Source of the DNA: Sycon ciliatum
Taxonomy: Eukaryota; Porifera; Calcarea; Leucosolenida; Sycettidae
Direction: 5' to 3'
DNA length: 64,000 nucleotides
Assembly: GCF_964019385.1 (NCBI RefSeq)
Contig: NC_088645.1
Coordinates: 12,949,769 to 13,013,768 of the forward strand
The translations under genes were made by a program, and so were the position numbers. Below are positions 1 to 64,000 of the stretch, piece after piece (position 1 is the stretch's first letter; every line of letters starts with the position of its first letter). Under the pieces are notes generated by a model, which did not search any database, had not been told where the DNA came from, and saw only the letters and a program-made list of their open reading frames with translations.

Positions 1-540
1 TTGTAAGTTAGTTGAGTGCACGTTCACTGGGGCAAGTACCGGTTAGTTTGGGTTGTATTTGTGAGACTAACTAAGACTTAGAGCCGCCCACAAAGAACCA
101 GTGCGTGGGAATCAATGACATAAGCGACAGGCTAGGCTGTGTAGTTGAGTTGCACATATTTCAGCGACCATCAGACAGCAGCATTCACTGTTGAATCCTC
201 TACGAGCAGGCCTAGATTAGATTCTTGATGCTAGTGAGTAGTGTGGAAGTAAGTTAGTTAGTGCATACATTGTACAGTGTATGCACACATACATGTGCAA
301 TGTATGTGTGATGTAAAGACGCGGCATTGGCATTACAATCATGTATATGTACACCCACGGTCAACGGGGTACTCACTACTCGGAGTGAGGGAAACATGGA
401 CGCAGCTACGACTACGAGGTCAGCAGCCCCCTTGTCGCCAAGTTGTCGGGCATTGGTTGTGAGACTTACCACCTCACCCTCGGCCTCGCCGTTAGGCGCT
501 GCATCTGCCACCCTGGTATCACAGGTAGCCCTTTCCCAAA
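1..540. other. No recognised gene
   Basis: No open frame here resembles a known family. The stretch holds short TG/CA-rich palindromic bits around 270-320 and nothing else I can support. Confidence 0.5.
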
Positions 541-660
541 GGTGCTCGCCCTTTTTTTCGCCCTTTTCGCCCCTTTTTGGAAAAGCCCGTTTCTTTCGCC
601 CTTTACTGCGCTTTTTGGTGAATATCGCCCTTTTTGAGCTTTTTTAGCTGAAAAAGTGCT
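541..660. repeat. Low-complexity TTTCGCCCTTT tract and nearby poly(G)
   Basis: A pyrimidine-rich tract repeats short CTTTTTCGCCC-like words. It is followed at 733-745 by a run of 13 G. Frames across it are compositional artefacts. Confidence 0.6.
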
Positions 661-1110
661 AAAATCTGTTTGCTCATGCATACGATCACAGTTTCCGAGT
701 GCTCGATGGGCCTTGGCACGCCGCTTTTGTTTGGGGGGGGGGGGGCAACAAGTAGTAAGTTGGTGAAGATTGCACCGGTGTACACAATGCTGTAAAAAGT
801 GGGTTTTTTGAACTTTATTTCCTGTCTTGCCTTTCGTGGACCCATTAATGGAAGAGTGCGTATTCATTTCTCAGCTAGAGTTCATAATTATCTGAACATG
901 TATCATGGCTATGCTTCACTGAAAAAGGTCACTTTTTGCCTGTTTTCACTGAAAAAAGAGCTATAATGTCCACAAACACCACCATATTCGATGAGTACAG
1001 AGTAACGCTTGCCAAAAATGCGTTGGAGTAAGCACAGATAATTTTAACATGATTATTACTCAATCTGCGGACAGAACTGTTTCGTCCTTTGTGGACATGA
1101 TTATTATTCA

Positions 1111-1490
1111 CTAGTTTGAGGGAAAGAGACAAACGGGAAAATTATTATTATTATTATTATTTATTTAGCTCCACGTAAGCTTTTTAATTATTATTATTAT
1201 TTTTTTTAGAGCATCGCTGGCTACAAGCGAGGGTCCCTTGTTCGAGTCCCGGTGGTGACAGTCAATTTTTTCTTCAGACTTTTTCCCGTTTGTCTCTTTC
1301 CCTCAAAACCAGTTAATATTACTATTATTATTATATCATTTTTGAGCTCATATTTTATTTTCCTGATTTCTTCTCCAGTGTATGTTGTATTGCATTTTAA
1401 TACATTGTGTTAATTTTTGCCCGTAAAAGAGGCTTGCACTCCATAAAAAAAATAATAATAATTGTTTGTCTCTTTCCCTCAAACCAGTTA
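1111..1490. repeat. Inverted/direct short repeats around ATT microsatellites
   Basis: The word TTTGAGGGAAAGAGACAAAC lies at about 1115-1134. Its reverse complement recurs at about 1287-1306 and again at about 1464-1484. ATT/TTA microsatellites adjoin each copy. This looks like ends of small non-autonomous elements stacked in AT-rich DNA. No coding sequence is visible. Confidence 0.6.
1207..1262 (+). other. tRNA-like B-box fragment
   Basis: The segment contains a B-box-like TTGTTCGAGTCCC preceded by a possible anticodon arm. There is no convincing A box and no acceptor pairing, so it is at most a fragment of a tRNA-derived SINE. Confidence 0.25.
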
Positions 1491-1509
1491 AATTATTATT
1501 ATTATTTAT

Positions 1510-1622
1510 TACGAAGTAGTGGTTGCGACTTCGGCGATGATTTGTAAGAAAGGGTTTTCTCCGGTGTGGGGAGCAAACCCTTTCTTACAAATCATCGCCG
1601 AAGTCGCAACCACTACTTCGTA
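1510..1622. repeat. Perfect 48-bp hairpin
   Basis: Arms 1510-1557 and 1575-1622 are exact reverse complements over 48 bp with a 17-nt loop. The loop word CTCCGGTGTGGGGAGCAAA recurs as a direct repeat at 2035-2053. A perfect arm implies recent origin or gene-conversion maintenance. Confidence 0.9.
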
Positions 1623-1810
1623 CTGTTGTGCCCAGCGCGGGCTTGCGACTAGTTGGTTCGGAAGTGACAGCGTTGCGAATGACCGAGGGTCCTCGACGTC
1701 TGTCTCACCGTCCAGGTGCGACACTGACTCACGCTGCTATCTGGTGTTCACGAGGTGTTTGTCGCGCTGGAAGCGGAGCGTCTCTGTAAGTTTGTATCCC
1801 TGGTGATGTT

Positions 1811-1850
1811 TGTGCCTGGAGAGCACTATAAGTGGTGCTCTTCAGGCACA
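1811..1850. repeat. 16-bp stem-loop just upstream of a hammerhead
   Basis: Arms 1811-1826 and 1835-1850 pair over 16 positions with one G-U. It ends 20 nt before the hammerhead motif at 1871. Confidence 0.7.
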
Positions 1851-1870
1851 ATCTTCCTCAGCCTACTCAA

Positions 1871-1916
1871 GCTCAACTGATGAGGGGTGAATTCCCCGAA
1901 ACACTGTGTATTGAGC
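1871..1916 (+). ncRNA. Type I hammerhead ribozyme motif (family a)
   Basis: Stem I pairs GCTCAA (1871-1876) with TTGAGC (1911-1916). The core CTGATGA is at 1877-1883. Stem II is GGGG/CCCC (1884-1887, 1894-1897). GAAA is at 1898-1901. A short stem III at 1902-1908 is followed by TA (1909-1910), so the predicted cleavage triplet is GUA. All core positions of the known hammerhead consensus are present, including the G-C pair that opens stem II. Minimal type I hammerheads with a very short stem III are known from Penelope-like and retrozyme-like elements. Activity is inferred from the fold only. Confidence 0.72.
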
Positions 1917-2116
1917 AGGGAGTGGTGCTTTCTTGGAGGTTTGCGGAGTCTAAGGTTCGATGGACTTCTCGTGGGCTCTGGATGGCAGTCGTGAGTCAGT
2001 CATGTGTCAAGTAAAGTCGGCGGAATAGCGCGAGCTCCGGTGTGGGGAGCAAATTCTTTATTATTATTTATTCATATTTTAATAGGGCATTCCCCACGGA
2101 CTCAAGGTCAAGTTAA

Positions 2117-2315
2117 TTGAGAAGAAGAAGTAGCGACGACCGGCCATTAATTTATGGAATCCAATACACCACACCACCGCATTGCGCTCTTGGCCGATCC
2201 AAACTCTGCACTCACATCACCATCACCACAGCGAGGACAATTCCGGTAGATAGATTGAAATTGACAATGACCCTCCAGACAGCTGTTTCGCTCCTCCTGA
2301 GCTCATCAGTGGAGG
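2117..2315 (-). mobile_element. Left inverted terminal repeat of a hammerhead-bearing element
   Basis: Read on the minus strand, this begins with a hammerhead and continues through sequence that recurs inverted on the plus strand at 2585-2606 and 5852-5991. That second copy is split by element R (2607-5851). Inverted terminal repeats with a hammerhead are typical of Penelope-like elements, but no RT or GIY-YIG coding lies between these arms. Confidence 0.6.
2272..2315 (-). ncRNA. Type I hammerhead ribozyme motif (family b)
   Basis: On the minus strand, stem I is CCTCCA (2315-2310) with TGGAGG (2277-2272), six perfect pairs. CTGATGA is at 2309-2303. Stem II is GCTC/GAGC and is followed by GAAA. 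The short stem III CAGCTG is followed by TC, giving a GUC cleavage site. Every core nucleotide fits the consensus. Confidence 0.82.
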
Positions 2316-2584
2316 CATAATAATGTTGAATGAAAGAAAAATAAGAATAGACTGATTTTTATAGGGCAAAATTGGCGCAATTGCGCTCATATCTGCATGG
2401 AAACGTGGCATACCCTAAGTGACAAAAATGACAAAAGTGATAACAAGGTCAGGTGATAACGACACGCGCTCATGGCTGGGACAGGAACATGTAGCATGTG
2501 TGAAAAGGGGGGGGCGCAAAAAACAGCAGTCAGTCTAACACCAGAAAGTTAGTTATTGCATGTGCCACAAAAAGAAAGATACTG
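2316..2584 (-). repeat. Upstream part of the family-b hammerhead repeat
   Basis: Segments here recur in the opposite orientation at about 7530-7690 and 10631-10737. They include a GCGCAATTGCGC palindrome and a CAGACTGACTGCTG-type stretch. A G-run lies at about 2508-2515. No coding is apparent. Confidence 0.6.
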
Positions 2585-2606
2585 CGGAGGGTCATTGTCA
2601 ATATCA

Positions 2607-3272
2607 ATTATAGCAATAAAAACTGCTTTATGGCAGTTTTCTAAAAAAAGTTATTGTGTTCTCGTCCATGGACCCCGTCTAAAAAGTAAGAAATTAACGA
2701 AATGTGATAGCCGAAAATTAAAATTTCACACAAAACCTCACAATAATCACAACACTTGAAATGCTGCTTTCAACACTAAACTTGTACTGCACAACAATTG
2801 GCAACATGCATGTCATGCATGCATAGGAAAGAGGATCACGAGGGGAAAAGGTCTTATTATTATTATTATTATTATTATTAAATTTTGAATAGGGCTGTCC
2901 CACAGGCCTAGGGCCTTTTTACAGGTCTTCTTTCCTTGGCGCTGATAGGTGGAATTCTCTGCCTGTCTCGTGTCGTCAGGTTGAGCATCTATCCGTTTTT
3001 GTTTCGCTCTGTAAAGAGCACTTAGGGTTCCCTGTAACAAGACGGCAACGTCTGTAGGGCCTTCCCTATCAAAATAATAAATTCTACTACTACTATTCTA
3101 CTTCTGCATGTAGCCTTTCATTCTGTATGTGATTATTGTGAGGTTTTGTGTGAAATTTTAATTTTCGGCTATCACATTTCGTTAATTTCTTACTTTTTAG
3201 ACGGGGTCCATGGACGAGAACACAATAACTTTTTTTAGAAAACTGCCATAAAGCAGTTTTTATTGCTATAAT
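2607..3272. repeat. 144-bp perfect inverted repeat at left end of element R
   Basis: Arms 2607-2750 and 3129-3272 are reverse complements. The equivalent arms in copy 2 are 49617-49760 and 49883-50026. In copy 1 the spacer carries extra ATT repeats and about 250 bp that are absent from copy 2. Confidence 0.9.
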
Positions 3273-4199
3273 TTCTTTTGTTTTTTCTGTCACCAATCAA
3301 TGGAATGCCCTATATCAATATGTAAATGATGGCCTTCACATCATATCAATTACACCGTATCATACGCAATGATGTGCAAGCCTTGTCTTGCAGAAAATGG
3401 CACTAGCATGTTCTTCTGCAGGGATACATGTGAGTAGTGGTGGACCGTGGTGATACTTTTTTTATACGGAGGTCAATCTGTGCATGTTGCTGTAGCAGAA
3501 TTTCATGACTCTGTCATAAAATTGTCTTGCCTTTCAGATATTTCAGATTTCCCCACCCTCGATCAGATTTATTTGAGAAATGTAACCAGGTGCGTGTCGC
3601 AGATGTTTTTGTTGATTCTGTGTTTATAATGGTTTATAATCATGGGTTATCGTGATAAGGTCATCCTGCATCATATTGCACTGAAATCGTAATCCTGTTG
3701 ATGTCGATACAACTTTTGGAAGTACAATGTCGTTCAAAGACTTCAAACTGGTAGTCCACGATTTTCTAAAACAACACAGCAAAGGAGAAACAATAAACAT
3801 GTATAAAAATGTAAACAAATACATTGCTCAGTCCGACACCTCGTTCCAACAACTACACTGATCCTGAGGATAAAAGGGGCAAGGCTATGGTTGGAGGTAC
3901 TGAGAGATAAACAAGGCACTCCATAATAATAAAATCTTACACATATTTTGGTGAGTATGAATGATATCCTCTTTAGGACGAACACCAAGCTACCAATGGT
4001 ATTTATTCTGTGAGTTTGTCTTAACCTATTTTATAACCAGTGAATACAATTATTTCTCCAATAGACATACAAATAGATTTCTTCTACAGCGAAAGATTCT
4101 AAGCCACACCAACTCATTGACTTGTCTCGTATGAAACAAATGAGTCACTAGAGAGGTTCTGCAAAACGAAAATGCGTACAAACGTTCGTTCATTGTCAT

Positions 4200-4465
4200 C
4201 AAGAGTACATGAAAACCAGAGTGTGCAGCTTGGGGCCTTTTCTGCTATGGGTGTCTGTCACGGCGAAATTCCGTGATTACATCATATTTGGCCCAGATCT
4301 GAGGCGGGAAGTGGCGTAGTGCGTACAACTGAGCTGCAGTTGTGCAGAAAGAGACCTGCTTGAATCCTGCTTGTACGCACTACATCACTAAAATGATGTA
4401 ATCACGGAATTTCGCCGTGACAGCAACCCATCCGAGCTGCACACTCTGGTTTTCATGTACTCTTG
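4200..4465. mobile_element. 266-bp MITE inside element R copy 1
   Basis: TIRs begin CAAGAGTACATGAAAACC and end with the reverse complement. The element is flanked by TTGTCAT at 4193-4199 and 4466-4472, a 7-bp target duplication. Copy 2 of element R lacks it at the corresponding point (about 51345), which supports it as a later insertion. No coding sequence. Confidence 0.8.
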
Positions 4466-5372
4466 TTGTCATGAAGTGCAAAACTTCGCACGAACTTTCG
4501 CAACTTTGGACGCGAAACTTGCAGGGAACGCGAAATGAACTGTCGTAGGACATTTCGTGAGATCGGGTCATGGCGTACGTGCACTTGGCCCGCGCAAACT
4601 ACGAAAATGTGCAGAACACAAAGTTCGTGCAAAAATTCGTACACATTTTCGCAAGGACTGTCGCGAAACTTCGTTCGAATTTTCGTTTTGCAGAACCTCT
4701 CTACTGAACGTTTCTTTAGCAACATGACGGCAACGGAAACAGCAACGAAAAAAAGTACGATACATGTACAGCACATTCTTGCAGGTACTACAAACAGATT
4801 GCAGATCGTAATTCTTGCTTTGGCGGCACGAAACTTTATTTGGGGCAGTGCAATCCCGGCGGTACTCACAAATAATAAATCAAAAGCCCAGACTTGAGTA
4901 AACAAACCCAATCATACAAGTACGAGATCTTCACGAGACGAGACTGCACCCTTTGACTTGTTTCGTATGAAGCAAACAAGTTTACTTAACCTCTCCACAA
5001 TGGAGATTTTCCCTGATATGCGAATTTATTTTGCAAACTCGGTCAATGGGTCCTTGAACCTTTCCCTCCAGATTGGGAACTGCCAACGATAGTATGTCAC
5101 TGACCAGTGCCTTACTTGTAACGTACCAATGTACAATGAATATGAGTATTTCGACAAAAGCCTTACCGTCAAGAAGGTGAACTCGCGTTCTTCGTACACT
5201 GTAGACAAGGGCAAAGAGATACAAATGGATCTAAATCCGAATAAAATCAGCACACGTTTCCGTAAATGAAAGGGTGAGCATAAGAAAATGAATCGAAGGA
5301 AACCGGTCAACTCAGAGATCACCTGTCATCGAGTATTCAGTAAAAGGAGGCCTCGGCAGCGGAAAAGCTAAA

Positions 5373-5850
5373 TTTAGAAAAGAGATCCTGTCAGCTTTTC
5401 CAATATTTATTGCATTCCGCCCAAAATCAGCACACTTTTCGTAAATGAAAGAGTGAACACAAGCAAATGAATCAAAGGGAACTGGTCAACTCACCTGTCA
5501 TTGAGTAATATTCCGTGAAAAGAGGTCTCAGCAGAGCCGAAGCGAAATAAGCCAGGACACGAAATATCCGAAACAGCTCATGCAAGAAGCAGTTCCAAAG
5601 AAGGAAGTTCCTCGCGCATGCACATCCGAAAACGGACTGCACAGCATGCAACACAATGTCTGCCGTGCACGTGCACAGCACGCGGCTACCACCCGTTGGT
5701 AGATATAATACCGAGCACCTTACGTAGAGACTTACGTAGCCTAAGTGAAATACCGAGCACCTTACGTAGAAACTTACGTAGCATAGCGGTGTCGTTTTTC
5801 TTGCCATGTGAACACAATAATAGAAAAGCTGACAGGATCGCTTTTCTAAA
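5373..5850. repeat. Foldback subunit and tandem repeats at right end of element R
   Basis: TTTAGAAAAGAGATCCTGTC at 5373 is nearly the inverse of the right end at 5821-5850. Two diverged direct units of about 130 bp lie at about 5229-5367 and 5405-5545. Two short units, ATACCGAGCACCTTACGTAG, lie at about 5707 and 5750. Confidence 0.6.
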
Positions 5851-5851
5851 T

Positions 5852-5991
5852 CTATACCGGAATTGGCCTTCCTGTGGTGATGGTGAAGTGAGTGCAGAGT
5901 TTTGATCAGCCAAGAGCGCAATGTGGTGGTGTGATGTATTGGATTCCATAAATTAATGGCCGGGTCGTCGCTACTTCTTCTTCTCAACTTC
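5852..5991 (+). repeat. Distal part of the right inverted terminal repeat
   Basis: This is the reverse complement of 2117-2258. It continues from 2585-2606 once element R is removed. It ends with CTTCTTCTTCTCAA, matching the outer end of the left arm. Confidence 0.75.
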
Positions 5992-6164
5992 AAATGCGCC
6001 GTAAAGCGATAGTGAAATTACGAGACAAGCAGGATAGTTCCTTTTAACATCAAATGCTAGAACAAAATTTAGCAGCATCGGACGCAGCATAGCCCTGACT
6101 AGAGTGAATGCCCAATGGGCCTCTCCGTGTGTCAAGTGGCTGTTTTGCGCGGAAAATGCTGACT

Positions 6165-7287
6165 TAGAAGGTAGCAGCCTACCCATAAATTTCATATGGC
6201 ATTCAATTAACCGTAACTTTGGTGTCTCTCAATGGATTTGAGTGCAATTTTCACCACACACTCCTGCCACTATGCTGGCCCTCTGGTAATGATTTAAAAG
6301 TTCTTGCGCCTCACTGACAGGCTTTCTAGGCCGGTAAAACTCAAAATTCCGGCATAGTGCCATGGTGTGCGAGCCTCCAAGGAGCCAAGAATGCATTTAC
6401 AATTTTTTCACATTTTTGCTCATTCTGTCCGTGCGCGGGATCCAAACCTAAAAAAAGTCCAGAAGCAGCCATGGGTGGTACGTGGTGGGATAGGGTCCCT
6501 CAACGTGGCTCTGGAATCTCTCACAACGGCACGAGTGGGCGTTCTCTCGCAGACTCCCACAGACGCAAGTCAATTTTTGAATTTTTTTAGGTTTACGGCG
6601 TGCTACAAGGTCGTACCTTTGATACAACATCCAGTGCTGGGACCTCCACAGCAAGCCATTTCCACAGCGCTTCACACTAAATCCAGGATACCCTCAAAAA
6701 TCGGCAAAGACTACCACTCACGTTCCACTACTGCCTAGTACTGAATCCTACCTGACTTCTTGACACGACACTCGTAAAATAAAACTTCAAACAAACAAAC
6801 TCAAATTAACTTGCCAAATTCACTAAATCAACGGCAACTAAATCAAGCCACATACATTTATGTGCAACGTCACGACACGAGGGTGCTGGCAAAGGTCCTG
6901 CTGCCAGCGGCGGGCTTGGGCTTCGCCCGCCGCCGTGCAGCCCAATACATGGCTATACATTGGACTTGGAGCACAATTCTGCACACTTTCGCGTTTTCCA
7001 TGATACGACAAGTTGCACACGATCTGCTCAGGTTTTTTTAAATGTTTATTTGAATTCGGATAGCTCAACAGTACAGAAGTACAACTACAAAGAGTACCGA
7101 ATAGAAGGCCCCGAGAAAGATTCAAATACCGTGCTGCCAAAAAATGACAGCGTGCAACAAAAAAATCTTTCCTTGCAGGGGCATATATTCTCGGCCATAA
7201 CTCTTGAACGGCAGGTCAGATCGAGAAAACATATTCAGAGATTTTGCAGCTATTCATGCTCTTTCAACTGATGTAGCATTCGATATG
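6165..7287 (+). mobile_element. Decayed copy of the TTAA-target element
   Basis: It is similar over most of its length to the complete 987-bp element at 61076-62062. The right end is missing beyond about 7287 and the left TIR is damaged. Extra DNA sits at about 7028-7120, and at about 6775-6801 there is a short GTAAAATAAAACTTCAAAC tail like the 3' end of the local LINEs. No transposase is encoded. Confidence 0.75.
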
Positions 7288-7529
7288 AATTTGCAGGCAA
7301 CATCAGCGTACGTGTTCAACGGGTATGGTGGCGTGGTGTGGCTGTAGCTGTGTGCGACGTGCTGGCAGGACAGTGATTGCCTCAGCTCAGCCCCAGGAGT
7401 CTCTCTGGCCCTCACGCCCCTCAGTCTGCGTCTGCCGCGTTGGCCAGTTCGCTTCGTCGTTCGTTCCCCGTCACGTCACTATGGTACAAGTACAGTCAGC
7501 CGCAGTATCTTTGTTTTTGTGGCACATGT

Positions 7530-7690
7530 ACACAGGTACATGCAACAACAAACTTTTCTGGTGTTAGACTGACTGCTGTTTTTTGCGCCCCTCTTTTCAC
7601 ACGTGCTCCATGTTGCTGTCCCAGCCTAGCCATGAGCGCGTGGCGTTATCACCTGACCTTGTTAGCACTTTTGTCATTTTTGTCAACTAA
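7530..7690 (+). repeat. Inverted copy of the 2.41-2.58 kb repeat
   Basis: Reverse-complement match to about 2405-2575. Its continuation is at 10631-10737. The tandem repeat block 7.84-10.62 kb therefore lies within this repeat. Confidence 0.7.
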
Positions 7691-7839
7691 CACAGCTGAA
7701 CTATTGACCTGTTTCATCACACGCAGCAGTAGCAGAGTGATAAAGAGGTTTGTAACGCCAAACGTTGCCGCGGCATAGCCGACGTATGCAACACCGAGGC
7801 AAGGAGTGATGAAGAACTACACCATCATGCACACACCTT

Positions 7840-10618
<2,779 letters not shown>

Positions 10619-10630
10619 AGACACAGGCAC

Positions 10631-10737
10631 TTGCAGAATGAGCGCAATTGCGCCAATTCAGCCCTATACAAATCAGTCTATTCTTACTTTAATATATTAT
10701 TCTTCCATTCAACATCATAACAAGAGTACCTCCCAGA
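10631..10737 (+). repeat. Continuation of the hammerhead-family repeat, truncated at the ribozyme
   Basis: Inverted match to about 2310-2400. It stops at TACCTCC, the position of the 5' stem I strand of the family-b hammerhead. The ribozyme core itself is absent. Confidence 0.6.
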
Positions 10738-10979
10738 GTGTGCAACGCCGATCCAGCTCTGTATAGTCTTGGTCGAGCGGAATCGGATCTTCTGATGTCA
10801 TGCGTACACTCCACACCAGCGCAAGGCCGGTCTCGAGGCAGGGCACCATTGTTTTTGATCTGAGAGTACCCGCGACTCCCCGGATTCCCCTCAGATGTGT
10901 ACGGTATTATAACGCAAAGATCCGATTACGCTCGACCAAGACCCTAAGCAGAGCTGGTTCAGGCGCTGCACACTCTGGG
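10731..10979. mobile_element. Small foldback element
   Basis: Arms 10731-10791 and 10917-10979 are diverged reverse complements, best at GTCTTGGTCGAGCG / CGCTCGACCAAGAC. A 21-G run (10977-10997) follows. Non-coding. Confidence 0.65.
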
Positions 10980-11037
10980 GGGGGGGGGGGGGGGGGGTGG
11001 TATGTACTCTTGATCCTGGAGGGGCATTTAAATGTAC

Positions 11038-11080
11038 AGAATGTTCCTTGAACGTCTTTGAGGCTATCTCGTAAAAATTA
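11038..11080. repeat. Inverted match to 15950-15992
   Basis: ATGTTCCTTGAACGTCTTTG and the following TATCTCGTAAAAAT recur in reverse complement at 15950-15992, 4.9 kb away. Confidence 0.6.
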
Positions 11081-11287
11081 AATTCAGTTGTTGAGGCAAT
11101 AGTGTTATTTTTCGTTGGCTGAGCGTAGCGAATGAAACGAAAAATGTATTTTTGCCAGCATTTTCACCATAGTTACGGCACCAGGATTGCGTCAGCTGGT
11201 TTTTTGTCAGTGTGTAATAGGTCACCGAGTGGTATCAGAAGACACACACACAAGAAGACTAATATTATGTTCTTCGGCTCAATCTGC

Positions 11288-11976
11288 CTGAAGTTATATA
11301 ATTATACTGAAGTTATATAATTATACAACTGCTCCGGCTCAATCTGCCAGGCGGAACTGAACTGAACAACAACAACTACTGACGAAACTGAATCACAACT
11401 GAATAACAACTGAAGAACAACAACTACTGAACAACAACTGAAGAACAACTGAAGAACAACTGAAGAACAACAACTACTGAACAACAACTGAAGAACAACT
11501 GAAGAACAACTGAAGAACAACAACTACTGAACAACAACTGAATAACAACTGAAGAACAACTGAAGAACAACAACTACTGAACAACAACTGAATAACAACT
11601 GAAGAACAACAACTACTGAACTGACACAATAATAGAGTAAGGAAAAGGTTTTATAGCCAGCGATAAGAAGATAAGAGTTCTGAGAAGTAACAGGTGTTGA
11701 GGAAGATACGAGGAAGACACTTAGGACAAGACCAATGGAAGAACTAGCTATTTGGTGTAATGTGAGTAAAACGGGAGAATTGTAATGTACAAAGTACTAG
11801 CTAGTGTGCAGTGTATGTAAGTAAGTGCAGTAGGTGTGAACGTGTTAGTGTGTGGGTGATAAGAGCTGTACATGTATGACTCAGAGTGTTAAAAGACTGT
11901 CCGTGCATCATAGTTATTTTCGTTTACGTACATGGACATGTTTACGTACATGTACATGTTTACGTACATGTACATG
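11288..11976. repeat. Three tandem repeat arrays
   Basis: Two 19-bp units lie at 11288-11325 (CTGAAGTTATATAATTATA). A CAACTGAAGAA-type minisatellite spans about 11355-11625. Three 18-bp units (TTTACGTACATGTACATG) lie at 11923-11976. Between about 11626 and 11922 I see nothing recognisable. Confidence 0.85.
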
Positions 11977-11995
11977 CAGGATAGTGCAAGTGTTC

Positions 11996-12199
11996 TCAAA
12001 CTTTTCTCTTCATCGTGGTCACTGCAGCTAAGCGCGAATCCATGGTGGAGTTGAGGGAAGTGACGATGGTGGAAACTCTCTCACTCAATGCATCCATGCC
12101 GTTCACTTTCTCTTCCACAGCTGTCACTCGGGTGATGATTGCCTGCTGTTGTGTGGAAATCGTTTGCAGTTGAGTCAGAATGTCTGCAAACTGACTCAA
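11996..12199 (-). CDS. Short coiled-coil-like ORF
   Basis: The 67-residue frame reads as an amphipathic helix with regularly spaced hydrophobics (ILTQLQTIST, AVEEKVNGMDAL), similar in style to coiled-coil regions of LINE ORF1 or transposase N-termini. No named domain is visible and no splice site is obvious. It may be a transposon remnant or chance. Confidence 0.25.
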   Translation of the reverse strand: MSQFADILTQLQTISTQQQAIITRVTAVEEKVNGMDALSERVSTIVTSLNSTMDSRLAAVTTMKRKV

Positions 12200-12245
12200 A
12201 TAGCGATCTGCCGACTAGACAGACACGCAAAAATAACATCATCCA

Positions 12246-12338
12246 CAAACACACACACACACATACACACACACACATGCACACACAAACACACACATGC
12301 ACATGCACATGCACACGCATACACACACACACACACAC
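12246..12338. repeat. CA-rich microsatellite
   Basis: Imperfect CA repeat with CATGCA interruptions. Confidence 0.9.
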
Positions 12339-12554
12339 TATGGATTATTATGCTCTGTGTACACCCAATTGAAGCATTTCTACCCAGAAAACACAAAAAT
12401 CCTGTGATGTGTAGTACAACAAGACAATTTCACATATCTGAAAGAGAGCATTCAATTATTTTGCAAGAAAGAATTCAAAATTGATGGAGTGGAGCAGTAA
12501 TCTCTGTACATTGAGTAGTACTAACTGGTCACTGCTATTATGGATTTAGGAGTC

Positions 12555-14503
12555 TCGTCCGTAATTATCGAAAAATTAAAAAATCCGCCCTCGTGCAAAA
12601 TTGTCTCTAAACCACCCACCCAATTTTTCCCATTAATATTTTGATTTTTCCCAATGCCCAGCTAGAAAAAAAGAAATCCTGACCCCAGGGTAGGGTCCAG
12701 CGGATAATGCCGGCACTATATTCGGCATTATAAGCCTATCCGACCTTTAGAACATTATGGAGCATTAGGAAGGAACAAGACGAGCATTATGTGAGGTTTG
12801 AGTGGCATAAAGAGTTTTATAGTGGATAATGTCGGGAAATCTCATGGTTTTTGGCAACAATCGGCTAAAGCCATGACTGCATGAGGTGCATGCAACGCCA
12901 TTATATTGTACCGGCACATGACTTTGTGAGTGTAGACACCGTCACACGTAACACCTTTAGCGCTACATTTACCTGACTACATGCAGTATGTCATTGCTAC
13001 ATAAAGTCTTTATGTAGCAATGTCAGGTAAATGTACATGTGATGTAGCATGCCCAACGTTGCAATTGAGGCTGTTTATGCTTCGAAGTGCACAAAATCCA
13101 TAACGATGATTTACGAGGAATTTTGTTAGAAATCATGGAGAGCCATGGATGATGGAGGAGACTACGTAGATCTACGCGAAGTGAATATCAAACTGAAACA
13201 GAGGAAGAGGAGTTTCCTGTTAATAAAAAGTGTTATGCCATAGGCTCTGGCCATAGCATGTCTAGCGATACTGAAGTAAACACTAATCCATTGATAAAAA
13301 TTTGGACCTGCATGAAGGAGCGGCTATAAGCGGATAGAGCTTACTCCAAAATTAATAGCTGCCTTTGCCGAGTCCAGCTCAGCAGGCTCGAAAAGAACTA
13401 GAATTTCTCATGGACGCAGCACCAAGTCGATTTGAGTGTTCAGCAGCGCATGTTTTACTTTCCTGGTGAAGCACGTATAGTTCGTCGTGGACGATTGTAA
13501 TGCAAGGCCTAGTCAAGTGCTATCAGAAAAGAGGAGTATTGTGGCCAACCATTAATTTTGTCTCCACGCAACCTCAGGAGAAAAAGACAGCGCAAGCAGA
13601 GGGTGTAGAGCGGCAAAATATCTTCTCACCACGTGTGTTCAGGATTTCCGCAAATGGGAGGGATCTCGATCTGAGATCGTCTCTCAGGAACTTGCCTCAC
13701 GTAAGCTGTTTCAGATGAAGACATTTTTCACAGAGTGGAAGCAGTGACAGCTTGTCTGCAGGCGAGAATATCACTTCCCATGATAAGCTTCCAGCATCCA
13801 ATTGATCACCAGCAATAATGGTCTCACATCCCACTTCATGGATAAGCAAGGGAAATGATTTGATACACCCACTGTTCAGCCACAGCCCTGCATCAAAGTT
13901 GCAATGAAGAGCAGCCAATGGAGACGCGATCATGTCTTATAGTGCTAAGAAATGGTGGAGCTCGTGAGAGATATTGCAGCAGCTTCAGAGGCAGATTGAC
14001 TATATCCAACCTTTCCTGGAAGTTTGACAATGTGCAGCTTTTCTTCCATTTTTGTTCCAAACCAAGAGCATTATAGCCCTTGTTGGAGCATTATAATCAG
14101 CATTATCAGGTAGTTTGTGGAGCATTATGATTAGCATTATACAAACATTTTCGGAGCATTAGCCGCTGGACCCTACCCCAGGGTCACTGACTGCACCTGT
14201 GTCAGGTATAGCTACTGTACTAGTTTGTTTTGTTTCTGGTTTTTGTTTGTTTTTGTTTTAGTAGGTCTACCAGTGGCCATGCACGTCCTACAACTACATG
14301 TTCATCATACTGGTGTTTGCGACACTACGAATTCAGTCAGTACCCTGCAAAGCCAGTGCAACAACTGTATGAAAGTTACGGAAGTAAAAAAGTTTATGAA
14401 AATTGGACTCGGAAAAATAAAAAAATTATATTCCGCCAGCACTCCTGATCGCCCAACCCCTTTTGTATGAGGACGGATTTTTTAATTTTTTAATCACGGA
14501 CGA
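12555..14503. mobile_element. TIR element hosting a nested hAT-type element
   Basis: Ends TCGTCCGTAATTATCG at 12555 and its near reverse complement at 14503 pair over about 45 bp. I could not identify a target duplication. Non-coding apart from the nested 1.5 kb element. Confidence 0.65.
12691..14175. mobile_element. Non-autonomous hAT-like element, 1,485 bp
   Basis: TIR TAGGGTCCAGCGGATAATGC at the left pairs with the right end GCATTAGCCGCTGGACCCTA. The 8-bp direct repeat CCCCAGGG lies at 12683-12690 and 14176-14183. An 8-bp target duplication and a TAGGG terminus are diagnostic of hAT. Repeated GAGCATTA words occur just inside both ends. No transposase domain is readable. Confidence 0.85.
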
Positions 14504-14581
14504 CCTCTTATGGCTCTGATCCACTACTTTATGTTTTCATGTTATCATTCTGGATAAGGGACCTATACAAATCTATAACAA

Positions 14582-15101
14582 CCCCCCCCCCCCCAGTTGA
14601 TTACATAATTTCACTGGGCTATACTATGCATACTGCAGATGCATACTACTGCTATGTATATGTCACATGGCTGATGTCATGGGAACAGCCAGTCACCAGC
14701 CAGCATGTTATTGTGAGGCCTGTGTTTTTCAATACAATCATCTTGCACACGTCAGTGTTTTGCCTTTTTGAAGTGTAACAGTCCAGACAGGGTGCGCCGC
14801 CTCCACTGAAATATCAGGACCCTTATCATGTGTAATATAATGTCATGCTGCACAGCTAGATTTAGGGGGCGTTCGAATTGCCTTCATCAATTGTTCGAAC
14901 AAATTTATAAAAGAGATTAGTTAAAGTGTCCCATTAGAACGGTTTCTGTCATTTTAGAGTTTTTCAGTCGAATTGTCTTGGCGATGGTGACGTCCGATAA
15001 GATCGACCATCTCCGCGTACTACGTGACGTAGCCATATCAAACTCTTCGGAACTAATCCACCCCTCCCATCGGATGAGGTTGTGGAGTTTCGAGGAGTTT
15101 G
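14582..15101. other. No recognised gene
   Basis: Starts with a C13-14 run (about 14581-14594). Nothing else here supports a feature. Confidence 0.4.
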
Positions 15102-15141
15102 TTTTTCTGAAGAGGCCAATAAGGCCACCTCTTCAGAAAAA
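15102..15141. repeat. 14-bp stem-loop
   Basis: TTTTTCTGAAGAGG (15102-15115) pairs with CCTCTTCAGAAAAA (15128-15141). Next to it, at about 15329-15405, is sequence resembling the GGGTTATACACCCGGT repeat seen at 38.8 and 59.2 kb. The rest of 15.2-16.1 kb is unrecognised. Confidence 0.55.
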
Positions 15142-16223
15142 CGAATCTCCTGGAAAAGTCAAAGAGTGACAATTTGGCGAACGTGCCCTTAGAGTATGAG
15201 TGTGTACATAGGCAAAGCCAGGTCCTTTCTCTTTCCGTTGTAGTTTCCCACCCGCCCTCCCCTATATTCTCACTTCGGGATAGGTCCTGCAGGCTACGTT
15301 TTGTTCATTTATCTTATGGGGTTATTCTAACCGGTTTTTCCTCAGGGTTGTGCCTCCGCCCGGGTCCTGAGGTTTTTTCCGCCAGCTTCGGGGTGGTTAA
15401 TTATCCGGCGGCCCTATTCGCCACAGTGGTTCACGTTTTGCATCATGTTGGTCTGGTACATACGTGTACATGTATATGCGTGAGGTGGCATGCCCTTCTT
15501 CATGCTCATCTCTACACTACGCTAAGCTCTTCCATCTTCCACCGTGAGTGAACAAAGACCACACTACTACTGTGATCTGTATCTCTTTCTGTTGTGTGTG
15601 GGTGTGTCTGCGGTGAAGGACAAAAAAAGAAAGAAAGAAAAAACCCAAAGGACCTATAAAATATAAGAGGTAACGTATACGTCCCTTCTCTTTACCTGCT
15701 GAAACCGTTTGTAAATTTAGATCAGGATGTCTTTCATGTTAGCACGATTGCGTTCTAGTTGTAAATTTCTCTCTTTTTTTCTCGTCACGCTACCATTTTT
15801 CGCGCTGGATAGGTTATACTTTTATTATTTTGCAGCAGCAGTGTGCATAGAATCTGATATTGAGACAGAAGCGGAAAGGTTAGCAATACATTGCTGCCCT
15901 GTTTGTGAACTGTTCTATTATTACTAGTATTGATTGATGTGCTAGGAATCATTTTTACGAGATAGCCTCGAAGACGTTCAAGGAACATACATTTTAATGA
16001 CAAGTATTTTTTGCTCATGGTCTTTGTACTGAATGTGCAACTTAGAATAAAAGTAAAGATAATAAATAATTATTTCTAATGGTGAACGGTACTATTCGGC
16101 CAATAAAATGTAAAGAACTCTTCCTCTCCTCTCCTCCATGCGCTCTCACCGCCGACTCACTGCTACCCTCGGTAGCCAATACACACACCAACCAAGGAAG
16201 GGTTGCAGGTAGATACTGAAATT

Positions 16224-16267
16224 CCTCCTGACAGCTGTTTCGCCTTCATAAGGCTCATCAGAGAAGG
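16224..16267 (-). ncRNA. Hammerhead ribozyme motif, left arm (family c)
   Basis: On the minus strand, stem I is CCTTCT/AGGAGG (six pairs, one G-U). The core is CTGATGA, stem II is GCCTT-ATG-AAGGC, then GAAA, then CAGCTG as a minimal stem III and TC as cleavage site. Complete consensus. Confidence 0.85.
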
Positions 16268-16685
16268 TGATATTGAATAGGATGATATCCAGTGGAGATG
16301 GTCAGATTTATACTACAAAACATGGGCGCAAAATTACGGGCAAAGTGTGAGAATGAGAAGTTACAATTCTCCAGCAACACAGTGCCAGGGGTTCCAAGAA
16401 AATGGCAGTTGAGTAATCCAATCACAAGCTGCTAACCTCTCCAGCAACACAGTGACAGGGGTTCCAAGAAAATGGCAGGTGAGAAATCCAATTACAAGCT
16501 GCTAACATTAATTTTCTAACGGCTAGGCTAGGTGATAGTTAAAGAATTTTGGCGAGCCACCAAACAAAGTGAAAGAAAGTAGAGTACTAAGCGTGCAGTG
16601 CAGCAAAAGTTACAAAGAGTGCACACACGCATGAATGGACTGTAATTACATGTAGATCTACTTTTCACTTGGGCAGTTCTCCAGC

Positions 16686-17039
16686 CAACCGCGCAGGCAT
16701 GCAAAGACGCACCACGTCGACTGTCCCCGCAGAGTCCCCCTCCGGCGTTCTCCCGAGCAACAGATCTCCGCTGGCCGTCACACCTTGCTGCGCACCGCAC
16801 GTGGCCGGACCGACCGCTACCTCGAGCTGTCCCCATTTGCGCCTCAGTTGCTCGCTGCCGTTGAACGTCCGGACAACCCGGCCGAGCGTGGCGAAAGCAG
16901 AAATGAGAGTCCTAGGAGGAATTCGCTCGTCTGCCCCCACAGCTGAGTTGTCGACGAAGACCATGCTTCCACGATAATGACACCGCTCCCTTCCTTCCAT
17001 TATCGACGCACTCACTGAAGTACCGCTACACTGGCACAC
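16686..17039 (-). other. GC-rich unrecognised ORF in the core of the inverted repeat
   Basis: An open frame of about 124 residues (to 16665) covers most of the spacer. It is clearly more GC-rich than the surrounding DNA. Phrases such as MVFVDNSAVGADERIPP look protein-like, but I cannot assign a family. It could be a captured exon or cargo; no splice sites were convincing. Confidence 0.3.
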
Positions 17040-17532
17040 AGTAGTAATTATTTCAAATGGTGGACGGTACTATTCGGCCAATAAAATGGAGAAATGTCCA
17101 AGAACTGGAGAAGAACGGGAGAACTGCCCAAGTGAAAAGTAGATCTACATGTCATTACAGTCCATTCATGCGTGTGTGCACTCTTTGTAACTTTTGCTGC
17201 ACTGCACGCTTAGTACATGTACTCTACTTTCTTTCACTTTGTTTGGTGGCTCGCCAAAATTCTTAAACTATCACCCAGTCGTTAGAAAATTAATGTTAGC
17301 AGCTTGGGATTGGATTTCTCACCTGCCATTTTCTTGGAACCCCTGGCACTGTGTTGCTGGAGAGGTTAGCAGCTTGTGATTGGATTACTCACCTGCCACT
17401 TTCTTGGAACCCCTGGCACTGTGTTGCTGGAGAATTGTAACTTCTCATTCTCACACTTTGCACGTAATCTTGCGCCATGTTTTGTAGTATAAGTCTGACC
17501 ATCTCCACCGGATATCATCCTATTCAATATCA

Positions 17533-17576
17533 CCTTCTCTGATGAGCCTTATGAAGGCGAAACAGCTGTCAGGAGG
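17533..17576 (+). ncRNA. Hammerhead ribozyme motif, right arm (family c)
   Basis: Same fold as the left-arm copy: CCTTCT at 17533-17538, CTGATGA at 17539-17545, stem II at 17546-17558, GAAA at 17559-17562, CAGCTG at 17563-17568, TC at 17569-17570, AGGAGG at 17571-17576. Confidence 0.85.
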
Positions 17577-17689
17577 AATTTCAGTATCTACCTGCAACCC
17601 TTCCTTGGTTGATGTGTGTAATGGCTACCGAGGGTAGCAGTGAGTCGGCTGTGAGAGCGCATGGAGGAGAGGAGAGGAAGAGTTCTTGA

Positions 17690-18520
17690 TATAAATAATA
17701 AGAGAGTGAAACTCGACTCCGCAGCTGCCTGATAGTGACACATGTCATGGCTGAAACCTAATGACGTAACTGGTACAATAGGAGTCAACAGCTATTACAT
17801 GAGCAATTGAATCTTCTAAGCACTTCTGAATAAGAATAGAATGAGGAGACGAAAGAATATGGAAAGCAGGAAATTCATGGTATTGCTAAAAGCATTGCAT
17901 TGAATGATAATTTTTTACCAGAGTCCCAAGCACAATAGGGATTGAAATCAAACAGTCCAGGAAGTGAGCTACCAGAAAATTAAATAATGCCAAGCCGACC
18001 AGCACTCACACCTGAGACATTACATATGATGAGCAAAGGTCGGACCATCTGAGACATGGGAATAGGCAGAACCTAGAATTCGCCGACAAATCCGTCACTG
18101 AACAGACAGTTCACAACACACGGTGTGGTCACTTGGCCCCCTTTAGGCATGCCAATAAAAAAATAAAAAATAAAAAAGTAAATTATCGGGTCCGTTCCCG
18201 AAGGGAACTCACGACGGCCTCTAACACCCGATAAACCCTATGCCAATAGGGCAACTATAAATGTACAGTGACAACAAAACTCTGTGAACGACCTACCAGG
18301 ATGAGGTTGGTGACGTGGTAAGGCCACAATGACACTGAGGAATACTCAGCCGCAAAACAATGTACTGGATGACTGGTTCTGTATCACTATCACCTTGTCC
18401 GTGCTATACACATTCCCACGTGTGCACTCTCTCTTTCTCTCTCACACACACACACCCAGACATGTGCCCACATGTGCGCACACATACACACACAAGCATG
18501 ACAGCATCCGCACAATTAAA
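17690..18520. other. No gene; one stem-loop
   Basis: At about 18184-18236 a structure pairs TATCGGGT with ACCCGATA and contains the inner hairpin GTTCCCGAAGGGAAC. CA-rich DNA lies at about 18445-18500. Nothing else is supported. Confidence 0.45.
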
Positions 18521-18522
18521 TA

Positions 18523-18712
18523 CAATAAAAGCTGTAACTAAAGACCAGCGTGACTAGCGACCAGCCTAGTATTACAGACCACTTTGCCAGGCACGGACGA
18601 TCTCATATTAATATTACGCATGCGCTGTGCATACCTCTAACTGAGGACCACCTGCCACTAACGACCGTTTTCTCTGGCCCCAGGGGGTGGTCGTTAGTCA
18701 CAGGTTTTACTG
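18523..18712. mobile_element. TA-target MITE (190 bp)
   Basis: Ends CAATAAAAGCTGTAACTAA and the reverse complement of CAGTAAAACCTGTGACTAA form imperfect TIRs flanked by TA on each side (18521-18522, 18713-18714). This fits Tc1/mariner-derived MITEs. Non-coding. Confidence 0.65.
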
Positions 18713-18744
18713 TATGTGCGTCTGCGAGTGCGCATGCATGTGTG

Positions 18745-18830
18745 CACGCACAACCATGTGTCCGTGTGTGTGTGTATGTGTGTGTGTGCGTGTGTGCGTG
18801 CGTGTGTGCGTGTGTGTACGTGAATATCAT
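18745..18830. repeat. GT-rich microsatellite
   Basis: Imperfect TG/CG repeat directly after the MITE. DNA from 18830 to 19430 has no recognisable feature. Confidence 0.85.
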
Positions 18831-19427
18831 TGCAGACAATACATTTCAGCATCGGCCACGGTATGTGTGAGGACAAACGTGTACATGTTACGATATTACG
18901 CCACTGCAACCACACTCCTAGGTGAGGATCAATGGCTTACTGCGGGTCGCTGCATTGAGCACAGTGCCGCAGCCAAGGCACTGCCAGGAGTAGAAACGAC
19001 AGAGAATACACGCACCTAATCTCACCAGCATGCCAATACCTGCACGTAATCCCATCAACACGCGATTACATGCACCCATATTTAATTAACAGCATGTGAA
19101 TGCGTGCACGCATTCTGATCGGCGTGCCACTTCATAGACTGTGCGATATCTACCCTGAAATTCTGAGTTAAGAACTGATCAGACGTGGAAACGATAACTA
19201 CAAACTCTCTGCATTGGAGACTGAACCGTCAGGAGAGCATAAGGATACAATTCAGAACTTATACAGTTTACGGTCAATACACAACTCCACTTTAATGGCA
19301 TGATCCGATGTAGATAGACTTGATTCATGATATGTTCGTGAAGGTCAAGAGCTTGATATTTGCTCAAACAATCGAGCCATAGCGATTGTGGACAAAGTGT
19401 AACGTGCCAGTATCATGATGATTAATC

Positions 19428-19660
<233 letters not shown>

Positions 19661-19812
19661 ATTGTAGATGTTGGCATGCAACAAGACTAACCGTCATTAC
19701 TGAGTGTAGCCATTACTAAACAAGGTACAATATCTATGACTTTGGTTCTTCATCTAAAACAACAGTAGTGTTAGTTGTGTTACAATGCTCATGGACTAAT
19801 TTCTTTTCTTAC

Positions 19813-21362
19813 CTGTGTACCAATCAACGCCTCTCTTCTTAGGCGTCCAATGCTTCCTTTCCTTTCCAGGTCCATTTTCATTTCCAATTCCATCCATCTT
19901 GTCTCCTTTCTTCTTTCGTGTCCATCTTTCCCGTTGCTTCTCTAGTGGTGTTTCTTGATCCGCTGCCGACTTCTCCAGCATAAGGCGAACTCTTCTTGCC
20001 TCCGTATCTTCCCCCGTTATAGTCGCCGATCTCAGTACCTGTACCCCTACTGGTGTCTCTACCTCAAGGTTTGATAATCTAAAGCGTCTCTGCTTACGAG
20101 TGTTGTACGCTGACATCGGCAAGCCAGATGTTAGTTGAGGCCTGATGTCCTTAGGTTTATCTTTGACCAGTGCTCGAAGTTCTTCGCGCAATTGGAACAA
20201 CGTGTCGTCTTTGTCATCGCCCGTCCACTTTTCCACCCACAGTGCATTCGGCCAGTTGTGCGCTACTTGCAGCGGATCATTGTCGATCAGGACTGTCTTT
20301 GTCAGATCCCGGCCGAGTCGCGCAACACACTTGACCAGCTGGCCATCGACTTCCAGGCAATTGTACTGGTGTAGAATGTGCTCAACGATGTTGTTTTGCT
20401 GCGAGTGCAGCCAGTCGACAACCTGCTTTGCGTAGCCGGGTTGTGCTGTCGTGTAGACTATGATCTCAAAGTCCTGCTTCATGAGCTTCAGAAAGTGCAA
20501 CAGATGAGGACGTGCGTACATGTAGCAGACGTTGTCACTGTCCAACTCAATTATCTGCTCATAATACTTGCCCACCAGCTGTGTATCAGATGTGCAGATA
20601 AGAGTGTTGTCCAAAGCGAGAACTAATGTATACTCAGAATTGTAGACAAATTTATCAGGCAGCATATCAGCCAAGTGTAGCAGTGACTCAGGAATGGCTG
20701 GACTGGAAAGGTACTCTAAAGGCACGGGACCATAGATTTGTGTCTGCTTCCCGCTCTTACTTCCCATGATGTACGTAGTGAGGTATGCCTCTTCAATGAT
20801 ACTCTCCTCGGCCTCGTAACCTATTTCATCACCTCTTCCGCCATCATCTGTCCACTCAGCGGACAACACGTCAAATCTGTTTCCACAGAACTTCCGTTTA
20901 GCAAATGCCCTCTTCCAGTCTTCTTTCTCTCTCTTGTCCAGATGCAGAGATAGTGTTGCACGTGGACGGGGTCGGTTCAAAGGAGTTAGAAACATGCCGG
21001 GTTCTACATTTTTCGGTGGGTGTTTTTTTTCTCCAGCAAGGAGCAAATCTGCCAGTTCACCAGTGACTCGTCTCATAGTTTTCTCCGAACTGTATCGATC
21101 CAGAACGTTTCCCTTTGACGTTATGAAAGGGCTCTGTATGCACGGCTGATCGTGCGTAAACTTGGTACAGACTGTTCGTCTCTTCCGTGGGATAATCTCA
21201 CTTGAATCGCTGCTGACTGTCAGTGGTCTCTCCACTGCGGGCCGCCTGCTTGCTCGCCACATGCGTTCAAAATCCTTTTCCCGAGACGTGGAGCTTGGCA
21301 CAGGGTTGATTATAGCCTGGATATCTTTCCATGGACCTAATGTTCGTCTTGGTCGCTGGTAC
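19813..21362 (-). CDS. CTD/NIF-type (FCP1-like HAD) phosphatase-like protein, large internal exon
   Basis: Numbering is from an in-frame ATG at 21376. Residues about 248-400 form a NIF/FCP1 homology domain: motif I region TLVLALDNTL, motif II IVYTTAQ, motif III LGRDL...LIDNDP. The N-terminal 240 residues and a C-terminal basic tail (RKKKGDK) are not recognised. The domain family dephosphorylates Ser/Thr in proteins such as the RNA polymerase II CTD. The first Asp of the DxDxT signature is Ala here (GCT, 20615-20617), so activity is doubtful. A pyrimidine tract plus TTTACACAG before 21362 and ACAG|GTAAGA at 19813 suggest this 1,550-bp block is an internal exon, so the upstream ATG may not be the start. 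I found no other exons of this gene. Confidence 0.75.
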
Positions 21363-22790
21363 CTGTGTAAACACATTGAGACACAAGTAAAAAAAAAAAA
21401 AAGGTCACAAAAACTGCGAGGAAATAGTCAACTGTTTTCCAGGCTGGAATAATCGCTAAAACATTCCGGCCAATGCTGCAAATGGTAGTGTGCAGGCAAC
21501 ATTAACCTTCTTTTCGGCGAATAGAGTAGAAACCCGTTCATAAATTGTGGGCTGTAGCCTGCTTGAAAGCAAAGGCAGACAGATGTATCAATGGGCGCGT
21601 TCGATTACACCCAAATCGGTCAACTTTAGAATTAGTTATTGTTGATGCGCAGTTCGATTACACAAATTCCGTCGTTAGAATTAATGCTATCCAATTCCGT
21701 CAGTTCCATTAATTCTGAAGAGAGGGCGGAATTTCTCTAATTCTGGCACCACAATTGCACATTCGGTGTGTTACCGGTCTGGTCATGCATGACTCAAGTC
21801 AAGGAAGAGCCTCCCTGGCCAGTGTGACGCGAAAGCAGGGCTACAGGTGTGTGTGGTTGCTACTTTTGTCTTCCCGAAAAGCTAATTACAGCAGTTGAGT
21901 TTCGACTGGCAGCTGATTAATAAACCAAATCATTTTGGGTGGTCCTTTCGCACACGCGTTCAGCTTTATCGAAGCCCAATATTGTTGCCGACATGGAGCC
22001 TTCACCGGGAAGGACCGGTACGCGAAGCTGTGTCCACCTCCGCGTGAGGGTGTATGTGATATCTTTGTACGACCAGTTTTGTTTGTGATTTGCCATGAAT
22101 AAAATGCGTTGTGAATTCCAATTGTACATTTAAATGGCCGGAGTTCGTACATTCTGGTCATTCGAGAATTACAAAATCCAGATCCAGAACTGTGTAAACT
22201 TGTAATCGAAAGTGCATAGACGTCCAAACAGTAATCTACATCCCTGCATACACATAGTGTGCATGAAAGTATAATTGGGCCACAACACTAAGCCCATGGA
22301 CTGACGTGGAAGCTCAATGGTACACTGACTCGCGACGGGTTTGTAAAGGTTGTGAATTGGACGTAGAGCAAAATGCCTGAGACCAGGCGTCTTTTTGTAG
22401 GAATGCTGCTGAAAACAAAGAACAAAGTAGATGGTTGGCTGCTGGTCTCGTCTTTTGACCCTCGTGACAGCAAGTGCAGTTCTTGTATATCTAGAGTGCT
22501 TCTGTCGCAAGAAACATTCCGAGGTGCCTAAGATTATAGAAATCGTCTAAAAGGAGACCAGAGTGATGCTATATTTGACGACGTACAAGCACAAGGAGTT
22601 AGGCAAGATTTCTCGCACAACATCTTTTCGGTTGCAAACATGGCATCAGGTGAAATCTTTAGCGTAATTTATTCCACTGGCTTCCGCCGTCAGTTTTGAG
22701 TCTCAGCAGTGTCCCTGCCCTTCCTACCTTTATTTCTCTGCATCTTGAACTCGCTCTTTTCAAACAATCTGCTATGATGTGCTTTGCCAT
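21363..22790. other. No recognised gene
   Basis: The region upstream of the phosphatase exon should include intron. It opens with the exon's pyrimidine tract. AATTCCGTC-type words repeat at 21660-21740. Nothing else supportable. Confidence 0.4.
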
Positions 22791-23060
22791 GCTTCCATTA
22801 TGCCATACCATCTTTGGGGATACACACCCGGTTGTTCCCGCGCTACTGCATTCTACTGCATCTGCATCGCTTTAAGAGTTGCATCTGCGTCTTGATCCAT
22901 AGAGTGTGGTGGCATCCCTATGGATGTGGACAACTCGGCCTCCATCCGAGTCTCACGCTAACCGCGACGTATTTCTTTAAAATTATTTTACTGCATCCGT
23001 CGGCGCGATGGGTTTTCCCAGCTCACGCGACGCAGGTAAACTAATCTGACGGTCCTTAAT
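22790..23060 (+). repeat. GGGATACACACCCGG repeat split by a SINE-like insert
   Basis: The outer parts match 38817-38925 and 59197-59305. The inner part (about 22842-22985) matches the SINE-like element at 59890-60068, with GCATCTGCGTCTTGATCC and CCGAGTCTCACGC in common. It is followed by an AT-rich tail. Confidence 0.65.
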
Positions 23061-23552
23061 CGTGCTACACTGTAGCGTATTCCTGTAATCTGCTCGCATG
23101 TACATATTCAAATTTATAGACATCCTGTTCTCAGTATTTGGCTCTAGACTTCTCTCTATATCAAAGCTGGTTTGGGAGCTTGCACATCGTTGTGAACCTG
23201 ATGAATGCAATTTGCCGAAACGTTGAAATAATTATTGTGAAATGAGTTGAACTATTGCAGTGTTAATGGAAGAGAGGGTGTTGCCTCTACTACTTTTTAA
23301 ACTGTTCATGAAACTGCGGGAAGCCTTCCCACTTTTACTTAGACTGCTCTCGTTATCCAATTCATATCTAGCTCCAACCAGCTATCCTTCAGCTGTGTTC
23401 TGTTGCAATTTTTGTCAGTGTCTCTCCGTATCACAGTGTTACGTGACACGAGAAAACTCGGAGAATGGTGTGATTTAAAGGGGCACTCCGGCTTCATTGT
23501 CGACGCCGAGTTTTCGATGGCAAGACGAAGGTAGGTGAAAGAGAAGACCCCT

Positions 23553-23968
23553 CGAACAAGAACGAGTCTCCAGAAGCGATCGAGTCGAGCGGCTATCAGC
23601 CTCTCTCTCCATCATCAACAATTATCACAGATTCAACATTCTACATTTATCAGCACTGGGTGAATATGTCTCGAGACGAATTTAGCGGATCAACAACGCT
23701 TTGCTGGAGATAAATTCTCCTCTGGAGGGCCCTCAGGATATCTGGAAGGGTATAGAAGACGGGATCGCTCACAACGTTGGGAGAACATAGAAAACAACCT
23801 CCTCTTAGATTGAAAATTGGCCAGAAAGTATGTGAAATGTATGTGCGTAGGTGCATTTCCACCGGCAAGCTAATCCCTCATTACGTCATCAGCGCTCGCT
23901 CGGCGAAATTCAAAAGTCGTCTTCCCGCTCGACTCAATCGCTTCTGGAGACTCGTTTTTGTTCGAGTT
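23553..23968. mobile_element. Foldback with 42-bp arms
   Basis: CTCGAACAAGAACGAGTCTC at 23553 and its reverse complement at 23949-23968 belong to 42-bp arms with few mismatches. The spacer is non-coding. True element ends probably lie further out (about 23478 to 24000). Confidence 0.6.
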
Positions 23969-23989
23969 CGAATTTTGGACATGGCCTAT

Positions 23990-25170
23990 CTTCAATATTA
24001 AAGAATTTATTCACTGCAAGACAAAGTGAGATAATGATTATCATCATGTGACAACAACGAACAATGTGGCGTGATATTTGTGCGAGATAACATGACAACA
24101 TTGTAGTACGTCATTTTGTGCACGTGGTGTTGGTGCATGCGCATGTCGCTGTGCTGTGAAAAGCAGTCTTCGTCTCGAGTTCGTCAAGTACAATTGTGTT
24201 TCCGTAATCGTCTAGTAATACACAGTCTTTGTTACGTAGTTATCGTCCTCCAATTATCTGAGTGTAGAGATGGCACGGGGTTGAGAGCAGGTGTAGAAAG
24301 GCATCTACAACATTAGTGGCAGGGGTGATAACAATTTGTTGTACACTTCAACCACTGGATTGGTCCTGCATGGCATTCGCTCCCAGTTTCCGTTGTCATC
24401 TCTAGTCGTCCTTTCGTCAGTCGTCAAGAAGTTCGTCCGTCGTTCTTCATCAATCGTCTCTCCTGTCTCACATCGGTTGCCGTCAATGCATAGTTAAATG
24501 TAAGGAGCATCACAGGGCACTGATTAGCGGTACCACCGGGGTCTGGGTCGGGATGTTCCCCGCGAAAAAAAATACGGATGTATGGGCCCACAGGGCACGT
24601 TTTACCATTCTTTTATTGCTTTTTCGCATGGATTGGGCGGATCATCCTGGAGGAAAAGTGGTGCGACCAAGGTCGTACTGGTCATACCATGTGTGATGCC
24701 CCTGAGTGTGGTGGTGAAATTCCACCTGAATCAAACTAGAAGCACACAACCTATGCGGAGAAAACACGCCGTTTTTTAGTAGCCAATATCCGCACTGTGA
24801 GGGAGGGGCGGCGTTCCGTTTAGTGAGTCTCACGTTATTTTTATTCAGTCTGGTCGGGCGGTATAAGTAGCCTGTAGCGGAATCACAGCCATTCCGTTCC
24901 CGGGACGCAGGACACAAAGGACAAGTACATGTTTGTTACATTGTTAAATATTCTTGACATGACGGAAACGCAGACTACACTCAAAGAGACAAACGAGAAG
25001 ACTGACAAAAAGACTCTTGACTACAAAATCGCGCATGCTCATATCCCACATGCACGCGTCAGGCGAAATAGCACATAATAGTACATTCGAGATTAGCGGG
25101 AAGAAGATGACGACGTCCACTAATTTAGTATCTGTGCACACGAATCTGCTGTGTGTGATACTCTGTGTGT
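23990..25170. other. No recognised gene
   Basis: Read on both strands; I see no domain, no tRNA and no paired repeat I can support. Confidence 0.35.
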
Positions 25171-25173
25171 CAG

Positions 25174-25605
25174 CTATGGCATCATCGCCTGTGGTTCCAT
25201 GCCTAGCATGTACGTCTGAACCATCCTGCAAAGTTCGAATGACGTAGGTTGCGCGATCGCTCCGCGAAACATACTTTTTGAAATTCTCTTCATAGTATAT
25301 CTTCCACCATTGAAATTTCGAATTTCTTCGAATTTTTTGCTGAGAGGGGTGGCTTGCAACCTCGATATGGCTTGTTCCAGGCATGCTTTGGAGCCATCGC
25401 CTGTTGAAACAGTGGCGGGAAAGCTGCCCTGCAACTGTTCCAACAGGAAATTAATCGATCCGAGAAAGCGCGAGTCCGCGAATCTCGGTTGAATATTGAG
25501 TATTTCAAGCCTTTTCACGATGAAGATGGAGTTCTTTTTGGAGATGGACGTCGCGGCAAAGGACGTGGTGTCCGACTTCTGGCGTCTGGTGAAGCCAGGG
25601 ATCAT
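25174..25605 (-). CDS. Unrecognised ORF, 143 residues
   Basis: An open frame with mixed composition, including RFADSRFLGSINFLLEQLQG and KKFEEIRNFNGGRYTMKRI, looks more protein-like than neighbouring frames. I cannot assign a family, and no splice sites or start context were decisive. It may be a decayed transposon gene or chance. Confidence 0.2.
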   Translation of the reverse strand: MIPGFTRRQKSDTTSFAATSISKKNSIFIVKRLEILNIQPRFADSRFLGSINFLLEQLQGSFPATVSTGDGSKACLEQAISRLQATPLSKKFEEIRNFNGGRYTMKRISKSMFRGAIAQPTSFELCRMVQTYMLGMEPQAMMP

Positions 25606-27173
25606 TTGTCCAGTCAGGTCGGCAGCCTAACCGTCGGTAAGCTTGTGTTTGGGTCCCGTTCTGCTCGATGTGGTAGATCACAAACAATTTGATATCGCAC
25701 AAATTGATCTCAGCATCGTGCGTACGGTATTTTATATTCAGAAAAGCCCAAAGTGTCTCTGTGTGGCCGTCCTATGCCACGAGAAACTCCAATCAGGCTC
25801 CTATGTCCTCTGCCTTCATGATTGAATGTCCACTTCGTTTGAACAACGAACACAACAATCGAGGACGGCTTTGCAATGAAAAATACAGCTATACTGGAGC
25901 TGAAAAAAAGAAGAAAAAAACGTGTTCAGGATGAGACTCGAGTACACGCATACTCTCCCAGCAGGTGAAACGCAATTTTTGGTGAAAATGCGTGTCGCCG
26001 ACTGACCAGTAATTCCGCCTGACGGCGACTAGACGAGACAGTTTGGGGAATGTCATCACAAAGGAAATCAACACAATCATCATTATACCACAAATATTGT
26101 CCACAGTCATGTACAACACATTCTACACCCGGCGCCCAGAGGAACGGTTAACCCTTTGAAGCCCAGCTGAGTTTTCTAATTTCTCAGGCACTCGCGCAGC
26201 GCTGTACGCAACCACGGATGGTCAGTTTCAAAATTTCATAATTCACTCACCAGCTATGTAATTTCATGATCTGGAGCTCCATGAAAAGCTTGCCATCTTC
26301 TCCATCCAAAGATAAACACTAGATACTACGCAAAAGCAACAGAAGCGCTTCCAAGTCCCTTGAGTGCAGCTCTATTGCGCCTGAACGAGATACACCACCC
26401 ACAGCAACAATTTCCTTCGGTTCATGACTTTTACTCAACGCAAAACAACGATTCAAAGTTCTTCGTGCTGCTGAAGCTCAAACGGTCATCTTGGTACCCA
26501 TCGCGCATAGGCTGCACTGGTATGAGTCATGGGGAAACCCCATGCGACACGTACTCGAACATTTCAAAATTCTAAAGCTCAGAAGTATGCAACCGCGTTC
26601 CAGTCTTCGGCGCTCGGGTATTTCGCATCGTGAACACCGCCGGGTCGCTGTTTTGAAGGTAACAACTGGTTTGTGCTGAGTCCCTTGAACACGTCCATGT
26701 GCAATAGTTCCTTCTTTGTTATCATGGGATGCGCACCCTGTGCGATTCTGGACCCCAAGAGGCCTCGACCCACGTGCTCATGTTCAGACCGATTGCATCT
26801 ACAAAGTACTGTAATTTCACAAATTTCCGGTGTACTTTTATTTCGGTACCTTCGGTACATCTGTTTCATACTTAAAAAATTTCAATAAACCAAACACCAA
26901 CACACATAATCCAATAGGAAATTGCTTCTCTGTGTCTAAAATTTCTGTTCACCTAACTTGGCTTTTGTGCTCATACGGAAAATATTGAGCACCTAAAATT
27001 TCTGAAATCAGAGTATACTCTCAGAAATGAAGGGCATTGCTTACCACGCAGGACATTCTACTGAATGCATTATGCCATGCGTAGAGTACAGCAAGTGCAC
27101 AGCATAACCTGCTTACGTCACAATCACCGTCGAGAAGAAAATACTTGACGGACAGGCGTACTCAGTGACTCAC

Positions 27174-27334
27174 CCTGATCTGACAGGCTTTTGACGCAAA
27201 CTACATGGATTTCGAAACTGCGACTTGAACTTGAAGCCAGGCTTGTCTTGGTTTGGCTGAGCGATACCTCGGTAGACACGATGAGGATCCAACATATCCA
27301 TGTGAACTAGTGTTGTGCGTCTGTCTTGAGCCAT
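27174..27334 (-). CDS. Possible first exon of an unidentified gene
   Basis: ATG at 27334 opens MAQDRRTTLVHMDMLDPHR and continues to CAGG|GTGAGT at 27174, a good donor. Composition is protein-like (GIAQPNQDKPGFKFKSQF). No family recognised, and no second exon was confirmed at 26.5-27.1 kb. Confidence 0.3.
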
Positions 27335-27661
27335 ACTGGGTGACCTGCTAGTTGCAGCGCTGCGCATCACACACAACTAGCCTGAACTTCGCATCATTAT
27401 ACGCCAAATCTCAAACAAGCAAGCCGAACTTTCAGATACTTCGACTTGATGGAGAACCTTCCTCATCTACAAATACATTACGCAGTTACCACTTCCACAG
27501 GTTTTGCTAAATAGTCGACGCAACTCCTGCTTCCTTCCGTCGACAACAGCTAGCTGTGTTAGCAAGGAGTTTGTAGGTCGACAACAGGATTTTTTTCTTC
27601 TCCAAGTCCAGATCTCAAACAAAATGCAGCCAACGAAGTACATGATGTACTACTGACAGTA

Positions 27662-27895
27662 CTGTGGCGGAGTCGGACATGGAAATCCAGTCGATTGACC
27701 GGCACCGGCGCCCTCAGCGCGTACGGTACAGACCGATGCGTGCATGCAGTGCACAAAGTCATGTTGATCTGGTGCGACCAGCGCGCGCCCTGCGGCACAT
27801 AAATGCATGTGTGTACCGCTTATCCACGACTGCATGGCCAGCGCCGGCGCCCTGGGGCCGCTAGAAGTGCGACCAGATTTCCATGTCCATGACAG
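27662..27895. mobile_element. TA-target MITE, GGACATGGAAATC family, copy 1
   Basis: Ends CTGTGGCGGAGTCGGACATG and the reverse complement at 27895 are flanked by TA (27660-27661, 27896-27897). A second copy lies at 54823-55043. GC-rich centre, non-coding. Confidence 0.75.
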
Positions 27896-27897
27896 TA

Positions 27898-28490
27898 AAA
27901 TGTACTCAGTACTACTACTACTAGTAGCTACTAGCATTTCTTTATTAAGACGGTCGAGAACGGCCGAGGAAGGCTGAGGACCAGCCTGCCGACCAGCCGG
28001 CAGGACCAGCCTGCCGGGTACACTATCTGCTGACTTGGAGGCAGCAGATGCCGGAAAGCTGAGTAGTCTGGTGGACTTGCACAGAATCAGGAAGATTGCA
28101 GCGGATAGGGCCGAGTGGCGAGCTCTGTGTCAACGGGTGACAGAAAAGGATCTGTAAGGGATGGATGACACTACAATATCTGACTTCTTCTCAACGACGT
28201 ACAAGTACATGTAACCTTGTATGTTTGGATGGTGCCTTTGTTGCTGATCCACCACACCATCACTCAATGCTCTCTACTGCATTGTTCACCCACCACTGAA
28301 TTTATACTTCTGCGGCTCCTTCCCCCCCCCCTTTTCTTCTGATTCGTGCTGTTTTGGTTCTGATACAGTGATCGTTTGATTTTTTCCCACAGCGTATCAT
28401 TTGTTATCCTCCTGCCTTCGTTGTCCAGCACAAGCGAAGAAGTGGACCTATCGGTCGACTTCAACGCGAAAATGCACATAATAATAATAT
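27898..28490. other. No recognised gene
   Basis: Contains repeated GACCAGCCTGCCG words at about 27975-28018 and a C-run at about 28322. No coding feature supported. Confidence 0.4.
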
Positions 28491-28515
28491 TAAAACAATA
28501 GGAGGACAGAGAAAG

Positions 28516-28560
28516 TGTTTTTACTCAGAGTTTCACGCACTAAGCGATCATCAGAAAACA
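28516..28560 (-). ncRNA. Hammerhead-like motif, left arm (family d)
   Basis: Minus strand: stem I TGTTTT/AAAACA, core CTGATGA, stem II CGC/GCG, GAAA, stem III CTC-T-GAG, then TA. The conserved G-C pair that opens stem II is replaced by U-U. The motif is therefore a degenerate or variant hammerhead. Confidence 0.5.
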
Positions 28561-28798
28561 GTAATGAGAAATCTGGATCAGTATTGGTTTATATACTCAC
28601 AAAGCAAAGTGTAAATAGCTGCAGCATGGCGCAAATCTAAAAGTTGTGAATGGCGGCAGTGCAAAGCGTGAATGACAGCAGTGGTGAATGGTGACAACCA
28701 CTGGAGCTGGTTGTCTCTTACTTAATTAGGTGATGGCTGTAGATGGTTTGAAGTTCCGAAGGTAGTACCTATTCTCATGGCGACACTTCGACTTCTTC

Positions 28799-29640
28799 TT
28801 TGTCTCGTCCGTTTTACGCTCGACAGCTGCGACTCCGATCTACAGTGACGCGCTGAGGAAGAGTGGACACCGGGAGAACGTACAGTATTTTGACGAGCGT
28901 AAAACGGACGAGACAAAGAAGAAGAAGAAAAGGAATCGCCCTCGGAACATCATATGGTTCAACCCACCATTTAGCAAGAACGTCGCCACCGACGTTGGAC
29001 ATCGCTTCCTCCAGCTAGTGGCCAAACACTTCCCCAAAGGCTCAAGCCTCAACAAAATCTTCAACCGGAACTCTGTAAAGGTTAGCTACAGTTGCATGCA
29101 GAATATGGCCACTATCATCAAACAACACAATACCACGATTCTACGACCCAAGAATCAAGCTATTATAAACGGAGGTGACAACGATACCAGGACTTGTAAC
29201 TGTCGGGCGAAAGACTCATGCCCACTGGACGGAGCGTGTCTAACGGAGAGCATCGTATATAAGGCAAGAGTCACCGCAGGTATGGAGAAGAAGGAATATA
29301 CTGGATTAACAGCAACAACATTCAAACAACGCTACTATAACTACCAATCCTCATTCCACCACAGACAACACGAGACGGACACCCGCCTATCGCAGTACGT
29401 CTGGCCCAAAAAGGATGAAGGAAAGGCATGCAGCATTCAATGGGCGGTACACCGCAGAGCAGCGGCCTAAAGCAACAAAAGCAAAAGGTGCAACCTGTGC
29501 CTGGCAGAAAAATTGGCAATCGCGCAAGCACCCATGCAAGCACCTCTCTCTCAACAAAAGGAGTGAGCTTGTGTCGAAGTGTCGCCATGAGAATAGGTAC
29601 TACTTTCGGAACTTTAAACCATCTACAGCCATCACCTAAT
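28799..29640 (+). pseudogene. Penelope-like C-terminal region with GIY-YIG endonuclease, broken
   Basis: The frame reads SDALRKSGH, then PRNIIWFNPPFSKNVATDVG, KIFNRNSVKVSYSCM, TCNCRAKDSCPLDGACL, IVYKARV, EYTGLT, FKQRYYNYQSSF and LSQYVW. These are in the order seen between RT and GIY-YIG in Penelope elements, including the Cys-rich CNC...CPLDG linker. The GIY-YIG nuclease nicks target DNA for retrotransposition. The YIG triplet is YTG here. A TAA at 29468-29470 interrupts the frame before SKRCNLCLAEKLAI, and a frame change precedes the terminal KRSELVSKCRHE. The copy is therefore dead. Confidence 0.85.
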
Positions 29641-29810
29641 TAAGTAAGAGACAACCAGCTCCAGTGGTTGTCACCTTTCACCACTGCTGTCATTCACGCT
29701 TTGCACTGCCGCCATTCACAACTTTTAGATTTGCGCCATGCTGCAGCTATTTACACTTTGCTTTGTGAGTACATGTATATAAACCAATACTGATCCAGAT
29801 TTCTCATTAC

Positions 29811-29855
29811 TGTTTTCTGATGATCGCTTAGTGCGTGAAACTCTGAGTAAAAACA
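29811..29855 (+). ncRNA. Hammerhead-like motif, right arm (family d)
   Basis: Mirror of the left motif: TGTTTT 29811-29816, CTGATGA 29817-29823, stem II 29824-29836, GAAA 29837-29840, stem III 29841-29847, TA 29848-29849, AAAACA 29850-29855. It lies downstream of the GIY-YIG frame on the same strand. Confidence 0.5.
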
Positions 29856-30185
29856 CTTTCTCTGTCCTCCTATTGTTTGAACCGGCTCTACCACTCGGTA
29901 TTGAGCACTCTCTTTGAAAGCCTGGAACCTCTCTGTTTTAATAATAATTTTATTATTATTCGTTGAGGCTGAAATGCTTTATATACAGATAATTATTATG
30001 CTCTGTGATGCATCAGCTAGTTCGTGAATTTCTTCTTTTAGACATTCATCATTTTTTGTTCTCACATTGGTCGTGGACCTGACCCTGACGTTTCTTGCGG
30101 ATGCGCACAACAAAACGTTTTGTTGTGACATGGTTATCTAAAGTACATGGACTTTGTTACTGTCTCTTGATATTCAATAACTCAG

Positions 30186-30990
30186 ATGGTTAGCCAAGGA
30201 AAAAAGATTGTAACATAGAAATTGAGGGAACAAGTTATGCGTTTGAGTCTAGCATTTAAATTAGATTTTGGACTGTCAGATCCGCACAATTTAGCACAAA
30301 ACTGACAAGGAATACTGAGATATTCCATTGCATGAAAGTCAGCTTGGACACTGCTCGATAGCGCTAACCAACGGCCTTCCAACCTTGGAAGGTTCATGGA
30401 TATAGTGCTGATTCCAAAGAGGGGAAGGCGAGCGCCATCCAGCCGAGCACAGGATACATTCAAGGGCTTCATGAAATTCTTGCCTGGTATGATGACGGGA
30501 CGGCAAGACCAGACAGAACGGTCAAACCACAATGCGACAACGGAAAGCAACAACCACCTAACTTGGGAGGCTCAATATTATCAGAATGATATGAAACTAT
30601 GAAGGGGAAGGTTCGCGAGGACGAATTGTAACAAACCGAACGCCATTATCCAACGGTACTGTACTTAGTTGATGACAGTGATGAACTCAGAACTAATTGT
30701 TATAACATGTAGAGTATCACACGACGATCGTTTTGCCGTATTGTTCATGACGGCTTTTCAGGTGTGCATTTACCCTTTAACTGTTCCTTGAAACTCAGAT
30801 GTTGAGCCAAGGAAAAAAGCTATCGAGCAGTGCTCAAGCTGACTGTCATGCCGTGGAATGTCTCAGTTCTCCTTGTCAGTTTTGTGCTAGATTGTGCACG
30901 TCTGACTGTTCAACATCTAGTTTAGTTGGTGGAATCGATCGCATAACTTGTGCCCACAATTTCCATGTTACAATTTTTTCCTTGGCTCAG
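30186..30990. repeat. Diverged inverted repeat, about 200-bp arms
   Basis: Arms about 30186-30385 and 30797-30990 share GCCAAGGAAAAAAG at both ends and CAAAACTGACAAGGA inside. Translated arms keep similar residues (PCQFCA.LC), but I could not identify a family. The 400-bp spacer is unrecognised. Confidence 0.6.
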
Positions 30991-31009
30991 CATCTGAGAT
31001 CTTAATGCA

Positions 31010-31180
31010 GTAACTGTTGCGGTACAATTCCCAGTGCAAATAACAAAGCAAACTATTTCCACAGGAGCATGCACCACCGCTAAAGCACAAGATCGAGACG
31101 AGCGGAAACGAGGATTGTTTGACATTGTGTGCGGAGAGAAGTGAACAAAGGACAGGGCCGAGCAAAATATCGCGAACATC
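31010..31180 (+). repeat. Inverted match to 33095-33240
   Basis: Shares TTGCGGTACAATTCCCAGTG and GCAAACTATTTCCAC with the reverse complement of the later segment. That copy lies in an open minus-strand frame, so this one may be a pseudo-exon. Confidence 0.55.
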
Positions 31181-31387
31181 GGTTCTAACCGCCGTATCCT
31201 CCGCATCATATTTAGAACTGGCTGCTATATTTCTCACTCGGACTTGCACAAAATGGTATAATGTGCTGTCTTGTGCACGCAATTTCAGCCCTCACCAACG
31301 CTGTACAAAGCGTCACTGGCCCGTTTGTCAACGGTCGCGCTAATCGACCAATCAGCGTACAGCTAATGGACCAAAATCCTCAAACTT

Positions 31388-31690
31388 ACCGTACTTCCTT
31401 GGTTCATACGGTGTAGTTTTAAAAGGTGTTTCCAAAGATTTTTTATGGACCAGCGTCTTCTTTCGATAGATACCAACAGATCGTCCGCTTCGAATTTTTC
31501 GATTTGAATGCCGTTTGGCCGAAAATTACCTCCGAAATCGACCTCCACTTGTTTCACTTCAAGGCTTTCCAGGTGGACGGCATCGCAATTCGGAAGCAGA
31601 GAAAGGATAGCCAGTGAAAAAAGAAAAAACAACGACGTATTGGTTGTCAAAATCGACCAAGAAATGAATTCAATAGACCCGTTTCCGTGC
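31388..31690 (-). CDS. Possible exon with a hydrophobic segment
   Basis: An open minus-strand frame contains FFLFSLAILSLLPNCDAV, then LEVKQVEVDFGGNFRPNGIQ, and ends at GTACG|GTAAGT near 31388, a good donor. The hydrophobic run could be a signal sequence, or an intron pyrimidine tract read as protein. No family recognised. Confidence 0.3.
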
Positions 31691-32892
31691 TGCGCCCTCT
31701 CAGCCCGCGCGAGTGCGAAAGGGATTTTTTCTCGACAAAACAAACAACAACTACGCGCAGTGCATGCAGGTACTTTTTGCAGTTCAGTACACTGACACCA
31801 CTGCACTGGCTGTACATGCAGTGTACCTTAGGAATATCCTGTTCTTTTCCAAGGCATGATTGCCGCTAATGGGAGAACTCAGCCCCCTGAGGCTTTCATA
31901 AAGGAAGAAGTAGTAGGTGAATGAGTTCGCCAGAAAATGGAACGCCAAGAAAATAGATACTGTTGCTTTCGGGCGCTCATGAGACGACAGCAAGATAGGA
32001 CTGAAACGATCGACAGTCTGTCTCGACGCAAAAGAAACTGTTCGAGGAGAAGCTCGACGCGCTGTAGAGTTTGCAGTATTCTGCTGGAAGAAGACAAGAG
32101 AACTAAACTCAGACTACAGCGTGGAGCTGAAGCACAACCGAAGCAAAAGCTGAGCGAGTTCGAAGAAATGGGGAAACACAGGGAAATGAGTGGGCGACAT
32201 GATCTTTACTACTTTAGCTCGAAGCTCGCGCTAAGACACGCGGGGGGCACGTGCGCCTACGGGTAGCGCGGCCAGCCACCATGTTTTCAAAATGGAGGTC
32301 GACGCTTTTGAAATCCGTGAAGACAATGGTGAGGGCTGAATTTACCTTGGCATATCCCCCCCCCCACCTACAGCAACTTAATTGGTTTGTTTCGAACACG
32401 TAGTAAAGTCCGTTTCCCTCGAGCTACCACATCTCGTTTATTATCCTCCCCCTTTTTCAGCTCTCAATAGTCTTATACGAAATGACTGGCGCTGCCCCTC
32501 CATGTCCCTCAGGCTAAGTCGCTTCCCTCGTTTCGCAATCTTGCAAAGCAGCATTTCAACATTCCAATTGCGATTCACTCGTCAGTATATCTGTTTAGTC
32601 TCGGTCGTCTCATGTCGGCTGTACTGCTCCCTTTCCTCTGTTACTTACCATGGTATTGGTGCACCACCACACTTCATATACTTTCTTCCTACGCCATGGC
32701 TGGCAAACGCCCCCTCCTCATCTATACTGACACTGATTCATCTTTAGCCACTGGAAGGTCTGATAATAATACTAATATTAAAACTATGAGAACAGCCTAC
32801 AACTCAAGCCAAGGACGTCCCGTGACTTAGGCTCTTTATCTTCTAGTTCCCTGTTGTGTGGGATGCGTGGAATGTCAGGGCTCACAGTAGAC

Positions 32893-34290
32893 ATGCGGAA
32901 TCGACAAAAGCGTCGTGCGAGGGCGGGTTTTGCGCACGTGAGTCGCGTGACCCCGGGAGAGTACAGATCGTGTACATCCCACGCATCCAAACAGAACAGA
33001 CAAGAGAAAGAACCTGACGCCCTGAGTTGTACTTGTACTTGAAGCCTTTTCTCGTAGTTTTAGAGCCGATGGTTTGGTAGGACCTGTCCTTTCCTCGCTT
33101 CTCTCGGCATGCAGTGTCAAACCATTCTCGTTTCCGTTCGTGTCGATCTTGTTTCTTTTACGATCGTACATACTCCAGTGGAAATAGTTTGCTTTATTAT
33201 TTGCACTGGGAATTGCACCGCAACATTGAACAGTTACAGTAGTTGTGCTTGTCCTCGGCAAAGAATTGCCTTTCACTGTGCCTTGTAGAATTGGTCCACC
33301 GAAGGAGAAGGCGAAACGCAACCTGTGCCAGTCCCAGTAAATACAACATGCCATGTCCGACCAAAAGCTGATTCTACAATGAGCGATCGCGATGTTCCAC
33401 AGGTAAGAAGACACACAAACGAGTCAGAGCTCGCCAGGAAGGTAACGCCGAGAACATGATGATACCACACGGAGCTGCTGATCGGATGGAGGTGAACGGG
33501 ACCAGCAAATCCACCGGGCGTTAGTCGAGGGTCACTGAAGGCTAGGTTTCCCAGGGTACCAGTTCCTCCATGATGGCGAAATCCGCTGCCACAAGAACTC
33601 CAGCGAGAATGAAAGCACAGCAACCTACGCCGCGGTCGAACTGAGGAGAGAACACTGAACAATCTGTGCACAATGATTTTCTCTTCGACGGCACGCGTTG
33701 CTGTTCTGCTGCATGCATGCGTTTTTCTTGTTGTTTGATCTTCACACATTTTCGCTCAAGCGGTTGCGCGCCGCTGGGACTCGGGGCTACTAAAATCAGT
33801 ACAGAGCATCTCCCCCTTGGTCGATTTGGACAATCTATGGCTTAACATTTTCAGGAGACCCTGGCAAAGAAAACCGAGACGTTTTTGGATACTCCTTTCC
33901 AATACTGTTCTATATCTCACGAAGTTTACGCATATGCTCTGGCATACCCGTGTGCGTAATGAAAATTTGTTTCGATAATTCTTTTGGAACACCTGTCTTC
34001 TGTGCCTGGGTCAAGTCCCAGCCTCGTAAAACCTAGCTGAAGTGCTGCTAACTCCTTCAAACACCCCCTACTTCGAGCAAAAATGCGACGAAATGCTGAC
34101 TGCTGATTGGTCAAGCTGGCATTTTGGAGCACGTGCGCCGCCCCCATCTAATCGACGCTTTTCTACGCAACTCAGTCCGTTACTAGACTGTGAACCCTGA
34201 ATGATTATGTACACGATCGGTGCTCTCTCGGGGGTCACGCGACTCACGTGCACCAAAGCCGCCCTCGCGCGACGCTTTTGTCGATCCTGC
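32893..34290. repeat. Inverted repeat pair (83-bp arms)
   Basis: 32893-32975 and 34208-34290 are diverged reverse complements sharing GACAAAAGCGTCG and CGTGAGTCGCGTGACC. The DNA between contains the ORFs described separately. C-run at about 32356-32365. From 31.7 to 32.9 kb nothing else is recognised. Confidence 0.55.
33095..33745 (-). CDS. Possible exon cluster, unidentified
   Basis: Overlapping minus-strand frames look protein-like: RGVGCCAFILAGVLVAADF after an ATG at 33745 (possible membrane segment), then SVTVQ-style text such as TVTVQCCGAIPSANNKANYF further along. Part is duplicated inverted at 31010-31180. I cannot assemble exons or name a family. Confidence 0.25.
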
Positions 34291-34299
34291 GTGAACATG

Positions 34300-35456
34300 T
34301 ATGTAATGCGCACGAGACTGTGATCCCTGATGGCCTGAGGGCCTAGGGCCTGAGTTGGCGGGCTCCTGCAGCAGTCGATGACAACCGTTGCTAGGGCTGG
34401 GCATGACCGGCGCCTAGGCAGGATGATGTTGTAAATACATGAAGCAGGGTTGAGGCTGTTTAGTGTTGAACTAGTAAACTAATAATAGTTACTTGAAGGC
34501 GTTACTGGCGTCAGCCATCAGCACACACGTGACACAGTCGACATCACTCCATGGCCCATAGCCCAGAAGTTGCGAAATCGAAACATGTACCTCCTCCGCT
34601 GTAGCTGTGGATTCAGGATGGGATTGCGTGTGGTCTTTCCTAAGTGTTCAGTCAGCCGCGTTCCCCAGGCTACCTGTTGCTAGAGAAACAGCGACAGGGC
34701 TGAGTGCATTAATTATTTTGGTAGATGAAAAGCTGACGACGGTTGTGAAACGCAGACTGATGTTGTTGTACAGACGCGTTGAATGGTCGAGTCGCCGACG
34801 ACGTTGGGATATGCCGATGATGTGCAGCTCGCGATGCTCTTCCATCTGCCTTTTTGCGAACGGACATAATTCTGACATAAGTGTGCAACCCGTTCTAGTA
34901 CAGGCGCAACCAACGCAATTTCCATTGACAATGGCGGTGCACCGGCAACACTGGCATACGCCTACTCCTAGTCCTACATGTTTTGTCACAAGACTCACTA
35001 GACACTACTACTAGTTCATGACATTGTAGCGTCAAAGATCACGTCCCTACGTTCCTATTAATTTTCTTAGACCAGTGGCAGTGGCACAATTGTTGGCGTC
35101 GCCACTATTGCGCAGCAGCGGCGCCGTTGACCAGTGGCGTATTGCGTTTTAGCCTTTAGGCTCGTCGGCTTTAGTGGCACGCTACATCTAATAATAACCT
35201 TTATCCACGTAGAAGACATGAACGCCATAGTATATGTGGGAGTTTTACAACCTCCTTATCCCGCAAGCATATGCTATCAAGAGCAGGCCTTGCAGGCCCG
35301 AGGCGAAGAAGCTTTGCACAACTTGAAGTCTAGGCTTTGATGCCTTGCATCGTCAGTGTTGAAAATGTTCTCCTTGAACACACTTCAACTTTTACTTCTC
35401 TCTGCCTCTTCCCTTCGCCTTTGGCATTAGTTTCATTTTATTCCGCTGTCGACAGA
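34300..35456. other. No recognised gene
   Basis: Between the inverted repeat and the segmental duplication I see GGGCCTAGGGCCTGAG at about 34340 and no supportable gene. Confidence 0.35.
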
Positions 35457-35635
35457 GGTTGCCTGACTTGGTTCAATCCATTGTTTGGTCCATCTGAATC
35501 AAACGTTATCAAAATCCTCAGTGGTAGTATTCAGACGTTTTCGGGTTCTGCGGTTCTTCTCTAGAACTGTGAGCGATCTTACTGGTGAGCTCAACTGAGC
35601 CGTGCACAACTCCTCTCTCAGCTGAAGATTCAAAC

Positions 35636-38144
35636 ATGGCGGCAAAGGAGCCTCGTGTTTCTGGCAAACAGATGGAGCAGTGGTCAAGGTACGTTAATGC
35701 ATAAGTATTATCACTTTTTCTACAGAGAACCAAACCTCTGCCACAGTCATGTAGTTATAGGAGTCAGGCTTTGAATGCAAGGTGAAGTTAGATTGGCAAT
35801 GATCTTACCTGATTTGAATTTCCTACTTCGAAGTATTTTCTATCCATTTACTATTCATCCGATCTATTTTACAAGTAATTTTACATCCCAAATCAAATAG
35901 GCAAGTATGCACATAGCCAGCAATCGCAGGTTATCACCTAGATATAATAATAATCTGCATAACGGTAAAAGTAACTTAGTTTAGAATGGAACTTTTGCTC
36001 AGCGTCACCCTTTTAACCAGGCCGTAACGAGGTCGGCCGAAAGAATCCTAGAGAAAGAGAATCCTCCTCTCCACTGCTCAACCAGGATGCCGACATAGGT
36101 CCAAAAACAGACAACTAAAAGGTACGCAAGAAAACTTTACGGCCACGGCTGCGCAGACTTTGGCCCACTAATATTTTAACATACATTCAAAATTTACGAG
36201 GAGCACACAAAAATCTCCATTGAAACCTAGGCAATCTGCTGAGGCCCAAACTATAAAGAAGAAACACTGGTGGTAGGAATTCACATCGGTGCAGTGAACC
36301 AGTTTTAGTCTTCTATATCGAAGTTTACCGCGCCTAGTGTAATCCAGCGAAAACAACACAGCGTCAACCGAATGTTGCCTTTGTTTCATGAGCGCCAAAG
36401 ACAGAAGTAATCTGTGCCAGAAGATTGTGCTCTTATGGAGGTACCTATGTATACATACATACATACATAAATACAAACATACATACAAACATACTTGCAT
36501 ACATATATACATACAAACATACATACATACACACCTACTTGCGTACATACATCGTGATCTTGGTCCTGCTGCCAAGTCTCGCTACATACACACACACATA
36601 CAAGAAACAGACCCACATACATGTACACCCAATCTAATGTTGCAACCCATCCACCCAGTGATACATTTGCTGCTTTTCCTTCGTTATTTCTTCCATTTGT
36701 TTTCTATATGTCTGGTTCACACAGGATTCAGCGGAATATCCGATGTAGTATCATCGAAGAGGATCGATTCGGTCGCCCAGGAGCAACCCTGAGGTCGTCA
36801 ATTAACATCATTGGTGGACTTGATATTTCGTACAGCAGCAACGGCAACCAGACGGCCGTGGCTGCGCTATCGCTATATAACTACCGTACCATGCAACATA
36901 TGCATACATTTAAGATTCCCGTCAAAATAACCGTACCATACAAATCCGGCTTCTTGGCGTATCGAGAAGTCGAGCATTATGTCACGTTGCTGGAGACGCT
37001 TAAGAAGGAACACCCCCAGTGGAAGCCACAGGTGCTTTTGGTGGATGGCAATGGAATTTTGCACCACAGAGACTGTGGCTCAGCCAGCCATCTAGGAGTT
37101 GTGGCTGACGTGCCCACCATTGGTGTAGCCAAAACACTTCTTATTCCAGCGGTTCAAGCCCGAAGTGAGCGAGAATTCCGAGAAGTAAGTGAAGACTTCT
37201 CGATATTCTTGCCCTGGAACATTCGTTAGGAATACTCGCATCTACTTCTTTATCTTTGCACAATATTGGCTGTAATTCATTATTATTCCTGTCGTGCAAC
37301 TGAGCGAAATTTTCGGAGATGGAGGGGATAGCAAGTGAAAAGTACTTAGCTTAGGATATGGTCCCAGTGATAATCATCTGTCCCTGTTGAAAGTTTAACA
37401 CTTGCGTCTTTTTGACCCTTTTGGCATCCGCAGGACAATATCAAACACCTTTGCCAAAACAGAGGCACGGCTCCAGTGATTGGAAAGGGCAGGACCGGCA
37501 TCATTGGAGTAGCCAGCGTCAACAAAGGTGGATCAACACCCGTCTATATTTCAGTGGGCCACAGAGTGTCTCTGAATACTGCAATCAGAATAGTCCAGCA
37601 GTGCTATCGAGGCAATTGTAGAATTCCAGCTCCTATAGACAGTGCTGATCAAGAATCCCGGCAACAGATTGGTGCAAGAACAAGAGGCACTCGTCCGCGT
37701 GTGAATGCCAAGCCTAGAGATCGCAACAGTTACGACGGAGCAGTGCAGCAGGTCGACATGGACACGTCAGGCAGCAAGGATTCCACGACTTCCACCACAC
37801 ATGACGTTCCGCAGGATACTCAGAATACAGCTCCACTGAAGGCCCAGCCATCAGCTAACGCCCAAGGGACTCCTGGTTTCCCTGCTCGTCAACATGGCAA
37901 GGCAGCTCACACCTCCCCAGACGACGAGGGCTTCACCTCGGCTACTGGAAAACATACATTCAAGCCCAAGCCATCAGCTAACGCCCAAGGCACGCCTGGT
38001 TTCCCTGCTCGTCTACGTGGCAAAGCAGCTAACACCTCCCCAGACGACGACGGCTTCACCTCGGCTACTGGAAAACATACATTCAAGCCCAAGGCATCCC
38101 CGTCAGTGCAACACTTCACCCGATCCACAGGTAACATGGGCTAA
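35636..38144 (+). CDS. ENDOV: Endonuclease V, copy 1 (3' end damaged)
   Basis: Exons 35636-35688, 36725-37184 and 37434-38144 splice in frame with GT/AG borders (phases 2 and 0), giving about 407 residues. Endonuclease V cleaves next to inosine in DNA or RNA. Catalytic positions are present: Asp in GGLDIS, Glu in YREVE, Asp in LLVDGNG, Lys in TIGVAK and His in YISVGHR, plus the PYKSGFLA wedge. Compared with copy 2 it has HHRD for HHRG and VAKT for VAKK. The C-terminal extension, absent from bacterial enzymes, holds two 42-residue repeats (GTPGFPAR). The frame stops at TAA 38142-38144, where copy 2 reads on. About 200 bp and about 460 bp deletions remove the copy 2 donor and most of its last exon. 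The catalytic domain looks intact, so the copy may still be expressed. Confidence 0.85.
36440..36612. repeat. CATA/ACAT microsatellite in endonuclease V intron 1
   Basis: Imperfect tetranucleotide ACAT array; its counterpart in copy 2 (about 56180-56320) differs in length. Confidence 0.9.
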
Positions 38145-38559
38145 CGAAGCATCAGCCACCGAGAGGGAAAGGCATTTCGAACCCGTTGCAGCATCGCATC
38201 AGAGTCTGTCACACGATAAACTGCTGGAACTGTAAAGATAGGCTTCATTGATTCATGCAGCCTTCAACATAAGATACACCACATCACTAATCCTCTCCAG
38301 GAACGCACTGGGATATCCTGCGCAGATACGTGGATACATTCTACGTAGATCGAAGTCATAGCACGAGAGAGAACCTTGATGACTATGCTCTTCTACACTT
38401 TGTTATGTGAGATTGTCAACTCGCTTGCTAGCCTTCCTACTTTGTTGAATCCCATTTATTTTAGCATTCCTGATGTGGGTCCATACCCCTGCTTGATGAT
38501 TTAACTCCAGTTACTTTCATTGGCTACCTTTAATCCCGTAAATTCCACTGATGATCGGG

Positions 38560-39260
38560 CCAGAAGATATATTTCTCGCCGGCCGAGCGGAGCGAGTGAG
38601 GTTAGAAATGATTTCTCGCGCAACAAAATTATTTTTCTTGCGAATATGGAATCTGGTGTTTTCTCTTTTTGTTGCAGTTCTTTTTGCCTGACTTCTTCGG
38701 TCAGTGCTTTGTGTCTCACCAGTGTCCCCACCCTCCCACGTTTCATGTCTGCCCGTCGTCTTCCCTTTCTTTCTTGGCTGTAGATATGTTGTGCAAGTTT
38801 TATGCTGCCATATTACCACTTGGGGTTATACACCCGGTCTTTTCCCTCATTCGTGCGTCCGTCGGCGCGAGGGTTTTTTCCCGGCTGGCTCGGTCCAGAG
38901 AAATTAATCTGACGGTCCCAAGTGGTGCTTGTCCTGACTTATTTATGTTAGGTGAATGCAATCACTTTTCCTCCTGGGGTCTGTCTCCCTGTTGTTGCTC
39001 CTAGTTTCGTCTGCATTCTGGTTCACATCTGGCTACGGCCTACTACACTCACTCTGTGTGCTCCTGCCTCTGTTGTCTGGGTCCATGTCCTTATGTCAGT
39101 GTATGTGGAGCGAGAACATCGGTTCTGGATTATAATATTAATGTTACACTACTACTATGATACACATACATATCGAACAGGAAACTTACATGTAGTTGCG
39201 TGATGTATGCAGCCTTCATTTTATTTACAGCTCTATTAAAGTTATTAACTCCTCGAGGGT
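38560..39260. other. Repetitive DNA 3' of endonuclease V copy 1
   Basis: Contains GGCCGAGCGGAGCGAGTGAG at 38581 and the GGGGTTATACACCCGG repeat at about 38822, both present in copy 2 as well. No gene is recognised. Confidence 0.5.
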
Positions 39261-39369
39261 TGTTAAAACCGAAAATGAATAGAAAATATGAAGTTCAAAT
39301 CAGGTTCCAGATCCGTGACTGTCTCACGTCGCCTTGTCTGCTTTCGTACATGTCTAGTCTTACCCTTAC

Positions 39370-39550
39370 AATTGGTAGAGGTTTGGTTTTCTGTAGAAAA
39401 AGAGGTCAAACCGACATGTATGCATAGCCGTAACTTGACCAGCGCTTCATCTGTTTGCCACAAATATGGCGCTGGTTTGACGCCTTGCTTGAAACTTCGG
39501 CTTTTGGAGGAATTTTGCACACCTTAGTTGATCTCACCAGTACAGACTGT
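39370..39550 (-). repeat. Diverged inverted copy of the endonuclease V exon 1 region
   Basis: Its reverse complement matches 35573-35757, including GGCAAACAGATG, GGTCAAG and CTACAGA..ACCAAACCTCT. The start codon and donor are not conserved. Copy 2 has the same inverted segment at about 59720-60095, now split by a SINE. Confidence 0.7.
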
Positions 39551-39684
39551 TTATTGCCGAAATCCATAGTCTATGGCCAGTGAAAAGCACTAATTATTCC
39601 AGAGAATAATGTCTTAGAACTCAGCACATCTGAATTCTCCACCGAGCAATAAAACGCGTTACATGTATACATTGTTTGTTTGTT

Positions 39685-41389
39685 TGAAGTTTTATTTTAC
39701 ATCGCAAACCAAACGGGCATTGATGCCCAATATTATGATGGCGATAGAATAAAAAGTGTGGCTCGATAAAGCTGCACTTGAGAAAATGAGAAAATAGTCA
39801 ATAGGAAGTATTTGTACCGGTAATTACAAGTCAAGTTCGAACGAAGTAACAATCAGAGAGAAATAGCAAGATGAGGTCCTATGCCAGAGGGAGGTGCTAT
39901 TTGGCCATATTAACCGTAGAAAAACACTTTCAGCAATCCTTTAAACGAGGTTGGACTACGAGTGGACGTGAGTTCCTGTGGCAGGGTGTTCCAAAGCTTC
40001 ACGGCAGAAACCAATGGTCGGCTGTCGCCTGATGTTCGCCGAGTTAGTGGAACAACGTATTTGCAATTGGCAATGCCACGGGTGTTACTGGGCGGTTGGA
40101 GGGCTACTCTATCTTTCAGAAGACGGCTGATGCTGCTGGTGTGGACTAAGTGCATAAGCAAACGCAGTTTGCATTTGGCACGTTCAATTGCAGTGGTCAG
40201 TGCAAGGCGAGTGTATATGAGTGGTATGGGACGGGAAGGGCAGATTGGCTACGCAGCGAACACATCACTTGTCGAGGACAGTGAGCTGGTGCCGCTGCTG
40301 AGTCTTAAGTGCTGAGAAGAACGCGTTTGATCCATAAAGCATATCAGGAAGTAAAAGGGCAGAATAGAAGAGGAGTGACTGGTGTTCAGATAGCGACGGG
40401 CGGATGGTTCTCAGGGTGGTTAGCTTCTGCGAAGTTTCACGTACTATGCTGGAGACCTGCGCGTCCCACCGAAGACAGGAATCGAACTGTACTAGTCTGT
40501 AGGCCCATAAAGCAAACAGTGGTGTTCTGGGTGAGAGGCGTCCCGTTGCAGTTAACGTTGACTTCCAGGGTACCACGGCATGAACCCTCCAATGGCTAAG
40601 ACCTGCGTCTTGTCAGGGTTTAAAACCAGGCCTTTCCCGTGTAGGTAGTCAGCCAAGTTGGACACAGCAACTGATAAGACTTGATTTAGGGTTGCTACGG
40701 ATCCGCTTGCGGTGTCGAGAAGGATGTCATCCGCAAACAGCTGGGAGTGTGCTGGGCTGGTGACGCTATGGACGTCCATGGTATATAGTGAAAACAGCAA
40801 AGGCAGTATGTAGCTGGTGGTCTGCTGATGACAGACAGCGGTCCATGGCCAAGGTCAAGGTATCTTCCATGGAGTGTTGTGGCCGGTACGCAAACTGATT
40901 GGCGGGCAAAAGTGAATGGGTTTGTAAGAAGTCACACAGGCGTTTGTGGACTATCTTCTCCAAGATCTTCGATGCTATTGGCAGCAAAGATATGGGACGG
41001 TAATTGCGAGATGCGTTCTTGTCACTAGACTTAAATAGGGGTCGAACATTTGCAATCTTCGGGGAGAAGGGCACAATGCCAGACGAAGAGAATGCATTAA
41101 TTAATATGGATAGCGACGGGGCGAGGGCTGCTGCACAATGCTTCAGGATGAATGCCGGAATACTGTCGCCGCCCTCAGCTTTACGAGCATCGAGTATCAC
41201 GAGGAAGGTAAATACCTCCTCAACACTAGTGGCCTGGAATTCCCGCAAAGGATCCTCAATTGATGTAAAGTTCAATTCAAGGTGACAAAACAAATTGAAA
41301 CCAAGTAGTTTGGCAATTCCTGTCAATGAAATGCCACCAAAGGCAAGCGGCACAAAAGTTGAAGCGTCTTCCTCTAGATTGTTTTGCAA
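39685..41389 (-). pseudogene. Broken CR1/L2-like LINE, copy 1
   Basis: Minus-strand pieces give RT block NYRPISLLPIASKILEKIVH, then a deletion that removes the central catalytic blocks, then FADDILLDTASGS and NPDKTQVLAI. A C-terminal SAVKLWNTLPQEL and a 3' end TGCGATGTAAAATAAAACTTC with an AAAC tail follow. Frameshifts separate the pieces. The same deletion is in copy 2, so the decay predates the duplication. Confidence 0.85.
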
Positions 41390-41483
41390 AATGACAGTGA
41401 CAGTGAATGACTAGCTTTTTGCATAGCCTACTATACAAGTAGGTATTGAATCTAATAACACGTCAGAAGCTGGGTGTTTGTGC

Positions 41484-41515
41484 CCTAGGCACCGGCGGAT
41501 AATGTCGGCATAATT
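41484..41515. repeat. Solo hAT-family terminus
   Basis: TAGGCACCGGCGGATAATGT resembles the TIRs at 12691 and 42533 (shared GGATAATG). No matching right end is seen within the duplication unit. The copy 2 equivalent is at about 62998. Confidence 0.5.
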
Positions 41516-42532
41516 ATTAGCATAATTTGGTGGTTGAAAATTTGGAGCAGAATTTTGCATCCTTTCGGAGGTAGGAGCATAACTACACGATTTTACAACT
41601 GTTCTAGTATGTAGGCTATACAATTGTGTACAATGCACCTGATCAGTGCTGGTGGTCTGCATGGCAAAGCGTTTGGAGGTCATGCAGATAGTGTTTTGAA
41701 TGAAAAGCAGGGTGGAAATCATGGCAATACATTATTGTATGCTCGAACTCGTCTTCTTCAAAGTTCTTTCTCACACTGGCACAGCACATGTAGGAGAAGA
41801 TGCGAGTTAATCAGCCTTCATCAGGTATCCCGGGGCGGAAGGGATAGTGACGGGTAGTCCACAAAACTACGTGAACATTTACCGGTACTCGTACATTACA
41901 TTTGTACATTATGCATGTTACGAAGTCATGACCAGTCTGGATTTAAGCAGCCATGATATGACGGCAGGCTACGGATATTGCTCTTGTTCGGTCATGATGG
42001 AAGGAGAAGTGGAGCTACGGGCGAGATGAGCTGATTATTCGCAGGGTGAGGCCCAGGGTGACATCGGTTGGACGAGTATGATGATTACGAAGACAGTTGA
42101 ACATGATAATTTTCAAAGGTAACTCAAACTAATTTGGCAATGAAATAATATTTTTACTGAAGTACAAAAGAAATCAAGTAATGAATAGAGGAAGTATTGT
42201 TTTCTCTTTTCCTTGTTGACCTCTTAGGCTCTTACATGCATGGATACCTTGGTATGAGGATACTCATGTACATGTTATTTGTTGTACTTGTGGCCACTTG
42301 CAACTTGCAAGTACGAAAAAAGGCACAATTTCCTGAACTTTGAGGCTCCTTTTAAAAGTACAACAAAGTGAATGCACTTGTATATCCCCGGGTGCTAAAG
42401 CATAATATGAGGATTTTACGACCATAATGCGAGAATCCATGAAAGCAAAATTCCTTGATTTCGCGAGAATAATTCGCCGGAGCCTATTGTGCACAGGTGT
42501 AGTTCTAGTAGTAGCAGAAGTGGGTTGCCCAT

Positions 42533-43863
42533 TAGGTGTTGGCGGATAATGCTCGGTAATATGGGGTATAATGCTCTCAGTAATGCTCCACAAAAGGCCA
42601 TATAATGCTCCAAATAATGCTGATAATGCTCCTCCGGATGGAATGTAAACTGCTGAACCTTGCGGTATCGGGCTAAGAAAAACGCTATAATATTGCACCC
42701 ATGCTATGCAACATATAACGAACAATCTGGATCCGCCGCAGAGACTCAGCTGAACTAACGGCCTTAGTAAGACCGGTGCCGGCTAGAGCCTTCCCAAGTC
42801 GTTTCTGATACGCCAAGAAGGACTCCTTGACCAGCTTCTGCCTCTGAGTTTCCCTCTCCAAACGGGACTTTCCTTGTTTGTGTCTCGCGGTAGCAATATG
42901 GGACATGATTATACTCTTCTTCCCTGACAATGTTGTATGGCATGCCAGGCACACTAACTTGCCACAGTCGCTTTTGAGCGGCTCCCGCACCCGTGTTTCG
43001 GCACTGATGGCCACTTCAGTGCTCTGTCCATGAGCTACTCGCGTCCTTTTGGAAACATTTCCAGACTTGGTAATAGCTGTTTTCTGAAAAGGCCGCTTCC
43101 TCGCTATCGCGGCAGGATCTGAAGTTTCCAGCTCGACGACGTCACTATCATCAGAGGACTCCACCAAAAGGTCATCTGGAGAAAGCCCAGCTTCCTCCCA
43201 ATCCCAACAACGGCATCGCGGCGAGTCAGCCATCAGGGTTGGCTGCTAGTTAGCTGGTCTTACACAATGGTCAATGTCCAGTGAACGTCCAGCGTTACTC
43301 TTCGACAAAGACATGGACTCTTGCTTCGATGAAAAATGTTTTTTGTAACATTGTGGACGGTAACCGGTTAAGGTCTGGAATGTGTGCGTGTGCGCACCTC
43401 CACCGTTCCATGCTGGCTCACATTTGTTTCGTTGGTTCGGCGTTGTTACCTAATGTACCTGGATCTTCAAAAAGTGTTAGTTGCTGGCCGAAGATAGACT
43501 TCCGGGACCGGAAGTTTCTGCGAGAGTTTCCACACTGTGCTGGATGGACCACAGCTAGCTAGCACTATTGCATGCAGTATACTGGGCCTGGCACTGCGTG
43601 CCACGATCTGTTTGGTACCATGCATGGTGTGTGCGGTGGTCTATCGCTTGTAGTAATACTTCGCATAGTAATAATGTTGCCAATCAAAGACCAACGCTAT
43701 AGCCGATACGAATCTGTACATGAGCATGGGTGTAGATCTACTATGCAGTCATGTAGAACGTCGTATAATGCCATTTTTAGCCTCGTAATGCTTTATAATG
43801 CTCGTAATGCTCCGGGTGGTGTATAATGCTCGATATAATGCCGGCATTATCCGCCAGCACCTA
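42533..43863. mobile_element. hAT element, 1,331 bp
   Basis: TIR TAGGTGTTGGCGGATAATGC pairs with the right end GCATTATCCGCCAGCACCTA. TTGCCCAT at 42525-42532 and 43864-43871 is an exact 8-bp target duplication. It carries an N-terminal transposase fragment but is far too short for a full transposase. Confidence 0.9.
42685..43233 (-). pseudogene. hAT transposase N-terminal fragment with BED-like zinc finger
   Basis: The 182-residue frame starts MADSPRCRCWDWEEAG, has an acidic/basic linker, then CGKLVCLACHTTLSGKKSII followed by SHIATARH, a Cys2-His2 BED-like finger of the type found at the N-terminus of hAT transposases. It ends LRRIQIVRYMLHSM, near where the family's dimerisation/catalytic region would begin. 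The RNase H-like domain is missing, so the protein cannot transpose. It could still bind TIRs and act as a repressor, which is inference. Confidence 0.7.
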
Positions 43864-43917
43864 TTGCCCATATACATCAATAAACAACGGGGTGTTGACG
43901 TCAGATCAAGGGGGCCT

Positions 43918-44134
43918 AGTAGAACGCACAATGTCCTTCTGCGAACCCATCGAAATCCGAGATTGATTTTACGCAATATTTCGCGTTTGGAAACATTTGT
44001 CCGCGGGTACCAGGCGCGGGCTGAGAAAAAGTCGTCTTCAAAAGGTTCTTTTGCGAGAATCCGCGATATGCGCATTGAAACAAAATGGCGTCACGATTTA
44101 TTGAAAGTGGTATAGTTGGTACGAGGGTTCAAAA
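43918..44134. repeat. Left arm of an inverted repeat around the LINE
   Basis: Diverged reverse complement of about 48095-48345 (CACTTTCAATAAATCGTGACGCC shared in part). The intact LINE lies between the arms. Confidence 0.65.
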
Positions 44135-44166
44135 CCATTAATAATTTTGAACTCCAAAGTGTTCGT

Positions 44167-44244
44167 CTTCTTTTTGACATGCTCACAACAGCTCGCAACA
44201 AACAAAAGCTAGGGACGATGGAAAGAGAGCATGCCAAAAAGAAG
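44167..44244. repeat. Stem-loop at the LINE 3' junction
   Basis: CTTCTTTTTGACATGCTC (44167-44184) pairs with GAGCATGCCAAAAAGAAG (44227-44244) with one mismatch, abutting the LINE 3' end near 44243. Confidence 0.6.
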
Positions 44245-44524
44245 ATGTTGTTGTAGAAGTTTATTTAACGTCGCACCACAAACAGGCGATTTCGCCTCCT
44301 TTGATACATATGGACGACAGAAGGAATGAGAGAGAGGGGGGGACAGAAGTATGGAGAGAGGAAGGGTAGAAATAAATAAGCAATCAACCTCAGGGCTACA
44401 CCAAAGCAAAAATGGAATGGGAACATACTATATACAAAATAGCTTCATCAGTGACATATATTGCAAAACACGTTTACTATTCTTCAGTCCGCTATACCAC
44501 AGAAACACACTAGCCGAAAAGCAT

Positions 44525-47338
44525 TTAAACGGAGCCATGATGCGCTTTTAGCAGGGCACAGAACTGAAGGTGGCTGGGCTCGGAACGGAGATCAGGCGGG
44601 AGCTGGTTCCACAGGACTGCGCCGATGAACTGCATGGTCGCTCGGCCCGCAGGACCGGGCCAAAATGGTACTCGAACGAGGTGATGTGCTGCTCCCCGAG
44701 TGCGGTCACCAGTAACTCTCACGAAGAAGCTGGTGAAGAGGGAGCTAGCTCGGGAGAACAGACAACGACGGACAAAGATGAGGAGCTTAATGTTAAACAT
44801 GTCCTCCAGGGTGGTGAGGCGGAGCTGTTCAAAGATTGGGCTCGTGCGCGACCACGGTGGCAGACCGAAGAAGCCGCGGATAGCGCACTTCGTTAGACGT
44901 GTGAGGGGCTCAATGTTGCCAATTTGAAGTGACGGATAAAAGGCGTTGGAAGCGTACGACAACCTACCCTGGATCATCGACCTGTAAAACAGGATCTTTG
45001 ACGCCAGGGTGAGGCTTCGGCGGCTCCGCCACAGCGCACCTACTGACTTCCGCACCTGCTGGATTGTGTGATTGACGTGAGGCTCCCAGGAGAGCTGCCC
45101 ATCTACCATTACGCCCAGGTACCGCGCTTGTTCCACAACTGCAAGGGCTGCATTCCCACAGCGAATTCGAATGTTATCTGTGTCAAGGGCTGGGCCTCTT
45201 GGGGTAATCAACAGAGCTTGCGTTTTCTTTTGGTTCAGCATTAGCCCGCGGTCCTCCAACCACTGCGACAGGCCAGTGATGGCTGTGCTTAGAGAAGAGC
45301 ACACTTGTTCGCAACTGCCCGAGGCTTCAATTGCAATGTCGTCTGCAAATTCCTGGTTTGTGACCTGCTGGGGCAAGCAGCATCGAAGGTTACGGATGTA
45401 TAGTGTGAACAGGAGGGGGCCGAGGACGGATCCTTGCGGCACCCCTCGACTGCATGCGACGTATTCCGAGCAATTTCCGCCCACGACTACGCGTTGAAGC
45501 CGCTCACTCAGGTAACTAGTAAACCATATCTGGACAGTACCGCCGACCCCAATGTCGGATAGCTCCTGTGCCAAGATGGTGTGTTTGACACAGTCGAAAG
45601 CCTTCGACATATCCACGAATATCACACCTGTGAGTTTGCGCTCATACTTCGCTTTCAGCCAGCGATTGACAGCTAGCACAAGAGCGTCCTCCGTACTGTG
45701 GTTCTTCCTGTACGCGAACTGCGAGTCAGGGAGAATACTGTGATCGGTCAGAAAGGATGTAAGCTGAGCTTTGACGATCTTCTCGAGGAGGCGAGAAACG
45801 ACTGGTAGTAGAGAAATAGGTCGATACGCAGTAGGCTGACAAGGGTCAAGGCCGCCACCTTTGAATAGCGGCGACACATTAGCAATTTTAAACTGACGGG
45901 GAACACACCCCTGACATAACGAAGTATTGAAAATGATGCTGAGCGAGGGAGCCAGTACTGATGCCGAGTTTCTAAGGACAATACCCGGCAAGTCATCATG
46001 TCCAGTTGCTTTTGACGCGTCAACGGACTGGAGAAGGGCCGTAATGTCCTCCGTCGAAACAGGCGCAAATTCCGTGAATGCTGGTGCTTCACGTTCGGCT
46101 GGTGCGTTGGCGCACAGCGCGTCTGGTCGTCCAGGGTCATGTACAACTTCGCCAAAAGTTCGGGAGAGGATTCCAACAGGTACTTGTGGTGGGCTTGAAC
46201 TTTTCGCTCGTCCAGTCACCACGTTTATCGTATTCCAGAGCTTCCGTCCATCCTTTCCGGCCGACTGTAGGCGAGCTTGAAAATACTGATCCCTTATCCT
46301 CTGATCTAGCTTGCGCGCGGCTGCGCGGAGAGTGCGGTGTTGCTCTCGCAGGCGGACATCGTTTGGAGAGCGTGAAAGAAGTCGGTGGGCCTTGTTTCGT
46401 TGACGCACAGCAGATACAAGTTCAGGACACAACCATGGGCAAGGTCGGCGCCTCGGCTTACGAGGAGGTTGTAAGGGGGCGTGACGATCTAGAGCAGTAA
46501 AAACCTTTGCGTACCATTCGCTTATCATTGCATCAACATCATTCGACTTGCTGAAAATCTCAAGATTGCAGTCCTGCAAGTCAGCGTTAAAATGCTCCCA
46601 ATTTATCCTCCACACTCGCCTCTTTCGAGATGCGACTCGTTCGGACTGCCGGGTGGCGACGATAATGTTGGCCACAAATGCGTAGTGGTCGCTGATGTCA
46701 CACTTGATGACCGTGCATGTTCCAACTAGAGAGTTAGGGGCGAGGAGCAGATCTATTAGGGTGGAAGTTGATGCCGTTACTCTTGTCGGTGTCCGGATGT
46801 GGTTTTCCAGATCAAACCGCTGGAGCATGGTGTGCATCCGGCTGTGTCCCGAGCACATGTCCACATTGAAGTCACCAATGGCGACCACGCGGTTGTTTCG
46901 TCGCAAGGTTAGATTGTTCAGACTGATTTCTAGGTCTTGCCATACTGCAGCAGTAGTGGAAGGCGGAAGGTAGAACGTAGCGAGGGTGATGGGTTCACCG
47001 GATTCTGTCTTCAAGGTGAGTATCAGATTTTCGATTGTGTCACTCTCGAGTTCAGCGTGTCTGGAAACAGCCAGGGTATCTCGACTGTATACAGCTATAC
47101 CGCCACCAGGTCTGTGCCCGCGATCGCGCCTAAAGAGTCTATAATGAGGTATATGAATGGATGAGTCAGAAATCGAACAATCAAGCCAAGTTTCAGCAAT
47201 GCCGAAGATATCTACATTGTGGTAGTTTATGAAGTTTTGGATTTCGCCTAACTTCTTTCTAAGGCTGCATACATTCAGAAAAGCAAGTTTACAAGACTTC
47301 TGTCGACCGACAGTAGCTCTATGTAATTGTGGATTCAT
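44525..47338 (-). CDS. LINE ORF2: endonuclease/reverse transcriptase
   Basis: The 937-residue frame is uninterrupted. N-terminal apurinic-type endonuclease (about residues 15-235): LAFLNVCSLRKK, IFGIAETWLD, GGGIAVYSRD, VAIGDFNVDM and CDISDHYAFV. RT (about 470-750): YRPISLLPVVSRLLEKIV, GVIFVDMSKAFDCV, RGVPQGSVLGPLL, FADDIAIEAS, LNQKKTQALLI and YLGVMVDGQLSW. The C-terminus carries the usual LTTLEDMFNIK and LWNQLPPDLR stretches. The enzyme nicks target DNA and copies element RNA into it. All visible catalytic residues (Glu, Asp and His of the nuclease; Asp of FVD and ADD) are kept, so it could be active. The clade is CR1/L2-like by domain order; I cannot place it more finely. Confidence 0.92.
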   Translation of the reverse strand: MNPQLHRATVGRQKSCKLAFLNVCSLRKKLGEIQNFINYHNVDIFGIAETWLDCSISDSSIHIPHYRLFRRDRGHRPGGGIAVYSRDTLAVSRHAELESDTIENLILTLKTESGEPITLATFYLPPSTTAAVWQDLEISLNNLTLRRNNRVVAIGDFNVDMCSGHSRMHTMLQRFDLENHIRTPTRVTASTSTLIDLLLAPNSLVGTCTVIKCDISDHYAFVANIIVATRQSERVASRKRRVWRINWEHFNADLQDCNLEIFSKSNDVDAMISEWYAKVFTALDRHAPLQPPRKPRRRPCPWLCPELVSAVRQRNKAHRLLSRSPNDVRLREQHRTLRAAARKLDQRIRDQYFQARLQSAGKDGRKLWNTINVVTGRAKSSSPPQVPVGILSRTFGEVVHDPGRPDALCANAPAEREAPAFTEFAPVSTEDITALLQSVDASKATGHDDLPGIVLRNSASVLAPSLSIIFNTSLCQGCVPRQFKIANVSPLFKGGGLDPCQPTAYRPISLLPVVSRLLEKIVKAQLTSFLTDHSILPDSQFAYRKNHSTEDALVLAVNRWLKAKYERKLTGVIFVDMSKAFDCVKHTILAQELSDIGVGGTVQIWFTSYLSERLQRVVVGGNCSEYVACSRGVPQGSVLGPLLFTLYIRNLRCCLPQQVTNQEFADDIAIEASGSCEQVCSSLSTAITGLSQWLEDRGLMLNQKKTQALLITPRGPALDTDNIRIRCGNAALAVVEQARYLGVMVDGQLSWEPHVNHTIQQVRKSVGALWRSRRSLTLASKILFYRSMIQGRLSYASNAFYPSLQIGNIEPLTRLTKCAIRGFFGLPPWSRTSPIFEQLRLTTLEDMFNIKLLIFVRRCLFSRASSLFTSFFVRVTGDRTRGAAHHLVRVPFWPGPAGRATMQFIGAVLWNQLPPDLRSEPSHLQFCALLKAHHGSV

Positions 47339-47436
47339 TTAATAGATCTATAAGGAAGAACTACATCTAGAAACTAATCCAAAACCTAAAACAAAAAATA
47401 CACAGGCAGTTCAAGCATACTATTTCAAGGTGCAGT

Positions 47437-48081
47437 TCACTGCACCACTTCATGACGGCTCCTACCGCAGCCGTCGTCACCCTCACACTCTTCCTCCCAG
47501 TCCGACCCGGTACCATAGAAGTCGTCTGTCTTGGTGGTCGGGCAGACAGCCTTCGCGGACAAGTCGGCACTGGATGATGCGTCACTCCTGGCTCCTGGCT
47601 TACGCTTCCTCTCCATGGAGTGCTCCAGCGCACTAAAGCGGTTCGCGACAGAGGGAAAAGCGGAGGCGGTTTGTTGCAAGATTATTGGAGAAAAAGTAGA
47701 ACACTTTCCACCTGCGACGTGCCAATCTTGCACCGGGGTAGGGACAGAAGATCCAGGAGCTGGAGTGGAAGTTACAGCTGCTTCAGTACCGGTTACATGT
47801 ACTGCATTTGTATTGGACGCAAGGCTATTGTTGTGTTGCACGTGGTCGTTAGAAGATGCAGCCACAAAAGGTTTCTGGGGAGTTGTGTTGTCTCCTTTAC
47901 CACCGGGTTCAGTTACGTTTCCCGCGGCAGGTGGGACTGGTACGGCTGTGTCATGGTGTTCTGAAGCTCGTACTGTCACTGCCTCAGGTACCTGGATGAC
48001 GTCCTCCGTGCTTGGGCCCGCAGTAGCACTGGCCATACTCAGCGTGGATGTAGGTTGCTGTGCTTGATGAAGGCTATACAT
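47437..48081 (-). CDS. Putative LINE ORF1
   Basis: An open frame lies 98 bp upstream of ORF2 on the same strand. The longest frame starts at 48117, but that lies in the flanking inverted repeat. The Met at 48081 or 48036 (MASATAGPS) is a likelier start. The product is Ser/Thr/Pro-rich and apparently disordered, with a basic patch MERKRKPGA and an acidic tail WEEECEGDD. No RRM, zinc knuckle or esterase motif is visible, so the ORF1 role rests on position. Confidence 0.5.
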   Translation of the reverse strand: MYSLHQAQQPTSTLSMASATAGPSTEDVIQVPEAVTVRASEHHDTAVPVPPAAGNVTEPGGKGDNTTPQKPFVAASSNDHVQHNNSLASNTNAVHVTGTEAAVTSTPAPGSSVPTPVQDWHVAGGKCSTFSPIILQQTASAFPSVANRFSALEHSMERKRKPGARSDASSSADLSAKAVCPTTKTDDFYGTGSDWEEECEGDDGCGRSRHEVVQ

Positions 48082-48094
48082 GTAGTTCAAATGG

Positions 48095-48345
48095 TTTTGA
48101 ACACCCGTACTGTACAACCAACTATGCCACTTTCAATAAATCGTGACGCCATTGGGTTTTAACACGCATGTGGCAGATTCGCGCAAAATAAACTTTTGAA
48201 GACGTCTTTTTTCTCGCAAAAAAACCTTCTCCAGGTCACGCACGACCGGCCCGCGGCCCGCGCCCGGTACACGCGGGATTTAATGTTTTTCAATCGTGAA
48301 ATTTTGCCCGAAATACCCAGATTTCGATGAGGGCGCAGAAGTCCA
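48095..48345. repeat. Right arm of the inverted repeat around the LINE
   Basis: Reverse-complement counterpart of 43918-44134. If the LINE is later, the pair forms a foldback or TIR element into which it inserted. Confidence 0.6.
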
Positions 48346-48364
48346 ATCATGTACAGTGAGTATC

Positions 48365-49045
48365 TTTACTTATAAAAGAGAGGCACCTGTGACGTGTGTC
48401 TGTGTGTGTGTCACGCTCCTTATAAAGAAGAGGCACCTGTGACGTGTGTTTTTGTGTCACGCTGAAGCGCTGCGGAGCAGCGCTGCCCTGAGCACGCGAA
48501 GCGTGCGAACAGTGTAGCACAGTGTAGCTAGCGGCCGCAGAAGCACTGAGCACGCGAAGCGTGCGAATCGTGTAGCTAGCGGAAGCAGCCACAGCACTGA
48601 GCACGCGAAGCGTTCGAATCGTGTAGCCACCACCACGTGCTGAGCACGCGAAGCGTGCGAACAGTGTACTAGTGTAGGTACGTAGACCCGGGTGCTCGAA
48701 TCAGAAACGATTTGACAGGTGTGCAATTTCTCATCTGTAAATCTCAACAATGTCAGAATATACTTTTGGAGAGGCGATGGAACAGGGAAGAGAGTCTGGC
48801 TTGACCCACCCAGCAGGAATTCAGAACATGGGTGCGCTACAACACAAGCTACAGACGCAGTAAAATTGTCGTATTTCCTTCGGATTTTTTATTTCTACGG
48901 TGGTAGCGCTTATACTTATACTATAGCAGACACGATCAGTACGAGTAGCAGTAGCAGCCGCGCGCAGAAGCACTGAGCACGCGAAGCGTGCGAATCATGT
49001 AGCCACCTAGCCTAGGCCATAGGTAGCACTAGCAGCCGCACAAGC
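48365..49045. repeat. Hairpin-forming tandem repeats
   Basis: Two units of AGAGGCACCTGTGACGTGTG lie at about 48379 and 48429. Then four or more units contain GAGCACGCGAAGCGTGCGAA, each a perfect short hairpin (GCACGC/GCGTGC), at about 48491, 48548, 48599 and 48643, with another at about 48975. Confidence 0.8.
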
Positions 49046-49616
49046 GCTGCGGACCACGTGAACCGTTCTCTGCAAATAGAAACATCTCCAACAAAAGGAT
49101 ACAAAAGATCTGCACTGACTGCACTCTGCATCTGATCTGCAGTGAAGAGCGCATCGCACTTTTGTTCGTAAGTTTTTGAACTTTTTGAGCCGCTTCATCC
49201 GCCACCAGGTGATGGACAACCCTGACCAGCCTCCCGAAGGCGTAACAGACGTCCCTCCTTCTCCTTCCAACGATGAAGAACCTCCCTCACCAGGACTTCA
49301 GCGGTCTAGGTCTGGCCACCACCACGTGCTGAGCACGTGTGCTGTTCATGTACTTGCTTCACCCGCGCATGCCACATTCGGCCAGGCAACGCTGGCGGGG
49401 GTGCTGCTAGTCGTTTATAAAGTGACCGGGTGTAACGATATACCGGCTATAATGATCGAACTCGCCAAAATCAAAATCAAATCACAAAAAAAATACAGCT
49501 ACAATATCACTATACACACTATTATCGCCTTCTTAGTATTTGACCCCACTAATTTCCCTGATACCTAAGCGGTCAAATATATCGCGTATTTGACTGCTTA
49601 GTCAAATACACGATAT
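49046..49616. other. No gene; palindrome next to element R
   Basis: TATATCGCGTATTTGAC and GTCAAATACACGATATA (about 49577-49616) form an imperfect palindrome immediately before element R copy 2. A plus-strand frame at 49176-49568 is not recognised. Confidence 0.45.
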
Positions 49617-52600
49617 ATTATAGCAATAAAAACTGCTTTATGGCAGTTTTCTAAAAAAAGTTATTGTGTTCTAGTCCATGGACCCCGTCTAAAAAGTAAG
49701 AAATTAACGAAATGTGATAGCTGAAAATTAAAATTTCACACAAAACCTCACAATAATCACAACACTTGAAATGCTGCTTTCAACACTAAACTTGTACTGC
49801 ACCAACAATTGGCAACATGCATGCATAGGAAAGAGGATCACGAGGGGAAAAGGTCTTCTACATGTAGCTTTTCATTCTGGGTGTGATTATTGTGAGGTTT
49901 TGTGTGAAATTTTAATTTTCAGCTATCACATTTCGTTAATTTCTTACTTTTTAGACGGGGTCCATGGACTAGAACACAATAACTTTTTTTAGAAAACTGC
50001 CATAAAGCAGTTTTTATTGCTATAATTTCTTTTGTTTTTTCTGTCACCAATCAATGGAATGCCCTATATCAATATGTAAAATGATGGCCTTCACATCATA
50101 TCAATACCGTATTATACGCATTGATGTGCAAGTCTCCCCCAAGCCTTTTCTTGCAGAAAATGGCACTGGCATAATGCCTGTTCTTCTGCGGGAAACATGT
50201 GAGCAGTGGTGGTGATACTTTTTTTATACGGAGGTCAGTCTGTGCATGTTGCTGTTGCAGAATTTCATGCCTTTCAGATATTTCAGATTTCCCCACCCTC
50301 GATCAGATTTATTTGAGAAATGTAGCCATGCGCCAGGTGCGCGTCGCAGATGTTTTTGTTGATTCTGTGTTTATAATGGTTTATAATCATGGGTTATCGT
50401 GATAAGGTCATCCGGCATCATATTGCACTGAAATCGTAATCCTGTTGATGTCGATACAACTTTTGGAAGTAGTTCAATGACTTCAAACTGTTAGTCCACG
50501 ATTTTCTAAAACAACACAGCAAAGGAGGAACAATAAACATGTATTAAAATGTAATTTGAATTCGGATGTTGAGCCATAAATAAATGTAGAAAGTTACAGT
50601 GATGGAGAGTTACTCTCAACTCGTATCCATATGTCCTTTTCCTTTCTACATTAAAATGTAAACAAATACATTGCTGAGTCCGACACCTCGTTCCAACAAC
50701 TACACTGATCCTGAGGATAAAATGGGCAAGGCAATGGTTGGAGGTACTGAGAGATAAACAAGGCACTCCATGATAATAAAATCTTACACATCTTTTGGTG
50801 AGTATGAATGATATCCAGTTGAACCTCTTTAGGACAAACACCAAGGGACCGATGGTATTTATTCTGTGAGTTTGTCATAACCTATTTTATAACCAGTGAA
50901 TACAATTACCGTATATTCTCTATTATAAGCGCCGTGCTTATATTTTTTCAACACCCCTCTACCCCGTGCTTATATTGGAGACCGTGCTTATATTGTTTCA
51001 ACCAATACATCCATACGGAGCAAGAAGAAATACATGCTGGATATCATGCATGCAGCATTGATTTCCACCAAGACCGTGCTAATAATAGAGACTGTGCTTA
51101 TAATGTTTCGAAAGATGCTACCAGTGTGCTAGTATTAGAGACTGTGCTAGTAATGGAGACTGTGCTAGTAATGGAGACCTGTGCTTATAATAGAGAATAT
51201 ACGGTATTTCTCCAAAAGACATACGAATAGATTTCTTCTACAGCGAAAGATTCTAAGCCACACCGACTCATTGACTCGTCTCGTATGAAACAAATGAGTC
51301 ACTAGAGAGGTTCTGCAAAACGAAAGTGTACAAACTTTTGCTCTACATCATGAAGTGCGAAACTTCGCACGAACTTTCGCAACTTTGAACGCGAAACTTG
51401 CAGGGAACGCGAAATGAACTGTTGTAGGAAATTTCGTGAGATCGGGTCATGGCGTACGTGCACTTGGCCCGCGCAAATTACGAAAATGTGCAGAACGCAA
51501 AGTTCGTGCAAAAATTCGTGCACACTTTCGCAAGGACTGTCGCGAAACTTCGTTCGAATTTTCGTTTTGCAGAACCTCTCTACTGAACCTTTCTTTAGCA
51601 ACATGACGGCAACTGAAACAGCAACAGAGAAAGTACGATACATGTACTGCATATTCTTGCAGGTACTACAGGTACTACAAACAGATTGCAGATCGTAATT
51701 CTTGCTTTGGCGGCACGAAACTTTATTTGGGGCAGTGCAATCTCGGCGGTACTCACAAATCAAACAGCCCAGACTCGAGTAAACAAATCCAATCATACAA
51801 GTACGAGATTTTCACGAGACGAGACTGCACCCATTGGCTTGTTTCTTATGAAGCACACAAGTTACTGAACCTCTCCACAATGGAGATTTTCCCTGATATG
51901 CGAATTTATTTTGCATACTTGGTCAATGGGTCCTTGAACCTTTCGCTCCAGATTGGGAACTGCCAACGATAGTATGCCACTGACCAGTGCCTTACTTGTA
52001 ACGTACCAATGTGCAATGAATATGAGTATTTCGACAACACATCTAACATAAGCCTTACCGTCAAGAAGGTGAACTCGCGTTCTTCGCACACTAGTGCACT
52101 GTAGACAAGGACAAAGAGATAAAAATGGATCTAAATCCGAATAAAATCAGCACACGTTTCCGTAAATGAAAGGGTGAGCATAAGCAAATGAATCGAAGGA
52201 AACCGGTCAACTCAGAGATCACCTGTCATCGAGTATTCCGTAAAAGGAGGCCTCGGCAGCGGAAAAGCTAAATTTAGAAAAGAGATCCTGTCAGCTTTCC
52301 CATTATTTATTGCATTCCGCTCAAAATCAGCACACTTTTCGTAAATGAAAGAGTCAACACAAGCAAATGAATCAAAGGAAACTGGTCGACTCACCTGTCA
52401 TTGAGTGATATTCCGCGAAAGGAGGTCTCAGCAGCGCCGAAACGGAATAAGCCAGGCCAGGAGACGAAATATCCGAAACAGCTCATGCAAGAAGCAGTTC
52501 CAAACTAGGACCAAAGAAGGAAGTTCCTCGCGCATGCACATATCCGAACACGGAGGGGGGCCGGGGGGATCCGCGGACTGCACTGCATGCATGCAACACT

Positions 52601-52809
52601 ATGTCTGCCGTGCACGTGCACAGCACGCGGCTACCACGCGTTGGTATAGTAGATCTAATATAATTATACCGAGCACCTTACGTAGAAACTTACGTAGCCT
52701 AAGTGAAATACCGAGCACCTTACGTAGAAACTTACGTAGCATAGCGGTGTCGTTTTTCTTGCCATGTGAACACAATAATAGAAAAGCTGACAGGATCGCT
52801 TTTCTAAAT
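49617..52809. mobile_element. Element R, copy 2 (3.2 kb)
   Basis: Same ends and order as 2607-5851, with the 144-bp foldback at 49617-49760/49883-50026. It lacks the 4200-4465 MITE, and has instead about 100 extra bp near 50560-50660 and a TA-target MITE at 50909-51204. No coding. Confidence 0.85.
50909..51204. mobile_element. TA-target MITE, 296 bp, in element R copy 2
   Basis: A perfect 22-bp TIR begins CCGTATATTCTCTATTATAA. It is flanked by TA at 50907-50908 and 51205-51206. Copy 1 of element R shows the empty site (ACAAT-TA-TTTCTCC, TA at 4051-4052). The interior is built of GTGCTTATATT and GTGCTAGTAATGGAGACT repeats. Confidence 0.9.
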
Positions 52810-52902
52810 TTGACTACTTATATTTGCCTCCTTAGAACTTCTTGGACTTAGAAATTTTCTCTCCAACTTAGAAAAAGAAATTTTTCAAGAAAGCAGAAAT
52901 AC

Positions 52903-52980
52903 ACAAGATGGGATTTGAACCCACAACCTTGTGAATCTCAGTCACTCTTCCTTACCACCCAGCCACTGTGCTACCGATGC
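52903..52980 (-). other. tRNA-Leu(GAG)-like pseudogene or SINE head
   Basis: On the minus strand an A box (TAGCACAGTGGCTGG), a possible anticodon arm GTGA-CTGAGAT-TCAC (anticodon GAG) and a B box (GGTTCAAATCC) occur in order. The acceptor ends do not pair and the long variable arm of tRNA-Leu is missing, so it is not a functional tRNA. Confidence 0.55.
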
Positions 52981-53107
52981 TTAACCTAGTTTAAACAATG
53001 ATCTTGACTTTAAATGCAGTAAAATGCGGTATAGGCTATAGTATAATACTAGAATTACAAGGATATGTCGTATATGAAGAGAAACTATTGCGTGGAGAAC
53101 ACGATAA

Positions 53108-53233
53108 ATAGATTATAGACCTCATAGTTGGTCTATACAGGATATATAGACCTCGTAAAAGACCTCGGGGGACCTCGGTCTTTTACTCGGTCTATATATC
53201 CTGTATAGACCTCCTAACCGGTCTATAATCTAT
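53108..53233. repeat. Long AT-rich palindrome
   Basis: About 60-bp imperfect arms are built from TATAGACCTC words and joined at CCTCGGGGGACCTCGG. Strong cruciform potential. Confidence 0.85.
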
Positions 53234-54020
53234 ACTTATCGGTTATACCGATATATCGCTTATTGTTATGGGTTTCAGGAAGCAAACCATATCAAATGCA
53301 CAGGAAAATATCGTATATACTGATCAAGAGTGATGATCACAAAACAATTATTCTTCAAATTTAGTTCATTTCTTCCAAAACTGATCCAGTGTTGCCTGGA
53401 TGCATCCGGCAGCAGACGTGATTGAGAGAAAATTCTTCCTTGTATGCTGTGCGCAGCCACATGTACACGTGGCTGCTTTTCATGCTTTTTCCAGCGTGTA
53501 CGCATCATTTCATGCACAGTCATGTGCCATGTGTCAGTCATACATGCAAATCGGCTATAGTGATGCACCGGATATAGTGATAAATTATCGAAAATCAAAG
53601 GGGCACGTTATATCCACTATATACTGTGCTTACATGACTGTAGTCGTTGTTGATTTGACAGCATGCATGAAACAAGTTCTAAGGCGGAGAACACCGTGCA
53701 AGATCGCGATTTCAAATGGTGACAAACAAAACGAGCCCCGAGTTGGTTGGTCTCAGAACTAAAAGAAATCAGCGATCGTTGCGATGGAAATAACGGAGAC
53801 CGTGACCCATCATTGTTTCTTGGCCGGCTACTACATGTACATGTAAGTGTACATGTAAAGCCGAACGACAGTACAGGCACAGCAGTGGCCAAGCAAAAAA
53901 ATCATCTACGCTTCTCCTTCTCTATAAAGCGAAAACTACAAGCTCGGCTACAAGTAGCAGTTTAATTTATTGTTTGAAATAAAATAATAATCTTGCTCGC
54001 GCGCTCCTCAGCGGTCAAAA
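53234..54020. other. No recognised gene
   Basis: Contains a short TGTACATGTA-type palindrome near 53835. No frame resembles a known family. Confidence 0.4.
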
Positions 54021-54021
54021 T

Positions 54022-54204
54022 GATGCTGTAGCTGTGTTCACTGCATGATGCTGTAGCTGTGTTCACTGCATGCTGCTGTAGCTGTGTTCACTGCATGATG
54101 CTGTAGCTGTGTTCACTGCATGCTGCTGTAGCTGTGTTCACTGCATGATGCTGTAGCTGTGTTCACTGCATGCTGCTGTAGCTGTGTTCACTGCATGCTG
54201 CTGG
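54022..54204. repeat. 25-bp minisatellite
   Basis: Seven units of GATGCTGTAGCTGTGTTCAC plus TGCAT, with GAT and GCT starts largely alternating, which implies a 50-bp higher-order unit. Confidence 0.95.
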
Positions 54205-54371
54205 CACTAGAAGTACACTAGAAACACGTCAAGCGCAGGTACTAGGTGACTCGACTTTCGTTTGTCACCACTTGGCACTTGGCGGGCCAAGTAACTACGC
54301 ATTGTCAAGAAGCTGTGACGTCAAACTTCAAAGGCCTATGGGGAACCCACTTATAGTTATACTTGTTATAC

Positions 54372-54425
54372 AGCACGCGGCTACCACGCGTTGGTACATC
54401 TAATACCGAGCACCTTACGAAAAAA
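54372..54425 (+). repeat. Fragment of element R
   Basis: CAGCACGCGGCTACCACGCG through ACCGAGCACCTTACG matches the 5.68 and 52.62 kb parts of element R. A C15 run follows at 54617-54631. Confidence 0.6.
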
Positions 54426-54822
54426 CAAGAGTAGCTGTGACGTCACTCTCTTTATTCTCGTGAGATGTGTACTTGTTTTGCAGTTGGTTTGGTTTATTTG
54501 AATTCGCACAGTAACCGTGTACTTCAGCTATTCTCTCCTCCCTCTTCTGAATTTGACTCCCCGCTGGCCTCCTCTCCTCCCATCCCCTTACATTGTATTG
54601 GGCCTCCGCAGCTTAACCCCCCCCCCCCCCCACGACCACCACCCCACGCACACACAACATTGTCACATATCCCAACTCAACCATTCGCTACCCTGTTATT
54701 GAGCACTCCTGCTCGTTTGGTCTCGCGAATCCAAATAAAATTAATCACGTCAAACTTGAACGGCCTGTGGGGAACCCACTTATACTAGCAGCTATTTAAT
54801 CCTCGTACTCACTCAAGTACTA

Positions 54823-55043
54823 CTGTAGCGGACATGGAAATCCAGTCGATTGACCGGGCCGGGCCAGCGGCGCGGGCTCAGCGCATAGAGAACACTGCGT
54901 GCAGTGCACAAGTAACTCCGATGCTAGTCATGCACCCTGCATGCAGCGCGCTAGCGCCCTTGCGTGTACCGCGTAATCCAGGGCTGCATAGCCAGCGCTC
55001 TGGGACCGCTAGACGTGCGACCATATGTCCATGTCCACGACAG
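54823..55043. mobile_element. TA-target MITE, GGACATGGAAATC family, copy 2
   Basis: Ends CTGTAGCGGACATGGAAATC and its near reverse complement are flanked by TA (54821-54822, 55044-55045). Homologous throughout to 27662-27895. Confidence 0.75.
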
Positions 55044-55367
55044 TAGTAGTAGGGTATAAAAAGCTAGTCATTTCACTGTCACTGTCGTTTTGCAAGACAT
55101 TCTAGACGAAGACGCTTCGAGTTTTGTGTCTCGTGGCTCTGGTGGCATGTCATTGAGGTTGCCTGACCTGGTTCAATTTTTGTTTCGTCCATCTGAAGCA
55201 AACGTTATCAAAATCCTCAGTGGTAGTATTCAGACGTTTTCGGGTTCTGCGGTTCTTCTCTAGAACTGTGAGAACTCCTGCTCGTCAGTTCTCTAGAACT
55301 GTGAGCGATCTTACTGGTGGGCTCAACTGAACCGTGCACAACTCCTCTCTCAGCTGAAGTTTCAAAC

Positions 55368-58300
55368 ATGGCGGGAAAGGAGCCTCGTGTTTCTGGCAAA
55401 CAGATGGAGCAGTGGTCAAGGTACGTTTATGCATAAGTATGATCACTTGTTCTACAGAAAACCAAATCTCTGCTACAGTCATGTAGTTATAGGAGTCAGG
55501 CTTTGTATGAAAGGAAGCTTGTAAGGTGAAATTAGATTGGCAATGATCTTACCTGATTTGAATTTCCTAATTTCCTATTTTCTATCCATTTACTATTCAT
55601 CCAATCTATTTTACAAGTAATTTTACATCCCAAATCAAATAGGCAAGTATGCACATAGCCAGCAATCGCAGGTTATCACCTAGACATAATAATAATCTGC
55701 ATAACGGTAAATGTAACTTAGTTTAGAATGGAACTTTTGCTCAGCGTCACCCTTTTAACCAGGCCGTAACGGGGTCGGCCAAAGGAATCCTAGAGAAAGA
55801 GAATCCTCCTCTCCACTGCTCAACCAGGATGCCGACATAGGTCCGAAAATAGACAACTAAAGGGTACGCAAGAAAACTTTACGGCCAAGGCTGCGCAGAC
55901 TTCGGCCTACTAGTATAAATACATTCAAAATTTACGAGGAGCACACAAAAAACCTCCATTGAAACCTAGGCAACCTGCGCAACTGGAAAGAAGAAACACT
56001 GGTGGTAGGAATTCACACCGGCGCAGTGAACCAGTTCCAGTCTTCTATATCGAAGTTTACCACGCCTAGTGTAATCCAGCGAAAACAACACAGCCTCAAC
56101 CGAATGTTGCCTTTGTTTCATGAGCGCCAAAGACAGAAGTAATCTGTGCCAGAAGATTGTGCTCTTATGGAGGTACCTAAGTATACATACATACATACAT
56201 ACATAAATACAAACATACATACAAACATACTTTAGTACATACATACATACTTGCATACATACATCGTGATCTTGATCCTGCTGCCAAGTCTCGCTACATA
56301 CACACATACATACAAGAAACAGACCTAGATACACCCACTCTTATGTTGTAACCCATCCACCCAGTGATACATTTGCTGTTTTTTCTTCGTTATTTCTTCC
56401 ATTGGGTTTCTATGTCTGGTTCACACAGGATTCAGCGGAATATCCGATGTAGTATCATCGAAGAGGATCGATTCGGTCGCCCAGGAGCAACCCTGAGGTC
56501 GTCAATTAACATCATTGGTGGACTTGATATTTCGTTCAGCAGCAACGACAACCAGACGGCCGTGGCTGCGCTATCGCTATATAACTACGGTACCATGCAA
56601 CACATGCATACATTTAAGATTCCCGTCAAAATAACCGTACCATACAAATCCGGCTTTTTGGCGTATCGAGAAGTCGAGCATTATGTCACGTTGCTGGAGA
56701 CACTTAAGAAGGAACACCCCCAGTGGAAGCCACAGGTGCTTTTGGTGGATGGCAATGGAATTTTGCACCACAGAGGCTGTGGCTCAGCCAGCCATCTAGG
56801 AGTTGTGGCTGACGTGCCCACCATTGGTGTAGCCAAAAAACTTCTTATTCCAGCGGTTCAAGCCCGAAGTGAGCGACAATTCCGAGAAGTAAGTGAAGAC
56901 TTCTCTATGTTCTTGCCCTGGAACATTCGTTAGGAATACTCGCATCTACTTCTTTATCTTTGCCGTGATGATGCCCATTTCGCACAGTATTGGCTGTAAT
57001 TCATTATTATTCCTGTCGTGCAACTGAGCGAAATTTTCGTAGATGGAGGGGATAGCAAGTGAAAAGTACTTAGCTTAGGATTTGGTCCCAGTGATAATCA
57101 TCTGTCCCTGTTGAAAGTTTAACACTTGCGTCTTTTTGACCCTTTTGGCATCCGCAGGACAATATCAAACACCTTTGCCAAAACAGAGGCACGGCTCCAG
57201 TGATTGGAAAGGGCAAGACCGGCATCATTGGAGTAGCCAGCGTCAACAAAGGTGGATCAACACCCGTCTATATTTCAGTGGGCCACAGAGTGTCTCTGAA
57301 TACTGCAGTTAGAATAGTCCAGCAGTGCTATCGAGGCAATTGTAGAATTCCAGCTCCTATAGACAGTGCTGATCAAGAATCCCGGCAACAGATTGGTGCA
57401 AGAACGAGAGATACTCGCCCGCGTGTGAATGCCAAGCCTAGAGATCGCAACACTTACCACGGACCAGTGCAGCAGGTCGACATGGACACGTCTGGCGGCA
57501 AGGATTCCACGACTTCCACCACACATGACGTTCAGCAGGAGACTCCGAATACAGCTCCACTGAAGGCACAGCCATCAGATAACGCCCAAGGGACTCCTGG
57601 TTTCCCTGCTCGTCTACGTGGCAAAGCAGCTCACACCTCCCCAGACGACGAGGGCTTCACCTCGGCTACTGGAAAACATACATTGAAGCCCAAGCCATCA
57701 GCTAACGCCCAAGGGACTCCTGGTTTCCCTGCTCGTCTACGTGGCAAAGCAGCTCACACCTCCTCAGACGACGAGGGCTTCACCTCGGCTACTGGAAAAC
57801 ATACATTCAAGCCCAAGGCATCCCCGTCAGTGCAACACATCACCCGATCCACAGGTAACATGGGCTACGGAAGCATCAGCCACCAAGAGGGAGAGGCATT
57901 TGGAACGCATTGCAGCTACCCGCAGAGGAAGCGCTAGTGCAATCAAGGTAATTAATGGCTTAAGTTGTGTTTGCACTCTCATTACTCACCATTATGTATC
58001 ATACAAGTTGCCAACTATACCAACAGGACACCCGTGGAAACCCTAATGAAATCCCATTTCATCCTAGCTCACAGCCCTCTAATTACTCCCTTTTATCGAA
58101 CATCCACATAAATCCTAGCATCGCATCAGAGTCTGTCACACGATAAACTGCTGGAACTGTAAAGATAGGCTTCATTAGTTCATGCAGCCCTCGACATAAG
58201 ATACACCACATCACTACCCCTCTCGAGGAATGCATTGGGAAATCCTGCGCGGTTACGTAGATACATTCTACGTAGATCGAAGTCAGAGCACGTCGAGAAA

Positions 58301-58789
58301 CGCATCTTCTAGCTTGTATATACCGATATTAAGACGAACCTGTGTCATACATGTACTGGCCTCTAGTGCGTCGCCAAAGACAGTAAGAGCCTGAGGAGGC
58401 ATACTGGTGTTCGAGGATGTATTGCTTTTCGAAGAAACTCAATTTCCATTGAATGTGTGAATTGTGAACTGTAATGTCTGGCCCAATACAACATGTACAT
58501 CGTTGATGTTGAAATATTTCGCAGCGTGTATAATAATCACCTGTGGTTCACATGGTGTAGCCTCGTGCTCTCGAGTGTCCCTGGGTATCACTGACCATGC
58601 TGGTAATGTTTTCCTTTGGTCATTTTCTATTCTCTGCTTCAGCAAAAACTGGATGCTGCCACCCGTGATTCGTCTTCGAACAGCGACCCTGATGAGGTTC
58701 CTGTCGCTATGGGCAAGCGGAAGGCTACCCAAGCACCGCCAACCAGGGATAACCTTGATGATTATGTTCTTCTACACTTTGTCATGTGA
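55368..58789 (+). CDS. ENDOV: Endonuclease V, copy 2 (more complete)
   Basis: Exons 55368-55420, 56429-56888 and 57158-57937 give about 430 residues. D51, E99, D125, K154 and H214 fit the metal-binding and catalytic set of the inosine-specific endonuclease V family; Y90 in PYKSGFLA is the expected strand-separating wedge. HHRG and VAKK match animal enzymes better than copy 1. The extension holds two 42-residue repeats, then a basic stretch. The main frame stops at 57935-57937. However, a neighbouring frame reads TEASATKRERHLERIAATRR to a donor AAG|GTAATT at 57948, and a clean 49-codon block follows an acceptor at 58643 (QKLDAATRDSSSNSDPDEVP to LLHFVM, stop 58787-58789). One base near 57862 separates the frames in both copies. 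A longer C-terminus is therefore likely, either ancestrally or through a minor unseen splice. Confidence 0.88.
56180..56320. repeat. ACAT microsatellite in intron 1 of copy 2
   Basis: Counterpart of the copy 1 array with different unit numbers. Confidence 0.85.
58643..58789 (+). CDS. Candidate last exon of endonuclease V copy 2
   Basis: After TTCTCTGCTTCAG an in-phase frame of 48 residues runs to TGA and is Asp/Ser-rich, ending DNLDDYVLLHFVM. In copy 1 only the last dozen codons survive (NLDDYALLHFVM at about 38372), which supports ancestral coding. It requires a phase-0 donor, available at 57948. Confidence 0.6.
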   Translation, partial: QKLDAATRDSSSNSDPDEVPVAMGKRKATQAPPTRDNLDDYVLLHFVM

Positions 58790-59889
58790 TAATTGTCAAC
58801 TCGCTTGCTAGCCTTCCTACTTTGTTGTATCCCATTTATTTTAGTATTCCTGATGTTTGTCCATACCCCTGCTTGATGATTTAACTCCAGTTACTTTCAT
58901 TGGCTACCTTTAATTCCGTACTCCACTGATGATAGGGACAGAAGATATATTTCTCGCCGGCCGAGCGGAGCGAGTGAGGTTAGAAATGATTTCTCGCGCA
59001 ACAAAATTTTTTTTCTTGCGAATATGGAATCTGGTGTTTTCTCTTTTTGTTGCTGTTCTTTTTGCCTGACTTCTTCAGTCAGTTTTTTATGTCTCACCAG
59101 TGTCCCCACCCTCCCACGTTTCATGTCTGCCCGTCTTTTTCCCTTTCTTTCTTGGCTGTAGATATGTTGTGCCAGTTTAATGCTGCCATATTACCACTTG
59201 GGGTTATACACCCGGTCTTTTCCCTCATTCGTGCGTTCGTCGGCGCGAGGGTTTTTTTCCGGCTGGCTCGGTCCAGAGAAATTAATCTGACGGTCCCAAG
59301 TGGTGCAATGCAATCAATTTTCCTCCTAGGGTCTGTCTCCCTGTTGTTGCTCCTAGTTTCGTCTTCATTCCGGTTCACATCTGGCTACGGCCTACTACCC
59401 TCACTCTGTGTGCTCCTGCCTCTGTGGTCTGGGTCCATGTCCTTATGTCGGTGTATGTGGAGCGAGAACATCGGTTCTGGATTATAATATTCCTGTTACA
59501 CTACTACTAGGATAAACATACATATCGAACAGGAAACTTACCTGTGGTTGCGTGATGTATGCAGCCTTCATTTTATCTACAGCTCTATTAAAGTTATTAA
59601 CTCCTCGAGGGTTGTTAAAACCGAAAATGAATAGAAAATATGAAGTTCAAATCAGGTTCCAGATCCGTGACTGTCTCAAGTCGCCTTGTATGCTTTCGTA
59701 CATGTCTAGTCTTACCCTTACAATTGGTAGAGGTTTGGTTTTCTGCAGAACAAGAGGTCAAACCGACATGTATGCATAACCGTACCTTGACCAGCGCTTT
59801 ATCTGTTTGCCACAAATATGGCGCTTGTTTGACGCCTTGCTTGAAACTTCGGCTGTTGGAGGAATTTTGCACACCTTAGTTGATCTCAC

Positions 59890-60068
59890 ATGGATGCAGC
59901 TAATGGGATTTCGGTCTTTGACCACTTGGTGGTGGGTCTGATCTACTCACCTCCCACCGTTTAGGCGCTGCATCTGCGCCTTTGATCCTAGAGGGTGGTG
60001 GCATTCCCACGGCGGATGCGGAAAACTCGGCTTCCAGCCGAGTCTCACGCGAACCGTGAAATTTATTT
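59890..60068 (+). mobile_element. SINE-like retroposon, 179 bp
   Basis: Flanked by a perfect 14-bp target duplication TTAGTTGATCTCAC (59876-59889, 60069-60082). The empty site is at 39524-39537 in copy 1. It ends in an AT-rich tail AAATTTATTTTT. The body has GGCGCTGCATCTGCGCC and CCGAGTCTCACGCGAACCG. No clear tRNA boxes. A second copy lies at about 22842-22985. The long target duplication implies LINE-type insertion. Confidence 0.85.
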
Positions 60069-60227
60069 TTAGTTGATCTCACCAGTACAGACTGTATATT
60101 GCCGAAATCCATAGTCTATTGCCAGTGAAAAGCACTAATTATTCCAGAGAACAATGTCTTAGAACTCAGCCATCTGAATTCTCCACCGAGCAAAAAAACG
60201 CGTTACATGTATACATTGTTTGTTTGT

Positions 60228-61075
60228 TTGAAGTTTTATTTTACATCGCAAACCAAACGGGCATTGATGCCCAATATTATGATGGCGATAGAATAAAAAG
60301 TGTGGCTCGATAAAGCTGCACTTGAGAAAATGAGAAAATAGTCAATAGGAAGTATTTGTACCGGTAATTACAAGTCAAAATCGAACGAAGTAACAATCAG
60401 AGAGAAATAGCAAGATGAGGTCCTATGCCAGAGGGAGGTGCTATTTGGCCATATTAACCGTAGAAAAACACTTTCAGCAATCCTTTAAACGAGGTTGGAC
60501 TACGAGTGGACGTGAGTTCCTGTGGCAGGGTGTTCCAAAGCTTCACGGCAGAAACCAATGGTCGGCTGTCGCCAGATGTTCGCCGAGTTAGTGGAACAAC
60601 GTATTTGCAATTGTCATTGCCACGGGTGTTACTGGGAGGTTGGAGGGCTACTCTATCTTTCAGAAGAGGGCTGATGCTGCTGGTGTGGACTAAGTGCATA
60701 AGCAAACGCAGTTTGCATTTGGCACGTTCAATTGCAGGGGTCAGTGCAAGCCGAGTGTATATGAGTGGTATGGGACGGGAAGGGCAGATTGGCTACGCAG
60801 CGAACACATCGCTTGTCGAGGACAGTGAGCTGGTGCCGCTGCTGAGCCTTAAGTGCTGAGAAGAACGCGTTTGATCCATTAAGCATGTCAGGAAGTATAA
60901 GGGCAGAATAGAAGAGGAGTGACTGGCGTTCAGATAGCGACGGATGGATGGTTCTCAGGGTGGTTAGCATGTGCGAAGTTTTACGTACTATGCTGGAGAC
61001 CTGCGCGTCCCACCGAAGACAGGAATCGAAAGCGAACAGTGGTGGTCTGGGTGAGAGGCGTCCCGTTGCAGTTAA
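60228..61075 (-). pseudogene. Broken LINE, copy 2, 3' part
   Basis: Counterpart of 39685-40555. It includes SAVKLWNTLPQELTS and the same 3' tail. It is cut at TTAA 61072-61075 by the inserted DNA element. Confidence 0.85.
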
Positions 61076-62062
61076 GGGGGCAGCCTACCCATAAATTTCA
61101 TAATTATGGCATTCAATTGACCGTTACTTTGGTGTTTCTCAATGGATTTGAGTGAAATTTTGATCACACACTCCTGCCACTATGCTAGCCCTCAGGACAT
61201 GATTTACAAGTTCTTGCGCCTCACTGACAGAATTTCCGGCATAGTGCCACGCTGTGCGAGCCACCCAGGAGCCAAACAAATGCATTTTCAATTTTTTTCA
61301 CATTTTCGTGCTCATTCTGTTCGTGCGCGGGACTCATACCTAGTACAAGTCCAGAAGCAGCCATGGGTGATGGGGTAGGGCCCCTCAACGAGGCCCTGGA
61401 ATCTGTCACAACGGAACGAGTGGGCGTTCTCTCACAAACTCCCACAGACCGAAGTCAATTTTTGAATTTTTTTAGGTTTAGGGTGTGCTACGAGGTCGTA
61501 AATTTGATACAACATCCAGTGCTGGGACCTCCACAGCAAAGAATTTCCACAGCGCTGCACACCAAATCCAGGATACCCTCAGAAACCGGCAAAGACTTCC
61601 ACTCACGTTTCACGACTGCCTAGTACTGAATCCTACCTGACTTCTTGACACGACTCAAACTTGCCAAAGTCACTAAATCAACGTCAACTACAATAATCAA
61701 GCCACATATCTGAAACGTCACGAGGGTGCTGGCAAAAGTCCTGCTGCCCAATTCGTGGCTCAAAAACCTAATTTTTTGGACTTGGAGCAAAATTCTGCAC
61801 ACTTTCACGTGTTTCCATGATACGACAAGTTGCGTACGGTCTGCTCACATTCAAATACAGTGCTGCCAACAAATGACAGCGTGCAACAAAAATTATCTTT
61901 CCTTGCAAGGGCACATTTTCGGCCATAACTCTTGAACGGCCGGTCAGATTGGGACACAATTTTCAGAGAATTTGCAGCTATTCATGCTCTTTCAACTGAC
62001 GTAGCACTCAATATGAATTTACAAATTCGATTTTTCAGCAAATTTTTGGATAGTCTGCCACC
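61076..62062. mobile_element. Non-autonomous TTAA-target element (piggyBac-like), 987 bp
   Basis: Flanked by TTAA at 61072-61075 and 62063-62066. The empty site, with a single TTAA, is at 40552-40555 in copy 1. The termini GGGGGCAGCC and GTCTGCCACC form short imperfect TIRs. TTAA targeting is the hallmark of piggyBac. No transposase is encoded. A decayed relative lies at 6165-7287. Confidence 0.9.
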
Positions 62063-62066
62063 TTAA

Positions 62067-62900
62067 CGTTGACTTCCAGGGTACCACGGCATGAACCCTC
62101 GAATGGCTAAGACCTGCGTCTTGTCAGGGTTTAAAACCAGGCCTTTCCCGTGTAGGTAGTCAGGCAAGTTTGACACAGCAACTGATAAGACTTGATTTAG
62201 GGTTGCTACGGATCCGCATGCAGTGTCAAGAAGGATGTCATCCGCAAACAGCTGGGAGTGTGCTGGGCTGGTGACGCTATGGACGTTCATGGTATATAGT
62301 GAAAACAGCAAAGGCAGTATGTAGCTGGTGGTTTGCTGACGACAGATAGCGGTCCATGGCCAAGGTCAGGGTATCTTCCGTGGAGTGTTGTGGCCGGTAC
62401 GCAAACTGATTGGCAGGCAAAAGTGAATGGGTTTGTAAGAAGTCACACAGGCGTTTGTGGACTATCTTCTCCAAGATCTTCGATGCTTTTGGCAGCAAAG
62501 ATATGGGACGGTAATTGCGAGATGCGTTCTTGTCACTAGACTTAAATAGGGGTCGAACATTTGCAATCTTCGGGGAGAAGGGCACCATTCCAGACGAAAG
62601 GGATGCATTAATTAATATGGATAGCGACGGGGCGAGGGCTGCTGGACGATGCTTCAGGATGAATGCCGGAATACTGTCGCCGCCCTCAGCTTTACGAGCA
62701 TCGAGTATCACGAGGATGGTGAATATCGCCTCAACACTAGTGGCCTGGAATTCCCGCAAAGGATCCTCAACTGATGTAAAGTTCAATTCAAGGTGACAAA
62801 ACAAATTAAAACCAAGTAGTTCGGCAATTTCTGTCAATGAAATGCCACCAAAGGCAAGTGGCACAAAAGTTGAAACATCTTCCTCTAGATTGCTTTGCAA
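62067..62900 (-). pseudogene. Broken LINE, copy 2, 5' part
   Basis: Counterpart of 40556-41389, with NYRPISLLPKASKILEKIVH and FADDILLDTACGS in different frames and the same missing central RT blocks. Confidence 0.85.
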
Positions 62901-63750
62901 AATGACAGTGACAGTGAAATGACTAGCTTTTTGTATAGCCTACTCTACAAGTAGGTATTGAATCTAATAACACGTCAGAGGCTGGGTGTTTGTGCCATAG
63001 GCACCGGCGGATAATGTCGGCATAATTATTGGCATAATTTGGTGGTTGAAAATTTGGAGCAAAATTTTGCATCCTCTCGGAGGTAGGAGCATAACTACAC
63101 GATTTTACCACGGTTCTAGTATGTAGGCTATACAATTGTGTACAATGCGCCTGATCAGTGCTGGTGGTCTGCATGGCAAAGCGTTTGGAGGTCATGCAGA
63201 TAGTATTTTGAATGAAAAGCAGGGTAGAAATCATGGCAATACAATATTGTATGCTCGAACTCGTCTTCTGCAAAGTTCTTTCTCACACTGGCACAGTACA
63301 TGTAGGAGAAGATGCGAGTGAATCAGCCTTCATCAGGTATCCCGGGGCGGAAGGGATAGTGACGGGTAGTCCGCAAAACTACGTGAACATTTACCGGTAC
63401 TCGTACATTACATTTGTACATTATGCATGTTACGAAGTCATGACCAGTCTGGATTTTAGCAGCCATGATATGACGGCAGGCTACGGATATTGCTCTTGTT
63501 CGGTCATGATGGAAGGAGAAGTGGAGCTACGGGCCAGATAAGCTGATTATTCGCAGGGTGAGGCCCAGGGTGACATCGGTTGGACGAGTATGATGATTAC
63601 GAAGACAGTTGAACATGATAATTTTCCAAGGTAACTCAAACTAATTTGGCAATGAAATAATATTTTTACTGAAGTACAAAAGAAATCAAGTAATGAATAG
63701 AGGAAGTATTGTTTTCTCTTTTCCTTGTTGACCGCTTAGGCTCTTACATG

Positions 63751-64000
63751 TGTAATAGGTAGCCGAGTGGTAGGCGCGGTGATATCAACAATAATTACTT
63801 TTATTCTACTTTCAGGTACACACCTGAGATATAATCGTTCGTGAAAGATGAAGCGGCAAAATAAATAACTTTCTCTCCGGTGCTCACCTAGAGGCTGAAT
63901 CCTTATTCTTCGAGTTAGCTTTCATTGCTATCCAATCTAATCTAATCTAATTAAAACAGGAAAAGCGCAGCTGCTTTTATGCAGCAAACGCCGTATGCTT
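63751..64000 (+). other. A-box-like start of a possible SINE; no gene
   Basis: GGTAGCCGAGTGGTAGGCGC at about 63759 resembles a tRNA-Leu/Ser A box right after the duplication boundary. GGTCACCGAGTGGTA at 11219 is similar. No B box follows in the remaining sequence. Confidence 0.35.

What the first reader, a model, noticed from the sequence alone, without database searches (positions are those of the whole stretch)
16113..17687. Inverted repeat carrying a complete hammerhead ribozyme in each arm
Both 570-bp arms contain a perfect minimal type I hammerhead (CTGATGA, GC-rich stem II, GAAA, CAGCTG, GUC site). The pair faces outward from a GC-rich 430-bp core. RNA from either strand would end with one active-sense ribozyme and carry the other as antisense, which could help to process and circularise element RNA. 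The core ORF is unexplained and might be cargo.
Basis: partly seen in the sequence, partly recalled or inferred. Interest (0 to 1): 0.82.

Follow-up and report, generated by a model that had tools for sequence, protein, structure and literature searches.

The report
Ribozyme-bearing Penelope-type retroelement insertion
The inverted repeat is one insertion of a protein-less retroelement that carries a hammerhead ribozyme and has the end structure typical of Penelope-like retrotransposons; the two mirror-image halves look like two separate DNA copies made into the same break, not a device that uses two ribozymes together.

Summary
The arrangement is not a designed two-ribozyme unit. The arm belongs to a genome-wide retroelement family; the hammerhead pattern occurs 1085 times in the 538-Mb genome, against 0 for the reversed control. 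Stems I and II co-vary across subfamilies. Insertions show the signature of Penelope-like elements (PLEs): outward arms cut short at different points, target duplications, AT-rich targets, and a ~42-nt "tail". Among evaluable two-armed insertions of this subfamily, 40 of 42 carry the tail on exactly one end. Two reverse-transcription start sites measured in a lizard PLE (PMC11167929) would explain this: one cDNA from each site, one per cut strand. Fold-back self-priming, an explanation in print, fits poorly, because arms of one insertion end at different places. The "core ORF" shows no coding constraint. The element has no protein of its own; GIY-YIG elements of this genome are the likely helpers, but no sequence link was found. 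Interest lies in the near-strict tail rule and in retrozyme-type hammerheads within PLE-type insertions. Cleavage is untested.

The parts
16062..16070 (.). left copy of target-site duplication ATAAATAAT
   Evidence: exact match to 17691-17699; overlaps the last letters of the tail by microhomology
16067..16112 (-). tail of the left arm (unit positions 933-978), present on this outer end only
   Evidence: same ~42-nt extension on one end of nearly all two-armed copies read
16113..16682 (-). left arm (unit positions 363-932)
   Evidence: 582 first-look candidates in the genome, 40 scored
16224..16267 (-). hammerhead ribozyme motif with stem I, left arm (core pattern 16230-16261)
   Evidence: covariation across subfamilies
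16683..17044 (-). GC-rich core = unit positions 1-362, 5' half of the same unit; non-coding
   Evidence: 52 first-look candidates in the genome, 40 scored; no coding constraint
17045..17088 (-). second tail copy, upstream partial unit (tandem junction U978|U1)
   Evidence: (D4, 978-bp spacing)
17089..17117 (.). 29-nt filler at the junction of the two cDNAs
   Evidence: no match to the unit at the threshold used
17118..17687 (+). right arm (unit positions 363-932), ends without tail
17533..17576 (+). hammerhead ribozyme motif with stem I, right arm (core pattern 17539-17570)
17691..17699 (.). right copy of target-site duplication ATAAATAAT

Best explanation
It is one insertion of a non-autonomous retroelement with a 978-nt unit (core, arm with hammerhead, tail), moved in trans by Penelope-like (PLE) machinery. 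Shown by sequence: repeat family, hammerhead family, tail on one end, staggered arms, target duplications, tandem junctions. Inferred: a PLE protein cuts both strands of an AT-rich target and starts reverse transcription inside the RNA at two sites about 42 nt apart, one cDNA per strand; the two cDNAs grow towards each other, stop at unrelated places and are joined by their ends, which leaves an outward-facing inverted repeat with the tail on one end. The hammerhead probably trims long or tandem transcripts of the unit; it was left uncut, or was re-ligated, in most of the RNAs that were copied.
For: Tail on exactly one end: 22 of 22 evaluable two-armed insertions among 40 loci; 24 of 26 evaluable in a second sample taken by end motif only (letters of the unclear ones read in 66-69); 40 of 42 without overlap (2e-10 at p = 0.5). 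Other subfamilies: 6 of 6 evaluable, of 7 looked at. The tail is not merely rare: 47 of 100 listed ends have it, and single-armed copies are 8 with and 7 without (duplicate L082 left out). Neighbouring ends face outward in 27 of 28 pairs. Target duplications of 9-15 bp outside simple repeats in 11 insertions. Arms of one insertion stop at different unit positions: 16 of 17 measurable pairs differ by more than 30 nt. A lizard PLE protein cuts and extends both strands and starts RT at two sites whose spacing is the tail (PMC11167929). GIY-YIG loci of this genome have hammerhead-like motifs nearby (9 of 12). A second insertion in the window, 28478-29953, has the same design around a GIY-YIG-looking ORF.
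Against: No GIY-YIG element sharing the arm or tail sequence was found: BLAST of the element against 13 GIY-YIG loci gave nothing significant. Pfam called GIY-YIG but no reverse-transcriptase domain in the helper ORF tested (558 aa of L042), and called nothing above its cut-off in the ORF inside the second insertion of the window. One apparent exception has tails on both ends (L091, target duplication unclear) and one pair has none (L095/L096, no shared flank seen). For most pairs of the second sample I did not read the flanks, so that both ends belong to one insertion is assumed. L023, L024 and L061 gave no clear target duplication. Arm pairs are only moderately more alike than arms of different insertions (mean rank 0.27 over 18 pairs; L019 and L021 less alike than most), so one shared RNA template is not proven. 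In the lizard system the start site did not differ by strand, and ribozyme cleavage was not needed for insertion in vitro.
Confidence: 0.78

Rival explanations
1. The inverted repeat formed by fold-back: one cDNA turned round and copied itself (self-priming), as proposed for rotifer Penelope elements.
For: Outward-facing inverted arms are common, and this is an explanation in print for such structures (PMC3846280). One pair (L061) has nearly equal inner ends.
Against: Fold-back arms should mirror each other at the turn and end alike. Here 16 of 17 measurable pairs stop more than 30 nt apart at the inner junction (5 of the 22 two-armed insertions were not measured because an arm runs into a second lap), and the outer ends differ by the tail in 40 of 42.
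Confidence: 0.06
2. A two-ribozyme device: the inverted pair is maintained so that either-strand transcripts are processed or circularised.
For: Both motifs are intact and outward-facing.
Against: In 11 of 22 two-armed insertions one arm lacks a complete hammerhead; 71 of 100 listed motifs have no second match within 2 kb; the hammerhead columns are not clearly better kept than the rest of the arm within this subfamily (138 of 388 windows at least as conserved); the other arm is antisense and could mask the ribozyme.
Confidence: 0.04
3. A terminal-inverted-repeat DNA transposon or foldback element with ribozyme-bearing ends.
For: Long near-identical inverted arms and flanking duplications.
Against: Ends are unequal (tail on one), arm length is variable, single-armed and tandem forms exist, target duplication length varies.
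Confidence: 0.02
4. The same kind of element but moved by a LINE (twin priming), not by PLE machinery.
For: LINE-looking RT ORFs exist in the window (looks only, not searched); twin priming can also give inverted 5' parts (recalled).
Against: The ~42-nt tail on one end, two fixed start points, partial tandem units and hammerheads are PLE traits in print (PMC11167929, PMC3846280); LINE twin priming does not predict a fixed second start 42 nt away (inference).
Confidence: 0.1

Closest known systems
Penelope-like retroelements with pseudo-LTRs (Penelope/Poseidon type; PMC11167929, PMC3846280)
   Same: Outward inverted arms, 30-40-nt tail on one arm, partial tandem units, short target duplications, AT-rich targets, hammerhead motif near the RT start sites.
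   Different: No RT or GIY-YIG gene in the unit; the hammerhead has a 2-bp stem III with a tetraloop, while a review describes PLE hammerheads as minimal variants lacking helix III or the loop-loop contacts (PMC7761336, passages); no sequence similarity to the GIY-YIG loci sampled here.
Animal non-LTR retrozymes (PMC7229834)
   Same: Non-autonomous, type I hammerhead with 2-bp stem III and tetraloop, several families per genome, target duplications longer than 4 bp.
   Different: Unit is 978 nt, not about 150-450; copies read here are single or inverted with only partial tandems; ends carry the PLE tail signature; circular RNA not tested.
pLTR-flanked host sequences moved in trans by rotifer Penelope (PMC3846280, passages and Discussion)
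   Same: Terminal sequences alone appear enough for movement in trans.
   Different: There a few captured sequences, among them one gene; here high-copy families with several subfamilies.
Type I hammerhead ribozyme (Rfam clan CL00010)
   Same: Core letters, three stems, covariation.
   Different: Below Rfam cut-offs (16.1 of 52 bits).

Membership tests
Type I hammerhead ribozyme | conserved core CUGAUGA...GAAA...UH with three helices | tested here: met
   stems I and II pair 5.26 of 6 and 3.55 of 4 on average over distinct types, above every one of 2000 re-deals (related sequences, so not a strict probability)
Type I hammerhead ribozyme | matches Rfam model at gathering score | tested here: not met
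   no match; HH9 16.1 bits against 52
Type I hammerhead ribozyme | self-cleavage | not testable with these tools
   needs in vitro transcription
Type I hammerhead ribozyme | loop 1 - loop 2 contacts | not tested
   none
Penelope-like element | ORF with RT and GIY-YIG endonuclease | tested here: not met
   core ORF has no Pfam match and no coding constraint; so a dependent, not a full PLE
Penelope-like element | inverted pLTR-like arms with a tail on one | tested here: met
   40 of 42
Penelope-like element | short target duplications, AT-rich targets | tested here: met
   9-15 bp in 11 insertions (window, L002, L003, L018-L021, L027, L029, L048, L077); 9 of 22 two-armed insertions sit in (AAT)n runs; none clear in L023, L024, L061
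Penelope-like element | partial tandem units | tested here: met
   U978|U1 junction in window, L003, L017, L027, L074, L085 and, with a 2-nt gap, L088
Animal retrozyme | non-autonomous with type I hammerhead | tested here: met
Animal retrozyme | tandem repeats of about 150-450 bp | tested here: not met
   978-nt unit; same-strand neighbours in 2 of 15 pairs within 2 kb among 100 listed motifs
Animal retrozyme | circular RNA intermediate | not testable with these tools
   no RNA data; tandem junctions fit a circle or a tandem transcript
TIR DNA transposon | equal inverted ends, fixed-length target duplication | tested here: not met
   unequal ends, variable duplication

The most novel reading that the evidence does not exclude
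Retrozyme-type hammerhead elements of animals are moved by Penelope machinery, and each insertion is made by a paired complex in which one cDNA starts at the outer and the other at the inner of two RNA start sites, one per cut DNA strand, so that the tail marks one end only; [quoted passage not shown]
Probability: 0.3. Interest if true: 0.72.

Novelty: new variant of a known kind. Interest (0 to 1): 0.52.

Why it matters
The retrozyme paper and a review call PLEs only strong or likely candidates for moving animal retrozymes (PMC7229834, PMC7761336; passages). Here a retrozyme-type hammerhead sits in elements whose insertion ends show the PLE signature. The near-strict one-tail rule also turns a described but 'optional' feature of PLEs into a count that separates mechanisms: it favours two target-primed cDNAs with different start sites over fold-back self-priming, and can be tested in any genome with PLEs.

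Tried and rejected
Rejected: cargo gene in the core. In one search synonymous changes are 0.26 of changes against 0.295 expected, and 12 of the 22 aligned stretches (window itself included) carry at least one frameshifting indel; the older relatives L089 and L090 carry 10 and 12. Rejected: that the hammerhead is better kept than its surroundings within the subfamily (138 of 388 windows as good). Not found: a GIY-YIG element with the same arm or tail, or protein similarity between the hammerhead loci and the PLE-type ORFs; three hammerhead loci did match ORFs taken from GIY-YIG loci (L022 to L033, L060 and L067 to L037), but those longest ORFs do not look PLE-like to me and the matches were not followed. 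Not found: a bias for the tail arm to be longer (7 of 17). Weak lead kept apart: second-lap copies stop between the hammerhead site and the tail in 9 of 10, or 7 of 8 without L004 and L006, whose match is only 8-10 nt (Fisher 7.5e-6). This could also come from the structure of the source copy or from a promoter, and no copy stops exactly at the cleavage site. Host species not identified.

Rows dropped before counts: L001, L007, L008, L016, L026, L056/L057 (same or duplicate insertions); L017 (near-duplicate of L003, left end not seen) and L086 (left end outside the locus); L051 (both arms run on into the same sequence). Of the 22 two-armed insertions, 5 (window, L003, L027, L074, L085) are not in the 17 measured for inner ends because an arm runs into a second lap. 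Ends and inner positions were copied by hand from the outputs and by reading flanks.

Full report
What is there. Two arms, 16113-16682 (-) and 17118-17687 (+), are inverted copies (96-99% in ungapped blocks) and each holds CTGATGA-GCCTTATGAAGGC-GAAACAGCTGTC. The looser pattern is found 3 times in the window against a mean of 0.03 in shuffles. Rfam does not reach its cut-off and folding energy is unremarkable.

Is the ribozyme real? In the window's own genome (538 Mb, 313 contigs) the pattern CTGATGAN{6,24}GAAACAGCTGTC has 1085 matches, and the reversed control has 0. Reading 90 instances (27 distinct, some loci overlapping) shows several subfamilies with different but complementary stems: CCTTCT/AGGAGG, CCTTCA/TGAAGG, CCTCTA/TAGAGG, CCTCCA/TGGAGG for stem I, and GCCT/AGGC, GCTA/TAGC, GCTC/GAGC, GACC/GGTT, GGCC/GGCT for stem II. 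Mean pairing is 5.26 of 6 and 3.55 of 4, above the maximum of 2000 re-deals of the 3' sides (5.0 and 3.3). The sequences are related, so this is strong but not a strict probability. Within the window's own subfamily (53 arms) the hammerhead columns differ little from the rest of the arm, as expected for neutral dead copies. Cleavage itself is untested.

What is the element? The arm has 582 first-look candidates in the genome, of which 40 were scored; the core has 52, of which 40 were scored. Core, arm and tail form one 978-nt unit U (core 1-362, arm 363-932, tail 933-978 on the minus strand of 17044-16067). Position 978 is followed directly by position 1 in the window, L003, L017, L027, L074 and L085, and with a 2-nt gap in L088, so the copied RNA was a tandem or a circle. 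The GC-rich core is thus the 5' half of the unit. Its 111-codon ORF shows no coding constraint: synonymous changes 0.26 against 0.295 expected, frameshifting indels in 12 of 22 aligned stretches. The older relatives L089 and L090 (71% alike) break it 10 and 12 times. I therefore reject cargo.

How the ends look. In the copies the arm ends at U~927-944, or runs on through a ~42-nt tail to U~972-978. For two-armed insertions I asked which end has the tail. First sample: 40 loci chosen by similarity or from the pattern list, read: 22 two-armed and evaluable, 16 single-armed, 2 not evaluable (L017, L086). All 22 have the tail on exactly one end. Second sample, chosen only by the exact arm-end motif: 100 listed of 237 ends, tail status from the 91 tail junctions; 47 of the 100 have the tail. 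27 of 28 neighbouring pairs within 3 kb are outward-facing. By exact match 20 pairs are tail/no tail, 5 no/no and 2 tail/tail. Letters of all five no/no pairs were read: four have a tail with changed letters on one end, and one (L095/L096) has none and shares no flank that I could see. Of the two tail/tail pairs, one is an internal tandem junction of L017 and one (L091) is an apparent true exception whose target duplication is unclear. That leaves 24 of 26. I did not read the flanks of most of these pairs. Six insertions are in both samples, so the union is 40 of 42 (binomial 2e-10 at one half). Single-armed copies are 8 with and 7 without tail, one duplicate left out. In other subfamilies, with other tail sequences, 6 of the 7 two-armed loci looked at were evaluable and all 6 obey. 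Among GIY-YIG elements the second insertion of the window (28478-29953) and L043 obey; L039 has one tail arm and one arm that stops earlier.

Target duplications of 9-15 bp outside simple repeats are seen in the window, L002, L003, L018, L019, L020, L021, L027, L029, L048 and L077; L023, L024 and L061 show none clear. In the window it is ATAAATAAT at 16062-16070 and 17691-17699. Nine of the 22 two-armed insertions lie in (AAT)n runs.

How it most likely works. Frangieh et al. (PMC11167929; parts 1-3 of 4 read) showed that the Poseidon protein of the green anole cuts and extends both DNA strands, prefers ATT sites, and starts reverse transcription inside the RNA at two adjacent sites, the distance between which is the tail. 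Applied here: one cDNA starts at U~976 on one strand and the other at U~936 on the other strand. They grow towards each other, stop at unrelated positions (16 of 17 measurable pairs differ by more than 30 nt) and are joined. This gives outward arms, a tail on one end and a short target duplication. Fold-back self-priming, suggested for rotifer Penelope elements (PMC3846280, passages and Discussion), does not predict unequal inner and outer ends. What is shown: the anatomy and the counts. What is inferred: the protein, the pairing of start sites with strands, and end-joining. The lizard study saw no difference of start site between strands in vitro; my counts say only that the two ends of one insertion use different sites. 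Whether both cDNAs came from one RNA is open: paired arms are somewhat more alike than unpaired ones (mean rank 0.27 over 18 pairs), but not in L019 and L021.

Role of the hammerhead. 52 of 60 first-lap arms were copied across the cleavage site, so the template was uncut there or re-ligated. In the lizard PLE, cleavage was not needed for insertion in vitro and was protein-assisted. Second-lap copies stop between tail and cleavage site in 9 of 10, or 7 of 8 after dropping two doubtful ones. This would fit a template whose 5' end was made by the upstream hammerhead, but a promoter or the shape of the source copy would fit too. I treat it as a lead.

Who moves it? The unit has no protein. The GIY-YIG search found 13 loci; I set aside L031, which looks like bacterial UvrC (recalled name). 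Hammerhead-like motifs lie near 9 of the other 12. That these are PLEs rests on the GIY-YIG match, the end structure of some, and a recalled YIDD reverse-transcriptase motif in L032; Pfam called GIY-YIG but no RT domain in 558 aa of L042. No significant DNA or translated similarity to the unit was found, so the helper is inferred from end structure alone.

Compared with what is known. The end structure is that of PLEs; the hammerhead (2-bp stem III, tetraloop) is that described for invertebrate retrozymes (PMC7229834, abstract, one results section and passages), not the minimal form lacking helix III or loop contacts described for PLEs (PMC7761336, passages). In the passages seen, those papers name PLEs as strong or likely helpers of retrozymes without giving structural proof; I saw no such proof in seven paper searches, which cover only openly licensed papers and of which I saw listings. 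Cervera and de la Pena 2014 and Craig et al. 2021 were not held. The tail on 'one of the inverted pLTRs', called optional, is in print (PMC3846280); the near-strict count and the contrast with fold-back I did not see in what I read.

Verdict. A real hammerhead family, by copy number and covariation, in a Penelope-type, protein-less retroelement. The two-ribozyme arrangement is a by-product of insertion. New variant of a known kind.

Noticed in passing
window 28478-29953: A second insertion with inverted arms (28490-28792 / 29573-29881), hammerhead-like motifs at 28522 (-) and 29817 (+), an extension on the right end only, and a GIY-YIG-looking ORF (28766-29470; likeness recalled) that Pfam does not call.
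   Followed up: partly
window 2278-2309 (-): A copy of another hammerhead subfamily (GCTCAGGAGGAGC stem II) with its own tail-like extension.
   Followed up: partly
window 1877-1910 (+); also L012 2083 (-): A further hammerhead-like motif with different stem II and III (CTGATGAGGGGTGAATTCCCCGAAACACTGTGTA), in at least two places.
   Followed up: no
window about 8400-10650: A (CA)n array of about 2.2 kb.
   Followed up: no
window 44525-47338 (-): A 937-aa ORF that looks like a LINE reverse transcriptase (by eye; not searched).
   Followed up: no
window 36558-37229 and 56352-56933; also 40-41.4 kb and 60.5-62.9 kb: Near-copies of a stretch with an endonuclease V-like ORF (Pfam match on the first copy) and of an RT-looking stretch, about 20 kb apart: probably a segmental duplication.
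   Followed up: no
L084, outer end: After the tail a short piece like unit 920-938 follows, as if a cDNA begun at the inner start site jumped to the outer one (read by eye).
   Followed up: no
L031 (contig C291): Long ORF with a full-length GIY-YIG match, UvrC-like by eye; the contig may be bacterial.
   Followed up: no
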